Source: Mucilaginibacter sp. MD40
GTDB lineage: Bacteria > Bacteroidota > Bacteroidia > Sphingobacteriales > Sphingobacteriaceae
Direction of reading: 5' to 3'
Assembly: GCF_002288635.1 (NCBI RefSeq)
Contig: NZ_NRSW01000001.1
Span: 688,712 to 752,711, forward strand
Length of the DNA stretch: 64,000 nucleotides
Each line of letters opens with the position of its first letter. Within the stretch, counting starts at the first letter, position 1. The notes under the pieces are model-generated. The model made no database searches. It was not told the DNA's origin and worked only from the letters and a program-made list of their open reading frames with translations. Made by a program: the position numbers and the translations under genes. Below are positions 1 through 64,000 of the stretch, in pieces.

Positions 1-72
1 AGAGGAGAGGGTTCTATAACGCCATCCTTATAAAGTCCTCTCCTCTGGAGAGGATTTAGGTGAGGCCTATAC
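1..72. repeat. dispersed intergenic palindrome, GGAGAGG/GTGAGGC type
   Basis: This stretch contains a CCTCTCC...GGAGAGG hairpin followed by a tail ending in GTGAGGC. The same pattern recurs at 121-155, 12289-12437 and 16347-16443, in both orientations. It is non-coding and looks like one member of a family of short palindromic repeats scattered between genes. The left end may run past the window edge. Confidence 0.6.
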
Positions 73-80
73 TACTAAAT

Positions 81-116
81 AAAAAAGCGGCAGATTGTTT
101 ACCTGCCGCCTTTTTT
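81..116 (-). terminator. intrinsic terminator downstream of sod
   Basis: A stem pairs AAAAAAGCGGCAG with CTGCCGCCTTTTTT with one bulge, and has A and T runs on both flanks, so it could end transcription in either direction. It lies about 40 bases beyond the stop codon of the superoxide dismutase gene. Confidence 0.75.
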
Positions 117-120
117 ATTT

Positions 121-155
121 AAGCCTTCTCCTTTGGAGAAGGTTTGGATGAGGCA
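121..155. repeat. second copy of the GGAGAAGG...GATGAGGC palindrome
   Basis: It consists of CCTTCTCC, three bases and GGAGAAGG, followed by a tail ending in GATGAGGC. It is the same kind of element as the repeat at 1-72 and abuts the stop codon of the superoxide dismutase gene. Confidence 0.6.
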
Positions 156-767
156 TTACGCTATCGCTTTAGCGTATAACTCAGAAACGTGGTTCCAGTT
201 GATCACGTTCCAGATAGCGGCTAAATAATCCGGGCGACGGTTTTGGTATTTTAAGTAATAAGCATGTTCCCAAACGTCAATACCCAGGATTGGTGTACCT
301 TTTACTTCGGCAATGTCCATTAATGGGTTGTCCTGGTTAGGGGTTGAGGTTACGGCCAGTTTTTTATCGGCACCAACAATTAACCAGGCCCAGCCAGAAC
401 CAAAACGGGTTGCACCCGCTTCAGATACTTTAGTTTTAAAATCAGCAAAAGAACCGAAAGTGCTTTTGATCGCGTCAGCTAACGGGCCTGTAGGCTCGCC
501 GCCACCGCTTGGAGACAATAAAGTCCAGAACAAAGAGTGGTTGTAGTGGCCACCGCCATTGTTACGCACAGCGGCAGGGTACTTTGAAATATTTTTGATG
601 ATATCTTCAATTTTGCCATCCGCCTCTGGTTTACCTTCCAAAGCTTTATTTAAGTTGGTAACATAAGCCTGGTGATGTTTACCGTGGTGAATTTCCATGG
701 TAGTTTTATCAATATGCGGTTCAAGAGCATCAGTAGCGTATGGTAACGCCGGTAGTGTAAATGCCAT
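156..767 (-). CDS. superoxide dismutase, Mn/Fe family
   Basis: This 203-residue protein converts superoxide to hydrogen peroxide and oxygen in the cytoplasm. It has the full length of the Fe/Mn superoxide dismutase family and no signal peptide. By comparison with E. coli SodA the metal ligands are His27, His77 (in [11 protein letters not shown]), Asp164 and His168 (in DVWEHAYY). The HYNHSLFW segment resembles Mn enzymes more than Fe enzymes, but metal choice cannot be settled from sequence and the enzyme could be cambialistic. It is monocistronic: a -7-type promoter box lies at 811-818 and a hairpin terminator at 81-116. Confidence 0.95.
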
Positions 768-810
768 AATATTTCAAATTTATTGGTTAAACAATTTATA
801 TGTGACGTAG

Positions 811-818
811 CAAATATA
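811..818 (-). promoter_or_regulatory. Bacteroidetes -7 box (TATATTTG) for sod
   Basis: Read on the minus strand this is TATATTTG, an exact match to TAnnTTTG. It would place the transcript start about 36-38 bases before the sod ATG. No clear TTTG -33 box is visible. Confidence 0.5.
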
Positions 819-892
819 AGCGCAGATATTACTTTTTGTTCTAATGAAATGTCATTTAATGATATGATAACTTACGAGGCTTCCGCCTCGCC

Positions 893-1258
893 CTAATACT
901 GCCCCACTGAAAGCAGAAGCAGCGTACAAGCATAATCGGTTTCAATGCCGTTATCTACTGCCATGCGTCGCAGCTCCTCATTCTCGGTTCCGGGGTTAAA
1001 AATTATCCTTTTAGGTTTTGTTTTAAAGATGTAGTCGTACAATGGCGGCTGGTTCTGCGGCCCTACATAAAGCGTTATAGTATCAATATCGGTGTGGATG
1101 GTTTCCGGTTTCTCAATAGCAACCCCGGCCACCTCACCGGTTTTAATGCCTACATTCACAATACTGTGCCCATGGCTCACCAGGCGGTTAGCGGCCAGGT
1201 AGGCATAACGCGAAGGGTCGGGCGTAGCGCCTATAATGAGTGTTTTCTTATCTGCCAT
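893..1258 (-). CDS. CoA-binding domain protein (YccU-like)
   Basis: A 121-residue single-domain Rossmann-fold protein. The N-terminal KTLIIGATPDPSRYAYLA segment contains the glycine turn that in this family contacts the nucleotide of CoA, and the TLYVGPQNQPPLYDYI and IIFNPGTENEEL segments are typical of the stand-alone CoA_binding_2 proteins. It is full length for that group. Its physiological role is unknown; relatives bind CoA or acyl-CoA and may be sensors rather than enzymes. It is transcribed alone towards the sod gene. Confidence 0.85.
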   Translation of the reverse strand: MADKKTLIIGATPDPSRYAYLAANRLVSHGHSIVNVGIKTGEVAGVAIEKPETIHTDIDTITLYVGPQNQPPLYDYIFKTKPKRIIFNPGTENEELRRMAVDNGIETDYACTLLLLSVGQY

Positions 1259-1340
1259 ATGTATATAACGTGCAAGTTATAAAAATGATTTATTGGCAGG
1301 CCTAATGCCTCCGGTAATTACATTCAAATGGAATTTACGT

Positions 1341-1348
1341 TACCTTTG
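1341..1348 (+). promoter_or_regulatory. -7 box (TACCTTTG) upstream of the TPK-like gene
   Basis: An exact TAnnTTTG match 32 bases before the ATG at 1381. A TTG at the expected -33 distance is not obvious, so this is supported by the -7 element alone. Confidence 0.4.
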
Positions 1349-1380
1349 GCTATCCACCTTTGGTGAGATAAAAATAGAAA

Positions 1381-1950
1381 ATGTCATCACACCATGTTAT
1401 CCGCGAAAAGCAGGAACCAGCATTACTGGTACTCAGCTTAACTAACTTCAGCGACGAACTGCTGGGCCAGTTACTGGAATGGAGCCCTACGGTTGTTGCG
1501 CTGCAGCACGCGGCAGAAGAATTAAACAGCCTCGGTATTAAGGTGGATGTGGTGGTAGAGCATGAAGTAACCGCTCATTTACAGGAACATGTAAAGTTTA
1601 TTTCCGCGGGAGCAGAAAATGCTATCGCCGCGGCATTAAACTACCTGGCAAACGAGGGTTACCCGGCAGTGAATGTAGTGACGGACGATGTGGAAATAAA
1701 CCAATACGAACAGTTTATTAAGCGCATTAACCTGGTAATTTACAGCGGCACCCAAAAAATTTATCCCGTAAGTAGCGGGTTTAGTAAATGGAAGCCCGCG
1801 GACGAACGGGTAAGGATACTATCAGCATGTGCCGACCTGCAAACTACAGGCCTTTTAGCACAGCCCGATGGCGATCATATCACCCTGGCCGATGGTTTAT
1901 TTTCGCTTAACTTCACCGGGCCGTACCTGTTTATTGCCGAGGAGCTTTAA
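1381..1950 (+). CDS. thiamine-pyrophosphokinase-like protein, probably catalytically degenerate
   Basis: A 189-residue cytoplasmic protein. The opening (MSSHHVIREKQEPAL...) and the ELLGQLLEWSPTVVAL segment resemble Bacteroidetes thiamine pyrophosphokinases as I remember them. The two places where that enzyme carries its catalytic aspartates, an Asp-Gly-Ala motif after the first strand and a Gly-Asp-x-Asp-Ser motif after the second, read here as LQHAAEEL and VVVEHEV. If the relationship is right, this is a paralogue that has lost the kinase site and may have a binding or regulatory role. It sits alone between divergent and unrelated genes. I am moderately sure of the family and cannot assign a function. 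Confidence 0.45.
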   Translation: MSSHHVIREKQEPALLVLSLTNFSDELLGQLLEWSPTVVALQHAAEELNSLGIKVDVVVEHEVTAHLQEHVKFISAGAENAIAAALNYLANEGYPAVNVVTDDVEINQYEQFIKRINLVIYSGTQKIYPVSSGFSKWKPADERVRILSACADLQTTGLLAQPDGDHITLADGLFSLNFTGPYLFIAEEL

Positions 1951-2067
1951 AAATAATTGCGGCCTGCTTTTTGTTGAAAATAATTTATTAAGGATTAAAC
2001 CGTTAGGAACTTTTCCAGTCATACATACAAATCAGCGCGAAAGCGCTGGCGCTTTATTACTTTCAAG

Positions 2068-3144
2068 ATGAGAACAGCATATAAAAAATTATTAACAGTG
2101 GCCCTCAGCGGAATGATGTTCCTGGGTATGGGCCTCAACGCTGATGCACAACGGGGCGCTCGTGGCGGTGGCGGTGGTGGATTTAGTGGTGGCGGTGGCC
2201 GTGGGTTTAGCGGTGGTGGCGGTGGCGGTTTCAGCCGGCCATCAGCAGGCTCTTTCAGCCGGCCTTCAAGCGGCTTTAGCCAGCCATCAAATGGTTTTGG
2301 CAGAGGTTCGGCAGGCGCGTTCAGTCGCCCATCCGGTAGCTTTAGCAGGCCAAATGGCACTGCAATAGCGCCAAACAGCAGTGGTTTCGGCCGGGGTTCT
2401 GCCGGTGTTACCGCAGGCAGGGGCTATGGTTACAGCAACCGTGGCGCTTTCGCGGGTAGCCCATATTCCGGGTTTAACCGTGGCAGCGGCTACACAAGAG
2501 GCTACTATGGTGGCCGTTATGGCTATGGTTATGGCAGGCCATATGTAAGGCAATATTACGGCCCACGTTATTTTGGCTATGGTTATTATAACTATCGCGG
2601 TTACTATAACTCTTATTATTTGCCACGCATTGGTTTCAGCATAGGCGTACTACCTTTCGGTTACTATCCGTTCTGGTGGAACAACTACCAGTACTACTAC
2701 GCCGACGGTTTGTATTACCAGTACAATGATAACCAATATACTGTAGTGGAACCACCGGTAGGAGCAGCAGTAAATTCATTACCATCAAAAGCGCAGCCTA
2801 TTACTATCAACGGTGAGCAGTTCTATGAATCAAACGGTGTTTACTACCGTGCGGTAACCCGCGATGATGGTACTGTGGTTTACGAAGTAGCCGGTAAAGA
2901 CGGTGAACTAAATACCAGCAATGGCGGTTCTGACGATGGCAACTACCAGGCTTACCAGGTAGGCGACATCCTGACCTCATTGCCTGAGGATAGCCGCAAA
3001 ATAAAAGTAAATGGCGAAAAGCTTTGGGTATCTCCTGACGGAACCTATTTCCAGGAGCAACGCGATGAGAACAATAAAAAAGTTTATCGTGTTGTTGGAA
3101 CAGCCGACGAGGACCAGGGCGATGACAATAATAACCAGCAATAA
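2068..3144 (+). CDS. secreted glycine/tyrosine-rich protein with DUF6515-like repeats
   Basis: A 358-residue exported protein of unknown function. Residues 1-27 form a signal peptide ending ...NADAQ. Residues 28 to about 130 are low-complexity Gly/Ser/Phe with repeated FSRPS and FGRGSAG units, and about 130-205 is very rich in Tyr and Gly (YGYGYGRPYVRQYYG). The C-terminal half has two related modules, each with a Val-Gly, a Leu-Pro, a short loop and a NGE-x-(F/L)-(Y/W) strand (about 232-268 and 298-330). They resemble the DUF6515 pattern of Bacteroidetes. It is probably a periplasmic or surface structural protein. A hairpin terminator follows at 3164-3198. Confidence 0.65.
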   Translation: MRTAYKKLLTVALSGMMFLGMGLNADAQRGARGGGGGGFSGGGGRGFSGGGGGGFSRPSAGSFSRPSSGFSQPSNGFGRGSAGAFSRPSGSFSRPNGTAIAPNSSGFGRGSAGVTAGRGYGYSNRGAFAGSPYSGFNRGSGYTRGYYGGRYGYGYGRPYVRQYYGPRYFGYGYYNYRGYYNSYYLPRIGFSIGVLPFGYYPFWWNNYQYYYADGLYYQYNDNQYTVVEPPVGAAVNSLPSKAQPITINGEQFYESNGVYYRAVTRDDGTVVYEVAGKDGELNTSNGGSDDGNYQAYQVGDILTSLPEDSRKIKVNGEKLWVSPDGTYFQEQRDENNKKVYRVVGTADEDQGDDNNNQQ

Positions 3145-3163
3145 GTTTTAAGATTAGCTTCAT

Positions 3164-3198
3164 AAAAGCGGGGGTTGTAAAAGGCCCCCGCTTTTTTT
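3164..3198 (+). terminator. intrinsic terminator after the Gly/Tyr-rich gene
   Basis: An 11-bp perfect stem, AAAAGCGGGGG with CCCCCGCTTTT, followed by a run of seven T. Confidence 0.9.
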
Positions 3199-3289
3199 AT
3201 GCCTGCTCCGCAACGTTAGGCATTTTTAAATTTACCGAAACATTTTTAACTCCGGCGTATTGGTATAGTATAACTAAATATCAAATACC

Positions 3290-3634
3290 ATGGAAAATCA
3301 TGATCATACAGCATTAATTGCAAAACTATTGGCCTGTGTAGCCGCTTGTGAAAATTGCGCCACAGCTTGCCTTAATGAAGATGAGGTAAAACCGATGGTG
3401 CGCTGTATCAGCCTCGACAGGGATTGCGCCGACATTTGCTCACAGGCGGCAAGGCTGTTACAGCGACAATCAGAGATCGCGCACCAGTACCTGGTACTTT
3501 GCGAAGAAATATGCCGCATGTGTGCCGAAGAATGTGGCATGCACGAGCATGAACATTGTCAGCAATGCGCCCGGGCCTGCCGCGAATGCGCCGATGCCTG
3601 CCATGCCCATCACCAAACCATTACACAGGATTAA
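3290..3634 (+). CDS. four-helix bundle copper-binding protein (Csp/DUF326 type)
   Basis: A 114-residue protein with repeated Cys-x2/x3-Cys pairs (ACVAACENCATAC, CISLDRDCADIC, CEEICRMCAEEC, CQQCARACRECADAC) spaced along four predicted helices, plus His at both ends. This is the signature of the copper storage protein (Csp) / DUF326 family, in which Cys residues lining the inside of a four-helix bundle bind many Cu(I) ions. There is no signal peptide, so a cytosolic, Csp3-like location is expected. The next gene, a flavin reductase, starts 9 bases after its stop, so the two are probably co-transcribed. Confidence 0.85.
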   Translation: MENHDHTALIAKLLACVAACENCATACLNEDEVKPMVRCISLDRDCADICSQAARLLQRQSEIAHQYLVLCEEICRMCAEECGMHEHEHCQQCARACRECADACHAHHQTITQD

Positions 3635-3643
3635 ACATGTAAC

Positions 3644-4246
3644 ATGAAAGCATTAGTGCTCAATTGCACGCTTAAGCCTTCGCCGGCGCCGTCAAATACG
3701 GAAGCGCTGGCCTATGAAATGATCAAAGAGATGGAGAGGATGGGCGTGCGAACCAAAATGATACGTGTGGCCGACCACCATATCATCACCGGTATAAAAT
3801 CCGACCTTGGCGAAGGTGATGAGTGGCCGGCCATTTTGGATGAACTGCTCTCCTCAGAGATCCTCATTATTGCTACGCCTACCTGGATGGGTACCATGTC
3901 AAGCATGGCCTTAAAGGTACTCGAACGTATCAATGGCCTGTACCCTAAACGCGACAGCCAAAACCGGCCCGTTACCTTTAACCGTGTTGCGGGTTTTGTG
4001 GTAACCGGCGCGGAGGACGGGGCAAGGCACGTGGTAACAGAAATAGCAGGGGCTTTAATGGATGTTGGCTTTACCATTGCACCGCAATCATACACTTACT
4101 GGAACAACGGCCCCGGCCCGGGCGACAAGTATCTGGAGAGCGATTATCGTAAAGATTGGTCGGTACAAACGGCTAAGGCCGCAGCTAACAACGTAGTAGC
4201 TGTTGCCAGAGCGTTACGGCAAACCCCCATACCCGGCAGTGCCTGA
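3644..4246 (+). CDS. flavodoxin-fold NAD(P)H-dependent oxidoreductase
   Basis: A 200-residue FMN reductase-like protein. The start MKALVLNCTLKPSPAPSNTEAL gives the flavin phosphate-binding loop, and ATPTWMGTMSSMALKVLERI near residue 85 is the second flavin-contact segment of the NADPH-dependent FMN reductase family. No membrane segment is seen. The natural electron acceptor is unknown; quinones, flavins or metals are all possible. It follows the copper-storage-like gene with a 9-base gap, and a joint role in metal or redox stress is an inference from that spacing only. Confidence 0.8.
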   Translation: MKALVLNCTLKPSPAPSNTEALAYEMIKEMERMGVRTKMIRVADHHIITGIKSDLGEGDEWPAILDELLSSEILIIATPTWMGTMSSMALKVLERINGLYPKRDSQNRPVTFNRVAGFVVTGAEDGARHVVTEIAGALMDVGFTIAPQSYTYWNNGPGPGDKYLESDYRKDWSVQTAKAAANNVVAVARALRQTPIPGSA

Positions 4247-4264
4247 TAATGGCGATGATATTAT

Positions 4265-4272
4265 TACCTTTG
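4265..4272 (+). promoter_or_regulatory. -7 box (TACCTTTG) giving a near-leaderless transcript
   Basis: An exact TAnnTTTG box that ends four bases before the ATG at 4277. With the usual distance of about 5-7 bases to the transcript start, the mRNA would begin at or next to the start codon. Confidence 0.45.
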
Positions 4273-4276
4273 CGCC

Positions 4277-5464
4277 ATGATTGATGTTGTACTTAAAAAA
4301 GGCAAGGAAAAAGCGGTTTTACAAAGGCACCCCTGGGTATTTTCGGGCGCTATTGAACAGGTAAAGGGCAAGCCCGCCAACGGCGAGGTAGTGCGCCTGC
4401 TTGATGGTAAAAAAACCTTTATGGCCTATGGCTTTTACAACAATCAATCGCGCGTGGCTGTGCGCCTGCTGGAGTGGGATGAGAACACCGCCGTTAACGA
4501 CGACTGGTTCCGCGATAAGGTAAGGATGGCCGTAGCCGGTCGTGCCGATGTACTTGAGAGCGGCGAAACCGATACCTGCCGGCTGGTCTTTAGCGAGTCT
4601 GATTACCTGCCGGGGCTTATCGTTGACAAATATGCCGATCACCTGGCCGTGCAGGTACTCACCTCGGGTATACAAAATGTGTTGCCGGTAATTATTGATG
4701 AGCTTAATCAGCTCCTGAACCCAGCCAGCATATTTGATAAAAGCGACGCGGCCTCCCGTGCGCACGAAGGGCTGGAAACTTCTAACACCTTGCTTGCCGG
4801 CACCCACCCGCCGGAGCTGGTAATGGTAAAGGAAAATGGCATCACCTATGGCATCAACATCGCCGAGGGCCAAAAATCGGGTTTTTACTGCGACCAGCGC
4901 GATAACCGCCGCATATTGGCCCATTACGCCAAAAACCGTAAGGTGCTCGATTGCTTTTGCTACACAGGGGGCTTTACCCTGAATGCCCTGCACAACAATG
5001 CATTCCATGTTACCAGTGTAGATAGTTCGGCACTGGCCATTGAAACCTTGCTGGAAAATATACGCCTTAACGGCTTTGACGCAACCAAACACGAGGCTAT
5101 CAAATCTGATGTGAACGCGCAGCTGCGCAAATTCAGGGAGGAGGGCGATAAGTTCGATATCATTGTTCTGGACCCGCCAAAATACGCGCCATCACGCTCG
5201 GCGCTTGACCGCGCCTCACGCGCGTATAAAGACCTTAACCGTATTGGTATGCAGCTGCTCAACAGCGGTGGCCTGCTGGCTACCTTCTCCTGCTCGGGCG
5301 CCATGGACATGGAAACCTTTAAGCAGGTATTGGCATGGGCCGCCCTTGATGCCGGTAAACAGGTACAGTTCATTTACCAGTTTAACCAGCCCGAGGACCA
5401 CCCCGTTAGGGCGTCCTTCCCCGAGGGAGAATACCTGAAGGGCTTACTGTGCCGCGTTTGGTAG
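4277..5464 (+). CDS. class I SAM-dependent rRNA methyltransferase, RlmI-like
   Basis: A 395-residue cytoplasmic methyltransferase. The N-terminal ~80 residues are a PUA-like RNA-binding domain (LQRHPWVFSGAIEQVKGKPANGEVVRL), followed by the SAM-binding Rossmann domain with VLDCFCYTGGFTLNAL and the catalytic-region motif VLDPPKYAPSR. This order and length match the RlmI/RlmK-like family that methylates C5 of a cytidine in 23S rRNA; the exact target here is not known. FSCSGAMD near the C terminus carries the conserved Cys of m5C enzymes. It is transcribed alone, convergent with the terC-like gene. Confidence 0.85.
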   Translation: MIDVVLKKGKEKAVLQRHPWVFSGAIEQVKGKPANGEVVRLLDGKKTFMAYGFYNNQSRVAVRLLEWDENTAVNDDWFRDKVRMAVAGRADVLESGETDTCRLVFSESDYLPGLIVDKYADHLAVQVLTSGIQNVLPVIIDELNQLLNPASIFDKSDAASRAHEGLETSNTLLAGTHPPELVMVKENGITYGINIAEGQKSGFYCDQRDNRRILAHYAKNRKVLDCFCYTGGFTLNALHNNAFHVTSVDSSALAIETLLENIRLNGFDATKHEAIKSDVNAQLRKFREEGDKFDIIVLDPPKYAPSRSALDRASRAYKDLNRIGMQLLNSGGLLATFSCSGAMDMETFKQVLAWAALDAGKQVQFIYQFNQPEDHPVRASFPEGEYLKGLLCRVW

Positions 5465-5467
5465 CTG

Positions 5468-6235
5468 CTATTTTTTGGTAACCGGTTTGGTAAGCTTGTT
5501 TTTTGAACGCATTTTAAGGTTCAGCATTTCTACCAGTACGGAGAAGGCCATCGCGAAATAAATATACCCTTTAGGGATGTGCTGCTCAAAGGCCTCGGCC
5601 AAAAGGGAAACACCTATCAATAACAGGAACGACAGCGCCAGCATTTTTACCGTTGGGTGCTTGTTCACAAAATTGGCCACACTTGCCGACGACCACATCA
5701 TGATACCTACAGCTATAACCACTGCCGCCACCATGATCTCGATATGCTGTGCCATACCTACCGCCGTGATCACCGAATCAAGCGAGAAAACAATATCCAG
5801 CAGCATAATCTGCACAATGGTTCCCCAGAACGAGTGCGGTTTAACATTTTCGGCGCCTTCTTCATCGCCTTCAATTTTATGGTGTATCTCGGCCGTACTT
5901 TTATAGATCAGGAACAACCCGCCCACGATCAGGATCAGGTCGCGGCCGGATATAGCCAGCTTCTCCACCCAGTCGGCATCGGTTGCCCCAACAATGCCCG
6001 ATAAATTAAACAGCGGGGCGGTGAGTTTCATTACCCAGCTTATGGCAAACAGGAGCATTACGCGTGTGATCATGGCCAAACCCAGCCCCAGCTTGCGGCC
6101 TTTATTTTGTTGATGTTTAGGGAGCTTGTCTGACAGTATGGAGATGAATATCACATTGTCAATCCCCAATACTATTTCCAAAAAGGTAAGCGTGATAAGG
6201 GATATCCACGCTTCCGGGTCGGTAAAAAATTCCAT
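5468..6235 (-). CDS. TerC family integral membrane protein
   Basis: A 255-residue inner-membrane protein with about seven hydrophobic segments. LEIVLGIDNVIFISIL near the N terminus and LLDIVFSLDSVITAVGMA in the middle are the paired acidic motifs of the TerC family, whose members (for example Alx/MeeF) export manganese or contribute to metal and tellurite resistance. I place the start at the ATG at 6235 (MEFFTDPEAW): the frame stays open 18 codons further upstream, but that stretch is poorly hydrophobic and unlike the family N terminus. It runs towards the methyltransferase gene, leaving 3 bases between the stops. Confidence 0.9.
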   Translation of the reverse strand: MEFFTDPEAWISLITLTFLEIVLGIDNVIFISILSDKLPKHQQNKGRKLGLGLAMITRVMLLFAISWVMKLTAPLFNLSGIVGATDADWVEKLAISGRDLILIVGGLFLIYKSTAEIHHKIEGDEEGAENVKPHSFWGTIVQIMLLDIVFSLDSVITAVGMAQHIEIMVAAVVIAVGIMMWSSASVANFVNKHPTVKMLALSFLLLIGVSLLAEAFEQHIPKGYIYFAMAFSVLVEMLNLKMRSKNKLTKPVTKK

Positions 6236-6265
6236 GCAGATGTTTATTGTTTCCGCTAAAATAGC

Positions 6266-6296
6266 AAAACCCCTGCCGTTGTTTGGCAAGGGTTTT
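6266..6296 (-). terminator. terminator after the sigma/anti-sigma operon
   Basis: An imperfect stem, AAAACCC.TGCC with GGCA.GGGTTTT, separates the last gene of the minus-strand operon from the TerC gene. It is short, and one central pair is mismatched. Confidence 0.5.
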
Positions 6297-6322
6297 ACAT
6301 TTAATGCTATTTAGCTGTTTTT

Positions 6323-7642
6323 CTATTTGAACTGTATGCCGGCAAACCTCGAGTTTACCACAACCGTAGTACCTGCGTTATTTTTGCCCACATAACCTTT
6401 ATACGTTTTCACCTGCGACCAGCCGCGCTCTTCATCGCCGGGAGTTTTGGCGGTAACTTTCACCTTATCGTCTTTATAATTAAAGCTGCCCATGCGTGTG
6501 GTTACATCAAAGTTATAGCTAAGGTCGTTATCAAAATCAAGGTCAATTTTGGTATTTGAGGCGTTGATGTTAAGGTTTTTTACCCCTTTATCAATAGCGC
6601 CGATGCTAAGGCCGCCGCCAAATTTCACGTTGATATCCGCGGAAGTTTTCAGCCGGTCTATACTCACATCAGAGAAGTTAAACGTGGCCGCGCTGTTATC
6701 AATAGTGCCTGCTTTAAACTTACTGAACTCTACCCGAAGCTTTTCGCCGTTGTAGAAGGCTATGGACGATGGGCTATCCTGCGAAAAGCGCACAGATACA
6801 TCATTTTGGGCATTGGTGAGCTGCTGCGCTATCAAGGTGCCAAACTGCAGCCTAACCACGGTTTTACCGCTGAGGTTGGGTAAAGTAACCGATCCGAACT
6901 TATTGTTAATATCCAGCGCGTTACCAGCCGGCATATACACTACGTAATCAATACTCATTTTCTGGTGGGTATCGCCACCGCGGCGCTGGTTGGTCCAGGT
7001 AATGGTTTTGAAAGAAACGGTTGAGCCTGTCTTACTGTCCCTGATAGAAGTACCCTCCGCCATTTCATCCACAATGCCAGCATCTTCTGATGAAAAACGC
7101 ATGGTTACATCAACCTTAAACTCGTTACGGTTCCAGGTGTTTACATTGATTTTTCCAAAGCTGTTGCTGATCTGTAACACATCGTTAGCATCGGCGCTGT
7201 AGGTTTTACTGTAGGTTTTTACCTTCTCCTTGATTTCGCCGGTGGCTATTTTTTTTCGGTATTCCTGGTCAGACAGGTCGCTTTTAAAATTAAAGCTGCC
7301 CTGCGGCACCATACCGTTAAAACTACCCGAAAAGTTTTTATCAAAGTCTTTACCGAAATCCTTGAACTGTACGCTGAGCTTTTTATGCAGATCATTCATG
7401 CGCAGGGCCATCTGTTTATTCTGCTCAACAGAAAGTTTGGCCATTTGCTTGTTCAGGTCGGCCATCTTCACTTTAAGTTCGGCCATTTTCTTAGCCAGCT
7501 CCTTTTTATCGAAGTTGCCATTGTAGGTATAATTTTCTGGCGGCAGCGGCGGTTCGGGCGGTGTTACCTGCGCACGCAGGCCGGAACTTGCAGCTATTAT
7601 CGCAGCAGCTGCAAATAACATGCTTTTAAATAGTTTTTTCAT
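6323..7642 (-). CDS. secreted DUF4097-like beta-strand repeat protein
   Basis: A 439-residue exported protein. Residues 1-24 form a signal peptide (...SSGLRAQ). Residues about 40-110 are Lys/Met/Leu-rich and probably coiled coil (KKMAELKVKMADLNKQMAKL). From about 150 on the sequence has short alternating strands of the DUF4097 type (LDINNKFGSVTLPNLSG, LRVEFSKFKAG, ADINVKFGG). Its start overlaps the upstream anti-sigma gene by 17 bases, so the two are translationally coupled and it is the third gene of the sigma operon. The protein may be the envelope output or sensor of that regulator; its molecular function is unknown. Confidence 0.7.
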   Translation of the reverse strand: MKKLFKSMLFAAAAIIAASSGLRAQVTPPEPPLPPENYTYNGNFDKKELAKKMAELKVKMADLNKQMAKLSVEQNKQMALRMNDLHKKLSVQFKDFGKDFDKNFSGSFNGMVPQGSFNFKSDLSDQEYRKKIATGEIKEKVKTYSKTYSADANDVLQISNSFGKINVNTWNRNEFKVDVTMRFSSEDAGIVDEMAEGTSIRDSKTGSTVSFKTITWTNQRRGGDTHQKMSIDYVVYMPAGNALDINNKFGSVTLPNLSGKTVVRLQFGTLIAQQLTNAQNDVSVRFSQDSPSSIAFYNGEKLRVEFSKFKAGTIDNSAATFNFSDVSIDRLKTSADINVKFGGGLSIGAIDKGVKNLNINASNTKIDLDFDNDLSYNFDVTTRMGSFNYKDDKVKVTAKTPGDEERGWSQVKTYKGYVGKNNAGTTVVVNSRFAGIQFK

Positions 7643-8201
7643 TTTGCTGATTTTTACTCGCGTTAAATTGTTGTATTACACTTAGCTGCTGGTTAAGCAC
7701 TTCGGTTTGTATTTGCAAGTTCCGGATCATTGCACGTAAAACACGCTCCTGGTTAGGCGAAGTGGCCAGCTCGGCATTCAGTTTCTTATATATAGCCTGC
7801 ATCCTGGTTATTTCCCCGTTAAATTCCTGGTATAACTGGGGGTCAAATTTGGCTATCTCTTTCAGTTCGTTCTTCTGCGTTTCAATTACCGATACCAGGC
7901 GCATCTGCTGTTTGGCATAGGTAGGGTTAATATCGGCATAATCTATTCCATTGCCGGCCGGCTTCATGGTTTTAAGATACAAGGCAAACCCAAGGCCCAT
8001 CACCACAATTACCGAAGCGGCAACTTTTAGTACAAAACCCAGCGAAAACGTTTTAGCTACCCGTTTAACGGGCTGTTGCTCCCGATGCTCATCCCATGCG
8101 TCCAGTTCGGCGGCAATATTATCCCACAGATCGGCACGCGGCTCCAGGTCATCAAATTCTTCCCGGTTATGGCTAATAAAATCTTCTATAAGCTTGCTCA
8201 T
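7626..8201 (-). CDS. membrane-anchored anti-sigma factor
   Basis: A 191-residue protein. The N-terminal ~65 residues are cytoplasmic and acidic (IEDFISHNREEFDDLEPRADLWDNIAAEL), followed by one membrane segment (about 74-92, VLKVAASVIVVMGLGFALYL) and a periplasmic region predicted as helical or coiled coil. It overlaps the sigma-factor gene by 4 bases and the DUF4097 gene by 17 bases. Position, topology and overlap identify it as the anti-sigma factor of the neighbouring ECF sigma factor. Sequence similarity to known anti-sigma domains is low, so the call rests mainly on context. Confidence 0.75.
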   Translation of the reverse strand: MSKLIEDFISHNREEFDDLEPRADLWDNIAAELDAWDEHREQQPVKRVAKTFSLGFVLKVAASVIVVMGLGFALYLKTMKPAGNGIDYADINPTYAKQQMRLVSVIETQKNELKEIAKFDPQLYQEFNGEITRMQAIYKKLNAELATSPNQERVLRAMIRNLQIQTEVLNQQLSVIQQFNASKNQQNEKTI

Positions 8202-8758
8202 CTTTTTATCCCTTTCCTTATCAGTATATCGCCCAGTTTTCTTTTTGCTCTTAAAAACTGCGTACGTGATGTATTCTCGCTAATATTCAATATCTGCCCT
8301 ATCTCCTCATGGTCGTAACCTTCCAGCAGGTATAACGATATCACCAACCGGTAACCCTCCGGCAGTTCTTTCATGGCCTCCTTTATCTGCGCCACCTGGT
8401 ACTGTACGTCCTCATCATCAAAACTTTCCTCATCGGGTACGTTGTCCAGGTGCCCATCGTCAATCTCTACCAGTTCAAGCCGCCTTTTGCGTAAAAGATT
8501 GATAGAGCGGTTCACCACAATTTGTTTAAGCCACAGGCCAAAAGTAGTATCCTGTCTAAAATCCTTCAGCTTGTGAAAAGCGTCCGTAAACGATTCCTGC
8601 AATACATCTTCCGCCTCGGCAATATTGCCCACTATCCTGAAAGCGGTGTTTAACATCGCTTTGGCGTAAAGGCGGTAAAGCTCATAGCAGGCTTTTTTAC
8701 TGCCCTGCTTACACTCAGCCACAAGGCTGTAATGTTTATCGGTATATACGGCTTCCAA
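8198..8758 (-). CDS. ECF-type RNA polymerase sigma factor
   Basis: A 186-residue sigma-70 family protein. Region 2 spans about 20-90 (YELYRLYAKAMLNTAFRIVGNIAEAEDVLQESF, with the conserved DVLQESF) and region 4 about 125-180 (LPEGYRLVISLYLLEGYDHEEIGQILNISENTSRTQFLRAKRKL). Region 3 and an N-terminal region 1 are absent, as in ECF factors. The longest frame starts at a TTG at 8758, so the exact start is uncertain by a few codons. It is the first gene of an operon with an anti-sigma factor and an envelope protein and probably controls its own operon. Confidence 0.9.
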   Translation of the reverse strand: MEAVYTDKHYSLVAECKQGSKKACYELYRLYAKAMLNTAFRIVGNIAEAEDVLQESFTDAFHKLKDFRQDTTFGLWLKQIVVNRSINLLRKRRLELVEIDDGHLDNVPDEESFDDEDVQYQVAQIKEAMKELPEGYRLVISLYLLEGYDHEEIGQILNISENTSRTQFLRAKRKLGDILIRKGIKR

Positions 8759-8881
8759 ATTGTATTGACAGGTTTCAGGTTAAATGACGCATGCCTTTTA
8801 ACAACGTTGCACGGAGAGTAAAAAAAGTTGGTATCAGAATTAGAGAATTATCAGAATAAACGCATCTACACCTGAATCTTG

Positions 8882-9421
8882 TCAATTATTCGAATTCTGA
8901 TCAAGGTACTTATCTATCACCTCAACAGCCCGCTCGTACCTGTCCTGCCCGGTTCCGGAGATCACGGTATAATTGGCGTTAAGCGCTTTTAGTTCCCGGT
9001 GCCATACCTCCATAAAATGTTCGCGCAGGTGGGGGAAATCGCGCAGGGGGTCGTCCTGCCAGGGCAGGTCAATATCCAGCAGTAGGTACAAGTGGTACGG
9101 GTGGCGGGGTAATTCGTCCAGCACCTCCTGCGGCGAGCTGCCAAATAACTGGTCGCTCCATATTTTAACGGTAATAAAAGTGGTATCGCAAATGAGCAGG
9201 CGGTTAGCTTTGGGCAGTAATTGCTCTTCCAGCGCGAGCTGCCCGTAAAACATGTTCACCTCATCGTGCCAGGTAGGCGGGGCGGTAAGCTTTTCGCAAT
9301 AGCCGCGTGCAAACTCGGGCACCCAAACTGTTTGGTAATGCGCCGCCAAAAAGGCCGACATGGTTGACTTACCGGTAGATTCGGGCCCTACCACAGCTAT
9401 CTTTATAATATCTGATGCCAT
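8882..9421 (-). CDS. NadR-type nicotinamide riboside kinase (AAA ATPase)
   Basis: A 179-residue cytoplasmic kinase. The Walker A motif VVGPESTGKST lies at residues about 10-20, and YCEKL plus LICDTTFITVKIW match the ribosylnicotinamide kinase domain of NadR. The N-terminal adenylyltransferase and repressor domains of E. coli NadR are missing, so this is the kinase part alone. It would phosphorylate nicotinamide riboside to NMN for NAD salvage. Its start codon lies directly against the stop codon of the PnuC gene, so import and trapping of the vitamin are encoded in one operon. Confidence 0.85.
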   Translation of the reverse strand: MASDIIKIAVVGPESTGKSTMSAFLAAHYQTVWVPEFARGYCEKLTAPPTWHDEVNMFYGQLALEEQLLPKANRLLICDTTFITVKIWSDQLFGSSPQEVLDELPRHPYHLYLLLDIDLPWQDDPLRDFPHLREHFMEVWHRELKALNANYTVISGTGQDRYERAVEVIDKYLDQNSNN

Positions 9422-10039
9422 TTATTTTATTTCATTAGGTACAGCCTGCTGCAATTTCCACTCACGGCGCCAATCTATATATCCTTTAGCGGCAATAAGC
9501 GCGTAAATAGCATACATAAGGGCGGTAAGATGCAGGTCTTTAAACATATAAACGCCTACGTATATGACATCAACAAACACCCATAGCAGCCAGTTTTCCA
9601 AAACCTTGCGCGCCAGGAATAACTGCGCCACCAAGCTGCATGACGCCAAAAAACTATCCAGGTAGGGGTATGAGGCGGGCGTGTATTGTAATACCGTACC
9701 CAACACAAAGGTAACCACCACCACCGCGGCAGCCGACAGGCCGGTTTCTTTTAAGGTGACGCGCCTGAGCGGTACTTTTTGCTCGGCGGGCGAATGGCTC
9801 CAGTACCACCAGCCATACATATTCATGCCCAGGAAGTAAAATTGCAGGCCCGTATCGGCATATAAATGTTTCTCAAAAAACAGGAAGATATAAATAGACA
9901 CGCTAATAATGGCCAGTGGCCAGTTCCAAATACTGTTGCGCGCGGCAAGGTAAACGCATAACAGCCCGGTAATAACGGCGATAATCTCCGCTGCCGTTTG
10001 CTGCTGCCACCAGCTTTGCCACATGCTTATCCATTGCAT
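9422..10039 (-). CDS. pnuC: PnuC family nicotinamide riboside transporter
   Basis: A 205-residue inner-membrane protein with about seven hydrophobic segments. The conserved segments WNWPLAIISVSIYIFLF and LQFYFLGMNMYGWWYW are diagnostic of the Pnu family. Pnu proteins carry nicotinamide riboside (PnuC), thiamine (PnuT) or riboflavin (PnuX). The adjacent nicotinamide-riboside kinase gene and the absence of a TPP riboswitch upstream favour PnuC. A near-consensus -7 box (TATATTTA at 10044-10051) sits four bases before the ATG. Confidence 0.85.
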   Translation of the reverse strand: MQWISMWQSWWQQQTAAEIIAVITGLLCVYLAARNSIWNWPLAIISVSIYIFLFFEKHLYADTGLQFYFLGMNMYGWWYWSHSPAEQKVPLRRVTLKETGLSAAAVVVVTFVLGTVLQYTPASYPYLDSFLASCSLVAQLFLARKVLENWLLWVFVDVIYVGVYMFKDLHLTALMYAIYALIAAKGYIDWRREWKLQQAVPNEIK

Positions 10040-10136
10040 GCGGTAAATATAACAGGATATATCAAAAGCCTTTGCAAGGCTTTAACCGTATATTGGTTAA
10101 GTATCATTATTTTTGAAAATCAACGTTTAATATATC

Positions 10137-10625
10137 ATGAAGAAATTACTATTCGGGCTGCTTTTTCTATTGGCCGCTTATACCACGCATGCACAAAACA
10201 AATCGGTTGATCAGATTACCTCGGCCTACATCGGCGTAAAGAACGCCTTGGTAGGCAGCAATGCTACGTTGGCTAAAACCCGCGCCAAGGAGCTGCTTGC
10301 CGCGTTAGCCATACCACCAACGGGACTTACCGCCGCGCAGCAGAAACTTGCCGGCAGCTATGCGGATAAACTGAAAGCCGACAGCCGCGGCATAAGCCAG
10401 GCAACGGATATTGAGCAGCAGCGCAAATATTTTGAAACCCTATCTGCCAATATGTACAGCCTGCTTTCCGGCCTGCAACAGAATAGCGCAACGTTGTATC
10501 AGCAATATTGCCCCATGAAAAAGGCGGCATGGCTAAGCGAAAGTGATGATATACGCAACCCTTATTATGGTGATAAAATGCTGGAATGCGGTACGCTAAA
10601 GGCAACCTTAAAGGCGGCGAAGTAG
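10137..10625 (+). CDS. DUF3347 domain periplasmic protein
   Basis: A 162-residue exported protein with a signal peptide of about 19 residues (...YTTHAQ). The remainder is helical and ends with the signature YCPMKKAAWLSESDDIRNPYYGDKMLECG, typical of DUF3347 proteins. These often accompany or are fused to copper/silver efflux adaptors in Bacteroidetes, and Cys, Met and His in the signature suggest metal contact. No efflux genes are nearby, so metal binding here is inference. Its stop faces the minus-strand DUF4279 gene across 2 bases. Confidence 0.75.
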   Translation: MKKLLFGLLFLLAAYTTHAQNKSVDQITSAYIGVKNALVGSNATLAKTRAKELLAALAIPPTGLTAAQQKLAGSYADKLKADSRGISQATDIEQQRKYFETLSANMYSLLSGLQQNSATLYQQYCPMKKAAWLSESDDIRNPYYGDKMLECGTLKATLKAAK

Positions 10626-10627
10626 GG

Positions 10628-11044
10628 TTAGGCTTCTTCGGCGGACGGCGCATAGATAGAAAGCTCTATGCTAATATTTAGCCCGGCGCAAAGTTTTAAC
10701 AGGTCTGTCGGCAAATATTTCGATTGTACAAATTTACTTTCGTCATACCCGACACCAAAATCTAATACAGCATATTCAATTCCTATTGTTTGGGTAAGCT
10801 TTTGTAGGTGTTTATAATTATCTTTTAAGAACGCAGTCACGTCAGCCACCTGCTCGTTAAACTGATTAAAATCCGCATCACTTGCCGTAAATGAGCAGCC
10901 GCTGTGCGTTAGCTTTTTTCCGTCGGGCTTAGTTTTCAATTTAGGCTCGCCTTTGTGCCAGATGTTTTGGGGCCGCATTGTTGTCGCTAACAAACAATTA
11001 TCTACATCAAAATCTGCACCCAGTATATTGAGATAGCAACTCAT
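10628..11044 (-). CDS. DUF4279-like small protein
   Basis: A 138-residue cytoplasmic protein of unknown function. It opens SCYLNILGADFDVDNCL, then has RPQNIWHKGEPK and a Gly-x-Lys-x-x-x-x-Ser-Gly stretch, which resemble the DUF4279 family often found next to contact-dependent toxins as immunity-like proteins. No toxin gene is nearby. I place the start at the ATG at 11044 rather than 11077 because the conserved strand begins immediately after it. The family assignment is tentative. Confidence 0.5.
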   Translation of the reverse strand: MSCYLNILGADFDVDNCLLATTMRPQNIWHKGEPKLKTKPDGKKLTHSGCSFTASDADFNQFNEQVADVTAFLKDNYKHLQKLTQTIGIEYAVLDFGVGYDESKFVQSKYLPTDLLKLCAGLNISIELSIYAPSAEEA

Positions 11045-11101
11045 GTGATTAGTTTTAAGTGATAAATATATCCACAAATAAGTAGATTAGCGGCAATAGC
11101 C

Positions 11102-12286
11102 ATGAATCAGAACCTGCAAAAGCTTTTCTCCATTGCGCAGAAGCCCGAACGTTTGTGCATCGGCCTCATGTCGGGCACCTCGTTAGATGGCCTGGATATT
11201 GCCCTGTGCAGTTTCAGCGGAAGCGGGATGCAAACCGGATTTAAGCTCCTCAACTTTGTTACCATTCCTTATGAGGATGAATTTAAGGAGCAGGTAAAGC
11301 AGGTATTCGCTAAACGGCAGGCCGACCTGCAGCAGGTTACTCTGCTTAACGCTTTTATAGGTACATATCACGCGCAACTAATACTACAGGCTTTAAAAGA
11401 TTGGGGTGTAAAACCATCTGAGGTAGACTTCATAGCCAGCCACGGCCAAACTATTTACCACGCGCCCAAACACCAGCATGGGCAAGCGGGCTATGGTAAT
11501 GCCACCCTGCAAATTGGAGATGGCGACCACATCGCGGTTAAAACCGGCATCATTACCATTAGCGATTTCAGGCAGAAACACATTGCCGCCGGTGGCGAGG
11601 GCGCGCCGTTGGCCCTGTATGGCGATGTGCTGCTGGGCAGCAGGCCCGGCGAAAACCGCGTGTTGCTTAATATAGGCGGTATTGCCAACCTTACCTATCT
11701 GCCCGGTGATGGCGACCTGTCAAAAGTACTGTCTACCGATATTGGGCCCGGCAATACACTGATAGATGCCGCCTGTCGCGAGCATTTTGGAAAGCCATAC
11801 GATGAGAACGCGGCCATTGCGTATTCGGGTACGGTAAACGAAACACTGCTTGATGCCCTGCTGCATCATCCGTTTTTTAATGAGCGCCTGCCTAAAACCA
11901 CCGGCCCCGAACTGTTTAACCTCGATTATGTAGCCAATGCGCAGCAAGCCACGCGCGATCTTAACATTGCCAAGGCCGACCTGGTTGCCACGCTCAGCGC
12001 CTTTACCGCGCGGACCATTGTACGGTTCATCGCCCAAAATTTCCCGGTGGACGGGTTAAAGATATTCGCCAGCGGCGGCGGTGCCCGCAACCCCTTTGTA
12101 ATGGGGCAGATTAAAAAAGGCTTACCGAAAGCGGCTATTGGCAATACTGCCGATATAGGTATTGATCCTGACGCCAAAGAGGCTATCCTGTTTGCGGCCC
12201 TGGGCAACGAGGCAATTTGCGGGGAGCCTATAGTAATTGGCAACAACCCGGCGGTATTGATGGGTAAGTTTAGTTTTTCGGTGTAA
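11102..12286 (+). CDS. anmK: anhydro-N-acetylmuramic acid kinase
   Basis: A 394-residue kinase of the ASKHA (hexokinase/Hsp70) fold that phosphorylates and opens 1,6-anhydro-N-acetylmuramic acid during peptidoglycan recycling. LMSGTSLDGLDIALC near residue 22 is the family signature, and SHGQTIYH, GDGDHIAV, LLNIGGIANLTYL, DIGPGNTLIDAA and FASGGGARNPFVM follow in the expected order. Length is normal, with no signal peptide. The gene is monocistronic; the downstream region is filled by dispersed repeats. A peptidoglycan-peptide enzyme (dipeptide epimerase, 23576) lies elsewhere in the window but is not linked to it. Confidence 0.95.
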   Translation: MNQNLQKLFSIAQKPERLCIGLMSGTSLDGLDIALCSFSGSGMQTGFKLLNFVTIPYEDEFKEQVKQVFAKRQADLQQVTLLNAFIGTYHAQLILQALKDWGVKPSEVDFIASHGQTIYHAPKHQHGQAGYGNATLQIGDGDHIAVKTGIITISDFRQKHIAAGGEGAPLALYGDVLLGSRPGENRVLLNIGGIANLTYLPGDGDLSKVLSTDIGPGNTLIDAACREHFGKPYDENAAIAYSGTVNETLLDALLHHPFFNERLPKTTGPELFNLDYVANAQQATRDLNIAKADLVATLSAFTARTIVRFIAQNFPVDGLKIFASGGGARNPFVMGQIKKGLPKAAIGNTADIGIDPDAKEAILFAALGNEAICGEPIVIGNNPAVLMGKFSFSV

Positions 12287-12288
12287 GC

Positions 12289-12437
12289 CTCACCTAAATC
12301 CTCTCCAAAGGAGAGGACTTTATAACAAGATTTTTTAGAACCTTCTCCCCTGGAGAGGGCAGGGTGAGGCAAACGCGGGCAGGACTTTATAACAAGATTT
12401 TTAGACTCTCTCTCCCGTAGAGGGCAGGGTGAGGCAA
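12289..12437. repeat. cluster of GGAGAGG/GTGAGGC palindromes with tandem duplication
   Basis: The element contains CCTCTCC-AAA-GGAGAGG and CTTCTCC-CCT-GGAGAGGGC. A segment GGACTTTATAACAAGATTTT is present twice, each time before a second palindrome and a GGGTGAGGCAAA tail. It occupies nearly the whole gap after anmK and is in the opposite orientation to the copy at 1-72. No gene or RNA is seen in it. Confidence 0.65.
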
Positions 12438-12471
12438 ATTATCCTTATATTCGACGCAAAAACAAATACGC

Positions 12472-12918
12472 ATGAACGCATATAAATTCTTCCTTGAATT
12501 TCACTCTGGTTTCAGGTACATCGTAATGGTACTGGTATTGCTGGCCATCCTGGTTGCCTTTGCCGGCCTGTTAGGCAAAAGGCCATATACCAACGGTAAC
12601 CGCAAGCTTAACCTGTTTGCCATGATATCGGCACACGTGCAACTATTAATAGGTTTGGTGCTATATTTTTTAAGCCCTTTTGTACGCTTTGGTAATGGCG
12701 TAATGAAAGATGCCGACGCCCGCTACTGGACGGTTGAGCACCTGGCCATGATGATATTTGCTATTGTTTTAATTACCATCGGGCACTCAAAATCAAAGAA
12801 AGCCACGCTTCCGGGCGAAAAGCACCGCGTGATCGCTTTGTTCTATTTACTGGCCTTTGTTACTGTGGTGGTAGCCATTATACAAAGCCATCGCCCTTTA
12901 TTAGGCATGTCCCACTAA
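12472..12918 (+). CDS. small four-helix membrane protein, cytochrome-b-like
   Basis: A 148-residue inner-membrane protein with four hydrophobic segments (about 14-34, 45-68, 84-102 and 122-140). His residues recur at the membrane edges or within helices (FHSGFRY, SAHVQLLIG, VEHLAMM, IGHSKSK), a spacing reminiscent of small haem-binding membrane proteins. Haem binding is not proven and no CxxCH motif is present. It is a conserved hypothetical in Bacteroidetes as far as I can recall. A near-consensus -7 box (TATATTCG at 12446-12453) lies upstream; the trp leader follows. Confidence 0.6.
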   Translation: MNAYKFFLEFHSGFRYIVMVLVLLAILVAFAGLLGKRPYTNGNRKLNLFAMISAHVQLLIGLVLYFLSPFVRFGNGVMKDADARYWTVEHLAMMIFAIVLITIGHSKSKKATLPGEKHRVIALFYLLAFVTVVVAIIQSHRPLLGMSH

Positions 12919-12934
12919 AAAAGTCGACAAAAAA

Positions 12935-12964
12935 TTTGATAATTCAATTTTCTTTATAAATTTG
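12935..12964 (+). promoter_or_regulatory. trp operon promoter (TTTG-N18-TAAATTTG)
   Basis: A full Bacteroidetes consensus: TTTG at 12935-12938, 18 bases, TAAATTTG at 12957-12964. Transcription would start about 12969-12972, so the leader peptide ATG at 12973 is practically the first codon of the mRNA. Confidence 0.75.
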
Positions 12965-12972
12965 TTCCCGCG

Positions 12973-13056
12973 ATGAATAAAACTATCTACAATAACAGTT
13001 GGTGGCATCTTACAAAAGTAAGACAGCCGGATAGTTTCGTAATATTGCAACACTAA
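12973..13056 (+). CDS. trpL: trp operon leader peptide
   Basis: A 27-codon open frame that begins MNKTIYNNSWWHLTK, with two consecutive Trp codons at 13000-13005 (codons 10-11). It lies between a consensus promoter and a perfect terminator hairpin, directly upstream of trpE. This is the arrangement of a ribosome-mediated transcription attenuator, in which scarce charged tRNA-Trp stalls the ribosome on the Trp codons. The coding sequence downstream of the Trp pair contains GCCGG (13026-13030) and GTTT (13034-13037), which can pair with the left arm of the terminator. Confidence 0.85.
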   Translation: MNKTIYNNSWWHLTKVRQPDSFVILQH

Positions 13057-13116
13057 TCAAATGTAAACCTATTTTGAAACCCGGCGAACGCTCAATTCGC
13101 CGGGTTTTTTTGTTTT
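13026..13116 (+). promoter_or_regulatory. trp attenuator: antiterminator and terminator
   Basis: The terminator is a perfect 12-bp stem (13077-13088 with 13096-13107) with a 7-base loop and seven T from 13105. The alternative pairing is GCCGG at 13026-13030 with CCGGC at 13081-13085, plus GTTT at 13034-13037 with AAAC at 13077-13080, leaving ATA bulged. A ribosome stalled on the Trp codons leaves 13026-13037 free to disarm the terminator, while one that reaches the stop codon (13054-13056) passes or masks it. The pairing was read by eye and not computed. Confidence 0.8.
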
Positions 13117-13143
13117 AAGCGCCCAAGAGAGATCACAACATAA

Positions 13144-14553
13144 ATGAAAACATATAAAATTAACACCACCCATAAAAAGCTGCTGGCCGACACCACTACG
13201 CCCGTAAGCATATACCTGCGGCTGCGCGATGTGTTCCCCAATTCACTGCTGCTGGAAAGTTCAGACTATCATAGCCGCGAGAACAGCTTAAGCTTTGTTT
13301 GCTGCCAGCCTTTCGGCGGCATTGTACTGAACGATGGCGAGCTGAAAAAGAAGTTTCCTGACGGCAGCGAGGAAACCAGCCAGCCCGGCACGTTTGACCT
13401 GGTGGACGAGATCAACCAATTTATCAATCGTTTCGAGGTGGAGGCCAATAACTCTAAAGTGCTTAACAACGGCCTTTTCGGGTATTTTACCCATGAAGCG
13501 GTTGAACATTTTGAAACCATTAAATTAAAACCCTATGGCCCTCACGACCGCAAGATACCGGTAATGCAGTACCATATGTACAGCTACATTATCGCTATTG
13601 ACCATTTTAAGAATGAGCTGTACATTTTCCATAACCAGGTAGAAGGTCAGGAGCAAAGCAACGGTCTGGACCGCCTGGCCGACCTCATCAAGAATAAAAA
13701 CTTTCCTGAATACAGCTTTGACAGTACGGCCGAGGAACAATCTAACCTTACCGGCGATGAATTTATTGCCATTGTGGAGAAAATGAAGCAGCATATTTAC
13801 CGCGGCGATGTTTTCCAGATAGTGCCATCCCGTGCTTTTTCCAAAGCATTTACCGGCGACGAGTTTAACGTGTATCGGGCACTGCGCTCTATTAACCCAT
13901 CGCCGTACCTTTTTTATTTTGATTACGGCGATTTCCGCATCTTTGGCTCATCGCCCGAGGCGCAGATCACCATTAAAAATAATGTGGCCAGCATATTCCC
14001 CATCGCCGGCACCTTTAAACGCAGCGGCGACGATGAAAAAGATGCCGAAATAGCCCGCGCCCTGGAGAACGACCCTAAGGAGTCCGCCGAGCACGTCATG
14101 CTGGTTGACCTGGCCCGTAACGACCTGAGTCGCCATTGTGAAGAGGTAAGCGTAAAGGCATTTAAAGAGGTGCAGTACTATTCTCATTTGATCCACCTGG
14201 TATCACATGTGAGCGGCAGGCTTAAACCCGGCACATCCTCCTTTAAAATTGTGGCCGATACCTTCCCGGCAGGTACACTGAGCGGCGCTCCTAAATACCG
14301 CGCCATGGAAATTATTGACGAGAACGAGAAAACCAAGCGCAGCTTCTATAGCGGCGCGCTGGGCTTTATGGGCTTCAACGGCGATTTTAACCACGCCATC
14401 ATGATCCGCTCTTTCCTCAGCAAAAACAATACGCTGCACTACCAGGCCGGGGCAGGCATTGTAGCCGGGTCGGTACCGGAAAGTGAATTAAAAGAAGTAG
14501 ATAACAAGATAGCAGCCCTGCGCAGGGCAATAGAACTGGCGCAGGAGTTGTAA
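13144..14553 (+). CDS. trpE: anthranilate synthase component I
   Basis: This 469-residue enzyme is the chorismate-binding subunit that, with TrpG, makes anthranilate, the first committed step of tryptophan synthesis. The C-terminal chorismate-binding domain shows RGDVFQIVPSRAFSKAF, FGSSPEAQ, PIAGTFKRSG, DLARNDLSRHCE, FPAGTLSGAPKYRAME and GAGIVAGSVPESE in order. Length is typical of Bacteroidetes TrpE. It is the first structural gene after the attenuator. A PabB role is possible in principle, but the tryptophan leader and trpC downstream settle TrpE. Confidence 0.95.
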   Translation: MKTYKINTTHKKLLADTTTPVSIYLRLRDVFPNSLLLESSDYHSRENSLSFVCCQPFGGIVLNDGELKKKFPDGSEETSQPGTFDLVDEINQFINRFEVEANNSKVLNNGLFGYFTHEAVEHFETIKLKPYGPHDRKIPVMQYHMYSYIIAIDHFKNELYIFHNQVEGQEQSNGLDRLADLIKNKNFPEYSFDSTAEEQSNLTGDEFIAIVEKMKQHIYRGDVFQIVPSRAFSKAFTGDEFNVYRALRSINPSPYLFYFDYGDFRIFGSSPEAQITIKNNVASIFPIAGTFKRSGDDEKDAEIARALENDPKESAEHVMLVDLARNDLSRHCEEVSVKAFKEVQYYSHLIHLVSHVSGRLKPGTSSFKIVADTFPAGTLSGAPKYRAMEIIDENEKTKRSFYSGALGFMGFNGDFNHAIMIRSFLSKNNTLHYQAGAGIVAGSVPESELKEVDNKIAALRRAIELAQEL

Positions 14554-14654
14554 CCCCCTACCCCCCTGAAGGGGGAATAAAATACTATAAAAAAGAATGA
14601 GCACACAAGAAAATAACAGCCAATCCAACTCCCCCTCCAGGGGGCTGGGTGGTA
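14553..14654. repeat. CCCCCT/AGGGGG paired palindrome spanning the trpG start
   Basis: The left half, CCCCCTGAAGGGGGAAT after ACCCCCTA, sits between trpE and trpG. The right half, CTCCCCCTCCAGGGGGCTGGG, lies inside trpG. The halves are inverted relative to each other and each folds on itself. The same two-part element occurs at 17644-17795, 29291-29382 and 36161-36255. Here the start codon of trpG lies between the two halves. Confidence 0.7.
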
Positions 14655-15214
14655 TCCTGATCATAGATAATTACGATTCGTTCACCTACAATTTGGTGCA
14701 CCTGGTAAACGAACTGGGCCTGCAATGCGAGGTTTGGAGAAACGACCAGTTTAAGCTGGAAGATGTGGACCAATTCAGCCATATTATCCTGTCGCCGGGG
14801 CCGGGCATACCGTCTGAGGCGGGTTTATTGTTACAGGTGATAGAAAAATACGCGCCCACCAAGAGCTTGTTTGGGGTATGTTTAGGTCAGCAGGCCATAG
14901 CCGAGGTATTTGGCGGCAAGCTGTATAACCTGCCTCAGCCCATGCACGGTATAGCTACACCCATAAAGGTGACCGACACATCGGAGCCGTTGTTCAGATC
15001 ATTACCTGAAAGCTTTAAGGTAGGGCGGTATCATTCCTGGGTGGTTGAGAAACAACTGCCCGATACGCTGGAAATTACCGCTATTGATGAGCAGGACGGA
15101 TCCGTAATGGCGCTGCGCCACAAAAAATATAATGTGCGCGGTGTACAATTTCACCCCGAATCGGTGTTAACAGAGTATGGGAAAGAAATGATGCAAAACT
15201 GGTTGAACGCGTAA
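14597..15214 (+). CDS. trpG: anthranilate synthase component II (glutamine amidotransferase)
   Basis: A 205-residue class I glutamine amidotransferase that supplies ammonia to TrpE. Cys95 in FGVCLGQQA is the nucleophile, and VQFHPESVLTEYG carries the catalytic His-Glu pair. Family members start directly with an ILIIDNYDSFTYNL strand. Here it begins at residue 20, after a Ser/Asn/Gly-rich tail (MSTQENNSQSNSPSRGLGG) whose second half is encoded by a dispersed palindromic repeat. No ATG, GTG or TTG lies nearer the conserved strand, so the repeat-derived extension seems to be translated. It could also serve PabB. Confidence 0.92.
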   Translation: MSTQENNSQSNSPSRGLGGILIIDNYDSFTYNLVHLVNELGLQCEVWRNDQFKLEDVDQFSHIILSPGPGIPSEAGLLLQVIEKYAPTKSLFGVCLGQQAIAEVFGGKLYNLPQPMHGIATPIKVTDTSEPLFRSLPESFKVGRYHSWVVEKQLPDTLEITAIDEQDGSVMALRHKKYNVRGVQFHPESVLTEYGKEMMQNWLNA

Positions 15215-15239
15215 GTATATTTTCAGATTAATAAAAAAC

Positions 15240-15305
15240 TGTCATTCTGAACAATAGTGAAGAATCCATCCACAAACAGATGCTTCGCTGGCGCTCAGTA
15301 TGACA
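15240..15305. repeat. TGTCATTCTGA...TCAGTATGACA palindromic repeat
   Basis: A 66-base imperfect palindrome with ends TGTCATTCTGA (15240-15250) and TCAGTATGACA (15295-15305) and an inner GTGAAGAATCC / GATGCTTCGC pairing. Elements of this appearance are common between genes in Bacteroidetes genomes, as far as I know. It lies between trpG and trpC, where many relatives carry trpD. Confidence 0.7.
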
Positions 15306-15324
15306 AGCTATTGTAAAAGACACC

Positions 15325-16107
15325 ATGACCATACTTGATAAAATAGTAGAGCAAAAAAAGAAAGAAATAGCCGCTGCTAAACAACTGGTAAGCATCGCAC
15401 AACTGGAGGCTTCGCCTTATTTTGACAGAACGCCCCACTCTTTCAAAGAATTCCTGCTGGCACCGGACCGTACTGGCATCATCGCCGAGTTCAAGCGCCG
15501 CTCCCCATCAAAGGGCATTATTAATGATAAGGCATTGGTTGAAGAGGTGACGCAGGCTTACGCAGCGGCAGGCGCATCGGCATTGTCTGTGTTAACTGAT
15601 GAGCAATTCTTTGGCGGCGCGCAAAAAGATGTGACCGCCGCCCGCAAGGTGAACAAAATCCCTATTTTGCGGAAGGATTTTATGATTGACGAGTACCAGG
15701 TACTGGAAGCAAAGGCTATTGGCGCAGATGTAATTTTACTCATCGCTGCTATCCTTACACCTGAGGAGATCGCACGCCTCGCGGCCGCGGCTAAAAGTCA
15801 TGGTCTTAGTGTGCTGTTAGAGGTACACAACCTGGAAGAACTGCAACGCAGCATTACGCCCAACCTGGATGCCATTGGCGTAAATAACCGTAATCTGGCC
15901 GATTTCAGCGTGTCGGTGGAAACTTCCTTTGAACTGGCAGAGCACATTCCCGATGAGTTCATCAAGATCTCTGAAAGCGCTATCAGCAACACCCATGTGA
16001 TCAAAGACCTTAAAAAAGCCGGTTTCCGCGGGTTTTTGATCGGCGAGAACTTTATGCGCCAGCCTGACCCGGGTGCCGCTATCCGCGAATTTGTAAAAGG
16101 CTTGTAA
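15325..16107 (+). CDS. trpC: indole-3-glycerol phosphate synthase
   Basis: A 260-residue TIM-barrel enzyme that closes the indole ring of tryptophan. The expected motifs appear in order: AEFKRRSPSKG with the catalytic Lys, ASALSVLTDEQFFGG, ILRKDFMIDEYQ with the second catalytic Lys, EVHNLEEL, GVNNRNLADFSV, ISESAIS and GFLIGENFM. Full length and not fused to TrpF. The gap to trpG is 110 bases and is filled by a repeat. The stop codon lies within the loop of a terminator-like hairpin, marking the end of the transcript. Confidence 0.95.
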   Translation: MTILDKIVEQKKKEIAAAKQLVSIAQLEASPYFDRTPHSFKEFLLAPDRTGIIAEFKRRSPSKGIINDKALVEEVTQAYAAAGASALSVLTDEQFFGGAQKDVTAARKVNKIPILRKDFMIDEYQVLEAKAIGADVILLIAAILTPEEIARLAAAAKSHGLSVLLEVHNLEELQRSITPNLDAIGVNNRNLADFSVSVETSFELAEHIPDEFIKISESAISNTHVIKDLKKAGFRGFLIGENFMRQPDPGAAIREFVKGL

Positions 16108-16119
16108 TTCAAGCCTTTT
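16095..16119 (+). terminator. terminator of the trp operon overlapping a promoter
   Basis: A perfect 9-bp stem, AAAAGGCTT with AAGCCTTTT, encloses the trpC stop codon in its loop. The T tract is only four bases. A promoter-like TTG-N20-TATCTTTG (16102-16132) begins inside the hairpin. Confidence 0.6.
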
Positions 16120-16132
16120 ACCCTTATCTTTG
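16102..16132 (+). promoter_or_regulatory. promoter downstream of trpC
   Basis: TTG at 16102-16104, 20 bases, TATCTTTG at 16125-16132, an exact -7 match. It could drive hflX through a leader of about 320 bases, or a separate small RNA. The leader holds a 7-bp hairpin (16171-16177 with 16183-16189), a 15-codon open frame at 16204-16251 and a 6-bp hairpin (16249-16254 with 16262-16267). No known RNA family was recognised in it. Confidence 0.5.
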
Positions 16133-16346
16133 CATTACATTTATACTCCATGTAATACTTCATCATTATTACCTTACACATGGTAAGGTTAGCGTAACAG
16201 TGAATGGGCACTACCCGTGCAATTCTCTCAAAATCAATATTTTCAGACTAACGCATTTTCGGCGTTAATTAATTGTAATAGCTATGTGAACATAACCGCA
16301 AACAGCGAGTTATAATTTAAGGTAGCACTTGCTTACCTTTATGGTT

Positions 16347-16443
16347 GAATTGCAAGCCCTCCTTAATCTCCAAAAAAGGGGAGATTTGAGATAAGCATAA
16401 TTCAAAAGCCCCTCGCCTTATGGAGAGGGGTTGGGGAGAGGCT
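16347..16443. repeat. pair of GGGGAG/CTCC palindromes before hflX
   Basis: Two repeat halves: one with ATCTCC-AAAAAA-GGGGAGAT, the other AGCCCCTCGCC-TTAT-GGAGAGGGGTTGGGGAGAGGCT. They resemble the repeats at 1-72 and 12289-12437. They occupy the last third of the trpC-hflX gap. Confidence 0.6.
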
Positions 16444-16459
16444 ATAATCATTTTACTAA

Positions 16460-17644
16460 ATGAGACAAAAATTTTATGATACTGCTGTGAAGCAGGAAAG
16501 GGCAGTGTTGGTAGGTGTAATTACGCCAAACGAAACAGAAGCCCAAGAAAAAGAATATTTAGAGGAATTAGAGTTCCTGGTGATGACTGCCGGCGGCAAA
16601 ACCGAGAAGGCGTTCACCCAAAAACTGCAGCGGCCTGAGCGTGCAACCTTTGTGGGCACCGGTAAGTTGGAAGAGATAAAAGAATATGTAAAGGCAGAAG
16701 AAATAGACATGGTGGTGTTTGACGACGAACTGTCGCCATCACAACTGCGTAATATCGAGAACGAATTGCAGGTGAAGATACTGGACAGGAGCAATCTTAT
16801 CCTGGATATTTTTGCCGGCAGGGCCCAAACCGCGCAGGCTAAAACCCAGGTGGAGCTGGCCCAACTGCAATACCTGCTGCCCCGCCTTACCCGCCTCTGG
16901 ACGCACTTAGAGCGCCAAAAGGGTGGTATTGGTATGCGCGGCCCGGGCGAGTCGCAGATCGAGACGGACAGGCGTTTGATCCTGAACAAGATCTCGTTAC
17001 TGAAAGAACGGCTGAAACTGATAGACCGGCAGAACGAAACACAGCGCAAAAACCGCCAGCAATTGATACGCGTGGCCCTGGTAGGGTATACCAACGTAGG
17101 TAAATCAACCATCATGAACATGCTGTCGAAGTCTGAAGTGTTCGCGGAGAACAAGTTGTTCGCAACGCTGGATACTACGGTGCGTAAAGTAGTGATAGAG
17201 AATGTGCCCTTCCTGCTGTCAGACACGGTCGGGTTTATCCGTAAGTTACCTCACCATTTGGTGGAGTGCTTTAAATCTACCCTGGATGAGGTGCGCGAAG
17301 CCGATATCCTGATCCACGTGGTCGACGTATCGCACCCGAACTTTGAGGACCAGATACGCACCGTTAATGAGACACTGAAGGACCTGGGCGCTATTGATAA
17401 AACCATGATAACGGTTTTTAACAAGATAGATGCCTTTAAGCCCGAAGACCATAACATCAACACAGAGCAGGAACCCATCACGCTTGATGACTTCCGCCAC
17501 AGCTGGATGGCCAAGAACAATAGCCCCGCCATATTCATCTCTGCCACGCAGAAAGAAAACGTGGAGGAGTTCCGCAACCTGCTGTATGATTATGTAAAAC
17601 AGGTGCATACGGCAAGGTATCCTTATGATAACTTGCTGTATTAA
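16460..17644 (+). CDS. hflX: GTPase HflX
   Basis: A 394-residue ribosome-associated GTPase. The N-terminal HflX domain (about 1-200) includes ERATFVGTGKLEEIKEYV and the GPGESQIETDRR motif, followed by the G domain with G1 GYTNVGKST at about 208, G3 DTVGFIRKLPHHLV and G4 NKID. In E. coli HflX splits stalled ribosomes after heat stress. Length is normal. It ends at a stop immediately followed by a repeat half and a terminator. Confidence 0.95.
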   Translation: MRQKFYDTAVKQERAVLVGVITPNETEAQEKEYLEELEFLVMTAGGKTEKAFTQKLQRPERATFVGTGKLEEIKEYVKAEEIDMVVFDDELSPSQLRNIENELQVKILDRSNLILDIFAGRAQTAQAKTQVELAQLQYLLPRLTRLWTHLERQKGGIGMRGPGESQIETDRRLILNKISLLKERLKLIDRQNETQRKNRQQLIRVALVGYTNVGKSTIMNMLSKSEVFAENKLFATLDTTVRKVVIENVPFLLSDTVGFIRKLPHHLVECFKSTLDEVREADILIHVVDVSHPNFEDQIRTVNETLKDLGAIDKTMITVFNKIDAFKPEDHNINTEQEPITLDDFRHSWMAKNNSPAIFISATQKENVEEFRNLLYDYVKQVHTARYPYDNLLY

Positions 17645-17795
17645 CCCCTTAACCCCTTAAAGGGGGAACAGGAGTTGAAGACGTTACAAGAAAGGCCGGA
17701 TGATTATATATCATTCGGCCTTTTTTTATTATTCATTAAGACAGATTTTTCTCCAGCTCCCCCTTCAGGGGGCTGGGGGGCTTCCCAAACCTCGC
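17644..17795. repeat. CCCCCT/AGGGGG paired palindrome around the hflX terminator
   Basis: The left half, AACCCCTTAAAGGGGGAAC, follows the hflX stop. The right half, AGCTCCCCCTTCAGGGGGCT plus GGGGGG, lies about 110 bases on, inside the 3' end of pepT. The hflX terminator lies between the halves. Confidence 0.65.
17691..17727 (+). terminator. intrinsic terminator of hflX
   Basis: A 14-bp stem, AAAGGCCGGATGAT with ATCATTCGGCCTTT (one G-T pair), followed by seven T. It overlaps the last codons of the oppositely oriented pepT gene. Confidence 0.85.
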
Positions 17796-19023
17796 ATAAA
17801 TGCAAAATGGTATCTACCGCCTTTTGCATATCCTGTACCGATACCCATTCCTGCTTACCATGAAAAGCATGCTCGCCGGCAAAAATATTAGGACTGGGCA
17901 AACCCATGAATGATAACCTGGAGCCATCGGTACCGCCGCGTATGCTGCAGAGCTTAGCTTCTAAACCGGCGCGTCGAATTGCTTCCATACCATATTCTAC
18001 TATCTCCGGGTGTTTTGCCAGCACATGTTTCATGTTGCGGTACTGTTCATGGGTTTCCAGCGTATAGCTGGAATTTGGGAAACGTTTCAGCACTTCATCA
18101 ACTACTTTTCTTATAGTGTCTGCATGCTTAGGCAGGTTCGCGTCTTCGAAATCGCGGATAATAAAATCAATGATCGCCGTTTCTACATGGCCGCTTATAT
18201 CAACGGGATGTACAAAACCCTGCATGCCTTCGGTATGCTCTGGCGACAGATCATCAGGCAAGGCCGCGATGATCTGCCCGGCAATTTTTATAGCGCTTTC
18301 CATTTTACCTTTGGCAAAACCCGGGTGGCTGCTCACCCCGTTAATGGTAAGGCGTGCGCCGTCAGCGCTAAAAGTTTCATTTTCCATATTGCCTGCGCTC
18401 TCGCCATCCATGGTGTAGCAGGCAAACGCGCCTATTTTGGCAATATCGGCCTTATCCACGCCCCTGCCTATCTCCTCGTCAGGCGTAAACAATATTTTTA
18501 TGGTGCCGTGTTTGATCTCCGGGTGGTTCATTAACTGGTAGCACGCATCCATAATCTCGGCTACGCCGGCCTTGTTATCCGCCCCTAAAAGTGTAGTGCC
18601 CGATGCCGTGATAATATCGTTACCTATCTGGTTCTTCAGATCAGGGTGCTCACTCATTTTCAGTACCTGTGTCGTATCATCCGGCAGCGTAATGTCTTTC
18701 CCTTGGTAATTTTTATGGATGATGGGCTTAACACCGGTTCCGCTGCAATCAGGAGCGGTATCCATGTGCGAGCAGAAACAAATCACCGGCACATCGGGCT
18801 TATCCGTATTGGCTGGGATGGTGGCATAAACATAACCATATTCATCAAGGTGCGCGTCGGTTACCCCCATGTCCAACAACTCGCTTACCAATAGCCTGCC
18901 CAGGTCCTTCTGCTTTTCGGTAGACGGGATGGTTGGCGATGCCGGGTCCGACTGCGTATCAATGGTCACATATTTTAAAAATCTATCAGTAACCGTATAA
19001 TTTAGCGGTGTTTTAAAATCCAT
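17704..19023 (-). CDS. pepT: peptidase T (tripeptidase)
   Basis: A 439-residue M20-family zinc aminotripeptidase, cytoplasmic. Metal-binding and catalytic motifs are ICFCSHMDTAPD, LLGADNKAGVAEI, FTPDEEIGRG with the catalytic Glu pair, TMDGES and IRGGTDGSRLSFMGLPSPN, with a final His in GEHAFHGKQEW. The protein is some 30 residues longer than E. coli PepT (408). The extra C-terminal tail, PQPPEGGAGEK then NNKKRPNDI, is encoded by a dispersed palindrome and by the back of the hflX terminator, so it is probably an accidental extension. Confidence 0.93.
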   Translation of the reverse strand: MDFKTPLNYTVTDRFLKYVTIDTQSDPASPTIPSTEKQKDLGRLLVSELLDMGVTDAHLDEYGYVYATIPANTDKPDVPVICFCSHMDTAPDCSGTGVKPIIHKNYQGKDITLPDDTTQVLKMSEHPDLKNQIGNDIITASGTTLLGADNKAGVAEIMDACYQLMNHPEIKHGTIKILFTPDEEIGRGVDKADIAKIGAFACYTMDGESAGNMENETFSADGARLTINGVSSHPGFAKGKMESAIKIAGQIIAALPDDLSPEHTEGMQGFVHPVDISGHVETAIIDFIIRDFEDANLPKHADTIRKVVDEVLKRFPNSSYTLETHEQYRNMKHVLAKHPEIVEYGMEAIRRAGLEAKLCSIRGGTDGSRLSFMGLPSPNIFAGEHAFHGKQEWVSVQDMQKAVDTILHLCEVWEAPQPPEGGAGEKSVLMNNKKRPNDI

Positions 19024-19111
19024 AGAAAACTTATATTAGTAAAAAATTTACCGGTCGCCCTAAGCCGTGTAACGGCCGGTACAAACAGCAATTACCAAAC
19101 ATACAAATTCA

Positions 19112-19831
19112 TTGAAAAAGTATATTTTAATTCTGCTACTGGCCGCCGCGTTTAACCAGGCCAAGGCGCAAAACAGCTTAAATTACGCTTCATTAGGTAT
19201 TGGCGTAAGCGCGAGTTTAAACAAACCAAACGCCGACCTTAAAAATGAGTACCAGAACAAGTCATACGCCCTAACCTTTAATTATTATTATACACCCTAT
19301 GTGCCGATAGGTTTAGAGTTTCAATTCGGTAAATTATCTGGGGGCGGGAATACCGTTGCCGAAGATAAGGACACCCGCCGTTTCAGTAACGACTACAAAG
19401 CGCTCATACTGCATATGGACGCGCAACTGGGCGAATTTGTTGATTATGAGCGAAACGCGTTTTTAAATGTGGTAAAGAATTTTTACGCGGGTATAGGTGT
19501 GGGGGGTATCTACAATAATGTAAACCGCAACGAGTACAGCCTGCTCGACCCTACTTATAAGTTCCCCGGGCAGAATACAAGCATTAACCTGATCGTTCCG
19601 CTGCGGGTAGGCTATGAGTTTAAGTTTTATAACGAATACGGGCAGCCCAACGTAAGGCTGGATATCGGCTACCAGCACAACATCACCTTTGGCGAAGGGC
19701 TGGATGGTTACGCGGATCCGTCAAGCAAGTTCAAGAACAACGCACCCGATCAGTATCGCCAGATCACCGTGGGCCTTAAAGTAAACTTTGGCGGCCAGAG
19801 CACTTACGACAAAGACATAAAGGGATACTGA
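19112..19831 (+). CDS. exported outer-membrane beta-barrel-like protein
   Basis: A 239-residue protein of unknown function. It starts at a TTG codon, which is supported because a signal peptide begins there at once (KKYILILLLAAAFNQAKAQ). The rest alternates short amphipathic strands rich in Tyr, Phe and Asn (FNYYYTPYVPIGLEFQFG, NVRLDIGYQHNITFG) and ends in ITVGLKVNFGG, close to a beta-barrel closing strand but followed by ten more residues. A small outer-membrane beta barrel is the likely class. It is followed two bases later by the YjbR gene. Confidence 0.6.
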   Translation: MKKYILILLLAAAFNQAKAQNSLNYASLGIGVSASLNKPNADLKNEYQNKSYALTFNYYYTPYVPIGLEFQFGKLSGGGNTVAEDKDTRRFSNDYKALILHMDAQLGEFVDYERNAFLNVVKNFYAGIGVGGIYNNVNRNEYSLLDPTYKFPGQNTSINLIVPLRVGYEFKFYNEYGQPNVRLDIGYQHNITFGEGLDGYADPSSKFKNNAPDQYRQITVGLKVNFGGQSTYDKDIKGY

Positions 19832-19832
19832 T

Positions 19833-20183
19833 ATGCATATTGAAGACCTGCGCGACTATTGCCTTGCTAAACCCGGCGTTACTGAAAGCTTCCCCTTTGG
19901 CGAGGATACCCTGGTTTTCAAGGTGGGCGATAAAGTATTTTTGCTAACCGGCCTCAATGATCACAGCTTCAACGTAAAGTGCGACCCCGAAAAGGCCATT
20001 GAGCTACGAGAGCAGTTCAGCGAGGTGATGCACGGCTACCATATGAACAAAAAGCACTGGAACACCGTACGTACAGATGGCTCGCTTACCAATAAACAGC
20101 TCCGCGAAATGATAGACCATTCTTATGAACTGGTATTTGCTTCATTACCAAAAAAATTACGCGAGGAGATATCCAACCTGTAG
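19833..20183 (+). CDS. MmcQ/YjbR family protein
   Basis: A 116-residue cytoplasmic protein with the YjbR fold, which resembles a double-wing DNA-binding domain. Typical segments are KPGVTESFPFGEDTLVFKVGDKVF, FNVKCDPEKAIELRE, GYHMNKKHWNTV and IDHSYELV. Members are widespread, but no molecular function has been firmly shown. It starts 2 bases after the upstream gene and ends 6 bases before the M14 peptidase gene, so the three may share a transcript. Confidence 0.85.
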   Translation: MHIEDLRDYCLAKPGVTESFPFGEDTLVFKVGDKVFLLTGLNDHSFNVKCDPEKAIELREQFSEVMHGYHMNKKHWNTVRTDGSLTNKQLREMIDHSYELVFASLPKKLREEISNL

Positions 20184-20188
20184 CACTG

Positions 20189-21934
20189 ATGAAAAAAGCG
20201 TTCCTGTTTCTCGTTCCGCTCTTATCAGGCCTGTTAGCCCACGCGCAGCTTACCCCCTTTGAGCAAAGTCCCGATAAAAATTATACCGCCACTTATCACC
20301 AGGTAATAGCTTACTACAAAAGCCTCGCGGCTAAGCAGCCGCAAATGCGCCTGTTTAACTATGGCAGTACAGATGCCGGTAAACCGCTAACGCTGATAGT
20401 GCTCTCAAAAGACAAGGTTTTTGACCCGGCGCTCATTAAAAAGCAGGGCAAATGTGTACTGCTGGTAAATAACGGCATACACCCCGGCGAGCCCGAAGGG
20501 ATTGATGCGAGCATGATGCTGGTACGCGACCTGCTGAAAAACAACCAGCTGCCCAACAACGTGGTAGTGTGCTTTGTCGCTTTTTATAATATTGATGGCA
20601 GCCTTAACCGCGGCGTTTCGCGTGTAAACCAGAACGGGCCGCGCGCCTATGGTTTTAGGGGTAATTACCGCAACCTTGACCTTAACCGCGATTTTATCAA
20701 GGCTGATAGCCGTAACGCCCTGGCCTTTGCGCAGATCCTGAACACCTGGCAGCCCGAGGTGCTTTTAGATACCCACACCAGTGATGGCGCCGATTACCAG
20801 TATGTAATGACGCTGATTGAAACGCAGAAAGACAAGCAAAACCCCAGGCTGGCCGCCTACACGGATAAGGTATTAACACCCGACCTGTACAAAGGCATGA
20901 AGAAAAAAGGCTTTGAAATGATCCCTTACGGCGCGGGCGAGCAGGGCCTGCCGGATAGCGGCATTGTGAGCTTTATGGAAACGCCCCGCTTTTCTACCGG
21001 TTATGCGGCGCAGCACAACATCATCAGCTACATGACGGAAACGCATATGCTGAAACCATTTGACAAGCGGGTTTGGGCCACCTATTATTTTATACAACAG
21101 TTGGTAGATATTTGCCGCCGCGATGCCAGCCTGCTGGTCAGCAACAAAAAGCAGGTAGATACTGAGGTGGCACGGCAGCAAACCTTCGCCCTGAATTGGG
21201 CGCTTGACGAAATCCGGGTAGATACCATTACTTTTAAGGGTTATGCCGCCAAATACAAAACCAGCGAGGTGAGCGGCTTAAAACGCCTTTATTACGATCG
21301 CAACGAGCCTTATACAAAAACTATCAAGTTTTATAATACCTACAAGGCCATTGCCAGCGCGACTAAACCTGTAGCCTACATCATACCACAGGCCTGGGGC
21401 AAGGTAATTGAACTGCTGAAACTGAACAAAGTAGCCATGAGCCGCCTGGCGCATGATACTACGCTTACCCCGCAGATGTATTACCTAACTGATTACAAAA
21501 CCGGCAACCGCCCATACGAAGGCCATTACCTGCACAGCAACGCGCAGCTTAACCCGGTTACCATGCCGGTTAAGTTTTACCAGGGCGATTATGTAGTATA
21601 TGTAAACCAGCCCATTAATCGGTACATAGTAGAAACCCTTGAGCCGCAGGGCGTGGATTCTTTCTTCGCCTGGAACTTTTTTGATAGCATACTGGGGCAA
21701 AAGGAATATTTCTCTGATTACGTTTTTGAGGATGTTGCCGCCAAAATGCTTCAAGAAGACCCCGCGCTGAGAAAAAAACTGGATGAAGCCAAAGCCGCAG
21801 ATGCTAAACTGGCAGGCAGCGCGGCAGCGCAGCTGAACTGGGTGTACCGCAATTCGCCCTATTTTGAAAAAACGTACCTGCGTTACCCGGTAGCCAGGCT
21901 ATTAACTAACCCCCAACTTGATCTTGTAAAATGA
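20189..21934 (+). CDS. secreted M14 family zinc carboxypeptidase
   Basis: A 581-residue exported metallopeptidase. The signal peptide is about 20 residues (...LLAHAQ). Zinc ligands of the M14 family are visible as NNGIHPGEPEG (His-x-x-Glu, near residue 100) and the later His in DTHTSDGADYQY near 195, with NLDLNRDF between them. The catalytic Glu is probably in SYMTETHML near 285. The C-terminal 250 residues form an additional domain of unknown fold. It likely degrades peptides or cell-wall fragments in the periplasm. Its stop overlaps the start of the rhomboid gene by 4 bases. Confidence 0.85.
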   Translation: MKKAFLFLVPLLSGLLAHAQLTPFEQSPDKNYTATYHQVIAYYKSLAAKQPQMRLFNYGSTDAGKPLTLIVLSKDKVFDPALIKKQGKCVLLVNNGIHPGEPEGIDASMMLVRDLLKNNQLPNNVVVCFVAFYNIDGSLNRGVSRVNQNGPRAYGFRGNYRNLDLNRDFIKADSRNALAFAQILNTWQPEVLLDTHTSDGADYQYVMTLIETQKDKQNPRLAAYTDKVLTPDLYKGMKKKGFEMIPYGAGEQGLPDSGIVSFMETPRFSTGYAAQHNIISYMTETHMLKPFDKRVWATYYFIQQLVDICRRDASLLVSNKKQVDTEVARQQTFALNWALDEIRVDTITFKGYAAKYKTSEVSGLKRLYYDRNEPYTKTIKFYNTYKAIASATKPVAYIIPQAWGKVIELLKLNKVAMSRLAHDTTLTPQMYYLTDYKTGNRPYEGHYLHSNAQLNPVTMPVKFYQGDYVVYVNQPINRYIVETLEPQGVDSFFAWNFFDSILGQKEYFSDYVFEDVAAKMLQEDPALRKKLDEAKAADAKLAGSAAAQLNWVYRNSPYFEKTYLRYPVARLLTNPQLDLVK

Positions 21935-22542
21935 TTGAATATTTGCAATACGCCCCGGTGGCCTCTATCATATTTGCTATAACACTGGCTACCTCTTTAT
22001 GGGCCTTTTATAACGAGAACCTGTACGGTAACCTTATCCTTAACCCTTACAATGTATCGCGCGGGTATAAGGTTTATACCATTATTACCAGCGGGCTTAT
22101 CCATAAAGACTGGAACCACCTGTTCTTTAACATGTTGTCGTATTATTTTTTCGCCTTTCAGCTTGAGGTGATGCTGGGGCACTGGCAGTTTGGCCTGCTC
22201 TATGTTTTAAGCTTGATATTAAGCGACCTGCCTACCATACAAAAACACAGGAATGACCTCTGGTATAACAGCCTGGGTGCTTCGGGTGCCATTAGCGCGG
22301 TTATCTTTAGCTTTATCCTGTTTGAACCTACGGCGCAAATGGGGCTGCTGTTTTTACCCATTCATATCCCGGCATGGATATTTGGCATCCTGTACCTGGT
22401 ATATTGCCATTATGCCTCTAAGCACGCGCGCGATAACATTAACCACGACGCGCACTTTTTTGGTGCCATAAGCGGCATCATTATCACCTTTGCACTGCAC
22501 CACGAGGTATTGAACGAACTGATCGGAAAATTCAGAGGCTAA
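21931..22542 (+). CDS. rhomboid family intramembrane serine protease
   Basis: A 203-residue polytopic membrane protein with about six hydrophobic segments. The catalytic dyad is visible as Ser in SLGASGAISAV (near residue 117) and His in NHDAHFFGAISG (near 174), and WNHLFFNMLSYYFF matches the conserved His-Asn helix of rhomboids. It would cleave single-pass membrane proteins within the lipid bilayer; the substrate is unknown. It shares a 4-base overlap with the M14 peptidase gene and converges with an unknown gene, overlapping its end by 11 bases. Confidence 0.88.
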   Translation: MIEYLQYAPVASIIFAITLATSLWAFYNENLYGNLILNPYNVSRGYKVYTIITSGLIHKDWNHLFFNMLSYYFFAFQLEVMLGHWQFGLLYVLSLILSDLPTIQKHRNDLWYNSLGASGAISAVIFSFILFEPTAQMGLLFLPIHIPAWIFGILYLVYCHYASKHARDNINHDAHFFGAISGIIITFALHHEVLNELIGKFRG

Positions 22543-23521
22543 GACTGATGCTTTGCGCCGGTATTTTGTTGCCGGCTTCGTCAAACAGAAAACTCATTGG
22601 CCGCTCCGGGTTCTTGATGATCTCCAGCAGCAGAAAACCCCAGTTCTTCCAGAAGTTTTCCAGCACCTGGCCGTAGGTCTTATTCTGCCATTCATCAAAA
22701 AGCGACTTGCTGCTTAGTCCGCGCAGTGGCATTTCCTCAATGTATATCTCGTCGTTAACCGGTAGTATGTTATACTCGGGCAGGCGGTTAAACAGGTAAT
22801 TGGAGTAAAAAACCCGTCCGCTAAATTCTTCAAACTGTATAGGGTGCAGGGTATCGTCCTTTAGCTGGTCGTATATCTTTTTATGATAATAATAGTTGGC
22901 GGCGTTATCCTGCAGGCATATCAGTAAGCCAAAATCATTTACCCGTAAAGCGAGGGTTTGGGTGTTTATCTCATCGCGGTAGCCAAACTCCTCCGGCTTG
23001 TTGTTCACCTTAAACAGAAAAAGGCTGAAAGGCTTAAAATCCTCAAATATCAACGGCAGGTTAATACTTTGCAGCATGAGGTGCAACTGGCTGAATTTTA
23101 AAAGAATAGACTGCGACATGCTGAATTCCTCGCCCTGCGCATGCATCAGCCGGATGCCTGCCTGTATCTCGTTAAAGATAATGCCATACAAAAGCTTACC
23201 CGCCCACTGAAACAACTTTAGCTCATCCAGCTGTTTTATACCTTCATATCCTTTGTTAAAAGCGGCGGCTACTTCCTGCTCCAGCGGTTCCATGAAATCG
23301 TTATTGATACCTGCAGAGCAGGGCAGCTTAAGGTCTTTATAGGTGGCTATGGTTTCATCGAGCAGTTTGAAGGGTTGGTCTTCTAACCCATAACGGCTCA
23401 TAAGCCATTGGGGGAAAACCTGTATTTTTTCTTCATCGCTGCTGAGTGGTTCCCCGCTTAGGAAACAGGTTTTGTTACTGAAGTTAAAACGTTCAAACGG
23501 CGCGTAAATTTTTGGCGGCAT
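22532..23521 (-). CDS. conserved hypothetical protein of unknown function
   Basis: A 329-residue cytoplasmic protein that I do not recognise. It lacks a signal peptide or membrane segment. The start KTCFLSGEPLSSDEEKIQVFPQW, with the Cys in CFLSGE and a following Pro-Gln-Trp, looks like the beginning of an HNH-type or zinc-ribbon module, but no second Cys pair or HH motif is present. The rest is mixed helix and strand with many aromatic residues. A -7 box (TATCTTTG, minus strand, 23527-23534) ends five bases before the ATG, so the mRNA is likely leaderless. Confidence 0.6.
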   Translation of the reverse strand: MPPKIYAPFERFNFSNKTCFLSGEPLSSDEEKIQVFPQWLMSRYGLEDQPFKLLDETIATYKDLKLPCSAGINNDFMEPLEQEVAAAFNKGYEGIKQLDELKLFQWAGKLLYGIIFNEIQAGIRLMHAQGEEFSMSQSILLKFSQLHLMLQSINLPLIFEDFKPFSLFLFKVNNKPEEFGYRDEINTQTLALRVNDFGLLICLQDNAANYYYHKKIYDQLKDDTLHPIQFEEFSGRVFYSNYLFNRLPEYNILPVNDEIYIEEMPLRGLSSKSLFDEWQNKTYGQVLENFWKNWGFLLLEIIKNPERPMSFLFDEAGNKIPAQSISLSL

Positions 23522-23526
23522 AAGCG

Positions 23527-23566
23527 CAAAGATACACAGTAGGATAAAATTAAAGTTTTAGCTTTG
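23527..23566. promoter_or_regulatory. divergent pair of -7 boxes
   Basis: TATCTTTG on the minus strand (23527-23534) serves the unknown gene, and TAGCTTTG on the plus strand (23559-23566) serves the dipeptide epimerase gene. The ATGs lie 5 and 9 bases beyond their boxes, implying very short or no 5' leaders in both directions. Confidence 0.5.
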
Positions 23567-23575
23567 ATATTTGAC

Positions 23576-24586
23576 ATGCAGCTTACTTACCGCCCATACG
23601 AACTTTTACTTAAACACACGTTTACCATAGCGAAATTCTCGCGTAACGCTACCCCGCTCATGCTGGTGCAGCTTACCCACGAGGGCCAAACCGGTTATGG
23701 CGAAGCTTCCATGGTGCCGTATATGGGCGAGAGCGTGGAAACGGCCACAGCTTTCCTGAACCGGGTAGATGTAACACGTTTTACCTATCCGTTTAACTAT
23801 GCGGAGATTATCACTTATCTGGATAGCATAGCGCCGGGTAACCCCGCCGTTAAAGCCGCCATTGATATTGCCCTGCATGACCTGGATGGCAAACTGCAAA
23901 ACAAACCCTGCTGGCAGCTACTGGGCGGTAACCCTGGCCTGATGCCCGTTACCAGCTACACGGTGGGGATTGACACCAAAGAGATCATCATTCAAAAGAT
24001 ACAGGAGGCGCCAGAAGCAAAAGTAATTAAAGTAAAATTGGGCCGCGATAGTGATAAAGAGCTCATACAAACCATCCGCTCAATTACCGATAAGCCGCTG
24101 TATGTAGATGCCAACCAGGGCTGGACAGACCGGCAGCAAAGCCTCGACCTCATTTACTGGCTGCAGGAGCAAGGTGTGCAGCTGATAGAGCAGCCCATGC
24201 TTAAAACCGATATTGATGGTAACGCCTGGCTCACCGCCAACAGCCCCATACCCATCATTGCCGATGAGGCCGTACAGCGCCTTGCCGATGTGGAAAAAGC
24301 TGCCGGTGCCTACCACGGAATTAATATTAAACTCATGAAATCTGCCGGACTGTATGAAGCGAAGCAAATGGTTGATAAAGCCCGTGCACTGGGCTTAAAG
24401 ATACTCATCGGCTGCATGAGCGAAACCAGTTGCGCCACCCTCGCCGCCGCCGCGCTGGCCCCGCAGTGTGACTGGGCCGATCTTGATGGCCCCCTGCTGG
24501 TTTCCAACAACCCCTACCCGGCGCCTGCATTTGAGGATGGCCGCTGGGTGTTGCGCAATGAACCGGGTTTAGGCCTGCGCGCCTGA
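23576..24586 (+). CDS. dipeptide epimerase (L-Ala-D/L-Glu type), enolase superfamily
   Basis: A 336-residue enolase-superfamily enzyme. IKVKLGRD contains the Lys-x-Lys base, and metal ligands are in DANQGW, IEQPM and IADEA, with the second base Lys in INIKLMKSAG. This motif set is characteristic of L-Ala-D/L-Glu epimerases, which recycle murein peptides; some relatives act on other dipeptides. I choose the ATG at 23576 because an upstream in-frame TTG at 23564 lies inside the promoter box. The 3' end overlaps the converging histidine kinase gene by 18 bases. Confidence 0.88.
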   Translation: MQLTYRPYELLLKHTFTIAKFSRNATPLMLVQLTHEGQTGYGEASMVPYMGESVETATAFLNRVDVTRFTYPFNYAEIITYLDSIAPGNPAVKAAIDIALHDLDGKLQNKPCWQLLGGNPGLMPVTSYTVGIDTKEIIIQKIQEAPEAKVIKVKLGRDSDKELIQTIRSITDKPLYVDANQGWTDRQQSLDLIYWLQEQGVQLIEQPMLKTDIDGNAWLTANSPIPIIADEAVQRLADVEKAAGAYHGINIKLMKSAGLYEAKQMVDKARALGLKILIGCMSETSCATLAAAALAPQCDWADLDGPLLVSNNPYPAPAFEDGRWVLRNEPGLGLRA

Positions 24587-27500
24587 TGAGCCCCCATCGC
24601 TCATAGAAGCAGGGAAGCTAAGGTAAAATGTAGTACCGGCATCCATTACGGTATCAAACCAAACTTTACCGTTGGCATTCTCAATAGAGTTTTTCACAAA
24701 TACGAGGCCCAGGCCGGTACCCGAACTTTTAGTAGTGAAATTGGGCTCAAATATCTTCTCGCGCATGTTTTCGGGAATGCCGCTACCGTTATCTTTTATG
24801 GTTAACAGGATATTTTTGCTGGTGATGAGGTAATTGATGTCGATCTCGCAGCGTTTATCTTCGGGCGTAGCCTCAATGGCATTTTTAAGCAGGTTATTAA
24901 AGCAGCGCAGCAACTGGTCACGGTCGGCATCTATCATAAACGGCTGCTCAGGCGGTTGGTAAGTGATCTGCACATTGTCCATTTGTTTAAAAATGGTAGT
25001 AGCCTGGTTAAGGATATCAAATATGTTAATGCGCTCTATGCGGGTATCGGGCATCTTGGCAAAGGCCGAGAATTCCGAAGCTATTGACGATAAGCTCTCT
25101 ATCTGCTCCACAAATGATTTACTGAAACGCTCAAACTTCTGGTCAAATTTAGGGTCCTTATCCTTCCATGATTTATCCAGCAGTTGCAAGCCCAGCTTTA
25201 GCGGGGTGAGCGGATTTTTAATTTCATGCGCCACCTGCTTGGCCATTTCGCGCCAGGCCGATTCTCTTTCAGACTGGGCCAGTTTCTGGGCGCTTTGCTC
25301 CAGTGCGGCAATCATGTTATTATATTCCTTTACCAGCGCGCCGATCTCATCGTCGCGGTTCCATTTAATTGGCTCGTTCTTTTTCCCGTAAATGGTTTTA
25401 CTCAAACTGTACTGGATAAAGTTAAGCGGCGCGGTTATTTGCCGGGCAATTATTACCGCGAACAACCCAATGGCGATAAATACCAGCGCATAAACGTTAA
25501 TCATGATGTTAAGCAGGGAGCCTATCCGCTCGGTATAATCGGCCTCGTTGGCAAAATACGGCAACTGTAAATAAGCGATGGTTTCGTGCTTAATGTTGCG
25601 TATGGGCGTGTAAGCCGCTTTGTAATTAAGCAAGCCTATCTTTTCATCGTTCAGTATCTCCGATTTTTGAAGGCCATGCAGGTTAATAAAAGCGCGGCCG
25701 TTCATTTGCCGGGCTTGCAGGCCGTAATCATAAATTTTGGGCTGGGTGCTCATAAGCAGCGTCCCGTTCACATCAAACAAACTCAGGTCGGCAGAGTAAG
25801 TGTTGGCCAGCTCATCAAAACTGATCTGGGCCTGCTCGTTAATATGCTGTATACGGTCGGTAAGGGGGCCAACCTCAAAAGCGGCCGCTATCTGCAAAAT
25901 CTTGGTACGTATCAGAGTCTCCTGCTGGCTCTGGTATTGCGAGCTGATGGAAACGAAGGTGATGATACCCACCAGTATCAGTGTAATTACTACCGCGAAT
26001 ATCATAGAAAACTGGATGCGTGTGCGGTAAAGTATCTTATCAAAATTTATCTTAAACGCCCATTTGATACGGTTGTTGCTAACGGTTAGGATCTTCACCC
26101 TTATCCACAGGAGGCGTAGCAATATGAGCAGGGTACTGAAGGATAACAGCACCACAAAGAAGAAGGTTAACGCGGTGATACTGGATAATATGGCGTTATC
26201 CTCACGCGTTACCACAATAAGGTTGCGTTCGCTGGGTTTGTAGAGCAGGTGACTGTAAGTGGTAAAACGGCCCGTCATGCCGTTTTTGCTGCCCTGGGTA
26301 ACCTGTGTAGTGTATGTTTTTATTTTGCCGCTAAACTCGTTGTTGCGCAGGCTGTAAATATAGGTTCCGCTTTGGGCCACCAGCCGGTTATCCGCATAAA
26401 AAGCGAACGAATAGTTTTTAAACTCGTCGCTGCTGCCTTTCACCTGTTTGTCGATCAACAGGTCGGGGAACGCTCCGGGGGTTAGCAGGGTTTTGGATTT
26501 AAGCTCAATTACAATGGTACCCAGGTTGGTGTTCCCTTCCATTACCGGCAGCATGGCAAAATAGCTCTGAAAGCCAAATGACTCGTTTTCGCGGTAGAAA
26601 TATTTGGATACTTTGAACGAGTTATACACCACCATATCCTTAAACACATCCAGCGAATAACTTTTATCTACCGATACGGGTTGCCCATCGGGCCCGTACT
26701 CATGCACATCAAAATCATACTTGGAAAGGTACTGGTCAAAGTACTGCTTTTTCAGGCCGGTTTCGAGGTAATCATCGCTATGGTTAGGGTTTTTATAGTA
26801 GGATATCAGCAGCGAATCTTTGGTGATATCATTCTCTATCCGGTTAAATATACCATCGGCAATGGCGTCATCGGGCATTTCCAGGCGTTGTATCAATACC
26901 TTACGCACGGCCTTTTCCTTGATCTGCTCAAAATGATCAAGCTTTGAGGCCGATATCACGGTGCATAACAATATTACACTGATAAAGGTAGCCGCGGTAA
27001 AGCGCCGCCCGTGGTAAAGGTGCGAATAACCCCTGATGAGGATCAATAGCATCCACAGCAAGTGGAACAGGCTAAATTCCCAGTAGTAGGTATTAACGAT
27101 GGTGGCCAGCGATACGCCCAACAACAGCCCAAATACCTGCTGCTGCAACGGTACTGCCAGCTTTAAGCAAATGGCAATGGCCAGTTCGCCCAGCAGGAAG
27201 AATAGCAGGAAGGCGAAGCACAGCATAAGCACTCCCAGGAAGCTGAATCCCGAAAGATTAAGGATGTTATTTACATCAAAGCTGATCTTAGAGTTGATCA
27301 CCAGGCCATAAAAGGCGCTTAACAGCGCCTGCGCAGTACCGATGAGGGCAAGCACCATAAACCCGTAAATGGCATAGCCGGTTATTTTGCCTGGCGTTTT
27401 GGTAATGAGCCGGTTCCGCTGTATGTAGGCGAATCCTGCAAACCAGCATATAAATAAGATATTGATACAAAAATCGCCCAGCGAGCGGAAAACCGCCGAA

Positions 27501-28333
27501 GAAGCGTACACCTGCGGGTTAAAGAGGCTAAGCTGCTGCGTAAACGTAGGTATACCCAGCCAAAGGTTGATGGCCCTGATAGCCACTATGGAACCTGCCA
27601 GAAATAGCAGCGCCAGATAGGCGTTTTTACGGGCAATGTACTGCGCCACACTATTGATGAGGATACACAGCGTAATAATGGCCATTACCCAAAACCCGAT
27701 AACCAGGTAAAAGAACCGGTGATTTACCCCCTTTGCCAGTTTAAGCGAAAAAAGATATACGCCGTTTACATCATGTACGGGGTAAATCTCTTTATCGGTA
27801 AAATCGGCAATGGCAATATTACGGTCTGTGGTAAGGTCGCGGGCAAAAACATTGGTGAGGTACTCATTGGTAAAAGGATAATTTCCCTTTACCGGTATAA
27901 AAAACATCACGGTTGTTTCGCCATCCGTTTTACGGATAGCTTCATAATAGCCGTTAGGTTGCTTAATAAAAGAGCAACCCTCCTTGATACGCTTTACCGC
28001 GTTTGGCGGGATAATTTTAGCGCCCGACCAAAAGCTTAAAACACCTTTTTTATACACCAGCAGCCATATGCTCCTGCTGGTTGTAAATTCGTTGATGTAT
28101 TGTATACCCTTTTGCGGTGTGGAGCGCAGATTTTTTATCTCATTAAAAACTGTTTTATTGCCAAGTGCCTGGTAAATAAAGTTTTCTTTTTTATGTAGGT
28201 TGTTCTCCAGAAATTTGGCCGTTTGCTCCAGGTTGTTGGCCGGGGTATAGGTACCCTCAATAGCTATTGCTGTAAATAGCAAACTGGCAAACAGTAACGC
28301 AAGCAATACACGTATTTTTCCTGGGGCTGACAC
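24569..28333 (-). CDS. large membrane sensor histidine kinase, NtrY-like
   Basis: A 1254-residue sensor. After an N-terminal hydrophobic anchor comes a periplasmic region (about 30-205), then a block of about seven membrane helices (about 205-465), a second extracytoplasmic region (about 480-730), further membrane segments near 735 and 785, another sensor loop, a HAMP domain (near 975-1025) and the kinase core. The H box is MAKQVAHEIKNPLTPLKLGL, the N box CFNNLLKNAIEAT, the G boxes DNGSGIPENMREKIFEPNFTTKSSGTGLGL. The start is a GTG at 28333. No response regulator is adjacent, so it is an orphan kinase. Confidence 0.85.
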   Translation of the reverse strand: MSAPGKIRVLLALLFASLLFTAIAIEGTYTPANNLEQTAKFLENNLHKKENFIYQALGNKTVFNEIKNLRSTPQKGIQYINEFTTSRSIWLLVYKKGVLSFWSGAKIIPPNAVKRIKEGCSFIKQPNGYYEAIRKTDGETTVMFFIPVKGNYPFTNEYLTNVFARDLTTDRNIAIADFTDKEIYPVHDVNGVYLFSLKLAKGVNHRFFYLVIGFWVMAIITLCILINSVAQYIARKNAYLALLFLAGSIVAIRAINLWLGIPTFTQQLSLFNPQVYASSAVFRSLGDFCINILFICWFAGFAYIQRNRLITKTPGKITGYAIYGFMVLALIGTAQALLSAFYGLVINSKISFDVNNILNLSGFSFLGVLMLCFAFLLFFLLGELAIAICLKLAVPLQQQVFGLLLGVSLATIVNTYYWEFSLFHLLWMLLILIRGYSHLYHGRRFTAATFISVILLCTVISASKLDHFEQIKEKAVRKVLIQRLEMPDDAIADGIFNRIENDITKDSLLISYYKNPNHSDDYLETGLKKQYFDQYLSKYDFDVHEYGPDGQPVSVDKSYSLDVFKDMVVYNSFKVSKYFYRENESFGFQSYFAMLPVMEGNTNLGTIVIELKSKTLLTPGAFPDLLIDKQVKGSSDEFKNYSFAFYADNRLVAQSGTYIYSLRNNEFSGKIKTYTTQVTQGSKNGMTGRFTTYSHLLYKPSERNLIVVTREDNAILSSITALTFFFVVLLSFSTLLILLRLLWIRVKILTVSNNRIKWAFKINFDKILYRTRIQFSMIFAVVITLILVGIITFVSISSQYQSQQETLIRTKILQIAAAFEVGPLTDRIQHINEQAQISFDELANTYSADLSLFDVNGTLLMSTQPKIYDYGLQARQMNGRAFINLHGLQKSEILNDEKIGLLNYKAAYTPIRNIKHETIAYLQLPYFANEADYTERIGSLLNIMINVYALVFIAIGLFAVIIARQITAPLNFIQYSLSKTIYGKKNEPIKWNRDDEIGALVKEYNNMIAALEQSAQKLAQSERESAWREMAKQVAHEIKNPLTPLKLGLQLLDKSWKDKDPKFDQKFERFSKSFVEQIESLSSIASEFSAFAKMPDTRIERINIFDILNQATTIFKQMDNVQITYQPPEQPFMIDADRDQLLRCFNNLLKNAIEATPEDKRCEIDINYLITSKNILLTIKDNGSGIPENMREKIFEPNFTTKSSGTGLGLVFVKNSIENANGKVWFDTVMDAGTTFYLSFPASMSDGGSSGAQA

Positions 28334-28366
28334 AAATAGGCTGATCTACTTAACAGTTAATGAAAT

Positions 28367-28396
28367 AGCAAAGCCACCCATTACGGTGGCTTTTAA
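28367..28396 (-). terminator. terminator of fabD
   Basis: An 8-bp stem, AAGCCACC with GGTGGCTT, lies just past the fabD stop on the minus strand, with a short T tract (minus strand) beyond. Confidence 0.6.
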
Positions 28397-28402
28397 ATAT
28401 GG

Positions 28403-29290
28403 TTAGGCTTGTATAGCGGCGCTTGCCGTAGCAACATCGCGGTTTACCTTTTTTACTAAGCCCTGCAACACTTTGCCTGGCCCTACTTCGGTAAATGAGG
28501 TAGCGCCATCTTCCAGCATATGCTCAACAGTTTGGGTCCAGCGTACCGGGCCGGTAAGCTGGGCAATCAGGTTATGCTTAATGTGCTCCACATCGGTGTA
28601 AGGCTTCGCGTCGATGTTTTGATATATGGGGCAAACCGGCTGGTTAAAAGCAGTATGTACAATAGCATGCTCCAGTTCAACACGGGCCGCTTCCATCAGC
28701 GGCGAGTGGAAAGCGCCGCCAACATTCAGTTTCATGGCACGCTTGGCGCCGGCAGCAGTCATTTTTTCACAGGCCGCATCAATACCGGCAACCGTACCCG
28801 AAATAACCAACTGGCCGGGGCAGTTGTAGTTGGCCGGCACTACAACATCGCTAACCTGTTTACAAATATCCTCTACCGTAAAATCATCCAAAGCTAAAAT
28901 AGCGGCCATAGTACCGGGTTGTATCTCGCAGGCTTTTTGCATAGCATTGGCACGGGCGGCTACTAAGCGCAGGCCGTCTTCAAAAGCCAGCGCGCCTGCA
29001 GCTACCAACGCCGAAAACTCACCAAGTGAATGCCCGGCAACCATATCGGGCTTAAAATCATCGCCTATTACTTTTGCCAATATTACAGAGTGCAGGAAAA
29101 TAGCAGGCTGAGTAACCCTGGTTTGTTTAAGGTCTTCTTCGGTACCATCAAACATAATATCGGTAATGCGGAAACCTAAAATTTCATTCGCTTTTTCAAA
29201 TAGTTCGCGGGCCTGCTCGCTTTGCTCGTAAAGGTCTTTACCCATGCCAGGAAACTGGGCGCCCTGCCCAGGGAAAATATATGCTTTCAT
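28403..29290 (-). CDS. fabD: malonyl CoA-acyl carrier protein transacylase
   Basis: A 295-residue enzyme of fatty acid synthesis that moves malonyl groups from CoA to acyl carrier protein. FPGQGAQFPGMGKDL at the N terminus forms the oxyanion hole, the nucleophile Ser is in VAGHSLGEFSALVAAG near residue 90, and the catalytic His in NVGGAFHSPLM near 190. Length and motifs are normal. It is flanked by a repeat element on the upstream side and followed by a hairpin and the large histidine kinase gene. Confidence 0.95.
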   Translation of the reverse strand: MKAYIFPGQGAQFPGMGKDLYEQSEQARELFEKANEILGFRITDIMFDGTEEDLKQTRVTQPAIFLHSVILAKVIGDDFKPDMVAGHSLGEFSALVAAGALAFEDGLRLVAARANAMQKACEIQPGTMAAILALDDFTVEDICKQVSDVVVPANYNCPGQLVISGTVAGIDAACEKMTAAGAKRAMKLNVGGAFHSPLMEAARVELEHAIVHTAFNQPVCPIYQNIDAKPYTDVEHIKHNLIAQLTGPVRWTQTVEHMLEDGATSFTEVGPGKVLQGLVKKVNRDVATASAAIQA

Positions 29291-29382
29291 TAGCCCCCCA
29301 ACCCCCTAAAGGGGGTTTTATTTTAAAGTTTATAATATAATTAATTAGCCATCCTGCTCCCCCTTCAGGGGATTGGGGCTTA
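29291..29382. repeat. CCCCCT/AGGGGG paired palindrome between folE and fabD
   Basis: The left half is AACCCCCTAAAGGGGGTTTT and the right half CTCCCCCTTCAGGGGATTGG. Together they fill the whole gap between the folE reading frame and fabD. It is the same family as at 14553, 17644 and 36161. Confidence 0.7.
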
Positions 29383-30017
29383 ACTTAACCTCGATGATAT
29401 TAAGTTTAAAAATTCGGTTCTGGTTTTTTCTTTCATAAACTCGCCTGTAAATGCCGATGTGGTAGTTACCGAGTTTTGCTTTTGTACGCCCCGCATGCTC
29501 ATGCACAAGTGGCGGCACTCAATTACCACGCCAACACCAATTGGGTTAAGCGTTTGCTGTATACAATCGCGTATCTCGTTGGTTAAACGCTCCTGCACCT
29601 GCAGGCGGCGGGCATAAACATCAACCACGCGCGGTATTTTACTTAAACCTACTACGTGCCCGTTAGGGATATATGCTACGTGTGCCTTGCCAAAAATGGC
29701 AGCATATGGTGTTCGCACATAGAGTATACTTCTATGTCCTTAACAATCACCATCTGGCTGTATTCCTCTTTAAACATAGCCGATGTAAGGATGTCTTTGG
29801 CGTTAAGGTCGTACCCGTGCGTAAGGTACAGCATGGCCTTAGCCATACGCTCAGGCGTTTTCAGCAAACCTTCCCTTTCCGGGTTTTCGCCAAGCTCCTT
29901 TAAAACTTCGTGGTAATGGGCCGAGAGGTTTTTTATCAGTTCGGGGTTGTAGCGGTCAATTTTCTGGTAGCCGTTTATACCCGCGTCCCTGTCCGGAATG
30001 TTATCGTGATCGGTCAT
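29380..30017 (-). pseudogene. folE: GTP cyclohydrolase I, split by a one-base frameshift
   Basis: GTP cyclohydrolase I makes 7,8-dihydroneopterin triphosphate, the first step of folate, queuosine and pterin synthesis. The first frame (29676-30017) runs to [12 protein letters not shown], carrying the zinc-binding Cys-x-x-His, then leaves the family sequence. The second frame (to 29380) resumes at [32 protein letters not shown] and includes [11 protein letters not shown] with the second zinc Cys. Adding one T to the T5 run (A5 at 29692-29696 on the plus strand) restores PFFGKAHVA and a protein of 212 residues. It is 9 bases downstream of queD. A sequencing error is as likely as a true mutation. 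Confidence 0.88.
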
Positions 30018-30026
30018 CGTGTGTAT

Positions 30027-30446
30027 TTATCCGCCAAAGTATTCGGCAGAATTATTTTCGGTTTCGTATAGTTTAACAGAATGCAGGAACACGCCCTCAT
30101 GCGCCTCAATAGGTCCTTTTAACTGGTTAAATATCTCAATGGTGAGCAACTCGGTCGAAGCCATTTTGCCGGCCATAAAGTCCACATCTTTATTAATATT
30201 CTTGTGATCGAGCTTCTCTATCACATATTCATTAATGATCTTTTTAAGATCTTTCAGATCGATCAGGTAGCCGGTAGCATGGGTAATTTCACCTTTAACC
30301 GTTACAAACAGGTTGTAGTTGTGGCCATGCCAGTTTGGGTTGGCGCACTTACCAAAAACCTCAAAGTTTTTTTCTGCGCTCCACTCTTCCCGGTACATCC
30401 GGTGTGCGGCATTAAAATGTTCTCTGCGCGTGATATGTATCATCAT
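30027..30446 (-). CDS. queD: 6-carboxytetrahydropterin synthase (QueD/PTPS family)
   Basis: A 139-residue enzyme that converts dihydroneopterin triphosphate to 6-carboxy-tetrahydropterin in queuosine synthesis. Zinc-binding His residues are in EHFNAAHRMY and NWHGHNYNLFV, and the catalytic region includes CANPNWHGHNY and a late Glu in EAHEGVFLHSVKLYET. I chose the paired ATGs at 30446/30443 since the longer frame runs through the promoter box TATATTTG (30461-30468). It precedes folE, which supplies its substrate, so the pair forms a pathway-coherent operon. Confidence 0.9.
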   Translation of the reverse strand: MMIHITRREHFNAAHRMYREEWSAEKNFEVFGKCANPNWHGHNYNLFVTVKGEITHATGYLIDLKDLKKIINEYVIEKLDHKNINKDVDFMAGKMASTELLTIEIFNQLKGPIEAHEGVFLHSVKLYETENNSAEYFGG

Positions 30447-30460
30447 AACAATTAGTGGTG

Positions 30461-30468
30461 CAAATATA
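30461..30468 (-). promoter_or_regulatory. -7 box (TATATTTG) for queD-folE
   Basis: An exact TAnnTTTG match on the minus strand, 14 bases before the queD ATG. It lies in the 77-base gap between the divergent queD and mqnB starts. Confidence 0.5.
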
Positions 30469-30523
30469 CAAAACAAATAATGCTGAGTTGTTTTATCTTA
30501 GTTGGCAAAAAGTTTTGAACGGG

Positions 30524-31200
30524 ATGAATATATTGCTGGTAGCGGCCACGGAATTTGAGGTAAATGAGTTAAAGTCAAAAATCAAAATTCAAAATTCAAA
30601 AAAACTATTGATGAGCAGGAAGGCCAACTGCAAATTGCAAACTGCAAACTGCTCATTACCGGTGTGGGAATGGTGGCAACCGCCTATGCGCTGGGCCGCG
30701 AACTGGGCGCTAATAGCTACGATATGGCCATTAACCTGGGTATAGCCGGCAGCTTTGACAGGAGTATTGCCCTTGGCGAAGTGGTGGAAGTAATTACAGA
30801 CACGCTTGCCGAACTGGGAGCCGAGGATGATACCGCATTTTTACCGATAGAGCAAATGGGCTTTGGCGAGAGCCGTTTTGAAGCTACTTATCAACTTGAT
30901 ACACTTACGCTGCCGCCTGCGAAAAAAGCAACAGGCATTACCGTAAATACCGTGCATGGTAACGAAAGTTCTATACAAAAACTGCAGCAACGGCTAAGCG
31001 TTCAAACAGAAAGCATGGAAGGGGCAGCTTTCTTTTATGCCTGCAGGCAAGCCGGTGTGCCTTGTATGCAGTTAAGGGCCATATCCAACTACGTGGAGAA
31101 ACGCAACCGCGATGCCTGGCAAATAGGTGCGGCTATTAAAAACCTCAATGCCTATGCACAGGAACTTTTAGCGGCATTAAATAACAAAGGCCGCTCATGA
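30524..31200 (+). pseudogene. mqnB: futalosine hydrolase, frameshifted within a repeat
   Basis: Futalosine hydrolase removes adenine in the futalosine route to menaquinone and belongs to the nucleoside phosphorylase fold. The first frame gives MNILLVAATEFEVNEL. The second gives LLITGVGMVATAYALGREL, DMAINLGIAGSFDRSIALGEVVEV and TESMEGAAFFYACRQAGVPCMQLRAISNYVEKR, which are the family motifs. Between them lie A-rich and TGCAAA-type short repeats. Adding one A to the A7 run at 30598-30604 joins the frames into a 225-residue protein of normal length. As it stands the longest ATG-started frame begins at 30664, without the first strand and glycine loop. Confidence 0.82.
30574..30652. repeat. AAAATTC and TGCAAAC short repeats inside mqnB
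   Basis: The first part repeats CAAAATT(C) (30582-30600) and the second repeats TGCAAA(T/C) (30629-30652). Both look like repetitive material typical of gaps between genes rather than coding sequence. Encoded residues between the two conserved parts of mqnB are low complexity. Confidence 0.55.
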
Positions 31201-31210
31201 GCGGCCTTTG
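31185..31210. terminator. perfect palindrome between mqnB and efp
   Basis: A 26-base perfect palindrome, CAAAGGCCGCTCA and its complement, contains the mqnB stop codon. It can end transcription from both converging genes, although the T tracts are short. Confidence 0.65.
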
Positions 31211-31233
31211 CATATATGTTGTGCAATTTATAA

Positions 31234-31797
31234 TTAACCTTTAGCACGCTCTACGTATGAGCCGGTAGCAGTATCAACCTTAACACGGTCGCCAATGTTA
31301 ATGAACAAAGGTACACGTATCTCGGCACCGGTTTCAACAGTAGCCATTTTAAGGGCACCGCTTGAGGTATCGCCTTTTACGGCAGGCTCAGTGTAAGTAA
31401 TTTCCAATTCGGCCGAGCCGGGGATCTGCCCCATGATGGCTTCGTCGCTTTCAAAGGCAACAATTACGTTCATGCCCTCTTTAAGGAAACGCACTGCCGG
31501 GCCAAACAGGCTTTTAGGCACATTGTGCTGGTCGTAAGTGGCGTTATCCATAATTACCAATGAATCGCCGTCTTCATAAAGGTACTGGTAATCGTTGGTT
31601 TCCACACGCGCTATATCCACCTCCTCATCGGTACGGAAACGGTACTCCACCAGTTTACCGGTTTTAACGTTACGCATACGTGCCTGGTAAAAGGCGCGCA
31701 GGTTACCTGGTGTGCGGTGTATAAACTCTTCTACCTGCACCAGTTCTCCGTTAAAGCGCAGTATATTTCCATTTTTTACATCAGATGCTTTTGCCAT
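31234..31797 (-). CDS. efp: elongation factor P
   Basis: A 187-residue three-domain translation factor that helps ribosomes join consecutive prolines. KOW-like domain I begins MAKASDVKNGNILRFNGE, and the OB domains II-III end in GDRVKVDTATGSYVERAKG. In E. coli the loop PGKGQAF carries modified Lys34; the corresponding loop here reads TPGNLRAF, so the tip residue is Asn32. The known lysine modifications could not occur there, though Arg34 lies close by. A -7 box, TAATTTTG, is at 31821-31828 on the minus strand. Confidence 0.95.
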   Translation of the reverse strand: MAKASDVKNGNILRFNGELVQVEEFIHRTPGNLRAFYQARMRNVKTGKLVEYRFRTDEEVDIARVETNDYQYLYEDGDSLVIMDNATYDQHNVPKSLFGPAVRFLKEGMNVIVAFESDEAIMGQIPGSAELEITYTEPAVKGDTSSGALKMATVETGAEIRVPLFINIGDRVKVDTATGSYVERAKG

Positions 31798-32114
31798 ATT
31801 ATTTGTGAATACTTGAAGGCCAAAATTAGCTAATTGATTTTAATTTTCAGCACGCCGCTTTTTATAGCGCAAGGCAATAAAAAAACAACGCTTGTCCCTG
31901 TATTTAAGCCCCATACCATCCTAAGGGGCCAGCAGATGTTAACCCGCATTTGCCAATATGTTAATTGGCTGCGCCAACACATTGCCATTTCTAATAACAT
32001 TGTAAATAAAACACGCTTTAAATTAAATTTTGGCATTATTTGAAACACATTTTTTAAATAATATGTTTGTTCAATTGGGTAAATGTTTACTACCTTATGC
32101 CATATATCAAGCCC
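31798..32114. other. 317-base gap between efp and glgA
   Basis: Divergent intergenic region. It contains the efp -7 box (31821-31828) and a possible glgA promoter: TTTG at 32066-32069, 21 bases, then TACCTTAT at 32091-32098, which matches TAnnTTTG except for the last two positions. No further gene, RNA or repeat was recognised in the AT-rich remainder. Confidence 0.5.
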
Positions 32115-33533
32115 ATGAGAATATTTCACCTGAGTGCCGAATGCTACCCCGTGGCCAAGGTTGGCGGCCTTGCCGACGTGGTTGGGGCGCTGCCTAAATA
32201 CCAAAACCAGGCAGGGTTAAACGCGGCGGTGGTTATGCCTTTTTACGACCGTAAATTTGTACAGGAAAACACGTTCGACGTGGTTTTCCAGGGTACCAGT
32301 TTACTGGGCACACGGCGCATTTATTTTGAAATATTAAAGGAGCAAACCAATAAACTCGGCTTTGAGCTTTACCTGGTAAAGATACCCGGCCTGCTCGATC
32401 GTGAGAACGTTTACAGCTACCCTGATGAGCGCGACCAGTTCATGGCCTTTCAATTGTGTTTCCTGGACTGGATAAACTGGAGCGGGCAAACGCCCGACCT
32501 GGTACACTGCCACGACCATCACTCCGGGCTGGTACCTTTTATGATGTATCACTCGGCTTTGTATACCCGCCTGGCAAATGTACCCACCGTATTTACCATA
32601 CACAACGGCCAGTACCACGGCGCCTTTGGCTGGGACCGCCTGAATTTACTGCCCGAGATAGATATGTTTAAAGCCGGTTTACTGGAATGGGCAGGCGGCA
32701 TTAACCCGCTGGCCTGCGCGGTTAAATGCTGCTGGCGGTATACCACCGTTTCGCCGAGCTACCTGCATGAGCTGGAACTAAGCAGCAACGGCCTCGAATA
32801 CCTTTTCTACCTCGAAGGGCAAAAAGGTGTAGGCATTTTAAACGGTATTGACACAGAGGTTTGGAACCCCGAAACCGATCCCATGCTACCCGCCCACTTT
32901 ACAGCAGTCACCGTTACCAAAGGCAAAAATCAAAACAAGGAAGCGCTTTGCCAGCGCTTTAACCTCTCAACAGATAAGCCATTGGTAGCCTTTATTGGCC
33001 GTTTGGTAGAAGAGAAAGGATCAGACCTGCTGCCCGCTGCTATTGAGCGCAGCATACAGGAGCATGGCGATAAGGTAAACTTCCTGGTGCTGGGTACCGG
33101 CGACCCTGCTACCGAGCTCCAGTTGAATGCTTTAAAAGAACTGCACCCCACTCAATGCGCCGTATTCATAGGGTATGACGAAGCCCTGGCCCACCTGGTT
33201 TATGCCGGAGCCGATTTCCTGCTGATGCCATCGCGGGTGGAGCCCTGCGGCCTTAACCAGATGTATGCTCTGCGCTACGGCACCATGCCAATGGTACGCA
33301 GCACCGGCGGCCTGCGCGATACCGTAATTGATTTTGGCGAAGAAGGTGGCTACGGCATACGTTTTGACCATGTAAATGTAGATGACATGAGCCTGGCCAT
33401 TTCACGGGCGGTTGTTTTATATGATGATACGCGTAAAATGCAAACCCTGCGTAAGCGCATGATGGCGCTTGATTTTTCATGGGGGCGCTCTGCTAAAGAA
33501 TATACAAACTTGTACCAAAGCTTAATTTTGTAG
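32115..33533 (+). CDS. glgA: glycogen synthase (GT5)
   Basis: A 472-residue GT-B glycosyltransferase that extends alpha-1,4-glucan from ADP-glucose. MRIFHLSAECYPVAKVGGLADVVGALP at the start holds the Lys-x-Gly-Gly-Leu motif for the sugar nucleotide, HCHDHHSGLVPF follows, and the C-terminal lobe contains IGRLVEEKGSDLL and MPSRVEPCGLNQMYALRYG with the catalytic Glu. I choose the ATG at 32115 because family members begin there; the longer frame reaches back across the promoter region. glgC begins 4 bases after its stop, forming a glycogen operon. Confidence 0.92.
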   Translation: MRIFHLSAECYPVAKVGGLADVVGALPKYQNQAGLNAAVVMPFYDRKFVQENTFDVVFQGTSLLGTRRIYFEILKEQTNKLGFELYLVKIPGLLDRENVYSYPDERDQFMAFQLCFLDWINWSGQTPDLVHCHDHHSGLVPFMMYHSALYTRLANVPTVFTIHNGQYHGAFGWDRLNLLPEIDMFKAGLLEWAGGINPLACAVKCCWRYTTVSPSYLHELELSSNGLEYLFYLEGQKGVGILNGIDTEVWNPETDPMLPAHFTAVTVTKGKNQNKEALCQRFNLSTDKPLVAFIGRLVEEKGSDLLPAAIERSIQEHGDKVNFLVLGTGDPATELQLNALKELHPTQCAVFIGYDEALAHLVYAGADFLLMPSRVEPCGLNQMYALRYGTMPMVRSTGGLRDTVIDFGEEGGYGIRFDHVNVDDMSLAISRAVVLYDDTRKMQTLRKRMMALDFSWGRSAKEYTNLYQSLIL

Positions 33534-33537
33534 ATAT

Positions 33538-34800
33538 ATGACATCCAAAGTAATCAGTATTGTACTTGGGGGAGGGCAGGGCAGCCGCCTGGCGCCACTA
33601 ACCCAAACACGCTCAAAGCCGGCTGTACCTATAGCAGGTAAATACCGCCTTGTTGATATCCCGATCTCTAACTGTTTGCACTCGGGCATAGACCGTATTT
33701 TTGTGCTTACCCAGTTTAACTCGGCATCGTTAAACAAGCACATTAAAAATACTTACCATTTCAGCACGTTTAGCAAGGCCTTTGTAGATATACTGGCCGC
33801 CGAACAAACCCCCACCAGCGGAAACTGGTTCCAGGGAACGGCCGACGCGGTAAGGCAAAGCCTGCACCACCTGAACGTGCACGATTTTGATTACGTGCTG
33901 ATCCTATCCGGCGACCAGCTGTACCAGATGGATTTCAGCGAGATGATACAGCAGCATATTGAAAAAAATGCCGATATATCTATCGCCACCATACCCGTAC
34001 ACGCCAATGATGTGCCCGGCTTTGGTATCTTAAAAACGGATGAGAACAGCCTCATTACCTCGTTTGTGGAAAAACCTAAAACAGGCTTTGAGGACCTGGT
34101 ATCTGAAGTGAGTGATGAGATGAAGGCACAGGGCCGCCTTTACCTGGCCTCAATGGGTATCTACATTTTTAACAAAAAGCTGCTTTACGAACTGCTGGAA
34201 AATACCGATGATACCGACTTTGGTAAAGAGATCATCCCGCACTCTATTGTAGGGCACAAGGTGGTGAGCTACCAGTACGAAGGCTACTGGACAGATATTG
34301 GTACCATACCATCGTTCTTTGATGCCAACCTGGGCCTTACCGATGATATACCGCAGTTTAACCTGTTTAACAGCAACCAGATATTTACCCGTGCACGTAT
34401 GCTGCCCCCTACCAAAATATCGGGCACTACCATGGAAAAATCCATCATCGCGGATGGCTGTATCATTAACGCCAGCCTGGTTAAACGCTCCATTATTGGG
34501 ATACGTACCCGCGTAGGTTTTAACTCGCAGATAGAGAACTGTTATGTAATGGGTAGCGACAGCTATCAAAACCTGGATGAAATTGCCCTGGCAAAGCAAA
34601 ACAATATACCAGCCATGGGAATTGGCGACCGGTGCTGTATCAAAAATGCCATTATTGACAAAAACACCTACATAGGCGATAACGTAACTATTAACTGCGG
34701 CAGCAAATTACCAGATGGCGACTTCCCTACCTATACCGTGGTGGATGGAATTGTGATCATTAAAAAGCGTGCAGTTATACCAAGCGGCACTATTATTTAA
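33538..34800 (+). CDS. glgC: glucose-1-phosphate adenylyltransferase
   Basis: A 420-residue ADP-glucose pyrophosphorylase, the committed step of glycogen synthesis. LGGGQGSRLAPLTQTRSKPAVPIAGKYRLVDIPISNCLHSGI is the nucleotide-binding signature, WFQGTADAVRQ and LSGDQLYQMDF follow, and FVEKPK contains the sugar-phosphate Lys. The C-terminal 120 residues form the left-handed beta-helix hexapeptide domain. It is co-transcribed with glgA. No branching or debranching enzyme is present in the window. Confidence 0.95.
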   Translation: MTSKVISIVLGGGQGSRLAPLTQTRSKPAVPIAGKYRLVDIPISNCLHSGIDRIFVLTQFNSASLNKHIKNTYHFSTFSKAFVDILAAEQTPTSGNWFQGTADAVRQSLHHLNVHDFDYVLILSGDQLYQMDFSEMIQQHIEKNADISIATIPVHANDVPGFGILKTDENSLITSFVEKPKTGFEDLVSEVSDEMKAQGRLYLASMGIYIFNKKLLYELLENTDDTDFGKEIIPHSIVGHKVVSYQYEGYWTDIGTIPSFFDANLGLTDDIPQFNLFNSNQIFTRARMLPPTKISGTTMEKSIIADGCIINASLVKRSIIGIRTRVGFNSQIENCYVMGSDSYQNLDEIALAKQNNIPAMGIGDRCCIKNAIIDKNTYIGDNVTINCGSKLPDGDFPTYTVVDGIVIIKKRAVIPSGTII

Positions 34801-34874
34801 CCAAAAATTAACAAAAACACATAAAAACTATTTTTAGTTAATTTGTTATATATAAAACTAAAATTAACTAAATC

Positions 34875-35054
34875 ATGAAAAAGACCATTGCAACCCTTGC
34901 TGTCGCCGCCATTACGTTCGGCAGCATTAATGCTTTTTCCAGGCCTGTGCAAACACAGCAGGACACTTCGAAAACCAAAACACACAAGGAAAAGAAGATG
35001 AAGCACAAAAAGCCATGGAAAGACACCACTAAAAAGGACACCATGAAAATGTAG
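34875..35054 (+). CDS. small lysine-rich exported peptide
   Basis: A 59-residue protein. Residues 1-21 form a plausible signal peptide (MKKTIATLAVAAITFGSINAF). The mature part is short, strongly basic and made of Lys, Thr, His and Asp (SKTKTHKEKKMKHKKPWKD), probably disordered. It stands alone between glgC and a strong terminator, about 75 bases after glgC, and may be co-transcribed with it. Function unknown; similar short Lys/Thr-rich exported peptides are common in this family of bacteria but uncharacterised. Confidence 0.6.
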   Translation: MKKTIATLAVAAITFGSINAFSRPVQTQQDTSKTKTHKEKKMKHKKPWKDTTKKDTMKM

Positions 35055-35078
35055 TTTTTGTTGTTGTGTGTAGCTATT

Positions 35079-35121
35079 AACCAAAAAGGCCCTGCAAAAT
35101 TTTTGCAGGGCCTTTTTGGTT
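35079..35121. terminator. strong bidirectional terminator
   Basis: A near-perfect 20-bp palindrome, AACCAAAAAGGCCCTGC... with GCAGGGCCTTTTTGGTT. It separates the small basic peptide gene from the converging UPF0173 gene. Confidence 0.9.
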
Positions 35122-35137
35122 TTATGGCAATGAGCGT

Positions 35138-35815
35138 TTACAGTTCTATGCTTTCGCCAACTGCCGGCAGCTTAAGGTTAAGCCCGGCTTTAATGAATTT
35201 CTCGGTAACCTCGTCCTTGTTTATCTTAATTACCGGGAACGAATCATAATGTATACCTACAATATTTTTACAATTCACAAACCCGGCGGCCTTAATGGCA
35301 TCATCGGCACCCATGGTATAATTGTCGCCAATAGGCAACAGTGCCCAGTCAATGTTCTCGTCTTCCAGTAACTTCATATCATAAGTTAACGCGGTATCGC
35401 CTGCAAAATAAATGGTTTGGCTATCGCCGTAAACTACAAAACCTGCAGGGTTACCACCGTTTGAGCCATCAGGCAACGCGCTGGAGTGGATAGCATTTAC
35501 CATTTTTACACGGCCAAACTCAAAATTGAAGGCGCCGCCAATGTTCATGCCGTGTACGTTTTCAACACCTTTAGTGCCCAGCCAATTGGCTATTTCGGCA
35601 ATGCAGATCACTTTTGCGCTTGTGCGTTTGGCAATATCAATCAAGTCGCCTACGTGGTCGCCGTGGCCGTGTGATACCAGGATATAATCCGGCTTCAGGC
35701 TATTTACGTCAATATCCTTTGCCAGCGGGTTACCTGTAATAAACGGATCGAATAATAATGTTTTGCCGCCAACAACTATTTCCAGTGTCGACTGACCATA
35801 ATAAGTGAGTTTCAT
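35138..35815 (-). CDS. UPF0173 metal-dependent hydrolase (metallo-beta-lactamase fold)
   Basis: A 225-residue cytoplasmic hydrolase. The metal motif VSHGHGDHVGDLI (His-x-His-x-Asp-His) lies near residue 50; further ligands are in NAIHSS, FAGDTALTYD and VGIHYDSFPVI. The start MKLTYYGQSTLEIVVGGKTLLFDPFITGNP is typical of the UPF0173 group. The substrate is unknown. It follows the YbaB gene on the same strand with a 27-base gap, so co-transcription is likely. Confidence 0.88.
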   Translation of the reverse strand: MKLTYYGQSTLEIVVGGKTLLFDPFITGNPLAKDIDVNSLKPDYILVSHGHGDHVGDLIDIAKRTSAKVICIAEIANWLGTKGVENVHGMNIGGAFNFEFGRVKMVNAIHSSALPDGSNGGNPAGFVVYGDSQTIYFAGDTALTYDMKLLEDENIDWALLPIGDNYTMGADDAIKAAGFVNCKNIVGIHYDSFPVIKINKDEVTEKFIKAGLNLKLPAVGESIEL

Positions 35816-35842
35816 AGTATTTTTTTACAGATGCTTAGCAAG

Positions 35843-36157
35843 TTATTTGCCAAAAAGGCTGCCCAAGCCGCCCATGCCACCCAGCATAGCACTGGTCATG
35901 GCGGCCATTTCGCTCTGGCTTACATTCTCTGCCTGTTCCAGCGCTTTGTTAACGGCTACTACCAACAGTTCTTCCAATTCTTCCTTATCGGCTTCTTTTA
36001 AAAACGCCTCGTCAACAGCGATGGATTTAATTACTTTGTTGCCATTAGCCTGTACGGTGATCTTACCGCCTTCGGCCATACCGGTAACCGTGATCGCGTC
36101 TAATCGTTTTTTTACCTCGCCAGCCTTTTGCTGGGCTTCCATTAATTTATCAAACAT
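35843..36157 (-). CDS. YbaB/EbfC family nucleoid-associated protein
   Basis: A 104-residue DNA-binding protein. MFDKLMEAQQKAGEVKKRLDAI forms the first helix, ITVTGMAEGGKITVQANGNKVIKSIAVDEAFL the central sheet, and a second long helix follows. Ends in GGMGGLGSLFGK. In other bacteria YbaB binds DNA as a dimer and is often next to dnaX-recR, which are absent here. Its upstream side is filled by a repeat element. Confidence 0.92.
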   Translation of the reverse strand: MFDKLMEAQQKAGEVKKRLDAITVTGMAEGGKITVQANGNKVIKSIAVDEAFLKEADKEELEELLVVAVNKALEQAENVSQSEMAAMTSAMLGGMGGLGSLFGK

Positions 36158-36160
36158 GAT

Positions 36161-36255
36161 ACCCCCTAACCCCCTAAAGGGGGAATAAAAGTTAATATTA
36201 TGAGTTAATTGTTATCCATTCCTATTCTGCTCCCCCTTCAGGGGGCTGGGGGGTT
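36161..36255. repeat. CCCCCT/AGGGGG paired palindrome upstream of ybaB
   Basis: The left half is CCCCCTAACCCCCTAAAGGG and the right half CTCCCCCTTCAGGGGGCTGG with further G. The halves are inverted, with an AT-rich centre of about 40 bases. It fills the entire gap between the YbaB and serine hydrolase genes. Confidence 0.75.
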
Positions 36256-36256
36256 G

Positions 36257-37468
36257 CTAATCCTCTGCCGTATCCCCGTTGCCGGTATAGGCGCCTTTGC
36301 GTACAATTGGCATGCCTGTCATTTTAAACAGATCGTCCAGGTGCAGCAGGCTACCGTTTACCATATTGCCTAACAAAACAATGGTTACATCGTTTTTAAG
36401 GTCGCGTAAAAATATATGGCGGAAACCATGCCACCAGCCGGTGTGGTATACCACCTTCTGGCCCGGCGCCTCAAATATACGCCAGCCGTAGCCGTAGCTA
36501 AAGTGCCCGCGTATCATGGGGTTGTGGGCGGTATAGGCCGAATCCTGCGTAGCTGGCTTAATGAGCTTGCCCGCCTTAAGCGCCTGGTCAAACACAAACA
36601 GGTCGCCAACGGTACTGTATATGCCTTTATCGCCTACCGGCCCGTCCAGGAAATTCTGCGCTACCGAATAACGCCAGCTGTTACGGTCGTGCCCTACTAC
36701 GTCAACCGGTATTTTATCATAAACCGCTTTTGAGTACACGGCGGTATGCGCCATGCCTGCAGGTTTAAAGATGTTCTCTTTCATGTAATCGGCATAACTT
36801 TGTCCGGTAACTTTTTCAATAATAGCGCCCAGTACCATAAAATTGCTGTTGTTGTACAAAAAGCTGGCGTTAGGTTTATTAAACCGGGCGGGTTTGTACT
36901 TGGCAATCATTTCCATAGCCTCCTTGTTAGTAAGGCCTTTTTTCTGGTTGAGGTGCTGCGTGCGGTAGATGTTATCAACAAAGTACACATAGTTCATCAT
37001 GCCGCTGCGGTGGGTAAGCAGCAGGCGTATGGTAACCCCTTCGTAAGGGAAATCCGGAAAGAAATCGCGTACGTCCTGGTCAAGCTTAATTTTGCCGCGC
37101 TCCCATAGCTGCATAATGGCAGTACCGGTCATGGTTTTGGTAACCGATGCCAGCTCAAACTGCGAGCTCAGCTTCAGGCTGTCGCGGGTAAGGTGGTTGG
37201 CCCAGCCGAAAGATCCTTCATAAATGATCTTACCTTTTTTAGCTACCAGCACATTGCCGTTAAAACCGCTCACCTTATGCAGGTGCTCCATAAACTCCTC
37301 TATCTTTTTATCGCCTTTTTGAGGGTCGTACTTTAATATCTCGGTGGGGTTAAAGGGTTTGCCATTATCCGCCTCGCCATTTTTATTGTGGCCGGGATTT
37401 GATGAGCAGGAAGCTAAAGAAAGCAGGGATATAGCGATGGAAATGACAGCAGTGCACACTTGTCTCAT
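36257..37468 (-). CDS. exported serine hydrolase, class C beta-lactamase-like
   Basis: A 403-residue penicillin-binding-protein-like hydrolase. The N terminus is a lipoprotein signal (LLSLASCSSN, Cys near residue 22), so it is anchored in a membrane on the periplasmic side. The catalytic Ser-x-x-Lys is SVTKTMTG near 110, the Tyr-x-Asn is YNNSNF near 206, and the third motif is probably HTGWWHG near 345. Such proteins include D-aminopeptidases and esterases; beta-lactam hydrolysis is not implied. The gene is flanked by repeats and transcribed towards ybaB. Confidence 0.85.
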   Translation of the reverse strand: MRQVCTAVISIAISLLSLASCSSNPGHNKNGEADNGKPFNPTEILKYDPQKGDKKIEEFMEHLHKVSGFNGNVLVAKKGKIIYEGSFGWANHLTRDSLKLSSQFELASVTKTMTGTAIMQLWERGKIKLDQDVRDFFPDFPYEGVTIRLLLTHRSGMMNYVYFVDNIYRTQHLNQKKGLTNKEAMEMIAKYKPARFNKPNASFLYNNSNFMVLGAIIEKVTGQSYADYMKENIFKPAGMAHTAVYSKAVYDKIPVDVVGHDRNSWRYSVAQNFLDGPVGDKGIYSTVGDLFVFDQALKAGKLIKPATQDSAYTAHNPMIRGHFSYGYGWRIFEAPGQKVVYHTGWWHGFRHIFLRDLKNDVTIVLLGNMVNGSLLHLDDLFKMTGMPIVRKGAYTGNGDTAED

Positions 37469-37569
37469 AGGTATTAATCAATCACAAAAACGAAAGGCGA
37501 AAATTAAAAATTATATAACTGCAAAAAGATTAAATAAGGATTAATGTTTCAACAATGTTAATTAAATGC

Positions 37570-37595
37570 AAAAGCGCCCTTGCGGGGCGCTTTTT
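37570..37595 (-). terminator. terminator between FKBP and serine hydrolase genes
   Basis: A 10-bp stem, AAAAGCGCCC with GGGCGCTTTT, followed by T on the plus strand and preceded by AAAA. It lies beyond the stop codon of the minus-strand FKBP gene. Confidence 0.75.
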
Positions 37596-37620
37596 AATAT
37601 ATCAAACGTATACGATGAGG

Positions 37621-38091
37621 TTATTTTACACTCAGTACATCAACGGTAAATACCAATACAGAATTGGCAGGTAGTTTATCGCTTGCCGCCCTGTTACCAT
37701 AACCAAGAGCCGATGGTACGATAAGGAATATACGGCCACCAGCCTTAACATGCGGTATACCGTACTGCCAACCGGCAATAACACCCGATAGCGGGAAACT
37801 TACACCATTATTCGCATCAAACTGAGCACCGGATAGCAGCGTACCTACATAATTTACCGTTACGGTATTGTTGATAGTAGCGTTAACGCCTGTTCCCTCC
37901 TTAATTACCTGATAATATACACCGTTGGCATCTTTAGTAACGCTAATTTCGGGATGGGCTTTAATATACAGCTGTATATCCGCTTCATCTTTAGCGGCCT
38001 GCGCGGCAGCATCAAATTGTGTTGAATTGTCTTTTGAGCACGATGCCAAAACAGCCACAAACAGGCTTAAAATGAGTAAGTATCTTTTCAT
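37621..38091 (-). CDS. FKBP-type peptidyl-prolyl isomerase lipoprotein
   Basis: A 156-residue envelope chaperone. A lipoprotein signal (LFVAVLASCSKD) anchors it at Cys18. A helical linker follows (residues about 28-50), and the FKBP domain runs from about 60 with VTVNYVGTLLSGAQFDAN, FPLSGVIAGWQYGIPHVKAGGRIFLIVPSALGYGNRA and LVFTVDVLSVK. The key pocket residues (Tyr, Asp, Trp, Tyr) are present, so isomerase activity is expected. It directly follows aspS on the minus strand with a 20-base gap. Confidence 0.9.
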   Translation of the reverse strand: MKRYLLILSLFVAVLASCSKDNSTQFDAAAQAAKDEADIQLYIKAHPEISVTKDANGVYYQVIKEGTGVNATINNTVTVNYVGTLLSGAQFDANNGVSFPLSGVIAGWQYGIPHVKAGGRIFLIVPSALGYGNRAASDKLPANSVLVFTVDVLSVK

Positions 38092-38111
38092 GATATCTTT
38101 AACGCAATAAT

Positions 38112-39866
38112 TTACTCAGGTGATACAGTCGACGCGATTTTTAATTCATTCATCTGCGCCTCTGCTATGGTTGATGGCGAATCGATCATGATATCGCGTC
38201 CCGAGTTGTTCTTAGGGAAAGCGATCACATCGCGGATAGAATCCAGACCAGCGAAGATCGATGCTAACCTGTCGAACCCGAAGGCGATGCCACCATGTGG
38301 CGGAGCGCCGTACTCAAAGGCATCCATCAGGAAGCCGAATTGTTTTTGCGCTTCTTCCTTAGAGAAACCAAGGTGTTTGAACATGAGCGATTGCAGTTCA
38401 CGGTCATGTATACGGATAGAGCCGCCACCAATTTCGGTACCGTTGATCACCAGGTCATAGGCATTCGCGCGTACTTCGCCAGGCTTGGTATCTAACAGGG
38501 CAATATCCTCCGGTTTAGGCGAGGTGAAAGGATGGTGCATAGCGTGGTAACGCTCACTTTCCTCATCCCACTCCAGCAGCGGGAAATCAACCACCCACAG
38601 CGGCGAAAACTTGTTTTTATCGCGTAAGCCCAAACGGCCACCCATTTCCAGGCGAAGCTCGTTCAGCTGTTTACGTACTTTATCAGTCTGTCCGGCCAGG
38701 ATCAAGATCAGGTCGCCTTTTTCGGTTTCAAAAGCGGCAGACCACTTGGCCAGTTCTTCCTCGTTAAAGAATTTATCTACTGATGATTTAATGGTACCAT
38801 CCTCATTGTGGCGGGCGTAAATTAGGCCGGTAGCACCAATTTGAGGGCGTTTAACAAAGTCGGTCAGTTCATCCAATTGCTTGCGGGTATAGCCAGCACA
38901 ACCTTTCGCGTTGATGCCCACAACCAGTTCGGCATTATCAAATACGCCAAAGCCTTTGCCTTTCGCAATATCATTCAGTTCAACAAACTGCATCCCAAAG
39001 CGGGTGTCAGGCTTGTCGGACCCATACAAACGCGCCGCGTCGGCATAGTTCATGCGCGGGAACTCGTTCAGTTCAATCCCTTTAACGGTGCGGAAAAGGT
39101 GGCGGGTTAAGCCTTCAAATATATTCAGGATATCTTCCTGCGTCACAAAAGATAGCTCACAGTCTATCTGCGTAAACTCCGGCTGGCGGTCGGCACGCAG
39201 GTCCTCGTCCCTAAAGCATTTAACGATCTGGAAATAACGGTCGAAACCGCTCACCATCAGCAGCTGCTTAAAGGTTTGGGGCGATTGCGGCAGGGCATAA
39301 AACTCTCCCGGGTTCATGCGGCTCGGCACCACAAAGTCGCGGGCACCTTCCGGGGTCGATTTGATCAGTACCGGTGTTTCTACCTCGATAAAATCCAAAT
39401 CAGATAGATATTTACGTACTTCCTGCGCCATTTTGCTGCGCAAAACCAGGTTGTTACGGATAGGGTTACGGCGCAGGTCCAGATAGCGGTACCTGGCGCG
39501 CAGTTCTTCGCCGCCATCGGTTTCATCCTCAATTAAAAACGGCGGAATTTTAGCCGCGTTCAATACTTCAAGTTCGGAAACCGCTATTTCTATTTCGCCG
39601 GTAGGTATTTTCAGGTTCTTGTTAGAACGTTCTAAAACCTTACCGGTTACTTTGATCACAAACTCGCGGCCCAGGTTGCGGCCGGCTTCACGCAGTTGCT
39701 CATCGGTTTCGGTATTAAAAACCAGCTGAGTTAAACCATAACGGTCGCGCACATCAATAAAGGTAGTACCACCCAGATCGCGTGATTTTTGTACCCAACC
39801 GCAAAGTGTAACGGCTTCACCTAAATTGGCAATAGTTAATTGTCCGCAAGTGTGTGTTCTTAGCAT
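38112..39866 (-). CDS. aspS: aspartyl-tRNA synthetase
   Basis: A 584-residue class II aminoacyl-tRNA synthetase that charges tRNA-Asp. The N-terminal OB anticodon domain contains [13 protein letters not shown], motif 2 is in [26 protein letters not shown], the bacterial GAD insertion lies between, and motif 3 is [14 protein letters not shown] choose the ATG at 39866 (MLRTHTCG), the family start; the longer frame to 39890 begins inside a -7 box (TACTTTTG, 39888-39895, minus strand). Length is normal. Confidence 0.96.
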
Positions 39867-39887
39867 AACGTAAAATTCTGAATCCCG

Positions 39888-39895
39888 CAAAAGTA
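39888..39895 (-). promoter_or_regulatory. -7 box (TACTTTTG) for aspS
   Basis: An exact TAnnTTTG match on the minus strand, leaving a leader of about 14 bases to the ATG at 39866. It rules out the upstream in-frame ATG at 39890. Confidence 0.5.
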
Positions 39896-39990
39896 CTGTT
39901 TTGAGGTTAAAGGTTAAAGCATTAAGAAAAAAGGGGTAAAATAGGTGTAACTATTATTGCCCTGAAAAATCAAATAGTTTTATAAAGCCA

Positions 39991-41076
39991 ATGAAAATCG
40001 CCAAACCCTATCTGCTGCTGTTTATTTTATTAGCTACCCATGTAAGTTTAAAGGCCCAAACAGAACAACTCAAGAACTTTGATGCCTTTTACCGGGTATT
40101 TGCAGACCGTTACGCCTTTTTTGATATACACCATGTTAACTGGAAGGCATCATATATAAAAAACCGGCCAGCGGTTGAAAAAGGCATGACCAACGATAGC
40201 CTGTTTAGCGTGATGAGCCGAATGCTGAAACCGCTTGCCGACTCACACGTGAGCCTAACCGATGCTAAAAACAAAAGGAAGTTTAATGCCGCCGGGCCAT
40301 CGCAGTTTGCTACAGAGTTTTATAATGATAGCATAAGAACCGTTTTCTGGAAAATGGTTGACGCTTCGCTTAAAGCCAAAGGATTTGATGAGGTTAAAGG
40401 CTACGGATCGGTATTTAAGGGCAAGCACCTGTTTTATTTTACCCGCCGGGCAGATATTGGTTACCTGCGTTTTAGCCGCTGCTTTGCCAGGATAACCGAC
40501 GGGGAGCTGGACGAGAAAAATTTTGAAACAGCGGTGCTGGATTCACTGATGGCCCAATGCAAAGACCTGAAAGCCATGATAGTTGATGTGCGCGCTAACA
40601 TTGGCGGCGATGATAAGTTTAGCTACGAAGTGGCCGGTCGCTTTACCGCGAAGCCGGTAGTGGGGCACTATAAACAGGAGCGCATTGCTAAAACCAACCG
40701 CTACACCAGGCTGCAAAAATGGATGATCAAGCCTAAGGGCAATTACGCTTTTGAAAAGCCGGTAATAGTGCTTACGAATGATAAAACCGTGAGCGCCGCC
40801 GAGATTTTTACCCTTGCCATGAAACAGCTGCCACAGGTGAAAACGGTTGGCTCGCATACGGAGGGTAATTTATCAGACATGTACAGCGCGGAGTTACCCA
40901 ACGGATGGGAGTTAACGCTTTCCAATCAGCGCTATTATTCGCCCAAAATGATTGGCTACGAAGGTATAGGCATACCGGTGGATGTACAGGTCTTAAACAG
41001 CCGGAGTAACTTGCTAACCGGCACCGACCCGGTGGTGGACGCTGCACTGGCTGCTTTAAAGCAATCAATGAAGTAA
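39991..41076 (+). CDS. exported S41 family peptidase
   Basis: A 361-residue periplasmic protease of the tail-specific (C-terminal processing) family. Residues 1-22 form a signal peptide (...SLKAQ). The core shows IGYLRFSRC, the family strand AMIVDVRANIGGDD and the catalytic Ser in KTVSAAEIFTLAMKQLP, then GNLSDMYSAELPNGWELTLSNQRYY. A PDZ domain, usual in CtpA-type proteins, is not evident. Its substrate is unknown. It is monocistronic and followed by a repeat-like gap. Confidence 0.85.
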   Translation: MKIAKPYLLLFILLATHVSLKAQTEQLKNFDAFYRVFADRYAFFDIHHVNWKASYIKNRPAVEKGMTNDSLFSVMSRMLKPLADSHVSLTDAKNKRKFNAAGPSQFATEFYNDSIRTVFWKMVDASLKAKGFDEVKGYGSVFKGKHLFYFTRRADIGYLRFSRCFARITDGELDEKNFETAVLDSLMAQCKDLKAMIVDVRANIGGDDKFSYEVAGRFTAKPVVGHYKQERIAKTNRYTRLQKWMIKPKGNYAFEKPVIVLTNDKTVSAAEIFTLAMKQLPQVKTVGSHTEGNLSDMYSAELPNGWELTLSNQRYYSPKMIGYEGIGIPVDVQVLNSRSNLLTGTDPVVDAALAALKQSMK

Positions 41077-41470
41077 TTACCGGCGTTCCATTTTGTTCCG
41101 TTTTAGTTTCCAAAAGCGTTCCGCATGGAACGCATGGCTAAAGTGGATAAGTAACGCTCATTCAGTGGCTTAGCTACTATATTTAAAGCTTTCCGGCGCA
41201 CTTGCCGCTACGCTAACCAATTGTATGTCAAAATGTTCCGTTTGTTCCGCGCAGGTATTATCTCCTGGTGGAACGCTTGAAAATATGGAAGTATACGGCT
41301 AAAAATTTATCCATCTTTCCCCGCATGTTTGTACGGCATTACCGGTACCATATCAATAGTAAACAGCATACCAACGGAGCCCTACTTATTTTAGCCGAAT
41401 GATGAGCGGGTTGATGCTGTCTAATTGCGTCAAAATCTTACCTTTGTAACCTCAAAAATTAGGAATAATA
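41077..41470. other. 394-base gap between S41 peptidase gene and ffh
   Basis: Non-coding as far as I can see. It contains two related GTTCC-x4/5-TTTGTTCCG boxes (about 41086 and 41235), an inverted repeat GCGTTCC-GCAT-GGAACGC (41116-41133), and a second, broken one, GTTCC..AGG with CCT..GGAAC (41244-41274). These look like remnants of a palindromic element. The ffh -7 box TACCTTTG is at 41439-41446. Confidence 0.5.
41439..41446 (+). promoter_or_regulatory. -7 box (TACCTTTG) for ffh
   Basis: An exact TAnnTTTG match 24 bases before the ffh ATG. No TTTG at the usual -33 distance. Confidence 0.4.
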
Positions 41471-42799
41471 ATGTTTGAAAATCTTTCGGATAAGCTGGAC
41501 AGGGCCTTTAAGGTACTAAAGGGACAGGGATCAATCACTGAAATTAACGTGGCCGAGACCATGAAGGAGATACGCAAAGCCCTTCTGGATGCCGACGTAA
41601 ACTATAAAACCGCCAAAGCATTTACAGATGATGTAAGGCAAAAAGCATTGGGCGAAAACGTATTAACTACCATTTCGCCGGGCCAGTTGCTTACCAAGCT
41701 CATGAATGATGAGTTGACCGCCTTAATGGGTGGCACCACATCAGAGCTGGACCTCAAAGCATCGCCAACCATTATCCTGATAGCGGGTTTGAACGGTGCG
41801 GGTAAAACTACCTTCACCGGTAAACTGGCGAACTTCCTTAAAACACAAAAAAACAAAAAGCCCTTACTGGTAGCTGATGACGTTTACCGCCCCGCAGCGA
41901 TAGACCAACTGGAAGTATTGGGACAACAGATAGGCATACCCGTTTATGCTAACCGCGAAAGCAACGATCCTATAGCTATTGCTAAAGAAGGTATTGCCCA
42001 GGCTAAACAAAATGGCAACAACGTAGTGATCATTGATACCGCCGGTCGTTTGGCTATTGATGAGGCCATGATGGTGGAGATCGAAAATGTTAAGGCTGCT
42101 ACGAATCCGCATGAGATCTTGTTCGTGGTGGATTCCATGACCGGCCAGGATGCCGTGAATACCGCTAAGGTATTCAATGATCGTTTGGATTTTACCGGTG
42201 TGGTGTTAACCAAGCTGGATGGTGACACCCGTGGTGGTGCCGCGCTGTCTATTAAATCGGTGGTAAACAAGCCTATCAAGTTTATTGGTACTGGCGAGAA
42301 GATGGAAGCACTGGATGTTTTCCACCCTGACCGTATGGCATCGCGTATCCTGGGCATGGGCGACGTGGTATCATTAGTAGAACGTGCGCAACAGCAATTC
42401 GACGAAAAAGAAGCTGCCGAACTCCAAAAAAAGATACGCAAGAACAAGTTTGACTTTAACGACTTTTACGGCCAGATACAGCAGATCAAGAAAATGGGTA
42501 ACATGAAGGATTTGATGGGCATGATACCGGGTGTAGGCAAAATGATGAAGGATGTAGAAGTGAGCGACGACGCATTTAAAGGCATTGAGGCCATTATTCA
42601 ATCCATGACGCCGAAGGAGAAGGAAAACCCTGATCTGATCAACCAAAGCCGGCGCCAGCGTATTGCAAAAGGCTCGGGTACCGATATCAACGAGGTAAAC
42701 CGCCTGATGAAGCAGTTTGAGGATATGCGCAAAGTAATGAAGCAAATGAGCAACCCTGCCGCCATGGCGCAAATGATGCGCAGGATGCCAAAAATGTAA
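41471..42799 (+). CDS. ffh: signal recognition particle protein Ffh
   Basis: A 442-residue GTPase that, with 4.5S RNA, delivers nascent membrane proteins to FtsY. The N domain starts MFENLSDKLDRAFKVLKGQG. The G domain has GLNGAGKTTFTGKLA near 103, DDVYRPAAIDQL, DTAGRL and TKLDGDTRGGAAL. The methionine-rich M domain (about 325-442) ends MAQMMRRMPKM and binds signal sequences and RNA. Full length. The 4.5S RNA gene is not in the window. Confidence 0.97.
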   Translation: MFENLSDKLDRAFKVLKGQGSITEINVAETMKEIRKALLDADVNYKTAKAFTDDVRQKALGENVLTTISPGQLLTKLMNDELTALMGGTTSELDLKASPTIILIAGLNGAGKTTFTGKLANFLKTQKNKKPLLVADDVYRPAAIDQLEVLGQQIGIPVYANRESNDPIAIAKEGIAQAKQNGNNVVIIDTAGRLAIDEAMMVEIENVKAATNPHEILFVVDSMTGQDAVNTAKVFNDRLDFTGVVLTKLDGDTRGGAALSIKSVVNKPIKFIGTGEKMEALDVFHPDRMASRILGMGDVVSLVERAQQQFDEKEAAELQKKIRKNKFDFNDFYGQIQQIKKMGNMKDLMGMIPGVGKMMKDVEVSDDAFKGIEAIIQSMTPKEKENPDLINQSRRQRIAKGSGTDINEVNRLMKQFEDMRKVMKQMSNPAAMAQMMRRMPKM

Positions 42800-42800
42800 T

Positions 42801-42834
42801 ACCCTCCAGCCCCCTGAGGGGGGAGTTGGAGAGC
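42801..42834. repeat. single half of the CCCCCT/AGGGGG palindrome
   Basis: CCCTCCAGCCCCCTGAGGGG followed by GGAGTTGGAGAG, in the gap after ffh. Only one half of the two-part element is present here. Confidence 0.6.
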
Positions 42835-42838
42835 AAAT

Positions 42839-42871
42839 AATAAAGCCCGGATAAAATATCCGGGCTTTATT
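42839..42871. terminator. bidirectional terminator between ffh and gltX
   Basis: A perfect 15-bp stem, AATAAAGCCCGGATA with TATCCGGGCTTTATT, and a three-base loop. It can serve both converging genes. Confidence 0.9.
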
Positions 42872-42904
42872 ATTATCATCAATTATCTTTAGTACAGTAG
42901 CTAT

Positions 42905-44425
42905 CTACGCATTAAAAGCTTCCAGCGCCTTTTCAATACGGATGATGGTTTCGCTTTCACCAAGCAGTTTGGCTATGTCGAACACATGCGGGCCAAATTT
43001 GCCACCCACAAGCATAATGCGGAAAGGCAGCATCACATCACCGGCTTTCAGGCCTTTTTCTTCTGCCAGGGCTTTAAATTTAGCTTCAAGCGCTGCGGCA
43101 TCATACGTTTCAGGAGAGCTTAATATACTAATGAACGCATTGAAAAAATCGGTTTTGGCATCCGTCCATTTTGGTTTAACAGCATTCAGGTCATACTCTG
43201 CCGGTTGCCGGAAAAAGTATGCCGATTGCTGATAGAAATCATATATCAGTACGCATCGCTCTTTAACAACGTCTATCACTTTCAGCAAATACGCTTCATC
43301 TTTTATCACGATGCCTTTAGCTTTCAGTACCTCCCAAACTTTTAACTTCAGGTTTTCCGCATCAGATCTTTTGATCCACTCGGCGTTATACCATTTGGCT
43401 TTCTCAAAATCGAACTTAGCACCGGCCTTGCTGATGCGATCGATCGAGAATTTTTCTATCAGTTCATTCAATGAGAAGATCTCCTGATCGGTGCCATCAT
43501 TCCAACCTAACATGGCCAGCAGGTTCAGGAAGGCCTCCGGTAAAAAACCTAACTCGCGGAAACCGGGCGTTAATTCGCCGGTTTTATTGTCCTGCCAGTT
43601 CATGGCATATACCGGGAAACCCAAGCGCGCGCCATCGCGCTTGCTTAATTTGCCGTGTCCATCGGGTTTTAATATCAATGGCAAGTGCGCCCATGCGGGC
43701 ATATCGGCCTCCCAACCCAATACCTTCCAAAGCAGGATGTGTACAGGAGCGCTTGGCAGCCACTCTTCGCCACGAAAAGCGTGGGTAATTTTCATCAGGT
43801 AATCGTCAACCACCACCGCTAAGTGATAGGTTGGCATGCCATCGGCTTTAAGCAGTACCTTATCATCAACCAGGTTACTGTCAAAGTTCACATAGCCGCG
43901 TATCATATCGTCAAACCCTATGTTTTGGTCTTCCGGCATTTTTATGCGAATAACATGCGGGGTACCATCATGCAGTAATTTTTCTACCTCATGTAAGGGC
44001 AGGCTCAGTGAGTTGCGCATCTCATGGCGATAAGCATGCCCATACTGGAAGTTAGGGATATCTTTACGTTTTTGCTCCAATTCTTCCGATGTATCAAAAG
44101 CGTAATAAGCATGTCCATTCTCTACCAGGCGCTCTGCATATTCCCGGTACAGCGGTTTACGTTCGCTTTGGCGGTAAGGGGCAAAGGGACCACCCACCAG
44201 CGGGCTTTCATCAGGCGTGAGGCCGCACCATTTAAGGCAGTCCATAATGTACTGCTCCGCGCCATCTACATAGCGGGTTTGATCGGTATCCTCTATACGT
44301 AAAACAAAATCGCCACCGTGTTTTTTGGCAAACAGGTAATTGAATAAAACGGTGCGCACACCGCCAAGGTGCAAACCACCTGTAGGGCTCGGCGCAAAAC
44401 GGACTCTAACTTTTTTATCTGACAT
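42905..44425 (-). CDS. gltX: glutamyl-tRNA synthetase
   Basis: A 506-residue class I aminoacyl-tRNA synthetase. The HIGH-like motif is in RFAPSPTGGLHLGGVRT at the N terminus and the KMSKS-like motif is KLSKRDGARLG near residue 265. The C-terminal anticodon-binding helical domain has family length. A -7 box (TATCTTTG, minus strand, 44433-44440) ends seven bases before the ATG, so the transcript is probably leaderless. Discriminating or non-discriminating charging cannot be told here. Confidence 0.96.
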   Translation of the reverse strand: MSDKKVRVRFAPSPTGGLHLGGVRTVLFNYLFAKKHGGDFVLRIEDTDQTRYVDGAEQYIMDCLKWCGLTPDESPLVGGPFAPYRQSERKPLYREYAERLVENGHAYYAFDTSEELEQKRKDIPNFQYGHAYRHEMRNSLSLPLHEVEKLLHDGTPHVIRIKMPEDQNIGFDDMIRGYVNFDSNLVDDKVLLKADGMPTYHLAVVVDDYLMKITHAFRGEEWLPSAPVHILLWKVLGWEADMPAWAHLPLILKPDGHGKLSKRDGARLGFPVYAMNWQDNKTGELTPGFRELGFLPEAFLNLLAMLGWNDGTDQEIFSLNELIEKFSIDRISKAGAKFDFEKAKWYNAEWIKRSDAENLKLKVWEVLKAKGIVIKDEAYLLKVIDVVKERCVLIYDFYQQSAYFFRQPAEYDLNAVKPKWTDAKTDFFNAFISILSSPETYDAAALEAKFKALAEEKGLKAGDVMLPFRIMLVGGKFGPHVFDIAKLLGESETIIRIEKALEAFNA

Positions 44426-44432
44426 TGCGGGG

Positions 44433-44440
44433 CAAAGATA
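44433..44440 (-). promoter_or_regulatory. -7 box (TATCTTTG) for gltX
   Basis: An exact TAnnTTTG match on the minus strand, 7 bases before the gltX start codon. It implies a leaderless or nearly leaderless mRNA. Confidence 0.5.
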
Positions 44441-44500
44441 AGCCTATTTGCCTTAAACCTGTAAGAATGATATTAAATGTGATGGTATAGTGATGGTTGG

Positions 44501-45349
44501 CTAATTGTACGCTACCCCATCATAAACAGATGGATAATGATAAACGGGCTTAAAATCATCCTCGCCGGCCAGTTGGCAGTTTACTTCTGTACTGGTGTTT
44601 ATGATATCGCCAAACATACTTGCTATGGAAGTATCGGCAGCATCGCGCCCTGTGGCTATTTTTACAAAACCATTTAATGGTGATAACCGGGTAGCATCAA
44701 AAAGTAACCAGCGCCCTCCAATGTAAGCCTCAAAGCAGGCATGAAAATCCTGTGGGATGAGCATGTAGGAGTATCCTGTAAAATAACGTGCCGGTATAGA
44801 TAGCGCACGGCATAGCGCAATACCCAAATGTGCAAAATCGCGACAAACGCCGGCCTGCTGGGCCACCGTATCATAAGCTGAAGTTTCGGATGTAGTGCTG
44901 CCGCTCAAATACTCCACATGGTTATGTATCCATTTGGTGATGGCAACCGCCTTATTATAATTGTTGGCCAGATTACCAAATTCGTTTTCGGCCAGGCGGT
45001 ACAACTTGTCCGACTGGCAATAACGGCTTGGGTTAAGGTACATGAGCACTGCCGGCTCTAAGTGGCTAATGCTTATGTCGGTATAGTTCTTAAAATGGTA
45101 TACTTCAAAGGCGTTTTCCGCTATGGCGTCGTACATGATCTGGTAGTCGCCAGGCCCCGGTATATCTATACGGACAAAACGGTTGTCTGTATCAGGAATG
45201 GTTAGTTCTTCGCCGGAGGAATCAGGCGTTATGGTAAAAACTTCATCCGATATCAATTGCCCGGAAGTTTTAAGCGCGTGAATGTTTAATATAATAGTCC
45301 CGGCAGAGTTTGCCTGGTAGCCCAGCCGGGCCGATACCTTAAATTTCAT
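44501..45349 (-). CDS. transglutaminase-like protein, last gene of the Anbu/ATP-grasp cluster
   Basis: A 282-residue protein with a transglutaminase-like cysteine peptidase fold. The catalytic Cys is in AGVCRDFAHLGIALCRALSIPARYFTGY, His in DFHACFEAYIGGRW and Asp in LLFDATRLSP. The N-terminal ~140 residues are a beta-rich transglut_N-type domain. I choose the ATG at 45349 (MKFKVSARLGYQ), which overlaps the Anbu gene by 11 bases; the longer frame has no family support. Enzymes of this group may cleave or transfer peptide bonds; the substrate is unknown. Confidence 0.88.
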   Translation of the reverse strand: MKFKVSARLGYQANSAGTIILNIHALKTSGQLISDEVFTITPDSSGEELTIPDTDNRFVRIDIPGPGDYQIMYDAIAENAFEVYHFKNYTDISISHLEPAVLMYLNPSRYCQSDKLYRLAENEFGNLANNYNKAVAITKWIHNHVEYLSGSTTSETSAYDTVAQQAGVCRDFAHLGIALCRALSIPARYFTGYSYMLIPQDFHACFEAYIGGRWLLFDATRLSPLNGFVKIATGRDAADTSIASMFGDIINTSTEVNCQLAGEDDFKPVYHYPSVYDGVAYN

Positions 45350-46079
45350 TATTGTTATCTGCGGGTAATTTGGCAAAAGCTTTTTCCATCCAATCGCCCG
45401 ATATATTATTGAGCGCGGCTTTTAGTTCATCGTCCCACTGCATAGATATATCGGCCAGATCGCGTTGTGTATAGCGTTGTTCCACCAGTTCAAAGGTACC
45501 CTTTTTATACAATGCAATATCTATCGGAAAATCAACATTATTGCTGCTTACCCGGGTAGAATCGAACGACAGGAAGGCGGCTTTAAGCGCCAGGTGCATG
45601 CTGGAGTTCTCATCAATTGTACGGTTGAGGATGGCCTTGCCCTGGCCTGAATTACCTATAGCTACAAAAGGTGCACCTTCGCCCAACTCTACCCAGTTTC
45701 CTTCGGGGTAAAGTAAAAATAGCTTATGGTCTTCATCACCTTTAAGCTGGCCGCCGATAATGGTATTCAGATCAAACTTAAAGCCTGCTTTTTCGAGGGT
45801 CTCTTTGTCCTCAAGGGCTACGCGGCGTATTTGCTCACCAAAGGCATTTACCGCCTGGAAAAGTTTATCAAAAGTTTGTGTATGCGTTAGCTCATTAAAA
45901 TAAACCACCGCCTTATCCCGAACAGAACGCAGGCCACTGGTCATGATGAACATGGAGCCGCCGTCTTTTTGTACGATGGTCAGCTTTTTCTTATTGGTTG
46001 TTTCTAAACCCGATGTGATCCTGGTATCGGCAAGCGCCACCAGGCCCTCTTTTACCTTTATTCCTAAACAATAAGTCAT
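45339..46079 (-). CDS. Anbu-type proteasome-like peptidase
   Basis: A 246-residue Ntn hydrolase of the proteasome superfamily. After the initiator Met the next residue is Thr (MTYCLGIKVKEGLVALADTRITSG), which becomes the N-terminal nucleophile if Met is removed. Asp in LADTRI and Lys in the TIVQKDGGSMFIMTSGL region fit the proteasome beta-subunit active site. No propeptide is present, as in Anbu proteins, which form large rings or helices rather than closed 20S barrels. It lies between two transglutaminase genes and downstream of ATP-grasp and alpha-E genes, a known association. Confidence 0.88.
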   Translation of the reverse strand: MTYCLGIKVKEGLVALADTRITSGLETTNKKKLTIVQKDGGSMFIMTSGLRSVRDKAVVYFNELTHTQTFDKLFQAVNAFGEQIRRVALEDKETLEKAGFKFDLNTIIGGQLKGDEDHKLFLLYPEGNWVELGEGAPFVAIGNSGQGKAILNRTIDENSSMHLALKAAFLSFDSTRVSSNNVDFPIDIALYKKGTFELVEQRYTQRDLADISMQWDDELKAALNNISGDWMEKAFAKLPADNNNEI

Positions 46080-46086
46080 AATTGAT

Positions 46087-46168
46087 AAGAGTCAAGAAAC
46101 AAGAATCAAGATTCAAGAAAAAGGCTTTTAACTCAGTCTTGATTCCTGACTCTTGGTTCTTGTGTCTG
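46087..46168. repeat. AAGAGTCAAGAA / TTCTTGTGTCT palindromic repeat
   Basis: The left arm (GAGTCAAGAAACAAGAATCA) and right arm (TTGATTCCTGACTCTTGGTT) are imperfect complements around a short centre. It fills the gap between the two genes and resembles dispersed repeats of related genomes. Confidence 0.6.
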
Positions 46169-46175
46169 TAATTTA

Positions 46176-47150
46176 TTACTGCTGCTGTTGTTGCTGTTGT
46201 TGTATCATCTCCATGTACCTTGCATAGCTGTTGCGAGGCATGCTTTGCGCTGGTGCAGGATTTACTGACGATGTAAATATATCCTTTTCTTCATGAACCT
46301 GCCCGTCCTCGTGGCCAACAGATACGGATACTTCCAGCTTGTGGCCCGCGCTGCCTTTGTATACTCCTTTTACCGGAGAGCAATCGCTAAAGTTACGCCC
46401 AACGGCCAGCCGCACGTGGTTCTCGTTGGCAATGCAATTATTAGTTGGGTCGATACCTAACCAGCCATAACCGGGTAGGTAAGCCTCCGCCCAGGCGTGA
46501 GTTGCGCCTTCGCCGCGCATACCATCCTTATTAGGGCAAATATACCCGCTAACATACCTTGCCGGTATGCCTACATAACGCAGCATCACCATTAGCAGGT
46601 GGGCAAAATCCTGGCAAACACCGGCGCGTATCTTCCATATTTCATCCAGCGTGGTTTCAACCGTGGTTACGCCCTTAATATAGTCGAAGTTCCTGTAGAC
46701 ATAATTGCTAAAGTTAAGCGCCGTATGATAGGGTGTATCTTCCGCTTTGCGCTCAGCCTCTACAATAGGTTTCAACTCGCTAAGCCCTTCAAAATACTCC
46801 TGCTTTAAAAAATCTATATAAGGCACTATATAGCGCATGTTGTATAGTTCTTGCCATATTTCTGATGAGAACATGGTATCAACAGGTAAGGGGCGGGGGT
46901 GAGTAATTACCGACAATTGCGAATTGATTACCAGTGAATTATGCGACTCGGTATAGGTAAAACTACCTACCTGGTTGCCATAATAATCAATATAAGTATC
47001 TATCTGCGGGTGGCCCGTTACAAACAGATCATGCTTAAGCACCTCCTGATAAACATCATTAATAGGATACAGGATAATCTTATTGGCGCTGTCGCGCACA
47101 TAACCATCATAAGTGTACCTGGTAATATGCTGTATTTTAAATTCGGGCAT
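46176..47150 (-). CDS. transglutaminase-like protein with poly-Gln tail
   Basis: A 324-residue transglutaminase-fold protein, cytoplasmic. The N-terminal beta domain starts EFKIQHITRYTYDGYVRDSANKI. The catalytic Cys is in RAGVCQDFAHLLMVMLRYVGIPARYVSGYICPN, His in GATHAWAEAYLPGYGWLGIDPTN and Asp in the same segment. The C terminus ends in nine Gln codons out of the last nine or so positions (MIQQ...), encoded by mixed CAA and CAG. It is the third gene of the Anbu cluster; the second transglutaminase lies downstream of Anbu. The Gln tail could be a transamidation substrate but may be only a repeat expansion. Confidence 0.9.
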   Translation of the reverse strand: MPEFKIQHITRYTYDGYVRDSANKIILYPINDVYQEVLKHDLFVTGHPQIDTYIDYYGNQVGSFTYTESHNSLVINSQLSVITHPRPLPVDTMFSSEIWQELYNMRYIVPYIDFLKQEYFEGLSELKPIVEAERKAEDTPYHTALNFSNYVYRNFDYIKGVTTVETTLDEIWKIRAGVCQDFAHLLMVMLRYVGIPARYVSGYICPNKDGMRGEGATHAWAEAYLPGYGWLGIDPTNNCIANENHVRLAVGRNFSDCSPVKGVYKGSAGHKLEVSVSVGHEDGQVHEEKDIFTSSVNPAPAQSMPRNSYARYMEMIQQQQQQQQ

Positions 47151-47209
47151 TATGCTTATGTATTAGTTGGAGAATAGGGGTGCCTCGTCTCCAAATTTCA
47201 AATCAGTTT

Positions 47210-48145
47210 CTATGAGTTGGCAAAGTAATAGCCATTGAGTGAATTGCCTATTTTGTACAGGTCGTCGCGCAGGCCGGTCAAATATTGGTGCAAGCCTATC
47301 TGGCTGATGCTTTTTACCGAACTGTATTTGATATTGCTTTGCAGCTTACCAATCTGGAAGGATATCTCGCGATAATCGTTTACGTTGCTGTTGTTCTTCA
47401 GCCTGTCAAAATACCGCTGAATGTTATTTACAGAATAGATGGCCGATCGCGGAAAGTCATTATTCAGAATTACCTGCTCAATCACATTATGCGCTTCCAG
47501 CCCATCTCTGTAGGTTTTCTGATACAACTCATACCCACCGATGGATTGCAAAAGGTGTTTCCAGTAGGTAATGTCCAGCAGCAGGTCGGGGTTGGTATTA
47601 ATGGGGCCAAACTTCACATCCAATATATCTATAGACTGTATAGCGCGTTCCAGGTATTTGCCAATGTTCATGAAACTGCGTGCCTGCCCCCGCTCCATCG
47701 TGATCTCCGCAGTGCCATAGTATAACATGACTTCCTTTATCAGTACATCTAATATGCCTATTGGATCGTCTTTTCTTAAACCGGTGGCAATGCGTGGCTC
47801 TTTTACTGTATGGTAGTACTCGTTTATGCACTGCCAAAGGTCTTTGGGGATGTGCTCCTGTACACTACGGGCGTTCTCGCGCGCCAACGTGATCAGGTTG
47901 ATTATAGAGTTGGGGTTATCGCGTTCGTTCACCATAAATTTTAATACGGAACGGCTCTCATTACCTAACGAACGAATAAGATCGGTATCGGCACCTGAAA
48001 AAATACGCATCACCGGCTCCCAGCTAAAACCAGCAATAGAATCCTGCGATGAGGCATAGTTGGTTTTCAGCATTCTCAAAATACCATCGCTCCGCTCAAT
48101 GTAGCGGCTTAACCAATAAAAACTTGCTGCAACTCTACTTAACAT
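47210..48145 (-). CDS. alpha-E domain protein
   Basis: A 311-residue all-helical cytoplasmic protein. MLSRVAASFYWLSRYIERSDGILRML at the N terminus is the characteristic opening of the alpha-E family, whose members have conserved Glu and Arg residues along long helices. Family members are always, as far as I know, found with a circularly permuted ATP-grasp enzyme and transglutaminases, sometimes fused to one of them. No enzyme activity has been firmly assigned. It follows the ATP-grasp gene by 107 bases, a gap filled by a repeat. Confidence 0.9.
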   Translation of the reverse strand: MLSRVAASFYWLSRYIERSDGILRMLKTNYASSQDSIAGFSWEPVMRIFSGADTDLIRSLGNESRSVLKFMVNERDNPNSIINLITLARENARSVQEHIPKDLWQCINEYYHTVKEPRIATGLRKDDPIGILDVLIKEVMLYYGTAEITMERGQARSFMNIGKYLERAIQSIDILDVKFGPINTNPDLLLDITYWKHLLQSIGGYELYQKTYRDGLEAHNVIEQVILNNDFPRSAIYSVNNIQRYFDRLKNNSNVNDYREISFQIGKLQSNIKYSSVKSISQIGLHQYLTGLRDDLYKIGNSLNGYYFANS

Positions 48146-48156
48146 TCATTTTTTAT

Positions 48157-48245
48157 AATAATGAACACCGAATACGGAATGTAAAATGATGAAATTTATT
48201 TTGATTTCATTCTACATTCATGGTTCGAAATTCAATGTTCGATAT
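48157..48245. repeat. GAACACCGAATACGGAATG palindromic repeat
   Basis: The left half is GAACACCGAATACGGAATGT and the right half contains CATTCTACATTCATGGTTCG and TTCAATGTTCG, an imperfect inverted copy. It occupies the gap between the ATP-grasp and alpha-E genes. Confidence 0.6.
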
Positions 48246-48252
48246 TTCTAAC

Positions 48253-49701
48253 TCAGGCCAGCACCCATGTATCCTTGCTACCGCCGCCTTGCGAGCTGTT
48301 CACTACCAGCGAGCCTTCTGTTAAGGCCACGCGGGTTAAGCCGCCGGGAACAATTTCAATACCATCTGGGCCGCAAAGCGCGTATGGGCGCAAGTCAATA
48401 CGCCTTGGCTGTAACACCCCATTGATATAACAAGGCGCGGCCGACAAACTAATAGTAGGCTGGGCGATAAAATTGCGTGGATCTTTCATGATCTCCAGCT
48501 TGTATTTCTCTATCTCCTCGTCGCTGGCCGCATGCCCCATCAACATACCGTAACCACCACTTTCGTTGGTTTTTTTAACAACCATTTTGTTGATGTTGGC
48601 AAATACATATTCACGCTCATCTGGGTTAGACAGGCGATGCGTAGGTACATTCTTTAACAACGGCTCCTCGTTAAGATAATAGCGTATCATATCGGGCACA
48701 TAAATGTAAGTGGCTTTATCATCGGCCACACCATTACCCAACGCGTTTACTATGGCTACGTTTCCTTTGCGATAAGCACCCATGAGGCCTGCCACGCCCA
48801 ACACGCTGTTGGGGTTAAACATTAGAGGATCCAAAAAGTCGTCGTCAACCCTGCGGTATATCACATCAACCTGTTGCAGGCCTGTAGTGGTTTTCATGTA
48901 AACGCGGTGGTTATTTACCACCAGGTCGCGCCCCTCCACCAGCTCCACACCCATTAAACGGGCAAGTGTGGTATGCTCAAAATAAGCCGAATTATATATA
49001 CCCGGACTTAACAACACAATAGTTGGATTGCTCACCTGCCGTGGCGACAAAGCCTGCAGGTTCTTATACAAGATGGACGGATATTCTGTTACGCTGCGTA
49101 CGCCGCAATGTGGTATCAGGTCGGGGAATAAACGCTTGGTGATCTCCCGGTTCTCCAGCATATAGCTTACTCCCGAAGGGGTACGGAGATTATCTTCCAG
49201 CACATAAAATGTACCGTCATGGTCACGAATAAGGTCGATACCGGCTATATGCACATACACATCATATGGTACATTTAACTGGTACATCTCTCTAAGAAAA
49301 TGCGGGCAAGAATATACAATATCTATAGGCACCACCCCATCCTTTATAATAAACTGGTTGTGGTAAATATCTTTCAGGAAAAGGTTAAGGGCAGTAAGGC
49401 GCTGCTTTATCCCCTTTTCAATAAACTCCCACTCGGATGAGGTAATGATACGCGGTATAATATCAAAAGGGAAGATCTTTTCGATTCCCTCCCCGCTATT
49501 ATATACAGTAAAGGTAATGCCCTGTGTCATAAACAGGCGCTTAGCTAATTCTTCCTTTTTATGGAGATCATCAGCGGATTCTTTGGAGAGATACTCAATT
49601 ACCTTATGATAATGGTCGCGAACTACATGGTCCTTGTTATACATTTCGTCCCATACGCCATTGATCAAGCCATATTTTTCAAAAAACTGAGTATCCTGCA
49701 T
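48253..49701 (-). CDS. circularly permuted ATP-grasp protein
   Basis: A 482-residue ligase-like enzyme. MQDTQFFEKYGLINGVWDEMYNKDH opens as in the COG2308 group, followed by YNSGEGIEKIFPFDIIPRII and a permuted ATP-grasp core with DLIRDHDGTFYVLEDNLRTPSGVSYMLENRE (metal-binding Glu and Asn) and VKKTNESGGYGMLMG. ATP-grasp enzymes join a carboxylate to an amine using ATP, so it may form amide bonds in a peptide-like compound. It is the first gene of the five-gene cluster. The substrate is unknown. Confidence 0.9.
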   Translation of the reverse strand: MQDTQFFEKYGLINGVWDEMYNKDHVVRDHYHKVIEYLSKESADDLHKKEELAKRLFMTQGITFTVYNSGEGIEKIFPFDIIPRIITSSEWEFIEKGIKQRLTALNLFLKDIYHNQFIIKDGVVPIDIVYSCPHFLREMYQLNVPYDVYVHIAGIDLIRDHDGTFYVLEDNLRTPSGVSYMLENREITKRLFPDLIPHCGVRSVTEYPSILYKNLQALSPRQVSNPTIVLLSPGIYNSAYFEHTTLARLMGVELVEGRDLVVNNHRVYMKTTTGLQQVDVIYRRVDDDFLDPLMFNPNSVLGVAGLMGAYRKGNVAIVNALGNGVADDKATYIYVPDMIRYYLNEEPLLKNVPTHRLSNPDEREYVFANINKMVVKKTNESGGYGMLMGHAASDEEIEKYKLEIMKDPRNFIAQPTISLSAAPCYINGVLQPRRIDLRPYALCGPDGIEIVPGGLTRVALTEGSLVVNSSQGGGSKDTWVLA

Positions 49702-49892
49702 GCTATAATGTTACAAAATGATTTTAAATACCGGCTTAACACCCTCAAGTTACAAATAATTTCAATATTAAGGTTGTTTTTTTGTAGAAATTACAATAAC
49801 ACACTTAAAACATTAGGATTATTTTTAGAAATAGCATGCAAAACCAATACCAATGTGTATTTATCCCTGAATTTCCCGGGAATTAGCTTTAG

Positions 49893-51062
49893 TTAATACT
49901 GATCTTTAGAGAAATCAGCAAATAATAATTCCCACGCCAGCTTGAACCATATGATAGCCGGGGCATAAGCTTTTATGGCGTAGTTCTGCATCCAGATACG
50001 GGCTGGTTTAGGGAACGCGTCTGACGGGCCGAGGCCGGTAACTAGCAGCAGCAGAACAAGCATTACGATGTTAAACGCTGTAAACGGCTTTGGCTGCATC
50101 ATGATGTAGATAACCGCACCCGCAGTAGCGATAATAAAAGTGGGATGCTCGGATGCGGTGCTAAAAAGTACGATCATCATGAGTAATGAACACATCAACT
50201 GCAATTGGAATTTTAAGTAAGGGTATTGCTTCACCCGCAGCAAAGCGCCCGCAACACTTAGGGCACCCATTAATAAAAATGGCCAGTTCGGTATCGTACT
50301 ATCCTGGAAAAACCGCCTTACCATGCCCATTACACACCAGTCGAACCCGGTAGTGAGGCTTTGGTTGGTAAGGTTTTTAGACGTTAAAGCGGCGAACCAA
50401 TCTTTATAAGTTTGTATAAGAAAGCCCGGCCCGGATATAATCGCCGGCAAGCAAATCAGTACCACCAACCATATTACCGACCACAATATATATTTCGCCT
50501 TATTTTTTGAAAAGAAGAAAAAGGCCAGCCCCACTACAGGGTATATCTTCATCAGCGTACCTGCTATGGTAAAAAGCGTTGCGTATTGTTCTTTTTGCCG
50601 CTTTACCATTACAAAGCTAAGGATAACTATTGCCGCTATAATGGGGTTAAACTGCATATAATGGCTGGAGTTGGCAAACTCAATGGCGCATAATAGCAGG
50701 ATAATGGTTTTGGTTTTATTAGAAAATGGCAGCAAATGGATGGCCCATAAAAAAGCCGCGGCATTACCTACCTCCCACAATAAAAAACCCAGCCATTCGG
50801 GCATGAGCGATAGTGGCGCTATAAAAACCGTAAATAATGGGCCATAGATGTACACATCATAATACTCTGCCGGGTATAGCAGGTACAAATTTAAATGATC
50901 GCGAAAGTGGTAGAACGAAGTACGGAATATGATGTAGTTATTATCAATATGCCTGAAATACTTGAGCTGCCAGCAAAAGATAGCCACAGCAATGTAGAGG
51001 ATGCAAGTCCATTGGTAGCCGGTTAAACCCCAGAATTTTTTAGCAGAAATGCGTGCATCCAT
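49893..51062 (-). CDS. DUF2029 / GT87-like polytopic membrane protein
   Basis: A 389-residue inner-membrane protein with about nine or ten hydrophobic segments. The pattern FRTSFYHFRDHLNLYLLYPAEYYDVYIYGPLFTVFIAPLSLMP and later LTTGFDWCVMGMVRRFF resembles the GT87 polyprenol-linked mannosyl/glycosyl transferase family, where the Asp in the first loop is catalytic (here FRDHLNLY). Its substrate is unknown. I place the start at the ATG at 51062 (MDARISAKKFWG); a further in-frame ATG at 51107 abuts the upstream terminator. It is transcribed alone. Confidence 0.75.
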   Translation of the reverse strand: MDARISAKKFWGLTGYQWTCILYIAVAIFCWQLKYFRHIDNNYIIFRTSFYHFRDHLNLYLLYPAEYYDVYIYGPLFTVFIAPLSLMPEWLGFLLWEVGNAAAFLWAIHLLPFSNKTKTIILLLCAIEFANSSHYMQFNPIIAAIVILSFVMVKRQKEQYATLFTIAGTLMKIYPVVGLAFFFFSKNKAKYILWSVIWLVVLICLPAIISGPGFLIQTYKDWFAALTSKNLTNQSLTTGFDWCVMGMVRRFFQDSTIPNWPFLLMGALSVAGALLRVKQYPYLKFQLQLMCSLLMMIVLFSTASEHPTFIIATAGAVIYIMMQPKPFTAFNIVMLVLLLLVTGLGPSDAFPKPARIWMQNYAIKAYAPAIIWFKLAWELLFADFSKDQY

Positions 51063-51111
51063 ATCAGGAGATAAAATAAAGCAAAAAATACTTAAACCGG
51101 ATAGCATGAAA

Positions 51112-51143
51112 TAAAAAAGGCCATCCGTTTATGGGATGGCCTT
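51112..51143 (-). terminator. terminator of the 51163-51906 gene
   Basis: A 10-bp stem, AAGGCCATCC with GGATGGCCTT, followed on the minus strand by six T. It isolates the lipoprotein gene from the GT87-like gene. Confidence 0.85.
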
Positions 51144-51162
51144 GTATCTTACAGCCAATTTA

Positions 51163-51906
51163 TTATTTGTTGCCTTTATTGTGATGCTCAAACTCATGAG
51201 CTTCAAAAGCCAATATAACATTAGCAATTACACGGTTATAAATATTGGCGTTGCTGGTGCCGCTGATAATAATTGTACCGTTTGTACGTGTAGCCTGATC
51301 AAGCAAGCCTGCTGGAATACCCATTAATAATCTGTTTAAATGCAGGTTTATTTTAGATGTTACACCTGTAGTTGCGTCAACAGTTACGTCTTTTACTTCT
51401 GTTTTGATAATGGCGTTGTCATTGTAGTCAAACTCGATAGGTACAGCGGCTCCGCCAGTTGTGGTGAAAGTACCTTTTGCTGTAAGCGGAATATCGGTAC
51501 CTGATGATTTAGTCAATAAAATACTTAACTCAATCTCGCGGTAGTGGCCTGTATCAACCATGGCAACTATTGGTGATGAGCTTAAATTAAGCAGATCCAG
51601 GTTAGATACATTTTTTGTGGTTACCTCGGTTACCTTGCCGTTGCGTTTTGCTTCTAGTTTAAAACGGTTAACATTGGCAATTACTGATGACCATTTAATG
51701 CTGGCAGTAGTACCGATAACGGCATTTACTTCTATACCATTTGCAACAGCATTGGTAGCAACAGTAGCTTGTTGGTTATCAGCGGTTAACTGGAAGCCCA
51801 TTTCGGCTTGTGCAGTAGCTGTTGCATTTTTCTCTTTTGAGCAAGAGGTTAATAATGCGGTGCATATTAAAGCTGCAGCACCCAGGTTAAGGAAAGATTT
51901 TTTCAT
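51163..51906 (-). CDS. lipoprotein of unknown function
   Basis: A 247-residue exported lipoprotein. The signal peptide ends at LLTSCSKEKN, with lipid attachment at Cys22. The rest is Thr/Ala/Asn-rich and predicted beta (QATVATNAVANGIEVNAVIGTTASIKWSSV, IELSILLTKSSGTDIPLTAKGTFTTTGGAAVPIEF), with a His-rich end (FEAHEFEHHNKGNK) that might bind metal. It resembles DUF4382-type surface lipoproteins loosely. I do not recognise the family with confidence. It has its own terminator. Confidence 0.6.
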   Translation of the reverse strand: MKKSFLNLGAAALICTALLTSCSKEKNATATAQAEMGFQLTADNQQATVATNAVANGIEVNAVIGTTASIKWSSVIANVNRFKLEAKRNGKVTEVTTKNVSNLDLLNLSSSPIVAMVDTGHYREIELSILLTKSSGTDIPLTAKGTFTTTGGAAVPIEFDYNDNAIIKTEVKDVTVDATTGVTSKINLHLNRLLMGIPAGLLDQATRTNGTIIISGTSNANIYNRVIANVILAFEAHEFEHHNKGNK

Positions 51907-52148
51907 GAGTTATTATTCGGGGTTTAATTATAACCGTATTACGTTTAAAGGTAGAATAAAGGTTGCTTCAATTTTTGATTTTAATAAAAATTTAATGTGC
52001 ACGTAAAAGCCTAAAATTCTCCCGGAGGTAGTTTAAGTAATAAACTATTGCAGTAACCGCTATTGGGTTACAGAAATGTACCCCAAACAATGGGAAAAAG
52101 AAAATTTAAATTAATCTACAAAAACTATAGACATTATATAATATTTTA

Positions 52149-52156
52149 TATATTTG
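52149..52156 (+). promoter_or_regulatory. -7 box (TATATTTG) upstream of the SAM riboswitch
   Basis: An exact TAnnTTTG match that would start transcription about 52162, some 15 bases before the riboswitch P1 helix. The region upstream (51907-52148) is AT-rich and no gene was seen in it. Confidence 0.55.
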
Positions 52157-52176
52157 CACCCGTAACGTTCTTTAAA

Positions 52177-52280
52177 CTTATCCAGAAAGACCGAGGGAAT
52201 GGCCCTAAGACGTCTTAGCAACCTGTACATCAAATGTAAAAGGTGCTAATTCCTGCTCCTGTTATATGGAGAAAGATAAG
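52177..52280 (+). ncRNA. SAM-I (S-box) riboswitch
   Basis: The conserved core is complete: P1 CTTATC (52177-52182) pairs with GATAAG (52275-52280), then GAAAGACCGAGGGAATGGCC, TTAGCAACC and GGTGCTAATTCCTGC, ending GGAGAAAGATAAG. In this class SAM binding stabilises P1 and switches off the downstream genes. Downstream, ACTGTTAA (52299-52306) can pair either with TAAACAGT (52283-52290) or with TTAACAGT (52349-52356), which directly precedes the ATG at 52357. This suggests control of start-codon access rather than a terminator. Confidence 0.95.
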
Positions 52281-52298
52281 CATAAACAGTATCCAACT

Positions 52299-52356
52299 AC
52301 TGTTAACTCATTGCCTCGCTATCTGGTAAGTTAATAAAGACAAAAAAATTAACAGT
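52299..52356 (+). promoter_or_regulatory. putative expression platform of the SAM riboswitch
   Basis: ACTGTTAA at 52299-52306 is an exact complement of TTAACAGT at 52349-52356, which ends right before the start codon. A near copy, TAAACAGT at 52283-52290, competes for the same eight bases. No T-rich terminator is seen. Which pairing is favoured with SAM bound cannot be decided by eye. Confidence 0.55.
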
Positions 52357-53487
52357 ATGAAAATTTACCTGGATAACGCGGCCACAACACCATTAGCTAA
52401 AGAAGTATTTGAAGCAATGACTCCTTTTTACCTGCAGCATTTCGGTAATGCTTCATCTCAGCATGCTTTTGGCAGAGAGGTAAAAGCTACATTAGAACAT
52501 TGCAGGCAAACCATTGCAGGTTTGTTAAATGCACATCCGGATGAGATCATTTTTACATCGGGCGGCACCGAGGCTGACAATACGGCTATTCTATCGGCGG
52601 TAGAGGGCGCCGGGATACAAAACGTAATTACTACCCGTTTTGAGCACCATGCCGTACTGCATACCTTGCAACATCTGCAAAAAGAAGGAAAAATTACGCT
52701 GAACTATATAGAACACGATCATCTTGGCAGCCTAAACCTGCATCACCTGGAGCAATTACTCGAATCAAGTGAAAGAAGTTTTGTATCGGTTATGCACGCC
52801 AATAATGAGATAGGTAACCTTAACGATATAGAAAAAATTGCCGCCCTATGCGAACGTTATAACGCTATCTTCCACACCGATACAGTGCAGACAATGGGCC
52901 ACTATACCCATAACCTGCAACGGGTAAAAATACACTACCTGGCAGCATCGGCACATAAATTTCATGGCCCAAAGGGTGTTGGCTTTTTGTACTGCCGCAG
53001 GGGTGCCCCGCTAAGGCAATTGCTAAAAGGCGGTGGCCAGGAAGCCCGGTTGCGCGCAGGAACGGAAAATATTGCCGGCATTGTAGGCCTCACTAAAGCA
53101 CTTGAACTGGCTTATGAACATTTAGATAACCACCAGGCGTACATACAGGGTTTAAAGAGCCAATTGATTAACGGTCTGTTAAACCATGTACCTCATATTA
53201 CTTTTAACGGGCGATGTTCTAATGTCGATAAAAGTTTATACACCGTATTAAGTGTTTCCCTACCTGATGCCGGCACTGATCTGCTACGATGTTTAGACGA
53301 CCTTGGAATAGCCGTATCAGGCGGTAGCGCCTGCTCGGCCGGGGCTACTTCGCATGTGCTTAGCGCGCTAAAAACCGCTCCGGGTAAACATACCATTCGC
53401 TTTTCATTCAGTCGGTTTAACACGCCGCAGGAAATTGATCAGGTGGTTGCCTCGTTAACCGGCATTTTACAACCGGTAGCTGCCTAA
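52357..53487 (+). CDS. cysteine desulfurase family protein (NifS/IscS-like)
   Basis: A 376-residue PLP-dependent class V aminotransferase-fold enzyme that would move sulfur from cysteine onto its own Cys and release alanine. MKIYLDNAATTPLAKEV opens it, PLP ligands are in TSGGTEADN, HTDTVQTMGH and the Lys of ASAHKFHGPKGVGF, and the active-site Cys is in SGGSACSAGATSHVL near residue 325. It lies directly behind a SAM riboswitch, unusual for housekeeping iscS, and upstream of a Cys-rich leader and susCD, so a role in use of imported organosulfur is likely. It is not next to isc or suf genes. Confidence 0.9.
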   Translation: MKIYLDNAATTPLAKEVFEAMTPFYLQHFGNASSQHAFGREVKATLEHCRQTIAGLLNAHPDEIIFTSGGTEADNTAILSAVEGAGIQNVITTRFEHHAVLHTLQHLQKEGKITLNYIEHDHLGSLNLHHLEQLLESSERSFVSVMHANNEIGNLNDIEKIAALCERYNAIFHTDTVQTMGHYTHNLQRVKIHYLAASAHKFHGPKGVGFLYCRRGAPLRQLLKGGGQEARLRAGTENIAGIVGLTKALELAYEHLDNHQAYIQGLKSQLINGLLNHVPHITFNGRCSNVDKSLYTVLSVSLPDAGTDLLRCLDDLGIAVSGGSACSAGATSHVLSALKTAPGKHTIRFSFSRFNTPQEIDQVVASLTGILQPVAA

Positions 53488-53540
53488 AGGCAAAATCAAA
53501 CGCTTAAAAAGCCAAATCGCAATATGTACTTATTTAAATC

Positions 53541-53636
53541 ATGAAAACCACATTTACTACAGCTTCTTTAAATCGCTATTCTATCGATCCGCGCAACTTC
53601 ACTTATGGCCAGTGTTGTTGCTGTTTCCGCGCGTAA
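53541..53636 (+). CDS. leader peptide with four consecutive Cys codons
   Basis: A 31-codon open frame, beginning MKTTFTTASLNRYS and ending YGQCCCCFRA, with codons 25-28 all Cys (53613-53624). It starts 53 bases after the desulfurase stop and ends about 107 bases before susC. A perfect 12-bp hairpin follows (53682-53693 with 53703-53714). By analogy with amino-acid attenuator peptides it is a candidate sensor of charged tRNA-Cys controlling susC-susD. Poly-cysteine leader ORFs are known in mycobacteria; I know of no such description for this setting, but I could not search. Confidence 0.7.
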   Translation: MKTTFTTASLNRYSIDPRNFTYGQCCCCFRA

Positions 53637-53681
53637 TCTGCCCATAAGCGGCCAATTGACAATTTATTTATTCATCTGCAT

Positions 53682-53719
53682 CCGGTAATAAGTCGCCTGG
53701 CTACTTATTACCGGCCAGG
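53682..53719 (+). promoter_or_regulatory. hairpin downstream of the Cys leader, upstream of susC
   Basis: A perfect stem CCGGTAATAAGT (53682-53693) with ACTTATTACCGG (53703-53714) and a 9-base loop. The loop bases CCTGGC (53696-53701) are complementary to GCCAGG (53714-53719), which would give a pseudoknot or a competing helix. The sequence after the stem is only GTATTATTT, so a classical terminator is not certain. ACTTAT at 53601-53606, inside the peptide, can pair with the left arm. Confidence 0.6.
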
Positions 53720-53743
53720 GTATTATTTCCAAAAAAGAATATC

Positions 53744-56700
53744 ATGTTAAAAATTTACAAGTTTTTGCTGGCAATATGGTTGCCGGTATTATTTTTTCAA
53801 ACAGCAAATGCACAAGGCATTAAAGTAAGCGGTACGGTAACCGCCCAGTCTGACGGGCAGCCATTACCAGGTGTAAGCGTTGCCGTACAAGGCGGCAACA
53901 CCGGCACCCAAACAGATGTACAGGGGCGCTTTACGCTCACCGCTAAAGTGAACGACGTATTACAAATATCCTACCTGGGCTTCGTTACACAGCGTATTAC
54001 GGTTTCAGAAACGCAGGCTCCTTTAAAGATCGTGTTTGTAGAAGCTCCCAACTCGCTTAATGAAGTGGTAGTTACGGCGCTCAACATCAATAAGGATAAA
54101 AAATCATTGGGCTATTCTGTACAGGGCCTTAAATCAAAAGACATATCAGAGGCTAAGGAAACCAACCTGGTGAACGCGCTGGCAGGTAAAATTGCAGGTG
54201 TACAGGTTACCAACAGCCAGGGCGATATGGGGTCTTCGCGAATTGTTATACGTGGAGAAACGTCGATATCCGGTAATAACCAGCCACTTTTTGTGGTAGA
54301 TGGCGTTATTGTAGACAACTCACAGTTCCTGGGAACAAATGGTTCAAGGGACTTTCAGAATGCCATATCTGATCTGAATACTGAAGATATTGAATCTATA
54401 AGCGTGCTCAAGGGGCCGAACGCGGCTGCATTATATGGTTACCGTGCTGCTGCAGGTGTAATTCTTATTAAAACCAAAACCGGCAAGGGCGCGAAAGGAT
54501 TGGGCATTACCATCAACTCCAACACTTCTTTTGCAACACTAAAGGTGTTCCCTGATTATCAAAACTCATACGGACAAGGCTCAAACGGCAGGTTCAGCTA
54601 TGTTGATGGCAAGGGCGGAGGTATAAATGACGGGGTTGATGAAAGCTGGGGGCCGCGCCTTGATGGTCGCCTTATCCCGCAATTCTATTCCAATGGGCAG
54701 GCGGTGCCGTTTGTGGCCCATCCTAACAACGTACGTGATTTTTTCCGCACCGGGGTTACGCTTAACAATGGGGTAGCACTGGCAGGCAGCTCTGAAAAGT
54801 TTGACTACCGCATATCTTACAACAACCTACACCAAACTGGTGTGGTGCCTAATTCTTCGCTGGGCCGTAACTCATTTCTATTGAATGCCACCTTTAGGCC
54901 AACGCCAAAGCTAACGGTTACTACCATTGCCAATTATATTAAGGACGACGCGGGCAACCTGCCCGGCGCCTATGGCCGAAGGGCAACCAGCACCATGCTG
55001 CAGTTTACCTGGTTTGGCCGGCAGGTTGACATTAACCAGTTAAAAAACTACAGGAATGCCGACGGAAGCACCTTTAACTGGAACAATAGTTATTACAGCA
55101 ACCCTTATTTTATCGCTTACGAAAATACGGTTAGTCAGTTTAAAAACCGCCTTATTGGTAGTGTTGAACTAAATTACAAGATCATAAAAGGGCTCTCGGC
55201 AAACTTACGTACCGGTACCGATTTCTATAACGACCGCCGAAAAATCAAGGTTGCTTACGGCACCAGTGGCACACCTTTCGGTTCATATGAAGAAGATGCT
55301 TACTACGTAAACGAAACCAACACAGAAGGCCGCCTGCAATACACCAAAAAACTCAACAAGGACTTTTCTCTTGATGCCTTTGTGGGTGGGAACATCAGCA
55401 CGGTTACCAATGAGCAGAACGACCAGATAGCGCCAAAGTTGGCGGTTGCCGGGTTATATACGCTCAGCAATTCCCGCGATCCGCTGGTATCATCCAACTA
55501 TTATGGTAAATTAAAAACCTACAGCTACTTCGCCTCGGCCCAGATCGGGTTTCGTGATTATGCCTTTTTAAACGTTACAGGCCGTAACGACTGGTCATCT
55601 ACGCTGCCTGCAGCAAATCTATCCTATTTTTATCCTTCTGTTAACGGTAGTCTTGTGCTATCACAGGCCCTGGATATCAAAAGCGATGCGCTGAGTTATT
55701 TAAAACTCAGAGGAGGGTGGTCAAAAGTAGGAAAGGCTACCACACCTTACCAGTTGATTAACACTTATAATTTTACAGCTCCTTTTAACGGAAACCCACA
55801 ACAAAGTGCCGCCAATATTGACCTTAACCCCAACCTTAAGCCTGAAACAACCACATCCGGCGAGGCAGGCTTTGAGGCCGGGTTTTTTAAAGACCGTGTG
55901 TGCCTTGATGTAAGCGTTTATAACACCAACAGTACTAACCAGATCTTGAGTGTTGATGTGAGCTCAAGCACAGGCTATACCCAAAAATTGATCAACGGAG
56001 GCCGTATCAACAATAAGGGACTGGAAGCACAACTGAGTGTAACACCTGTAAAAACCACCAATTTTAGCTGGGATGTAAGTGTCAATTACTCACTTAACCG
56101 TAGCAAAGTTGTATCGCTTGATGCAGAAGGCCGGCTGCAGAGTTATGTGCTTGGCACCAACCGCACCGTGCAGGTGTTAGCGGCGGTAGGCAAACCCTAC
56201 GGCACCCTGTTTGGCACAGCCTATCAGCGAGACGCATCAGGAAACATTATTATTGATAATAGCGGCGTACCGGTAATTAACCCTGCTAAACAATACCTCG
56301 GTAAATTTACACCCGACTTTTTAGGCGGTATAACCAACAGCTTTAACTACAAAGGCATAAACCTGAGTGTATTGGTTGACGCTCGTTTTGGTGGCTCTAT
56401 TTATTCTAATACCAACCGAACCGGTACTTACACAGGGGTACTTGCTTCTACATTGCCGGGCCGTGGTGCCGAGAACGGTGGCCTGTCTTATTACTATCCG
56501 GCGAACAACACTTCCGCCTCCGCTGTACAGGTGGCTACAGGTGCCAGCGCGCCTAATGGCGAAACCGTGTATGACGATGGCATGGTTTGGAAAGGCGTAA
56601 AAGCTGATGGCACACCTAACACCAAAGTAATACCTGCCCAATCTTATTACAAAGGCTTTACCAATGTAGATGAAGCTTTTGTATACAGCGCTTCTTACGT

Positions 56701-56932
56701 AAAACTGCGCGAAGTTAAGCTGGGTTACACCTTCCCTGCAAGCTGGGTGAAAGGCATAGGTCTGCAATCGGCTACCGTATCAGTAGTTGGCCGCAACCTG
56801 TGGATCATTCATAAAAAAGTGCCCAATATTGACCCTGAAACCGCCTTTAACACCGGCAACGGCCAGGGCCTTGAAGACCTTACCTTACCAACGGTGCGTA
56901 ACATAGGCTTTAACGTTAACCTTAAATTTTAA
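53744..56932 (+). CDS. SusC/RagA family TonB-dependent outer-membrane transporter
   Basis: A 1062-residue outer-membrane transporter. The signal peptide ends ...QTANAQ (about 24). A carboxypeptidase-D-like domain (about 28-110, VSGTVTAQSDGQPLPGVSVAVQG) precedes the plug domain with the SusC motif VTALNINKDKKSLGYSVQGLKSKDI, LAGKIAGVQVTNSQGDMGSSRIVIRG and PLFVVDGVIVDNS, and the barrel ends in FNVNLKF. Partner SusD starts 4 bases after the stop. The position behind a cysteine leader and a SAM-regulated desulfurase suggests import of a sulfur-containing nutrient rather than glycan, although no specificity can be read. Confidence 0.93.
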   Translation: MLKIYKFLLAIWLPVLFFQTANAQGIKVSGTVTAQSDGQPLPGVSVAVQGGNTGTQTDVQGRFTLTAKVNDVLQISYLGFVTQRITVSETQAPLKIVFVEAPNSLNEVVVTALNINKDKKSLGYSVQGLKSKDISEAKETNLVNALAGKIAGVQVTNSQGDMGSSRIVIRGETSISGNNQPLFVVDGVIVDNSQFLGTNGSRDFQNAISDLNTEDIESISVLKGPNAAALYGYRAAAGVILIKTKTGKGAKGLGITINSNTSFATLKVFPDYQNSYGQGSNGRFSYVDGKGGGINDGVDESWGPRLDGRLIPQFYSNGQAVPFVAHPNNVRDFFRTGVTLNNGVALAGSSEKFDYRISYNNLHQTGVVPNSSLGRNSFLLNATFRPTPKLTVTTIANYIKDDAGNLPGAYGRRATSTMLQFTWFGRQVDINQLKNYRNADGSTFNWNNSYYSNPYFIAYENTVSQFKNRLIGSVELNYKIIKGLSANLRTGTDFYNDRRKIKVAYGTSGTPFGSYEEDAYYVNETNTEGRLQYTKKLNKDFSLDAFVGGNISTVTNEQNDQIAPKLAVAGLYTLSNSRDPLVSSNYYGKLKTYSYFASAQIGFRDYAFLNVTGRNDWSSTLPAANLSYFYPSVNGSLVLSQALDIKSDALSYLKLRGGWSKVGKATTPYQLINTYNFTAPFNGNPQQSAANIDLNPNLKPETTTSGEAGFEAGFFKDRVCLDVSVYNTNSTNQILSVDVSSSTGYTQKLINGGRINNKGLEAQLSVTPVKTTNFSWDVSVNYSLNRSKVVSLDAEGRLQSYVLGTNRTVQVLAAVGKPYGTLFGTAYQRDASGNIIIDNSGVPVINPAKQYLGKFTPDFLGGITNSFNYKGINLSVLVDARFGGSIYSNTNRTGTYTGVLASTLPGRGAENGGLSYYYPANNTSASAVQVATGASAPNGETVYDDGMVWKGVKADGTPNTKVIPAQSYYKGFTNVDEAFVYSASYVKLREVKLGYTFPASWVKGIGLQSATVSVVGRNLWIIHKKVPNIDPETAFNTGNGQGLEDLTLPTVRNIGFNVNLKF

Positions 56933-56936
56933 CATC

Positions 56937-58376
56937 ATGAAATCAAGATATATATCTTCAATTATACTTTTAACCGCGTTACTTGGCACGGCATCATGCA
57001 AGAAAGACCTTGTAGACATTAACCAAAACCCTAACGCATCGCAAACGGCTCAGCCGGATTATCTGTTGACAGGTGCCATTAAAAACACGGCCGATACCTA
57101 TTGGGGGACAGCTAATAATATGGATGCCAGCCTGCTTTTTGTGCAATACTGGGCTAAAATACAATATACCGATCCGGACAGGTATATCTACGCTAATACC
57201 GCTTTCCAGGAGTTATGGACCGTAGGCTATAGTCGCAGCATTGTAAACCTTAACCAGATCATTAAACTGGCTGATGCGCAGGCTAATCCTAATTATAAAG
57301 GCGTGGCGTTAGTATTGCGTTCGTGGGTTTTTCAACTGCTAACCGATGCTTATGGAGATATTCCTTACAGCCAGGCGGTTAGTATTAAGCAGTACCTTAC
57401 TCCAGCTTATGATAAACAGAAAGATGTGTACAATGCCCTGTTGGATGATCTTAAAACGGCACAGGGCCTGTTAAATACATCGGGGCCGGCTATAGCAGGC
57501 GATGTGATATACAACGGCAATATAGCGTCATGGAAAAAATTTGCCAACTCTTTACGTCTGCGTATTGCGCTGCGCATAGCCGACCGCGACGCGGATAAAG
57601 CCAAACAGGCAATAGCCGATATACTGGCCAATGGCAGCGGTTACATCTCGGCGAATAGCGAAACAGCGCAGTTAAACTACGTAGCATCGCCTAACCAGAA
57701 CCCCATAAGCAACCTATTTGATACGCGTGACGATTACCGCATCAGCAAAACCATTGTTGACCGCCTATTCGCCCTCAACGATCCGCGTTTACCGGTATAT
57801 GCCAGCAAAACAAAGGATGCCACCGCGCAAACCTATGTGGGTATTCCGAATGGGCTATTAGTGGGCGATGCCAGCAACCTCGGTTTTACCAAAACCTCTA
57901 AACCGGGCACCTATTTCCTGGCGCCAACAGCGCCCGCGGTAATACTAAGCTATTCGGAATTATTGTTTGACAGGGCCGAGGCCGCCGCACGCGGTTTTAC
58001 TACTGATAATGCTGCCGACCTGTATAAGCAGGCCATTACGGCGTCTCTTAAACAATATGGTATTGCCGATAACGATATTAACACCTACCTGGCCCAGGCC
58101 GCGGTACAATACGATGCCGGTAACTATAAAAAAGCGATAGGCAACCAAAAATGGCTGGCCTTGTTTGGTCAAGGTCTGGAAGCTTTCGCGGAGTGGCGCC
58201 GGCTGGATTATCCGCAATTGCAGCCCGCGGTTGCCGGTACGCTTGGCGGCAAGCTGCCACAACGGTTCATATACCCCGGTACAGAACAATCACTCAACGG
58301 GACTAATTACCAAGCGGCAGTAGCCAGCCAGGGGCCCGATGTGTTAACCACCAAACTCTGGTTTGATGTTAATTAA
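56937..58376 (+). CDS. SusD/RagB family outer-membrane lipoprotein
   Basis: A 479-residue lipoprotein with Cys21 in LLGTASCKKDLVDINQNPNASQ as the lipid site. It belongs to the SusD-like_2 type: SPDYLLTG-like opening (QPDYLLTGAIKNTAD), tetratricopeptide-like helices (YKGVALVLRSWVFQLLTDAYGDIPYSQAV) and C-terminal WLALFGQGLEAFAEWRRLDYPQL and TKLWFDVN. It captures substrate at the cell surface and closes over the SusC channel. A strong terminator lies just past its stop, ending the sulfur-linked unit. Confidence 0.93.
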   Translation: MKSRYISSIILLTALLGTASCKKDLVDINQNPNASQTAQPDYLLTGAIKNTADTYWGTANNMDASLLFVQYWAKIQYTDPDRYIYANTAFQELWTVGYSRSIVNLNQIIKLADAQANPNYKGVALVLRSWVFQLLTDAYGDIPYSQAVSIKQYLTPAYDKQKDVYNALLDDLKTAQGLLNTSGPAIAGDVIYNGNIASWKKFANSLRLRIALRIADRDADKAKQAIADILANGSGYISANSETAQLNYVASPNQNPISNLFDTRDDYRISKTIVDRLFALNDPRLPVYASKTKDATAQTYVGIPNGLLVGDASNLGFTKTSKPGTYFLAPTAPAVILSYSELLFDRAEAAARGFTTDNAADLYKQAITASLKQYGIADNDINTYLAQAAVQYDAGNYKKAIGNQKWLALFGQGLEAFAEWRRLDYPQLQPAVAGTLGGKLPQRFIYPGTEQSLNGTNYQAAVASQGPDVLTTKLWFDVN

Positions 58377-58380
58377 ACCA

Positions 58381-58415
58381 AACAACAATGGCCGCTAATT
58401 GCGGCCATTGTTGTT
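58381..58415. terminator. bidirectional terminator between susD and the kdp operon
   Basis: A perfect 15-bp stem, AACAACAATGGCCGC with GCGGCCATTGTTGTT, and a 5-base loop. It serves the converging susD and kdp-linked kinase genes. Confidence 0.9.
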
Positions 58416-58436
58416 ATCATACATCACGTCCATATG

Positions 58437-60188
58437 CTAAACTCCCGCAGGCAGGCTAAAGCCAAAGGTACTGCCTTCGCCAATGGCGCTTTTTACCCAT
58501 ATGCGGCCGTTCTGGGCCTCAATAAAATCTTTAGAGATAGCCAGGCCCAGGCCCGATCCCGATTTGTTCTGCCCGTCTGTAGGCACCTGGAAGTAGCGGT
58601 CAAACAGGCGTTTCTGGTATTGCTCGTCAATACCTTTACCCGTATCTTTTACCAAAAACTCCACACTGTTGCCTTTATTTAAGATACTGATAGTAACTTT
58701 TGATTTTTCGGCGCTGTAACGTAAGGCGTTCGACAAGAAGTTTACCAGCACCCAGGCAGTTTTTTCCACATCGGCATTAACACCGGGTAATTTTTCGTCT
58801 TTAACCAATTCCAGCTTTACCCCTTTTTGTTCGGCCTGGAAATTCACCGCAGCTATAGCATAATCAACGATCTTTTGCGGCTCAACAGGCACAAAATTAA
58901 GTTGTATGTTACCGGTTTCTACCTGCGAGAGCTCCAGTAACTCGCTGGTGATCTTTAGCAGACGATCGCTGTCATCATTAATGTGTTCCAACAGTTGCTG
59001 CTGCTCCGCGTTCATTTCGCCTACACGCTTATCTTTCATAAGTTTAAGGCTCATCTTTATAGATGAAATAGGCGTTTTCAACTCATGCGATATGGTGGCA
59101 ATAAAGTTGGTTTTGGCCTCATCACGCTCTTTAAACTCGGTAATATTGCGCAGGATATATACCTTACCTGCCGATTTTTTAGCGATACTAATAGCTTGCG
59201 TTTGTCCCGGCGATAAATTAGGCACATTGATCTCCCTGCTTTCTAACTCAAAGAAGGAGTCTTTACCATCTATCACTATCTTAAAAGGTTTACCGGTACG
59301 GCTATCGTGAATGATGGATTTAAACAGATCGTTATTTTTAGCTACATCTTCAACCAAACAGCCTTCAACCTTGCTGTTACCCAGATTAAGCACATTTTTA
59401 GCCGTAGTGTTAATGAATAGTATTTCCTGCTTCTCGTTAACACCCACAATAGCATCGTGCATTTGCTCAATAATAGTTTCAATGCGTAGCTTGTCAGACA
59501 TGATCTTGGAGATATTGCTGTTCTCCCACTCATTTAGCCTGTCGGCCATTTCATTAAAGGCGTTGGCTACCTCGGCAAATTCATCGCTCTGCGTAAACTC
59601 AATATGCTGGTTATAATTTCTGGGGCCAATGGTACGTATTCCTGTAAGTAAAGCTTTAAGCGGGTTAAAAATAATGCCGGGGAAATTAACACTGAAACTA
59701 AACAACACCAAAAAGGTGAACGCGCCAACCAAACCCAGCAACACCAATGATCTGTCTACCGCTTTACGGGCAGCATCATTCTTATGTACAATGGCCTGCA
59801 TGTTCAGCTTCTCAATACTTAGCAGGTGGCGCCGTATCTGCCGTTCCAGGTCCTGTTCTTCCTCAGCCGTATGTTTTCCCTGCATTTGGTCAAAAGTGTT
59901 CTTTAAAGCGGCTACCGCCTGGGCCTCACCACGCTCGGTGATGTTTTTTTCTTCTTTGGTTAGTTGCGCGTTAAACGCCTCCATAGCGCCGGAGTTGAGC
60001 GGCAGGGTATTCTCATCCAATATGCTACGCATATCCCGGCAGTAACTCAGGCTCTCGTAGTTATCTTTCAGGATTATTTTGGCGCTGTTGGCTATACGGT
60101 TCATATACAGCACGCAGGTAGCGCCAAAAAACAGCACCACTATAAATAAAAAGCCGAAGCCTATGCGCAGTTTATTTTTTACTTTCAT
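58437..60188 (-). CDS. HAMP/PAS sensor histidine kinase of the kdp operon
   Basis: A 583-residue membrane kinase. Two membrane segments (about 8-28 and 155-178) flank a periplasmic helical domain, followed by HAMP (about 178-232), a PAS domain (MHDAIVGVNEKQEILFINTTAKNVLNL), then H box FIATISHELKTPISSIKMSL, N box LVNFLSNALRYS and G boxes DTGKGIDEQYQKRLFDRYF, GSGLGLAISKDF. The gene's ATG overlaps the TGA of the kdpD-N gene by 4 bases. In E. coli both parts are one KdpD protein; here the kinase is a separate polypeptide. No kdpE is in the window. Confidence 0.88.
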   Translation of the reverse strand: MKVKNKLRIGFGFLFIVVLFFGATCVLYMNRIANSAKIILKDNYESLSYCRDMRSILDENTLPLNSGAMEAFNAQLTKEEKNITERGEAQAVAALKNTFDQMQGKHTAEEEQDLERQIRRHLLSIEKLNMQAIVHKNDAARKAVDRSLVLLGLVGAFTFLVLFSFSVNFPGIIFNPLKALLTGIRTIGPRNYNQHIEFTQSDEFAEVANAFNEMADRLNEWENSNISKIMSDKLRIETIIEQMHDAIVGVNEKQEILFINTTAKNVLNLGNSKVEGCLVEDVAKNNDLFKSIIHDSRTGKPFKIVIDGKDSFFELESREINVPNLSPGQTQAISIAKKSAGKVYILRNITEFKERDEAKTNFIATISHELKTPISSIKMSLKLMKDKRVGEMNAEQQQLLEHINDDSDRLLKITSELLELSQVETGNIQLNFVPVEPQKIVDYAIAAVNFQAEQKGVKLELVKDEKLPGVNADVEKTAWVLVNFLSNALRYSAEKSKVTISILNKGNSVEFLVKDTGKGIDEQYQKRLFDRYFQVPTDGQNKSGSGLGLAISKDFIEAQNGRIWVKSAIGEGSTFGFSLPAGV

Positions 60189-61318
60189 GATAATATCACT
60201 AAATCTGTTTGTTTCGCCGCTATATTTTTAAGCAATTCGTTAAATACGGTTGTCCGCAAAATAACCTGGAAGAGGCTCAAATGCGGCTTACCAATACAAA
60301 TAGTAGTTATTTCGCGCTCGTCGGCCACCTGCATAATGGTTTGGGTGATCTTATCGCTTTTCAGCTTTATCACCTCGGCACCAAGCTCTGTGGCCAGTTT
60401 AAAATTATTAATTAAGTGGCGTTGTTTATCGAGTTTGATGCGCTCCATGCTTTCGTCACTGCTTTGCACATACAACACAATCCAGGGCGAACGGTAGTAG
60501 GACGCCAGCCTGGCCGTTTTTCGTATCACGATCTTGGCCGTTTCCGCATTGGATGATATGCAGGCCAGGAAACGCTCGGGCCGCAGCTTAATTTGCTTGG
60601 GTACCTCAATATCAATCTTACGCTCCAGGTGATGGGCCACTTCTTTCAGCGCTATCTCGCGCAGTTGTAATATCTTATCGTTCTGGAAAAAGTTTTGCAG
60701 GGCCCGCTCTATTTTTGCTTTCTCATATATCTTGCCTTCCTTTAGCCGGTCAATAAGCTCGTCGGCAGTCAAGTCGATATTCACCACCTCATCTGCCATC
60801 TGCAAAATTTTATCGGGTATTCTTTCTGTTATGCTGATACCGGTTATTTCTTCTATCTCTTCGTTTAGGCTTTCCAGGTGCTGGATGTTTACGGCGGTGA
60901 TCACGCTGATACCGGCTTCCAGTATATCTACCACATCCTGCCAGCGCTTGGCATTCTTGCTCCCTTCAATATTGCTGTGGGCAAGTTCATCCACAATTAC
61001 CACCTCGGGGTGGCGGTTAAGAATAGCTTGCAGGTCCATTTCTTCTAATTCCTTGCCCTTATAAAAGATATGGCGCCTTGGGATAACGGGTAAGCCTGCT
61101 AGTAAAGCATGTGTTTCCGCCCGGTTATGCGTTTCAATATACCCTATCTGTATACCAATGCCGTTACGCATCAGCGCATGCGCTTCCTGTAGCATACGGT
61201 AGCTTTTACCCACCCCGGCGCTCATGCCTATATAAATTTTAAGCTTACCACGGCGCGAGCGTTTTACCAGGTCGATAAAATCTTTTACAGAATTACCACT
61301 ACTTGCGTCTTCGGGCAT
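60185..61318 (-). CDS. kdpD: KdpD N-terminal sensor domain protein
   Basis: A 377-residue protein corresponding to the cytoplasmic N-terminal part of E. coli KdpD only. The KdpD domain spans about 25-235, with Walker A YIGMSAGVGKSYRML near 32 and Walker B-like VVIVDELAHSNIEGS near 105, followed by a universal-stress-protein domain (about 250-377, FLACISSNAETAKIVI). Membrane, histidine kinase and ATPase-catalytic parts of full KdpD are absent. It is coupled by a 4-base overlap to a histidine kinase that could serve as its output. Confidence 0.92.
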   Translation of the reverse strand: MPEDASSGNSVKDFIDLVKRSRRGKLKIYIGMSAGVGKSYRMLQEAHALMRNGIGIQIGYIETHNRAETHALLAGLPVIPRRHIFYKGKELEEMDLQAILNRHPEVVIVDELAHSNIEGSKNAKRWQDVVDILEAGISVITAVNIQHLESLNEEIEEITGISITERIPDKILQMADEVVNIDLTADELIDRLKEGKIYEKAKIERALQNFFQNDKILQLREIALKEVAHHLERKIDIEVPKQIKLRPERFLACISSNAETAKIVIRKTARLASYYRSPWIVLYVQSSDESMERIKLDKQRHLINNFKLATELGAEVIKLKSDKITQTIMQVADEREITTICIGKPHLSLFQVILRTTVFNELLKNIAAKQTDLVILS

Positions 61319-61378
61319 ATCTTTTATTTTTTAAACTGTAAGATCCGGGAAGTTTGTTCACCGCCCGGATCAATTAAA

Positions 61379-62461
61379 TTAAAAAGAAACAGCAAAACTC
61401 GCGGTAACCAACGGACTGTTGTTGGTGAAACCTGTCTGTTTTTGAAATATCTTGTCTTTACTATCGTAAACTTTTCCTTCCAGGCGTATCAGCGCGTTCT
61501 TAATCGGGGCGTAATCCACGTTCAGCGAATACCCTTTAGTATCAAAGCCGTGAGGCGTACCGGTGGCAATAAACACACCGTTTTTATCCTGGTAGTACTC
61601 AAACCTGCCGGCCATTGCCCACTTTTCCGCAAGCTGATAACGGGCTATGGCTACCGGCGATATAATGTGGTTATAATCGCTGCTTCCCTTCGCCTTTTGC
61701 TGTACACCGTAATCAAACCCGGCGGTTAAGCCAAATTTATCAGTTAATTGGAATATGCCATAAAAGTTATGGTATACACGGCGCACCTGCACCGAGTCGG
61801 GCCCTTCGGCGCCAATATAATTACTGTAGTTTAACGTAATATTATCAATCAGTTTATAAGCCACCTGTAAACCGCCGGCGGGCTTGCTGTTGCCATCCTG
61901 CCGGTTAATGCGCTGCCAGCCGTTCAGGTACAGGCCGCTTAAAGTGAGCTTACCGTCATCGGTGGTGTAAGTAAGCTTGGCGCCTGTTTCATAATAAGGT
62001 GTATTTTCTGAGGCGATATTACGGGTAAGTACCCAGCAATCTTTTGAAATAGCGCTTTCAAAGCCTATATGTGAGGCGAAGATACCGGCATCAAACCAAA
62101 GGTTGGCGCTTTTGGATAGCTTGACACCCGCGTTGGCCTCAAAAACGTTCTTGAATACACCCTGTTCTGATGCCAGATTGGCGTTAGCGTAAGTACCTGC
62201 CATTAGCGCCAGGTTTGCCCTTATATTCCCGTTATCATAATTGGCTTTTATAAAGCCCAGGTTAAGGTTAACCTCATTATGGCGGTTATGCGAATACACA
62301 AAAGACGGACGGGTGTTGTTAGCAGGGCGGTTAAAATCAAACCCGTAATACAATTCGGCATAGCCGCTGATGGTTAAATTGCCGCTATTTTTAAGGCTAT
62401 CCTGAGCGAATAATGGTTTACCGCAAAGGATAAGGAGATATATGATTAAAAGTTTTTTCAT
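61379..62461 (-). CDS. BBP2-type outer-membrane porin in the kdp operon
   Basis: A 360-residue outer-membrane beta-barrel protein. The signal peptide ends GKPLFAQ (about 20). YAELYYGFDFNRPANNTRPSFVYSHNRHNEVNLNLGFIKANY is the typical opening of the OmpL-like BBP2 porin family, the barrel strands follow, and the C terminus is TASFAVSF ending in Phe. In Bacteroidetes kdp clusters a porin of this type sits between kdpC and kdpD, suggesting passage of potassium across the outer membrane. Confidence 0.85.
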   Translation of the reverse strand: MKKLLIIYLLILCGKPLFAQDSLKNSGNLTISGYAELYYGFDFNRPANNTRPSFVYSHNRHNEVNLNLGFIKANYDNGNIRANLALMAGTYANANLASEQGVFKNVFEANAGVKLSKSANLWFDAGIFASHIGFESAISKDCWVLTRNIASENTPYYETGAKLTYTTDDGKLTLSGLYLNGWQRINRQDGNSKPAGGLQVAYKLIDNITLNYSNYIGAEGPDSVQVRRVYHNFYGIFQLTDKFGLTAGFDYGVQQKAKGSSDYNHIISPVAIARYQLAEKWAMAGRFEYYQDKNGVFIATGTPHGFDTKGYSLNVDYAPIKNALIRLEGKVYDSKDKIFQKQTGFTNNSPLVTASFAVSF

Positions 62462-62477
62462 TTTGAGTATCTAACAG

Positions 62478-62545
62478 GTGCCGGCCGGTAATAAAGCATG
62501 GGCATAAATTACATTCACTATCGGATAGTAAATACCGGCCGGCAC
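62478..62545 (-). promoter_or_regulatory. long-loop hairpin between kdpC and the porin gene
   Basis: A perfect 13-bp GC-rich stem, GTGCCGGCCGGTA (62478-62490) with TACCGGCCGGCAC (62533-62545), and a 42-base loop. No T tract follows. It could stall transcription or protect mRNA ends within the kdp operon. Confidence 0.5.
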
Positions 62546-62550
62546 TCGTA

Positions 62551-63102
62551 TTATTTAAGTTCGTCTAAAGCCACATTCAATTTCAACACATTCACTTTTT
62601 CGGGGCCAAAAAGCGGTTTTTCGGTATGTTCCTTTACCAGCACGGCAACCTTCTGCTCATCAAGCTTGCGAAATTGCGCTACGCGTTTTACCTGTATCTG
62701 AGCGCCTGCCGGAGAAATATCCGGATCAAGGCCACTGCCTGAAGCGGTTACCATATCAGCAGGGATATCCGAGCGTTTAAGATAAGGGTGGTATTTCAGC
62801 AAGGTATCTATACGGCTGTTTACCTCTTTCAGGTAATCCGGGTTGCTTGGGCCTTTATTAGAGCCCGCTGAACCGGCCGCGTTATAACCCACAGCCGACG
62901 GGCGGCTCCAGAAGTACTGCGGTTTATCAAACTTTTGCCCTTCATTGGCATAGCCAACTATCTTACCATTAAGGGTAATGGTTTCCCCATTACCTTTTCC
63001 TTTAGAGAATTTACCTGCAAAGGAAATTACAACGGGATATATGATGCATAACAATACGGTTAATACTATGGTTAACCTGATAGATTGTATGAGCGTTTTC
63101 AT
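62551..63102 (-). CDS. kdpC: potassium-transporting ATPase subunit KdpC
   Basis: A 183-residue inner-membrane protein with a single N-terminal membrane helix (SIRLTIVLTVLLCIIYPVVISF) and a periplasmic domain with YFWSRPSAVGYNAAGSAGSNKGPSNPDYLKEV and DMVTASGSGLDPDISPAGAQIQVKRVA, the conserved segments of KdpC. It stabilises the KdpFABC pump. Its start is 27 bases after the kdpB stop on the same strand. Confidence 0.95.
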   Translation of the reverse strand: MKTLIQSIRLTIVLTVLLCIIYPVVISFAGKFSKGKGNGETITLNGKIVGYANEGQKFDKPQYFWSRPSAVGYNAAGSAGSNKGPSNPDYLKEVNSRIDTLLKYHPYLKRSDIPADMVTASGSGLDPDISPAGAQIQVKRVAQFRKLDEQKVAVLVKEHTEKPLFGPEKVNVLKLNVALDELK

Positions 63103-63129
63103 GATTTTTACTTGTTAATATTTAGCAGC

Positions 63130-64000
63130 TTATATAAAGTAGGCTATTAAAAGGTCAATTAATTTTATACCAATGAACGGTGCAATTACGCCACCTATAC
63201 CATAAATAAGCAGGTTGCGGCGCAGCAGCGCGCTGGCACCTATAGGTTTATATTCCACACCCTTTAATGCCAGCGGTATCAGCATTGGGATAATAATGGC
63301 GTTGAATATCACTGCTGACAGGATAGCGCTCTCGGGGCTGTGCAGGTGCATGATATTGATAGATTGCAAAGCCGGTATAGAAGCGATAAACAGCGCCGGA
63401 ACAATAGCGAAATACTTAGCCACGTCATTAGCGATGGAAAAGGTGGTAAGCGTACCACGTGTAATGAGCAACTGCTTACCAATTTCAACAATCTCTATGA
63501 GTTTGGTTGGGTCGTTATCCAGGTCAACCATGTTACCGGCTTCTTTTGCAGCTTGTGTACCGCTATTCATGGCAACGCCTACATCAGCCTGGGCAAGTGC
63601 AGGGGCATCGTTGGTACCATCGCCCATCATGGCAACCAGTTTACCCGCAGCCTGCTCATGTTTTATGTATTTCATTTTATCTTCCGGGCGTGCTTCGGCA
63701 ATAAAGTCGTCCACACCTGCTTTATCGGCAATAAACTTGGCGGTAAGCGGGTTATCACCGGTTACCATTACCGTTTTGATACCCATTTTGCGCAGGCGTT
63801 CAAAACGTTCAGCTATGCCGGGTTTAATAATATCCTGTAATTCTATTACGCCTATCACCTTTTCGTTTTGAGATACTACTAATGGGGTACCGCCATTTGA
63901 CGATATAGCCTTTACCCTATCTTCTATCGCGGTATCAAACTGGTTACCGGCATTAATGGTAAGGTTGCGGATAGCATCAAACGCGCCTTTACGGATGCGT
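63130..64000 (-). CDS. kdpB: potassium-transporting ATPase KdpB, C-terminal part
   Basis: This frame is open to the right edge of the window and lacks its N-terminal ~390 residues. Visible are the nucleotide/phosphorylation-domain segment [27 protein letters not shown], the hinge [48 protein letters not shown] and the C-terminal transmembrane segments ([17 protein letters not shown]). It is the P-type ATPase subunit of the high-affinity Kdp potassium pump. Its apparent start at 63858 (GTG) is only internal, since the conserved frame continues upstream to 64000. kdpA would lie beyond the window. Confidence 0.96.

Follow-up and report, generated by a model that had tools for sequence, protein, structure and literature searches.

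A cysteine-ending leader peptide gene, probably cysteine-sensing, lies behind a SAM riboswitch and before a SusCD transporter operon in Mucilaginibacter

We analyzed a stretch of 64,000 nucleotides from Mucilaginibacter sp. MD40, which we call the window, and focused on a sulfur-related locus on its + strand. A SAM riboswitch aptamer (RF00162, 52175-52282; covariance-model match of 85.2 bits, gathering score 44.4) is followed by a 376-aa cysteine desulfurase of the NifS/IscS type (52357-53487; TIGR03402 at 393 bits, below the cut-off of 530.75) and then by a 31-codon leader peptide ORF, MKTTFTTASLNRYSIDPRNFTYGQCCCCFRA (53541-53636, with the stop at 53634-53636), whose position and Cys run are kept in relatives. 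The run, read from the ORF, consists of four Cys codons, TGT TGT TGC TGT (53613-53624). Behind the ORF lies a perfect 12-bp hairpin with a 9-nt loop and no U-tract after it (53682-53714; CCGGTAATAAGT-CGCCTGGCT-ACTTATTACCGG). The next gene, susC (53744-56932), encodes a SusC/RagA TonB-linked outer membrane protein (TIGR04056, 638 bits) and contains, at codons 8-15, a terminator-like hairpin of 10 pairs (53766-53788) that together with the following TTATTTTTTC spans 53766-53798. The gene after it, susD (56937-58376), encodes a SusD-like_2 lipoprotein (PF12771, 390 bits), and the adjacency of a TIGR04056 SusC gene and a SusD-like lipoprotein gene identifies the pair as a SusCD transporter. Beside susD, on the - strand (58437-63999), are genes resembling what we take to be the Kdp potassium system and its sensor kinase. 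An earlier note made from this sequence had described the 31-codon ORF with its four Cys codons, the hairpin and susC in this order, and all of them are present exactly at the coordinates it gave.

The SAM riboswitch, desulfurase, leader, susC and susD likely share one transcript. A promoter-like TAnnTTTG box (52149-52156, + strand), matching the consensus quoted in a passage of PMC9723704, directly precedes the riboswitch and is the sole + strand match within 50414-60710, so that a single transcript from riboswitch to susD is likely. Across the window such boxes occur at chance frequency (66 matches versus 65.6 expected), and the box is therefore weak evidence alone.

We find that the leader recurs in front of the orthologous transporter genes. 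SusD relatives of 74-84% identity were found in 48 of the 119 other genomes of the genus that were searched, with the next matches at 40% or less, and the nearest named relatives of the window locus are Mucilaginibacter. Two of the 48 loci (L067 and L078) end before the susC start; the other 46 and the window make 47 testable loci. Our strict rule asks for an ATG ORF of at least 8 codons whose stop lies 20-330 nt before susC and which has at least three Cys within its last 10 codons, CC included. Leaders satisfying this rule are present at 43 of the 47 same-genus loci, as against 8 of 940 dinucleotide shuffles of those regions, and before none of the 24 other SusC genes of the window's genome. 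The earlier note had named the absence of the peptide or its Cys run from close relatives as the finding that would speak against it, and the opposite was found. The four misses are L059, whose ORF ends in CYC, L064 and L073, which have a single terminal Cys, and L082, which has no leader.

The encoded peptides mostly start with MKT or MNT and then diverge, many of them ending in MxxMxCCC. Their N-termini do not align, while in most the Cys run is kept at or near the stop, and the codons used are mixed (94 TGT, 72 TGC). Comparison with the nearest relative, Mucilaginibacter sp. 44-25 (L223), reveals 3 differences in the 96 nt of the ORF, all of them at synonymous third positions. Taken together, the alignments indicate that the Cys run is conserved in place and in amino acid while the rest of the peptide varies. 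Clustered codons for one amino acid in a short upstream ORF, a sequence feature of leader-peptide attenuators, are present here.

We also looked for the leader outside these orthologous loci. At the paralogous SusC loci of the genus (7 of 7 fetched; SusD about 35-40% identical), no C-terminal Cys run was seen by eye. A direct peptide search of 60 genomes returned, besides the window's own peptide, weak matches alone (best E 0.0019); the leader homologs were reached through SusD and SusC matches, not through this search. NCBIfam has no family for the four leader peptides searched, and the three Rfam matches to the leader region are all far below gathering scores. Four-Cys codon tracts have 60 matches in the genome, and among the 30 examined there is, besides the window's, one place outside long ORFs (overlapping L299/L300). 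That TGY tract (L299, 1440-1520) reads as the shared terminator of convergent genes, with the loop masked.

The neighborhood of the leader is rich in sulfur-related elements. Rfam scans place a same-strand SAM riboswitch upstream at 39 of 47 same-genus loci (38 of the 46 fetched, plus the window), and the eight loci without one in the fetched stretch comprise two with a divergent riboswitch and six with none. The two divergent cases are L064 and L073, the same loci that have a single terminal Cys codon. At nine same-genus loci the riboswitch lies 294-390 nt before susC; another 27 have it at a distance of 960-1108 nt upstream of susC, and an AhpC-TSA/Redoxin-type (TlpA-like) gene occupies the space between. 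By eye, the TlpA-like gene (L053-L099) mostly encodes a WCSVC motif and a signal-peptide-like N-terminus, and two members have domain hits. Both a desulfurase and a TlpA-like gene are found between riboswitch and susC at L083 and L088, and the window has the desulfurase alone where those 27 loci have the TlpA-like gene. The earlier note had taken a SAM-riboswitch-controlled cysteine desulfurase upstream as its reason to expect cysteine as the signal; riboswitch and desulfurase are both there, but the desulfurase does not hold as a fixed partner, with a match in just 6 of 49 fetched loci at 30-74% identity and in varying positions. Outside the genus, a SAM riboswitch was found at 2 of the 11 Hufsiella and Chitinophagaceae-type loci scanned, so the leader need not be accompanied by one in the examined stretch. 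The SAM riboswitch, desulfurase and TlpA-like neighbors point to a tie between the locus and sulfur metabolism.

Judging by the upstream regions, similar leaders precede orthologs in Pedobacter, Hufsiella and Chitinophagaceae, and weaker ones are found elsewhere. In the Pedobacter-like sister genus, a SusC match at E <= 1e-200 is present in 66 of 119 genomes, and these matches yielded 50 upstream regions (30 + 20 loci). Twelve of the 50 pass the strict Cys rule versus 5 of 1000 shuffles; the others show a single Cys at the end, an R-M-C motif or no such feature. Many leaders of the clade nearest L131 end in FRMRMPC-stop, FRMRGAC-stop and similar sequences. Four loci (L183, L184, L189 and L190) have a SAM-riboswitch-like stretch, yet no Cys-ending leader by eye. 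In a set of 80 named loci that overlaps the unnamed set and includes three without a susC start, 48 of 77 pass the strict rule versus 16 of 1540 shuffles. For the Hufsiella, Chitinophagaceae-type and similar loci the figure is 7 of 13 versus 1 of 260 shuffles. The passing ends are HSCCCCCC in Hufsiella, NSCCCS in Ferruginibacter, MRCCCMHCA in Chitinophagaceae bacterium DXS, MRCCCMC and QCCCMHSSCIC in Segetibacter, NCRCCC in Deminuibacter and SPCCCCCSAY in Sediminibacterium; the six failures comprise two Ferruginibacter with shorter ends (SCCSSTK, SCCF) and four loci without a convincing leader.

Shorter forms are found at greater distance. In a third family (f54), a single genus includes seven genomes whose SusC matches at 58-59%, and these have a mini-ORF before susC that reads MKKRMCC or MKKRMCCR in four cases and, more weakly, MKKRMCSK, MKKRMHSC and MKKRMHS in three (by eye). 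Behind the MKKRM mini-ORF, L314-L321 except L320 also have, by eye, a hairpin like CCATTTCTG-TTGCAG-CAGAAATGG with no U-tract. A fourth family has an ORF ending in DIRMCITNPCC in L134, and its relative L177 is without a leader. In five more distant homologs (L135-L139; SusD 40-47%), no Cys-ending leader was seen by eye.

We next consider how the leader might act on susC. The earlier note had offered the 12-bp hairpin, with its loop paired to the 3' flank of the stem, as a switch. The loop sequence CCTGG (53696-53700) is indeed complementary to CCAGG (53715-53719), but a pseudoknot on top of the full 12-bp stem is hardly feasible; the full stem leaves no nucleotides to span it, and the pairing is therefore at most an alternative hairpin. 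The switch itself finds no support: the hairpin has no U-tract, was seen by eye in no relative except the near-identical L223, and is part of no switching structure that we could find. Its sequence occurs once in the window. The 107-nt spacer between leader and susC has a folding z of -2.42, which 5 of 200 shuffles equal or better, and differs from that of L223 at 1 of 107 positions, changes too few to provide a test of hairpin conservation. A helix around the Cys codons, CTTATGG (53602-53608) with CCATAAG (53642-53648), was rejected, being broken twice in L223 (53606 and 53646). Consensus folding of the spacer within each of four groups pointed to stems before susC. Recurring spacer elements were also seen by eye in L061, L072, L131, L132, L148 and L163, with AATTCTTTACA in some and ATTGCTWTGCCC-like sequences in others.

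A candidate for an output step is in a clade of the sister genus. In 14 of 30 loci of the Pedobacter-like clade, an intrinsic terminator contains the leader's TGT TA(A/G) in its 5' arm; an example is L163, with AGCCTGTTAAAATTGCTCCATTTTAACAGGCT-TTTTT at -15.4 kcal/mol. Terminators with a combined score of -10 or better are found in 19 of 30 clade regions versus 10 of 180 shuffles, while the other 20 Pedobacter-like regions show no excess (1 of 20 versus 4 of 120 shuffles). A 9-pair consensus extends over 20 aligned loci of the 30, which were picked by eye for the terminator pattern; within this set the T-tract is broken in L147, L148, L172 and L173, and L159 comes to its stop ahead of the Cys codon. 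Double-sided changes are absent from all the pairs, and the case for this terminator is therefore one of geometry and not of covariation. Since the last Cys codon and the stop lie inside the terminator, stalling of the ribosome could turn on the operon in this clade.

In the window, no U-tract terminator was found between leader and susC, and neither was a terminator with a competing antiterminator between ORF and susC. The reading as a cysteine attenuator before a SusCD pair, as the earlier note had it, stands for the conserved Cys run and the sulfur-linked locus and falls short at the terminator and antiterminator in the window. Among the same-genus loci the excess of terminators is slight, with 14 of 47 regions against 51 of 282 shuffles. 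Additionally, anti-Cys pairing between the last 7 codons plus stop and the next 60 nt is no better than in shuffles (mean z -0.04, n = 46), antiterminator pairing is likewise not above shuffles (mean z 0.09 and -0.26, n = 46), and stalling of the ribosome is predicted to make the susC start more accessible in 7 and less accessible in 8 of 46 loci, which gives no support for masking.

Rho-dependent termination might provide the output instead: a released ribosome would expose naked RNA to Rho and a stalled one would cover it. Cys-run leaders near the stop and without terminators have been predicted for actinobacterial cys operons, with Rho suggested as the terminating factor, in a passage of PMC1262725, and the window spacer, in which no intrinsic terminator was found, would fit such a scheme. 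However, C-over-G richness of the post-leader spacers is not above that of control SusC upstream regions (C/G > 1.3 in 23 of 46 versus 15 of 24), and the Pedobacter clade has an intrinsic terminator instead. We regard Rho as a possible but doubtful route.

A different account of the sensor, which we consider rather unlikely, is a nascent-chain arrest peptide whose C-terminal residues (often R-M-x..C by the stop) would stall the ribosome from within the exit tunnel on a sulfur metabolite and not for lack of charged tRNA-Cys. In the Pedobacter-like and f54/g61 relatives the run is down to one or two Cys and R-M is often kept, as in FRMRMPC-stop, IRMCMELCCSS-stop and MKKRMCCR-stop. Of 127 candidate leaders (from 134 distinct regions), 44 have RM among their final 16 residues, a count to be read with a candidate picker that favored RM; in 35 of these 44 the Arg is encoded by CGA, a rare codon, as against 84 of 1468 background Arg codons. 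Against this, R-M is missing from the window peptide and from most same-genus leaders, the latter keeping Cys runs of varying length, and CGAATG may be kept as an RNA sequence and not as residues. The hexamer CGAATG (Arg-Met) is common to many leaders outside the genus (L146-L175, L192, L195, L314-L321), and it might act by arresting the ribosome, through a slow codon or as a signal at the RNA level.

The output could also lie inside susC, where the hairpin at 53766-53788 with its U-rich tail would end transcription early unless susC translation starts promptly, the leader tuning this coupling. The hairpin has 10 pairs, and 43 of 76 relatives with the same SusC type have hairpins of -4 kcal/mol or better in this region of susC, versus 77 of 760 synonymous shuffles, although these relatives are not independent; 39 of the 43 are in register. 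Among the genome's other SusC genes, 4 of 24 have comparable intragenic hairpins. A scan of 1.75 kb for terminator-like sites found 2 against 1.9 expected by chance, so the susC site is not significant alone. Moreover, pairing between the spacer and the hairpin arms is not above shuffles, a stalled ribosome produces no switching (the hairpin is lower in 9 and higher in 8 of 46 loci), and the hairpin may merely tune translation initiation. We find this an improbable output for the leader. Lastly, we consider it very improbable that the Cys run is no regulator and belongs instead to an ORF that arose by chance or to a small protein that binds metals or thiols: CCCC could bind metal and some relatives lack the run (L082 and, by eye, L183, L184, L189 and L190), but the ORF is fixed in position before one SusCD family and absent before other SusC genes, and in the majority of same-genus loci the Cys run stays close to the stop or directly at it while the N-termini cannot be aligned.

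We propose that 53541-53636 is probably the gene of a cysteine-sensing regulatory leader peptide, likely acting in series with the SAM riboswitch, for a SusCD transporter of a sulfur nutrient. The sensor side of this proposal, a Cys-ending leader before one SusCD family, is well supported by the comparative sequence evidence; the translation of the leader, its response to cysteine, the shared transcript, the direction of control and the transporter substrate are what we infer. When charged cysteinyl-tRNA is plentiful, the ribosome would clear the Cys run, end at the stop and leave, and with the ribosome gone transcription into susC would be cut short. When cysteine is scarce, the ribosome would wait on the Cys codons, the operon would be read through and the SusCD transporter would be made. 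The terminator of the Pedobacter clade would be blocked by a ribosome that pauses at the final Cys codon or at the stop. The SAM riboswitch, upstream on the same strand, would be the probable first gate on the same mRNA, so that full expression would need both low SAM and low cysteine. The transporter itself probably imports a sulfur-containing nutrient, perhaps cysteine-containing peptides or disulfides.

This arrangement can be compared with known systems. It resembles the actinobacterial cys leaders in having a short ORF with a Cys run near its stop, before a sulfur-related operon and with no obvious terminator, and it differs from them in being in Bacteroidota, before an outer-membrane SusCD pair and probably inside an operon behind a SAM riboswitch. 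Cysteine-dependent control by Cys-run ORFs in M. smegmatis is attributed to Canestrari et al. 2020 in passages of PMC9031893 and PMC9094748. The mycobacterial Cys leaders are described as leaderless and as preceding other genes; here the sole nearby + strand TAnnTTTG box lies 1.4 kb upstream of the ORF, which would tend to speak against a leaderless arrangement.

In attenuators of the trp, his and leu type, a related operon is preceded by a leader ORF that carries the control codons. The locus described here shares the control codons in a leader ORF, and the Pedobacter-clade terminator overlaps the control codon; unlike those attenuators, the window has no competing hairpin set that we could find, and the control codons are at or near the ORF end. 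As in other SAM-I riboswitch (RF00162) systems, a full aptamer lies upstream on the same strand and probably on the same transcript. Unlike the usual case, it appears to be joined in series by another sulfur sensor, one based on a peptide, and a gene often separates the two.

For the transporter, the nearest solved SusC structure by sequence is BT_2264 (E 9.7e-125), part of BT_2263/BT_2264, a peptide-binding SusCD of Bacteroides thetaiotaomicron. The window SusD differs in this respect, its nearest solved structure being 5j5u, a different protein from BT_2263. Oligopeptide ligands are mentioned for the Bt2261-64 structures in a passage of PMC7782687. For the window's SusCD, a peptide or disulfide is perhaps the substrate.

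In Bacteroidota, a passage of PMC9723704 on Flavobacterium psychrophilum makes a general remark on leader-peptide attenuation before amino-acid operons, and one of PMC7366714 comments on short ORFs within long B. thetaiotaomicron 5' UTRs. In the open-licence literature searched we recognized nothing on Cys leaders before SusCD or in Bacteroidota.

We also advance, as a tentative and less likely extension, that the SAM riboswitch and the Cys-ending (often R-M-x..C-stop) leader form two serial sulfur sensors on a single mRNA, a logic gate on an outer-membrane importer. Under this extension the leader may sense a sulfur metabolite directly, as an arrest peptide, and the leaders in several Bacteroidota families would mark SusCD systems whose imports are organosulfur nutrients and not glycans.

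The usual reading of SusCD pairs is that they import glycans, and for many of them no substrate is known. If our proposal is true, a Cys-sensing leader behind a SAM riboswitch would be an independent clue, readable from sequence, to a SusCD family for sulfur nutrients, and poly-Cys leader control, known from actinobacteria, would extend to Bacteroidota.
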